Assembly: GCA_024278345.1 (NCBI GenBank)
Contig: JAJRTK010000057.1
Coordinates: forward strand, 1 to 10,801
Length of the DNA: 10,801 nucleotides
DNA from: a bacterium
GTDB lineage: Bacteria; CSSED10-310; JAJRTK01
Direction: 5' to 3'
Positions 1 to 10,801 of the stretch are shown in pieces. The notes beneath the pieces are model-generated. The model made no database searches, had not been told where the DNA came from, and saw only the letters and a list, made by a program, of their open reading frames with translations. How positions within the stretch are numbered: position 1 is the stretch's first letter; each line of letters starts with the position of its first letter. The position numbers were made by a program, and so were the translations under genes.

Positions 1-844
1 GCATGAGGAGGATCGGGAAAAGCTCCTCGGGAACTTGCTCGGAGGGAATCCCAGCTTTTTCCAGGGCGAGCTCCAGCATCACCTGGTCGAAGTCGTCTCC
101 GCCCAGCCGTTCCAGGCCGTTAGAAACGAGCACCTGGATCTGTTCCGCTTCGACTCGAACTACGGAGGCATCGAATGTGCCGCCCCCCAAATCGTAGACC
201 AAAACGTGGCGTGGCGCCTTTTGAATGAACCTGGGATGGAGATGGGCGTACTCGATGGCGGCGGCCGTTGGTTCGTGGACAAGGCCCAGCACGTCGAAGC
301 CAGCTCTCCGGAAAGCCTGGAGGGTCCGATAGCGTTGCAGGCTGTTGCAGTTCGCCGGAACCCCTATCATGGCTTGGAGTTCCTGAGTCTCCTCAAGAGC
401 GGGACTCTGCAGGATTCTCTCCTTGAGTTCGCCAAGGGTTCGATCCAAGAGTGCATCGAGAAGCTCTGAAGGCGCAAGTCCCGATGATGTCGGGAGAGCC
501 GGCTCCGGAGTCCCCAGAAGACGCTTGGGGGAAAGAATGACCCTATAAGTTTCGTCCCCCAAAGCACCCCATGCTTTGCGGCCCCAAAGAAAGTCGTCCG
601 CCTTGGCCTCAACTCCTCCAAACAGATCCTTCCTGTAGGCCATGACGTTGGGCTGGCTAAGCTCTACATCTTCCTCCGGCCCAAGATCGAGGATCGGATA
701 GTTTCCTCGGTCGCACAGCGACACGACAATATTGGTGGTCCCAAAGTCGATCCCAACCTTAGCAGTCCCCATGGGCTGGGGTTCGTTGAGCCTCTTTTTG
801 GTGCGAGGTCTCCTTGCCTTCGAGCTTCTTTTCGTTCCCCTCAT
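1..844 (-). CDS. Hsp70-family (DnaK-like) ATPase, C-terminally cut by the window edge
   Basis: Translating the minus strand gives 281 uninterrupted codons ending at the window edge, so only part of the nucleotide-binding domain is visible. Seen: the phosphate-1 loop GIDFGTTN at residues 31-38, HEPTAAA near 190-196, the phosphate-2 loop DLGGGTFD at 218-225, and GGDDFD further on. These are hallmark actin/Hsp70 ATPase motifs; the family binds ATP and remodels or folds client proteins in the cytoplasm. Start choice: an ATG at 844 has AAGGGA seven bases upstream, whereas the ATG at 772 that begins right at the ATPase fold has no visible Shine-Dalgarno. I prefer 844, which adds a 24-residue Lys/Arg-rich tail. 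No dnaJ or grpE is adjacent, and the region after the first loop departs from classical DnaK, so this is more likely a specialised paralogue than the housekeeping chaperone. The substrate-binding domain would lie outside the window. Confidence 0.9.
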   Translation of the reverse strand, partial: MRGTKRSSKARRPRTKKRLNEPQPMGTAKVGIDFGTTNIVVSLCDRGNYPILDLGPEEDVELSQPNVMAYRKDLFGGVEAKADDFLWGRKAWGALGDETYRVILSPKRLLGTPEPALPTSSGLAPSELLDALLDRTLGELKERILQSPALEETQELQAMIGVPANCNSLQRYRTLQAFRRAGFDVLGLVHEPTAAAIEYAHLHPRFIQKAPRHVLVYDLGGGTFDASVVRVEAEQIQVLVSNGLERLGGDDFDQVMLELALEKAGIPSEQVPEELFPILLM

Positions 845-1139
845 TGTCCAATCCCTTGTGTCGTGAGCTCGGGAGCCGATGACACCTGCTTCACCGGCCT
901 GAAGGATGGCTCTGTTGAGCTGACTTCCAGGGTAATCCATCGGTTTCCGAGCTTCCGTGAATGGTCTTGGCCCCTGTCTATTGCCAAGAGAGTCGCCAAG
1001 AAGATTCTCTTTGTACGCCCTGGGTATGACAGGTTCTCATCTATCTGTCAATCCCAATACCAGCGCGACTTTCAGCTTCATTTTGCCTGATTTCTCCACG
1101 AAGCCCTCGCCCTTCATCAAAATCAATGGCTCCGCCCGG
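845..1139. other. intergenic gap between the hydrolase and Hsp70 genes
   Basis: About 295 bases without a convincing gene. Open frames here on either strand have no recognisable protein character. It lies between two genes transcribed in the same (minus) direction and contains the candidate promoter and inverted repeat at 1023-1051, so the Hsp70 gene may be transcribed separately from the hydrolase. I see no clear terminator or other structure. Confidence 0.5.
1023..1051 (-). promoter_or_regulatory. candidate sigma70-type promoter with overlapping inverted repeat, upstream of the Hsp70 gene
   Basis: On the minus strand a perfect TTGACA (1051-1046) is followed after 17 bases by CATACC (1028-1023), which matches only three of six -10 positions. 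The hexamers TGACAG (1027-1032) and CTGTCA (1045-1050) form an inverted repeat with a 12-base spacer that overlaps both promoter elements, a layout compatible with a repressor operator. The implied leader to the start at 844 is about 170 bases. The weak -10 keeps confidence low. Confidence 0.3.
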
Positions 1140-2453
1140 CTACTCTTCCAGGATGCGCCAAAGGACCCGGTAGAGAAACTTGTAGTACCGAAGCATTTCC
1201 GGGATTCCACGAGTGAGTTTTTGCCAGATCCCCCGAGGCTTGGCATCGACGTCGGCGTGGTCGTAAATGCCGGTGATTAGAAGGTCACACTCCAGTTTTG
1301 GACATTGGCCACACTGTTCGGCCAGGGCGATGCTCTCTGTAAAGGGGATCACATTGTCATCGCTTCCATGGATGATGAAGAGCTCCCCGGAGAGATCGCA
1401 AAGACGCTGAACAGGTTCCAGGACGGACCTTTCCGCCATGGAATAACTGGCCACGGCATGCTCAGCAAGGGGTCCTAGAATCTCCGGCGCAATTCCCTCA
1501 AGTTTCTGGAGTTTGTCGCAGGCGACTTCGGAGAGTTGCTCCGACAGCCTTTCCGCGGCATCCCACTCCTCGTAGATCTTGAGGCGGATGACTTCGAGGA
1601 GGATCTGGAATTCCGGGTCGCTTGGATTGACCTCCAAATAGAGGTAATTGTAGAGGAAAATCCATCGAGCAAAGGGGTTGGGCTTCTTCCACAATTGTTT
1701 TCCCCGGTATTCGTAGCTTCCCGTGGCGATGAACTGATAAAGCGGGCCACCACTGTGGTAGGGGGCAAAGGCGATGAAGAAGCCAAGCCTCCGGGCGATC
1801 CTTGGATCGGTGGCCGCAGCCAAAGCATAGCCCCCGCTGATGCTCGCTCCAAAGATGCCCAGGTGGCTTTGGCGAGTTTTCGGCAGGGCGGCCATGGTCT
1901 CGAATGCGGTTACCAGGCGTTCCGCATCCTTTGGGACAAGGCGATAGTGGAAGATTCCGGCGAGGTCCGGTAGTACCACGATGACGCCAGCTCGGGCCAC
2001 CGTTTTAGCCAGGGCAATCATTCGGTCGTCTTCAATCCCGTCTTTGGCGAAACCTGGGACCATGAGGAGCGCTGGGAAGGGGCCTTGCCCCTCTGGACGG
2101 TAGATGTCGAGGCGAAGCTCTTCTCCCTCATCCAGAACAGCCGTCACACTGGAGCGATCCACGTCGTAGGCAACCAACCAGTCCAACACGGGCAAAGACC
2201 CCTGCTGGGGCAGAGAGGAAACGCCTGCAAGGAAGAGCAGAGAGTGGAGAAGAACCCTGATGGAACGGCCAAAATAGAGGACTCCCGCCAACCCTACCAG
2301 TCCGAAGCAGCCCAGTCCTTTGGATCGTGTTCTTCGCTTCGTGCGCTGCTCGCCATTGTCGCCGCTTTCGCCATCCACTGCCCTAAGGCTGAAGAACCCC
2401 AGTCCTTTGAGCCCGCGTTTGCAAACGCGGGGGCATTTCATGAGAATCCGCAT
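1140..2453 (-). CDS. alpha/beta-hydrolase with N-terminal hydrophobic anchor
   Basis: 437 residues. A catalytic triad typical of the alpha/beta-hydrolase fold can be read directly: nucleophile elbow GASISGG with Ser204, acid in HGSDDNVIP (probably Asp366), and His399 in YDHAD. Gly-x-Ser-x-Ser replaces the commoner Gly-x-Ser-x-Gly. An oxyanion-type segment, LLMVPGF, precedes the elbow as in dienelactone-hydrolase/esterase-like members. The substrate is unknown; an ester or peptide-like bond is the family expectation. Residues about 46-79 are hydrophobic and could be a membrane anchor or uncleaved signal, placing the catalytic domain outside the inner membrane. The ATG at 2453 is chosen because GGAGG lies eight bases upstream (2466-2462). 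Residues 1-45 are odd: they are basic, Cys-containing, encoded partly by a 20-bp palindrome, and include half of an in-frame repeat, so this part may be a recent extension. The gene is divergent from the PilZ gene. Confidence 0.85.
   Translation of the reverse strand: MRILMKCPRVCKRGLKGLGFFSLRAVDGESGDNGEQRTKRRTRSKGLGCFGLVGLAGVLYFGRSIRVLLHSLLFLAGVSSLPQQGSLPVLDWLVAYDVDRSSVTAVLDEGEELRLDIYRPEGQGPFPALLMVPGFAKDGIEDDRMIALAKTVARAGVIVVLPDLAGIFHYRLVPKDAERLVTAFETMAALPKTRQSHLGIFGASISGGYALAAATDPRIARRLGFFIAFAPYHSGGPLYQFIATGSYEYRGKQLWKKPNPFARWIFLYNYLYLEVNPSDPEFQILLEVIRLKIYEEWDAAERLSEQLSEVACDKLQKLEGIAPEILGPLAEHAVASYSMAERSVLEPVQRLCDLSGELFIIHGSDDNVIPFTESIALAEQCGQCPKLECDLLITGIYDHADVDAKPRGIWQKLTRGIPEMLRYYKFLYRVLWRILEE
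2304..2409. repeat. imperfect 19-bp direct repeat, 87 bp apart, within the hydrolase N-terminus
   Basis: Bases 2304-2322 and 2391-2409 match at 17 of 19 positions, including the identical 12-mer CCCAGTCCTTTG. The offset of 87 bp is 29 codons, so both copies are read in the same frame and give KGLGFF (residues 16-21) and KGLGCF (45-50). The second copy starts the hydrophobic segment. Confidence 0.6.
2412..2431. repeat. perfect 20-bp palindrome
   Basis: The arm CCCGCGTTTG (2412-2421) is followed immediately by its exact reverse complement CAAACGCGGG (2422-2431). It lies in the first codons of the hydrolase gene (residues about 8-14), a few bases inside the start codon. It could be a protein-binding site, a cruciform or mRNA hairpin that limits translation initiation, or part of a dispersed repeat. 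Confidence 0.8.
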
Positions 2454-2619
2454 GGGATTTGCCTCCGAATCGGGGCCCGCCTGGAACGGAGGTGGCTCTC
2501 TGGTTCTCCGTTCGTTTTCGCTTCATCAAGGCATTCCATTGCTCATGACGCCCACTCTATGACACAATCAGGAAAAGTTTCAGCACCTCAAGTTTTTCGC
2601 TGGACTTCTCCCTCTCACC

Positions 2620-3120
2620 ATGGCTCGACCAATGAGTAAGGACCAAGATCGCCGCCGGTTTCCCCGATACGCGCGCGATCTGCCCGTCACTTTCCAGACG
2701 CTGGCGGCGAAGCTGATCATCCAGTGTCCCCACTGTGATGGCCGCATCCATCTGGAAGACGACGACATGGAGCCGGCACTCATCCAGGGCTGGGCACGGA
2801 CGCAATCCATGAGTCTGGGCGGAATCTCCATGCTTGTGGATCGCGGTTTTCCCATCGGCAAGTGGCTGCTATTGCAGTTTCCTCTCCGTGGCTTGATCAT
2901 CGGAGTCCGAGGCGTGGTGGTCATGTGCCAGGATCGGGGGGAAGGCTGGTTTCACCTGGGGGTGGAGTTTGTGGGCCTGCCAGAGGAGTACCGCCAGCTC
3001 CTGGCCGACTACTTCGCTGACAGCCTCTTGGAGGAGGCACGTCACCGTAGCTTTGAAGAGGGGACTCTCGATATCGAGAACATGGACACGACATACAAGA
3101 CATACAAGGAAATCCCTTAG
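2620..3120 (+). CDS. PilZ-domain protein with CxxC insert
   Basis: 166 residues. The PilZ fold is suggested by an N-terminal RRRFPR block that provides the RxxxR pattern (Arg12, Arg16), then SMSLGG (63-68) at the position of the family's (D/N)xSxxG motif, then beta-rich hydrophobic strands ending in GVEFVGL (114-120) and a helical tail. PilZ domains usually bind cyclic di-GMP through those two motifs. Here the first Asp/Asn is Ser63, so binding may be weakened or lost. About 20 extra residues lie between the motifs and carry Cys36-Pro-His-Cys39 with a nearby His44, resembling half of a zinc knuckle. An alternative start is the ATG at 2632; neither start has a strong Shine-Dalgarno. It is the first gene of a plus-strand run with the lipoprotein and membrane-protein genes. 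The C-terminal TYKTYK is encoded by a tandem 9-mer. Confidence 0.75.
   Translation: MARPMSKDQDRRRFPRYARDLPVTFQTLAAKLIIQCPHCDGRIHLEDDDMEPALIQGWARTQSMSLGGISMLVDRGFPIGKWLLLQFPLRGLIIGVRGVVVMCQDRGEGWFHLGVEFVGLPEEYRQLLADYFADSLLEEARHRSFEEGTLDIENMDTTYKTYKEIP
3090..3107. repeat. tandem 9-bp repeat at the 3' end of the PilZ gene
   Basis: GACATACAA occurs twice head to tail. It encodes repeated Thr-Tyr-Lys just before the stop codon. A small replication-slippage duplication is the simplest explanation. Confidence 0.6.
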
Positions 3121-3191
3121 TGGCGTGCGCCGTCGATTTCCCCAATTGATGAAGGCCGTGTGAGAGCCTCCCTAGAGTCGAGTGGATTCGG

Positions 3192-3629
3192 ATGATGGAA
3201 CTGATGTCCATAGTGCGTGTCATCGCGGTGTTTTTCATGCTTTTTCTTGCCGAGGCTTGTGACCCGGTAAAAAAGAACACGTTCATTCCCGATATTACGG
3301 GGAACTACGCATTCACGATGCTCTACGACGGGCGATGTACGACCCTGGACCGGCCGGGGCAGTGCGTCATGACTCCCGTTCGGGTCTTGCAGGTGGGGGA
3401 CGAAATCGCGCTTCCCTCGCTGGGCGCGGGCGTCGTGGAGAATGCCGTCGTGGTTTTCGGCACCAACCGGCTTTCCCTTTGCGATTTGAGCGAAGCCGAC
3501 CTGACTTTTGCCGGGGTCTTCGACGGCCGGGACATCAACGGGCAGTTTTCAGGCGTCATGGTCCGCGGTGGCTTCGGAGGAGAATGTAAGATCGAGGCTG
3601 GCAGCTTCTCCCTGCTCCGGATCGAGTAG
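3192..3629 (+). CDS. small Cys-rich probable lipoprotein, function unknown
   Basis: 145 residues from the ATG at 3192 (a second ATG follows at once). A hydrophobic stretch (residues 7-20) ends in LAEAC with Cys23. This resembles a type II signal peptide, although Ala at -3 and Glu at -2 depart from the usual L-(A/S/T)-(G/A)-C lipobox, so lipidation is only probable. If it is lipidated, Asp24 at +2 would favour inner-membrane retention by the E. coli rule. The mature part has four more cysteines (49, 58, 97, 132), enough for two disulfides, and short alternating strands with many glycines, for example GVFDGRDINGQFSG. That suggests a compact beta-barrel or beta-sandwich. I do not recognise a named family. 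It follows the PilZ gene by 71 bases and directly precedes the first membrane glycosyltransferase-like gene, so a shared transcript and an envelope role are likely. Confidence 0.7.
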   Translation: MMELMSIVRVIAVFFMLFLAEACDPVKKNTFIPDITGNYAFTMLYDGRCTTLDRPGQCVMTPVRVLQVGDEIALPSLGAGVVENAVVVFGTNRLSLCDLSEADLTFAGVFDGRDINGQFSGVMVRGGFGGECKIEAGSFSLLRIE

Positions 3630-3632
3630 GTG

Positions 3633-5153
3633 ATGGCGCCGGACAGACCACGGGAGATACCACTCCAGGCCGCGGCTGGGCCAGACGAGACTGTGCCCGC
3701 CGGGACCGGAACGCCCCCCCCCGAGGCCAAACAAGAATCCAGGGCTCCGCGGATTGCGGTAGAAGACAAGGGGCCGCTCAGCCTGGATGGAATGCTTATT
3801 GCCGCGCTTTCCTGGATGGCGGCCTACCAGCTTGTAGCAGGCGCCCATCGCGCGATCCCTTACCGGGATTTGACCCGACCCGAGGTCTACCCCAATCTTC
3901 CTGGCTGGTTGCCCGTGCCTCCACTGGAAAACCCTCTGCTGGGCAGTTTGGTGCAGGACCCGATCTTGAGACTTTTGGCGACCGTTGCGGTTTTGTGTGG
4001 CCTTGGCGTTCTGGCGGTGGATCTGATGGTTCGGAACAGCCGATGCCGAACCTGGCTTAAAAACGGGTTTCTGGTGATGAGCGTTGGCGCGGCCATCTTG
4101 GTGCCCACCATGCTGGATGTGGGGCTTGCCCAATGGCACGGGCGCCCCTGGCACGGCCATGACGGCGGAGTCTTGCAGACCGAGCAGGCCACCGATATTC
4201 TCCTTCAGGGCAAGAATCCGTACGTGGAGGACTACCTGGAGTCGCCCCAGGCAGAGCAGTCCAGGCGGTCGGGCTTTTGGCGTCGCCGGGGCGGGAACCC
4301 CGCTCTCTATCATCTTCCCTATTTGCCGGTTTGCTTCCTGCTTCCCATTCCGCTCCGCCCCCTTGCAAGGGCGATCTTCGGTTTCTACGACCCCAGGATG
4401 CTCTATTTGGCTGCCTACTTCGGGGTCTTGGCTTGTCTGGCGGCTCTTGGGGGATCGCACCGGCGGGCGCTGGTGGCGGTGACCGCCCTCAACCCTCTTA
4501 TGGCGCCCTACCTGGTTCAGGGGCGGAACGACGTGCTGGTCCTGCTGCCGCTGGCCGGAATGGCGCTCTGCTTGCAGCGCGGGCGGCGGGCCGGGGCTTT
4601 CTTTCTGTGGGGAATCGCCTGCTCTACCAAGCAGTTCGCCTGGTTGTTCGGCCCCTTCCTCCTGTTCTATCTCGTGGGTCCTTGGCCGGTGACTCCGCGC
4701 CGGGTCCGCGACGGTGCGAAGCTCTGTCTCTGGGCGATGGTTCCTATCTTTCTGCTGGTCGGTCCCTTTCTGATATGGGATTTTGGCGCGTTTTGGGAAG
4801 ATACAGTGCTTTTCATGAGTGGCAGTGGAGAACATCCCTATCCCTTTGGCGGAACACCGGGGCTGGGTTTCGCGAACCTGCTCCTTTATCTGGGCCTCGT
4901 GGAACGGCTGGACCAACCCTACTCATTTGCTTTCTGGCAACTGCTTTTTGCCGGGCCCGTGCTGCTTGCGGGAGCGCTGGCGCTTCTAAAAAGGCCGGAC
5001 TGGAGGGTGGTTGGGGGATTTGGCGCGCTTTTTTGCGGAATGTTCGTCTTTTCGTCCCGGGTGCTCCACGCAAACTACCTGGGCCTCTTGCTACCGCTCG
5101 TTTGTCTCACGGCGGTGGTTCGCCAACGGCAAAAGGGTGTCGGCATTGGATAG
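3633..5153 (+). CDS. polytopic membrane protein, GT-C (GT87/DUF2029-like) glycosyltransferase candidate
   Basis: 506 residues from the ATG at 3633. A GTG at 3630 is possible; GAG at 3624-3626 suits the ATG better. A proline- and charge-rich cytoplasmic tail of about 50 residues is followed by roughly ten hydrophobic segments. Seen between membrane segments: DGGVLQTEQATDILL with Asp177, GKNPYV (Asn195-Pro196-Tyr197), QGRNDV (296-301) and STKQFAW (331-337). An early loop acid, an 'NPY' turn, a 'Q/GxND' loop and a lysine-containing 'TKQ' segment are familiar from GT87/DUF2029-type mannosyl- or arabinosyltransferase-like membrane proteins, which use polyprenyl-phosphate sugars on the outer face of the inner membrane. 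Donor and acceptor cannot be read from the sequence. The gene starts four bases after the lipoprotein stop codon and its end overlaps the next membrane-protein gene, so translation is probably coupled. Confidence 0.75.
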   Translation: MAPDRPREIPLQAAAGPDETVPAGTGTPPPEAKQESRAPRIAVEDKGPLSLDGMLIAALSWMAAYQLVAGAHRAIPYRDLTRPEVYPNLPGWLPVPPLENPLLGSLVQDPILRLLATVAVLCGLGVLAVDLMVRNSRCRTWLKNGFLVMSVGAAILVPTMLDVGLAQWHGRPWHGHDGGVLQTEQATDILLQGKNPYVEDYLESPQAEQSRRSGFWRRRGGNPALYHLPYLPVCFLLPIPLRPLARAIFGFYDPRMLYLAAYFGVLACLAALGGSHRRALVAVTALNPLMAPYLVQGRNDVLVLLPLAGMALCLQRGRRAGAFFLWGIACSTKQFAWLFGPFLLFYLVGPWPVTPRRVRDGAKLCLWAMVPIFLLVGPFLIWDFGAFWEDTVLFMSGSGEHPYPFGGTPGLGFANLLLYLGLVERLDQPYSFAFWQLLFAGPVLLAGALALLKRPDWRVVGGFGALFCGMFVFSSRVLHANYLGLLLPLVCLTAVVRQRQKGVGIG

Positions 5154-6588
5154 CATCAGGTCAAACAACGAAAAGGAAAGCAGGCTGGTGGGGCTCTTGC
5201 TTCCTCTGTTGCCCGCGGCGCTTCTCCTGGCGCATGGGATCGCCGCGAGCTTGCCGGAGCCCACCAGTTTTTTCGCTCTGGAAACGACGCGAGCCCTTGG
5301 GTGGCACTGGCGGTGGCTCTTGCTTGGAAGTGGGATCGCTGTCTGCCTCATTCCCGCGTTGCGGCGGTGGATCTGGGGCGCCCTTCAGACCATGGGCAAG
5401 GAGTGGAACAGGTGGCCTCGGTGGATTCGGGTGGGGTGCTTGTTCTTCGGCGTGGGCGGGCTCCTTGTGGGCATTCGGTGCCAGAACTTCTATCTGGGTG
5501 ACAGCTACCACCTGGTCCATGCGATCCCCCGCGGCTTGTGGGTTTCCTGGAACGAACCGCTGGACATCATGCTCCATGCCGGTCTTCATCGGGTTTTGGT
5601 TTGGTTTACTCCCCTCGCCACGGCGGAAGGAGCCTACGCAATCCTCAGCATTGGCGCCGGACTCGTCTACATGGGATTGCCTGGCCGGATCGCACGAGTC
5701 GCCGGCCTGACTGGGAACGCAAGAAGCCTGTTCATTGGTGCGATGCTCTCCATGGGTGCGATGCAGCTCTTTTTTGGGTACGCGGAAAGTTACACTCTGT
5801 GCAGCCTGGTCATCGTGCTCTACATGGCCAGCGGAATGCGCCGGTTATGCGAAGGGACCAACATTGCCCTGGCGGCATTTCTTGCGGGGCTCGCCGTCTC
5901 CCTGCACCCGCTCTCCTTGACGCTGGGGCCGTCGCTTCTCTACCTGGCCTGGGTGGAGACGGGTCAAGAGCGGAAGATTGCTCATGCCGGAGGGCCAGGG
6001 GCCCTGGATCGCTGGCGCCGCCTTGGGTCCGCCGGTTTTTGGTTTGGATTGCCAATCCTCCTCTTGATCGTGGGGGTCGTCCTGGGCGGTTATGGGCTGG
6101 CTCGATTCGGGAAGACGGACAACCCCGGCGGCGCGGACAAGCAAATGCTGGTTCCCCTGTGGGAGACTTCCTCGCGCTTCGAGCGTTACACGTTGCTGTC
6201 CAGGGAACATGTCTCCGACAAGCTCTCCGCGCTGACGGCGGGCAGCGCTCTTGGGTTGCCCATGGTGCTGCTCGGCCTGCTGGCGGCCTGGAGACGTCGC
6301 CAAAAGCTGGATCGCGGGGCGCTTTTCCTGGGCATTTTGGCTGCGGGCATGTTGATCTTCGTAGCCCTTTGGAACCCGGATCTCGGGGCGGCCAGGGACT
6401 GGGATCTCTTTGCGCCGGCGGCATTCCCCGTGACAGCCCTGGGCGCCTACCTGTTGGCCACCAACCTTCAAGGCCGGCAATTGCGGGACGCAGCCCTTCT
6501 CTACCCCATGGCCGCCGCCATGGTGGCCATCCCCTGGATCTGGAGCAATTCCACCCGCGCCATGCCTCCTCGCGGGTGGCGGGGTTGA
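5146..6588 (+). CDS. second polytopic membrane protein, GT-C-like, with GYxESY and RDWDLF motifs
   Basis: About 480 residues with around ten hydrophobic segments. Visible motifs are GDSYH (118-122, Asp119 in the first outer loop, where GT-C enzymes carry a catalytic acid), GYAESY (211-216) and NPDLGAARDWDLFAP (Arg417-Asp418-Trp419-Asp420). The last two recur in uncharacterised bacterial membrane proteins often labelled as glycosyltransferases. The start is uncertain. The TTG at 5146 has AAAAGGG eight bases upstream and overlaps the preceding gene by eight bases. GTG at 5137 and GTG at 5188 (AAGGA ten bases upstream) are alternatives; with 5188 the protein would begin inside the first membrane segment. 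No upstream ATG fits. The final codons, including the TGA, lie within the first copy of a 47-bp tandem repeat, so the extreme C-terminus (after SNSTRAM) may be repeat-derived. It probably partners the preceding enzyme in a glycan or glycolipid pathway. Confidence 0.7.
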   Translation: MDSIRSNNEKESRLVGLLLPLLPAALLLAHGIAASLPEPTSFFALETTRALGWHWRWLLLGSGIAVCLIPALRRWIWGALQTMGKEWNRWPRWIRVGCLFFGVGGLLVGIRCQNFYLGDSYHLVHAIPRGLWVSWNEPLDIMLHAGLHRVLVWFTPLATAEGAYAILSIGAGLVYMGLPGRIARVAGLTGNARSLFIGAMLSMGAMQLFFGYAESYTLCSLVIVLYMASGMRRLCEGTNIALAAFLAGLAVSLHPLSLTLGPSLLYLAWVETGQERKIAHAGGPGALDRWRRLGSAGFWFGLPILLLIVGVVLGGYGLARFGKTDNPGGADKQMLVPLWETSSRFERYTLLSREHVSDKLSALTAGSALGLPMVLLGLLAAWRRRQKLDRGALFLGILAAGMLIFVALWNPDLGAARDWDLFAPAAFPVTALGAYLLATNLQGRQLRDAALLYPMAAAMVAIPWIWSNSTRAMPPRGWRG

Positions 6589-6651
6589 GCACGGGCGGCC
6601 CAGTGGCCATGCCTCCCGCGGGTGGCGGGGCTGATCGCGGGCGGCCCGTAA
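6559..6651. repeat. 47-bp direct tandem repeat, two copies, in the convergent gap
   Basis: Copy 1 (6559-6605) and copy 2 (6606-6651) both start GCCATGCCTCC and share the GGGTGGCGGGG and CGGGCGGCCC blocks, with one single-base gap and a few substitutions. The second copy contains CCCGCG (6615-6620), which can pair with CGCGGG (6636-6641). Copy 1 holds the stop codon of the membrane-protein gene. Being very G+C-rich between two convergent genes, the array might help end transcription, but there is no T-tract. Confidence 0.75.
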
Positions 6652-6672
6652 ACCGTCCCCACCGACTTCTTG

Positions 6673-7467
6673 CTAGTGCTGCTCCGGTATTGCGTCGGCG
6701 ATATCGGCCACGTCATCGAGGAAGGCGTTGATCATCTTCCAATAGCCGCCATGGTCCCGGAGCATGGAGCTATACTCTTTTTCCTGCCCGGACCAAAGAA
6801 GAGAGACCGCTCGCTGATCGACCCCGATGTACTGGCCTCGAAGGCGCTTCAGCCGTTTTACGAGCTTCTTGTTGCCCATGAGCGCCCGGGCAAACTCCCG
6901 GTCCCGGGAATGGATGAATCCGGCGCCGCTTCCGATCTTCTCTAGCTTGGGCATCTCCATCTCCGGCTTGATGATTGCGTAGCCGGGGTAGATCTCCAGG
7001 CGAGGAGCGCTCCTTCTGCCGTGCTCCAGCGTCACCATGACGGAAAGCGGCTGACCGATAAGCCTGGCCAGCAGGCGATCCAGTGGACTTCCGGCGACGC
7101 CGGAGCCATGCTCCGTGCTCCAGGTCATGTAGGCTAGAATTCCCCCAACTTCCCGGCCGATCTCTCCCATGACGAGCCGCGCCGCAAAGCGGCCCCAGAC
7201 ATTGCCGGCCTTCGCGGTGTAGAGAACCCGGTATCCCCGGTGGATCTTCCCCAAATACTCGCCACCGGTCCCGGGAAGCTCCACCTTCACGAGGCCGGTT
7301 TCCTTCTCGAACTGCTTCAGAATTTTCTCCTGCCGTTTTTTCTTTCCCGCCCACGCTGGCGAGTGACTCGCCACCAGAAAACCCACAACGAGACAAAGCC
7401 CGCCGAGCCTTAACCGGCCCCATGGTGGATTCGATCCCCGGAAAGGCATCATTCTATTCATCGGCAT
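6673..7467 (-). CDS. exported protein of unknown function
   Basis: 264 residues. Five in-frame ATGs cluster at the 5' end. AGGAG (7478-7474) abuts the first one (7473) but is six bases from the second (7467), so I place the start at 7467. The N-terminus is a clear Sec signal peptide: Arg18 and Arg20, a hydrophobic core at about 21-33, then SPAWA with cleavage expected after Ala40. The mature protein begins GKKKRQEK and is basic, with no long membrane segment. Around residue 185 onward, [17 protein letters not shown] and the following helical stretch ending in [12 protein letters not shown] look like a pattern seen in some hypothetical proteins (a 'displaced value' segment followed by a C-terminal helix). 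I cannot name a family. It probably acts in the periplasm or at the cell surface. It converges on the GT-C-like gene and is divergent from EF-G; the gap to EF-G is over 500 bases, so co-regulation is not implied. Confidence 0.8.
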
Positions 7468-7501
7468 GTTCATCTCCTGTGTGATGGCGGCGACCGCGAA
7501 A

Positions 7502-7549
7502 GGCGAGCAGCGGCGGTGGGACGCCGCTGATGTGAGCGGAACTCAACCC
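7502..7549 (+). repeat. REP-like palindromic element, copy A
   Basis: A 48-bp element that reappears inverted at 10160-10207. CAGCGGCG (7508-7515) and CGCCGCTG (7522-7529) form a perfect 8-bp stem around the six-base loop GTGGGA, followed by a conserved tail ending GGAACTCAACCC and an A-rich run. The hairpin-plus-tail design resembles dispersed REP elements. It starts about 25 bases upstream of the AGGAG of the exported-protein gene. Confidence 0.8.
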
Positions 7550-7976
7550 AAAAGAAAACCACTGGCACTCTTGAATCCCGTCTCCCGCGCTGGATCTTTT
7601 CGCAAAAAGTCAGTCTACCACCCTTCAGGTCGCTGTTCCACGCCAGGTTTTCCCGCAAGAACCTCGCCTACGGTTTTTCCTGACGACCCTCTTTATTGGC
7701 GCTGTTTTTGTGAAGAAACGGCTTCCTCCAGATCTCCGCCGGCCTTGGAGAAGTCAGCTCATTTGAAGGCCTGGCGTTGCATTCCTTGGCCGAACGTGGA
7801 AGATCAGGGGAAAGAAATCTTGCTCCTTCGTCGTCACCGGAGAGGGAAATTCGATCTGGCCAATTCGCCTTTCCCTCCTTCTTTCCTAACGCTCCCGCGG
7901 AATGCTCTTTCCCGCGCTCTTTTCTACACTCTTTCCGTGCCGGGCCTTGGCCACCGGAGTGATTTAGCACTGTTCC

Positions 7977-7982
7977 AAGGAA
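7977..7982 (+). promoter_or_regulatory. Shine-Dalgarno fixing the EF-G start
   Basis: AAGGAA lies five bases before the ATG at 7988. It decides the start against many upstream in-frame codons in the long open leader, and the protein homology begins right after it. Confidence 0.8.
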
Positions 7983-7987
7983 GTTCC

Positions 7988-10075
7988 ATGAGTCCTCAAC
8001 CCCCACCAAAAAAGATCCGCAACTTTGGCATCGTGGCCCACATTGACGCCGGAAAGACCACGACTACCGAACGTATCCTTTATTACACGGGGGAGATCCA
8101 TCGCATCGGCGAAGTCGATTGGGGCACGACGCAGACGGACTGGATGGAGCAGGAGCGGGAGCGGGGAATCACCATTACCTCGGCGGCCACGGTTTGTCAT
8201 TGGCAGGGCCACCAGCTCAACCTCATCGACACGCCAGGGCACGTTGATTTCACGGCGGAGGTGATCCGGAGCCTTCGAGTTTTGGATGGTGCCGTGGTCG
8301 TCTTTTGCGGTGTTGGCGGAGTGGAGCCTCAGTCCGAAACGGTCTGGCGCCAGGCCGACCGGCACCGGGTCCCGCGCATCACTTTCGTCAACAAGATGGA
8401 CCGCATGGGCGCCGATTTCTACCGCGTTCTGGAGATGATGAAAGAACGCCTTGCCGCGACGCCGGTTCCGCTGCAACTGCCCATCGGCAGCGAAAAGGAG
8501 TTTCGTGGAGTCGTGGACCTCATCGAAAACGAGGCTCTCTACTTCTCAGAAGACGACCACGGAAGCACCATCAAGAAGGGACCTGTTCCCGAGGAGATGC
8601 TGGAGCTTGTGGAGACCTGGCGGCAGAAGCTCTTCGAGGCGGCCGCCGAGGCTGACGAAGAGCTGTTGGAGCTCTACCTCGAGGATCAGCCTTTGAGCCC
8701 GGAGCAGATCCGCCGCGCCATTCGCACCCGCACTCTTGATTACAAAATCCAGCCCGTCCTGTGTGGCGCTGCCCTGCGAAACATCGGCGTTCAGCCTCTC
8801 ATCGATGCCATCGTGGAGTACCTGCCCTCTCCGCCAGAGCTCTCCGAGATCGTGGGCTTCGATCCCAAGAAACCGAGCGTCACCATCACCCGGGCCCGGA
8901 GCGCCAGCGAGCATTTCTCCGCCCTGGTCTTCAAAATCATGACCGAAGACTTCGGGCAACTGGCCTATTTCCGGGTCTATTCGGGAAAAATCCGCACCGG
9001 CGACATCTTTTGGAACGTCACGCGGGAAAAGCAAGAACGCGCTGGCCGAATCCTCCGAATGCACGCCGACAAGCGGGAGATCCTGAGAGAGCTTCGCGCC
9101 GGCGATATCGGCGCCTTTTTGGGAACGAAGTTCTGCCACACCGGCGACACCCTGGCTCGGAAAAGCCACCCGATCCTTTTGGAATCCATCGCTTTCCCAG
9201 AACCCGTGGTGCGCGTGACCATCGAGCCCAAGACCCAAGCTGACATCAAAAAACTCGATGAAGCCCTTAAGACGCTCCAGCGGGAGGATCCCACTCTCAA
9301 GCTCCAGAAGGACGAGGAGTCGGGACAGATGGTCATCGCCGGAATGGGCGAGCTCCATATCGAGGTGACGGTCTCCCGCCTCGAATCCGACTTCAAGGTC
9401 CAGGCCCACATCGGCAAGCCCAGAGTCACCTACCGGGAGTCCATCAACCAACGCGCCAGAGCCGAAGCACGCTTTGAAAAGGCCCTGGACGAGAAGAAGA
9501 AGATGTTCGGCCAGGTCTCCCTCGGCCTCGAACCCATCAAAACAACCACCAAGCTCGATCTGGTGAACGAGCTGTCGAAAAAGCGCATCCCCAAAAGTGT
9601 CGTCAAGCAGATCGTGCTCGGGATTCAGGAGGCGATGGATTCCGGTGTCCTGGCCGGCTACGAAATGTGCGGCATCCGCGTGATCCTCCTGGACGCCAAG
9701 CTGCCCGACGGCGACATCCAGGAAATCGCCTACAAGGTAGCCGCAACCATGGCCTTCCGCGATGCCTTGGAAAAGGCCGAGCCCATCCTCCTCGAACCCG
9801 TCATGAAGGTCGAAGCCGTCACCCCAGAAGACCACATGGGCGCAGTCTTGGGCGACCTCCAGGCCCGCAGAGGCAGGATCGAAAAGATCGAAACCCACGG
9901 CACCACCAAGTTCATCGACGCACTGGTCCCGCTGGCCAAGATGTTCGGCTACACCACCGATCTCCGCTCCCTTAGCCAGGGCCGCGCCAACTCCTCCATG
10001 CTCTTCTCGCACTACGAAAAGATGACGAAGGAGCTCAGCAACCAAATCGTCGGAGTCTACCGCTACAGCAGTTGA
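7988..10075 (+). CDS. fusA: elongation factor G (stand-alone paralogue with divergent domain IV)
   Basis: 695 residues, the usual EF-G length. All GTPase motifs are present: G1 AHIDAGKT (17-24), G2 RGITIT (59-64), G3 DTPGH (81-85), G4 NKMD (135-138) and a G5-like CGAA. Domain II, domain III ([15 protein letters not shown]), domain IV and domain V ([16 protein letters not shown]) follow in order. EF-G hydrolyses GTP on the ribosome to move tRNA-mRNA and, with RRF, to recycle subunits. Two domain IV tip features differ from the E. coli protein as I recall it. The Gly-rich loop (SGGRGQYG) reads LDEKKKMFG, and the loop with the tip histidine (YHDVDSSE) reads LPDGDIQE, with Pro in place of His. 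The region after G1 ([16 protein letters not shown]) also departs from the common VHxGxxTMDWM form. There are no rpsL, rpsG or tuf neighbours, so this is probably a second or spd-type EF-G, not the str-operon gene. Confidence 0.95.
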
Positions 10076-10091
10076 CATTCCCCAAGCCCTT

Positions 10092-10110
10092 GAAGAAAAG
10101 ACCCTTCTTC
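10092..10110 (+). terminator. weak hairpin downstream of EF-G
   Basis: GAAGAA (10092-10097) pairs with TTCTTC (10105-10110) around a seven-base loop, 17 bases after the EF-G stop codon. The stem is A/T-rich and no T-run follows directly, so it is a poor intrinsic terminator. The T7 at 10144-10150 and the REP hairpin may matter more. Confidence 0.25.
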
Positions 10111-10159
10111 CAGCTTCAGCTCCGCAACTTCAAGGACCGCCGCTTTTTTTGGTTGAGTT

Positions 10160-10207
10160 GGGTTGAGTTCCGCTCACGTCAGCGGCGTCCCACCGCTGCC
10201 CCTCGCC
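10160..10207 (-). repeat. REP-like palindromic element, copy B (inverted)
   Basis: The reverse complement of this segment matches copy A (7502-7549) without gaps over 48 bp, with only a few substitutions that are concentrated at the hairpin end. Its stem is shorter: CAGCGG (10180-10185) with CCGCTG (10193-10198). The tail motif is duplicated here (GGTTGAGTT twice, 10151-10169). The tails of A and B point toward each other across EF-G. Confidence 0.8.
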
Positions 10208-10307
10208 CATTCCGCCGCCAAAACGGGGCTCCAGATCCCTCGGGGCGCATCACCGCCCAAAGATGAGGATTTCACGAAGCCTTTTACAGTGACCTGGACA
10301 AACTGAC

Positions 10308-10801
10308 ATGGGCCGTCGCGCCAAAAGCTCCGGCAATGAGCCTGCCACGAAGCGGACCGGAAGAAGATCGGCTGGTCCCACCCGCCGCCGCGGGACTTCC
10401 GGTGGGGGGACCGCAAAGAGGCGCGGCCCGAAACCAACGCGGAAGAAACCAGCCACCAAGGGAAAAAACCTTGGCAAGGGTGCCAGGCGGGCCCCGCAAA
10501 AGGCGGCTCCCGGAAGGCGGGGAGCTCGCTCCGGCCCTAGGAAGAAAGCCCCCGCCACCGGCGGAAAATCGCCACGGCGGGGATTCCTCTACCGGCTGGG
10601 CCTGGGCGATTTGACCCTGATTGGCAAAGAACCCGAAAAGCGGGGCCGGAGAGAGGATCCTGGCGGCAACGCTCGCCCTTTCCGCCTGAAGATCCGGCTG
10701 CGCCGGAAAGCGGAGAGGAAGTCCAAAAGATCCAGCCGGCAGGAGCCCCGCCGCCGCTGGCTCGGATGGCGCGGCCGCCTGCTTTTGGCGGCGGTGTCGG
10801 C
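10308..10801 (+). CDS. protein with very long Lys/Arg-rich N-terminal tail, cut by the window edge
   Basis: The frame is open for 164 codons from the ATG at 10308 to the edge. That ATG is the first possible start after the in-frame TGA at 10290; the ribosome-binding site is weak. By my count about 55 of the first 160 residues are Lys or Arg, mixed with Ala, Gly, Pro and Ser as in histone-H1-like or AlgP-like tails. A less basic patch, GFLYRLGLGDLTLIG, lies near residues 92-106. The visible end, RRRWLGWRGRLLLAAVS, looks like the positive flank and beginning of a transmembrane helix. A long cytoplasmic basic tail followed by one membrane helix is common in class A penicillin-binding proteins and also occurs in FtsK- or TonB-like proteins. 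No catalytic domain is visible, so the function is not assigned. Confidence 0.7.
   Translation, partial: MGRRAKSSGNEPATKRTGRRSAGPTRRRGTSGGGTAKRRGPKPTRKKPATKGKNLGKGARRAPQKAAPGRRGARSGPRKKAPATGGKSPRRGFLYRLGLGDLTLIGKEPEKRGRREDPGGNARPFRLKIRLRRKAERKSKRSSRQEPRRRWLGWRGRLLLAAVS

Follow-up and report, generated by a model that had tools for sequence, protein, structure and literature searches.

The two sequences that flank the EF-G gene in the stretch of DNA analyzed here are two members of a lineage-specific REP-like repeat family. Its members share one ordered anatomy with a covarying stem, number in the hundreds, and lie mostly between genes, and a minority of them are carried within IS1-type MITEs. 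The stretch, called the window below, is 10,801 nucleotides long and represents contig C524 of a draft genome from an uncultured organism (6.06 Mb in 550 contigs, 88% complete). We consider a joint reading of these observations probable, in which the bare majority of copies, both EF-G copies included, would have spread as single-strand hairpins via a RAYT-type enzyme, a minority would have traveled in IS1-type MITEs, and direct neighbors would have been lost by joint cutting of two same-strand hairpins, so that inverted neighbors such as the EF-G pair remain.

The EF-G pair and its repeat family

The two copies form the longest inverted repeat in the window, with arms at 7502-7551 and 10158-10207 (50 nt, 46/50 matching, 92% complementary); the arms of the runner-up are 27 nt long at 70%. 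A sequence-only reading had described them as near-identical, ungapped inverted copies, each with a hairpin and with a tail that borders an A-rich or T-rich run, and as enclosing EF-G with its leader and nothing else, and all of these points were borne out. Copy 1 (7502-7549, + strand), delimited by the family profile, an inverted-repeat search, and folding, is a bare REP-like core made up of a GGCGA head (7502-7506), a GCAG foot (7507-7510), an 8-bp stem (7508-7515/7522-7529), and the tail GAGCGGAACTCAACCC (7534-7549); no recognizable IS1-type ends were found around it. Copy 2 (10160-10207, - strand) is inverted relative to copy 1, with its head at 10207-10203, a stem at about 10198-10193/10185-10180, and the same tail at 10175-10160. 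Past the head of copy 2 by 47 nt, which is the right distance, lies a weak IS1-end-like sequence, GGTGATGCGCC, with a shuffle fraction of 0.066. Each tail is followed by an A-rich tract, AAAAGAAAA at copy 1 (7550-7558, + strand) and AACTCAACCAAAAAAA at copy 2 (10143-10159, - strand, T-rich on the + strand), both read from the sequence and from the family profile, in which positions 16 to 27 from the start of the tail are A-rich; a tract at this place is a family-wide trait. The enclosed EF-G gene (7988-10075, + strand) encodes 695 amino acids with ordinary domains, the full EF-G set. This gene has no ribosomal-protein neighbors, and besides it, on C524, the genome contains three other full-length EF-G homologs (C298, C480, and C358) that are 38 to 47% identical to it.

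Sequences of the same kind occur throughout the genome. The 16-base tail pattern GAGCGGAACNCAACNC has 209 exact matches in the genome and none in a backward control, and the EF-G pair is therefore not a product of chance; the tighter 16-mer GAGCGGAACNCAACCC has 91 matches. When 0.82 Mb of fetched DNA was scanned with a profile made from tail-bearing copies, 145 distinct copies came up, as opposed to none once the DNA was reversed. Contigs chosen regardless of the element carried 72 copies in 0.50 Mb, and separate held-out contigs carried 57 in 0.52 Mb (0 when reversed). Overall density is about 126 per Mb (about 110 to 143), which corresponds to one copy per ~8 kb and ~760 copies per 6.06-Mb draft. 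The whole-genome search for a shared core that the earlier reading had proposed succeeded through the tail-bearing family, which is genome-wide, and failed for the 34-bp core itself, which has no third match at up to 3 mismatches. The same reading's suggestion of a genome-wide REP-like family holds, given extragenic copies in the hundreds and a single RAYT-type gene elsewhere in the genome. Beyond this genome, GAGCGGAACNCAACNC had no match in seven other genomes of the phylum, GAGCGGAACNCAACCC had one stray match among 385 other genomes, and the repeat family itself was found in none of the 385 other genomes searched. Phage origin was rejected, as tail matches in viral contigs come without the remainder of the element.

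The conserved unit consists, in order, of the GGCGA head defined by the family profile, a 4-base foot, a hairpin of variable sequence, the tail GAGCGGAACNCAACCC, and an A-rich tract ~12 bases long; GAGCGGA is near-invariant. Feet occur as GTGG, GCAG, and GTAG, and among 48 held-out copies the foot is GYRG in 30 and strict GTAG in 8. Within the 33-nt class (79 copies), the main pairing signals fall on or beside one helix (7-30, 13-24, 12-25, and 15-21): 7-30 is GC in 42 copies and AT in 34, 13-24 is GC in 49 and CG in 17, and 12-25 is CG in 50 and GC in 19. The covariation was repeated in 31 held-out copies, where 7-30 was GC in 16 and AT in 15 (100% paired). The hairpin is therefore maintained, though single copies fold unremarkably: taken singly, the window hairpins showed no unusual stability (folding z -0.2 to -1.6), and support for the hairpin comes from covariation across copies rather than from the folding energy of any one of them. 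An outer stem between the two flanks of the core was rejected, since complementarity between the flanks is no greater than between shuffled ones. One subclass carries an extra hairpin (GGGGAACTCGTGCC ... GGCACGGGTC) within the loop of the core hairpin (C154:211+, C218:14494+, C301:474+, C501:4591-, and others).

MITE-borne and bare copies

A minority of copies, 12 to 24% (33/139; 7/57 in the held-out set), lie in the middle of a longer MITE, and most copies are without its ends. The MITE is ~147 bp long (146 to 172 bp), starts with GGTGGTGCTCCAGCCCTAGGGC, finishes with GCCCTAAAAGAAGAGCACGACC, and has the alignable ends GGTGGTGCTC...GAGCACGACC. Perfect 8-bp target duplications, such as CGTTTTCG, CGAATCTG, and AGGATTCC, flank 9/22 complete MITE copies, compared with 1.8% of control pairs at a match of at least 7/8; two of four held-out MITE copies have an 8-bp duplication at 7/8. 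Remnants of IS1-family transposase, seen at five places and interrupted by contig ends or other insertions, close with the same end, GGTGGTGCTCYATRGTTAGGGCATT. Because this end is common to the MITE and the transposase remnants, and because of the 8-bp duplications, IS1-type transposition of the MITE form is well supported, and it was presumably the IS1-family transposase, whose remnants have the same ends, that moved this form in trans.

The MITE form resembles bacterial MITEs moved by a resident IS, such as MITEAba12, in being short and non-autonomous and in having ends that match a resident transposase (PMC6382973). Target duplications mark a fraction of copies in both cases, 40% for MITEAba12 (PMC6382973) and 9/22 complete copies here. 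The two differ in that the duplications here are 8 bp rather than the 9 bp of MITEAba12 (PMC6382973) and the ends are of the IS1 type, and in that such ends occur only in a minority of copies, the interior hairpin core being found also alone.

The window contains a third family member, an internally deleted MITE of 79 bp (2323-2401, - strand; nhmmer E 2.2e-11 over a 55-bp alignment), in which left arm, head, and the right end GAACACGATC are present and the core tail is missing. Direct repeats of CAAAGGAC, read from the sequence as its left (2402-2409, - strand) and right (2315-2322, - strand) target-site duplications, flank it. This copy lies within a hydrolase-like open reading frame (1140-2453) and adds 29 residues near the N terminus; because insert and duplication together make 87 bp, the frame is kept.

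The whole family could be an IS1-type MITE, in which case bare copies would be old MITEs with decayed ends, the core would be only the MITE interior, and a RAYT would have no part in it. The IS1-type signature is, after all, the only insertion signature demonstrated, and some copies beyond the young class have end-like sequence where an end would be expected: GGTGGTGCTC at no more than 3 mismatches occurs in 38 copies at position -50, against a background of 9 per bin, though many of these 38 are young. We see this account as a possibility to be kept in view, though an unlikely one, because the cores of non-MITE copies are nearly as well kept as those in MITEs (0.78 versus 0.43 mismatches in 13 tail positions), and neither an end signal nor a surplus of direct repeats accompanies the non-MITE copies. 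In several bare copies, moreover, the core is identical to that of other subfamily members, but arms are absent altogether. Simple MITE decay fits such copies poorly, which favors a core that also spreads alone, as the joint reading has it. The fetched DNA yielded no empty site corresponding to a bare copy.

Two further mobile-looking elements were seen. One is a second palindromic element of ~200 bp (GGTCATCGTTTCGGCCACCC ... GGCCGAAACGATGACC) with a possible 8-bp duplication, at ~15352 of L196 (- strand), with relatives in L254, L253, and L138. The other is another IS1-type element, set apart by its end (GGTGGTGCTGTTCAGGTAGTGATG); it occurs at C400 (L252) and also adjoins the RAYT gene (L033 2680-2870).

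The RAYT-type gene and comparison with known REPs

The draft contains one RAYT-type gene, C390 (L033:1012-1737). Its protein matches NF047646 with E 1.4e-18 and 67 bits, under the NCBIfam cut-off of 80, and PF01797 with 30 bits, over the Pfam cut-off when scanned as protein. The HxH and tyrosine motifs are kept, as pointed out against an approximate sequence of E. coli TnpAREP. Across the stop codon of the gene lies a divergent family-like sequence (score 24.5; control mean 10.8, sd 4.1, maximum 30.5; nhmmer E 0.05), and REPs that overlap the 3' ends of RAYT genes have been described (PMC3733652). The link between the gene and the repeats is suggestive only. The RAYT gene also holds two in-frame GTAG-type palindromes (GGGGCGGGTTCGGAACCCGCCCCTAC) that encode AGSEPAPTQPD repeats; they were rejected as the main REP of the genome, since they occur at only three places in it.

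The family itself has two properties of REPs, an imperfect palindrome kept by compensatory change and a high copy number, mostly extragenic. It is like a GTAG-superfamily REP in being a short, extragenic, imperfect palindrome with a stem mismatch and hundreds of copies, and in having a one-sided foot near the degenerate GYRG forms (PMC3733652, PMC8266576), and degenerate GYRG REP families have been described (PMC3733652). As in REPtrons, the genome has a RAYT-type gene whose 3' end a copy may overlap, and as in known REPs, direct (HT) neighbors are under-represented (PMC3733652, PMC8266576). Unlike GTAG REPs (PMC3733652, PMC8266576), however, the family has strict GTAG only in a minority and carries a conserved 16-nt unpaired tail with an A-rich tract, its short-distance pairs are few and its orientation bias extends over several kb, and some of its copies sit inside an IS1-type MITE. 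No CGTC, the tetranucleotide of the CGTC superfamily, was found at conserved positions beside the hairpin. An integron attC identity was also rejected: copies are singly dispersed, the RYYYAAC-like ACTCAAC varies in its YYY positions, and the other end is without GTTRRRY. By description only, the family may be likened to ERIC and BOX elements, which are conserved, palindromic, intergenic repeats of ~50 to 150 bp with high copy number; to our knowledge, no IS partner of the kind seen in the IS1-type MITE has been established for them. We likewise know of no direct observation of the spread of REP repeats.

One covarying pair, 7-30, involves the foot: its partners are the third base of GYRG and the 3' foot of the hairpin. 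The role proposed for GTAG in RAYT systems is that of a guide pairing with the site of cutting, and in one system a change from GTAG to GTGG gave cutting at CC (PMC8266576). The covariation at 7-30 would be compatible with a guide-like foot, and an ordinary base pair explains it equally well.

The sequence-only reading had also raised the idea of a REP doublet. This had to be dropped, as the EF-G copies are 2.6 kb apart, compared with known REP dimers, in which most partners lie within ~100 bp and direct dimers are rare (PMC3733652). Pairs closer than 300 bp are few genome-wide, which does not fit REP dimers, REPINs, or BIMEs.

Orientation and placement of copies

Neighboring copies tend to face in opposite directions. 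In a count restricted to copies with a verified tail, 36/47 consecutive copies less than 6 kb apart were inverted (p=0.00035), as were 23/26 less than 3 kb apart (p=0.00009) and 21/25 neighbor pairs in which both copies are bare. The bias was noticed post hoc and then tested once on one held-out contig set: below 6 kb, 24/33 pairs were inverted in the first half of the sample and 12/14 in the held-out contigs (p=0.013). It fades with distance, direct pairs making up 0/16 below 1.6 kb, 4/19 at 1.6 to 3 kb, and 8/23 at 3 to 6 kb. Gene strand was rejected as the cause of the alternating orientation (36 versus 33). Inverted pairs that enclose genes are tail-to-tail, as the EF-G pair is, in 33 cases versus 12, a provisional excess that comes largely from the held-out half. 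The inverted layout with inward tails around EF-G is thus as the earlier reading described it, and it follows a genome-wide tendency rather than being specific to EF-G.

RAYT enzymes bind one strand of the repeat only (PMC8266576), and for this reason two same-strand copies could be excised together, most readily when they are close. In the mechanism that the joint reading proposes, a RAYT-like enzyme would cut out same-strand copies along with the intervening DNA, so that direct pairs would be lost and inverted pairs spared. The specific claim that the kilobase-scale inversion bias reflects excision between same-strand copies by a RAYT-type single-strand nuclease, with the family shaping which segments can be lost and the EF-G pair being a survivor, is a tentative one that we judge distinctly unlikely. 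Same-strand deletion alone leaves the tail-to-tail excess (33 versus 12) unexplained. If same-strand excision is true, RAYT enzymes would be more than relics, in that they would bring about genome deletion, a prediction that can be checked in any complete REP-rich genome. The present genome offers two handles at once: a clear transposase signature in a minority of copies, and an orientation pattern on the kilobase scale in the bare majority.

Inverted neighbors could also be retained because paired tails mark or insulate blocks of genes, in a chromosome-organizing role that owes nothing to the excision of direct pairs. The tail is nearer to a gene than the head in 72/112 copies (40 show the reverse; p=0.00013), which together with the 33-to-12 tail-to-tail excess of gene-enclosing pairs speaks for such a role. 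We nevertheless hold it to be very unlikely, as direct pairs are scarcest at the shortest distances (0/16 below 1.6 kb), a pattern that fits loss better than placement, and the tail-to-tail excess stems mostly from the held-out half.

With genes predicted by a simple codon-usage script, which makes exact distances approximate, the midpoints of 15/158 copies fell inside predicted genes, compared with 126 expected, and the family is extragenic. Such a location, along with the strong covariation, would suit a core that functions as a structured RNA or as a signal in transcription, such as a terminator or leader element, and is retained between genes on that account. This reading is nonetheless highly improbable, because copies between genes of one direction show no strand preference (36 on the same strand, 33 on the opposite), no T-run follows the hairpin on either strand, and neither the window nor a full-length copy has an Rfam match. 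Folding energies are modest, and the element is absent from other genomes, which also argues against an RNA or signal function.

The earlier suggestion that the two copies are the ends of a transferred EF-G cassette deserves next to no credit: they are each other's nearest relatives and enclose only EF-G, but copies are everywhere, one every ~8 kb, so that at ~126 per Mb chance would place another copy within 2.7 kb in ~28% of cases, and no target duplication and no ends were found around the pair. Their identity, 44/49, is an ordinary nearest-neighbor value (range mostly 37 to 49), and the pair is without special link to EF-G. Local duplication was rejected as the source of the pair, since neighbors resemble each other no more than random pairs do (31.5 versus 30.8 of 49).
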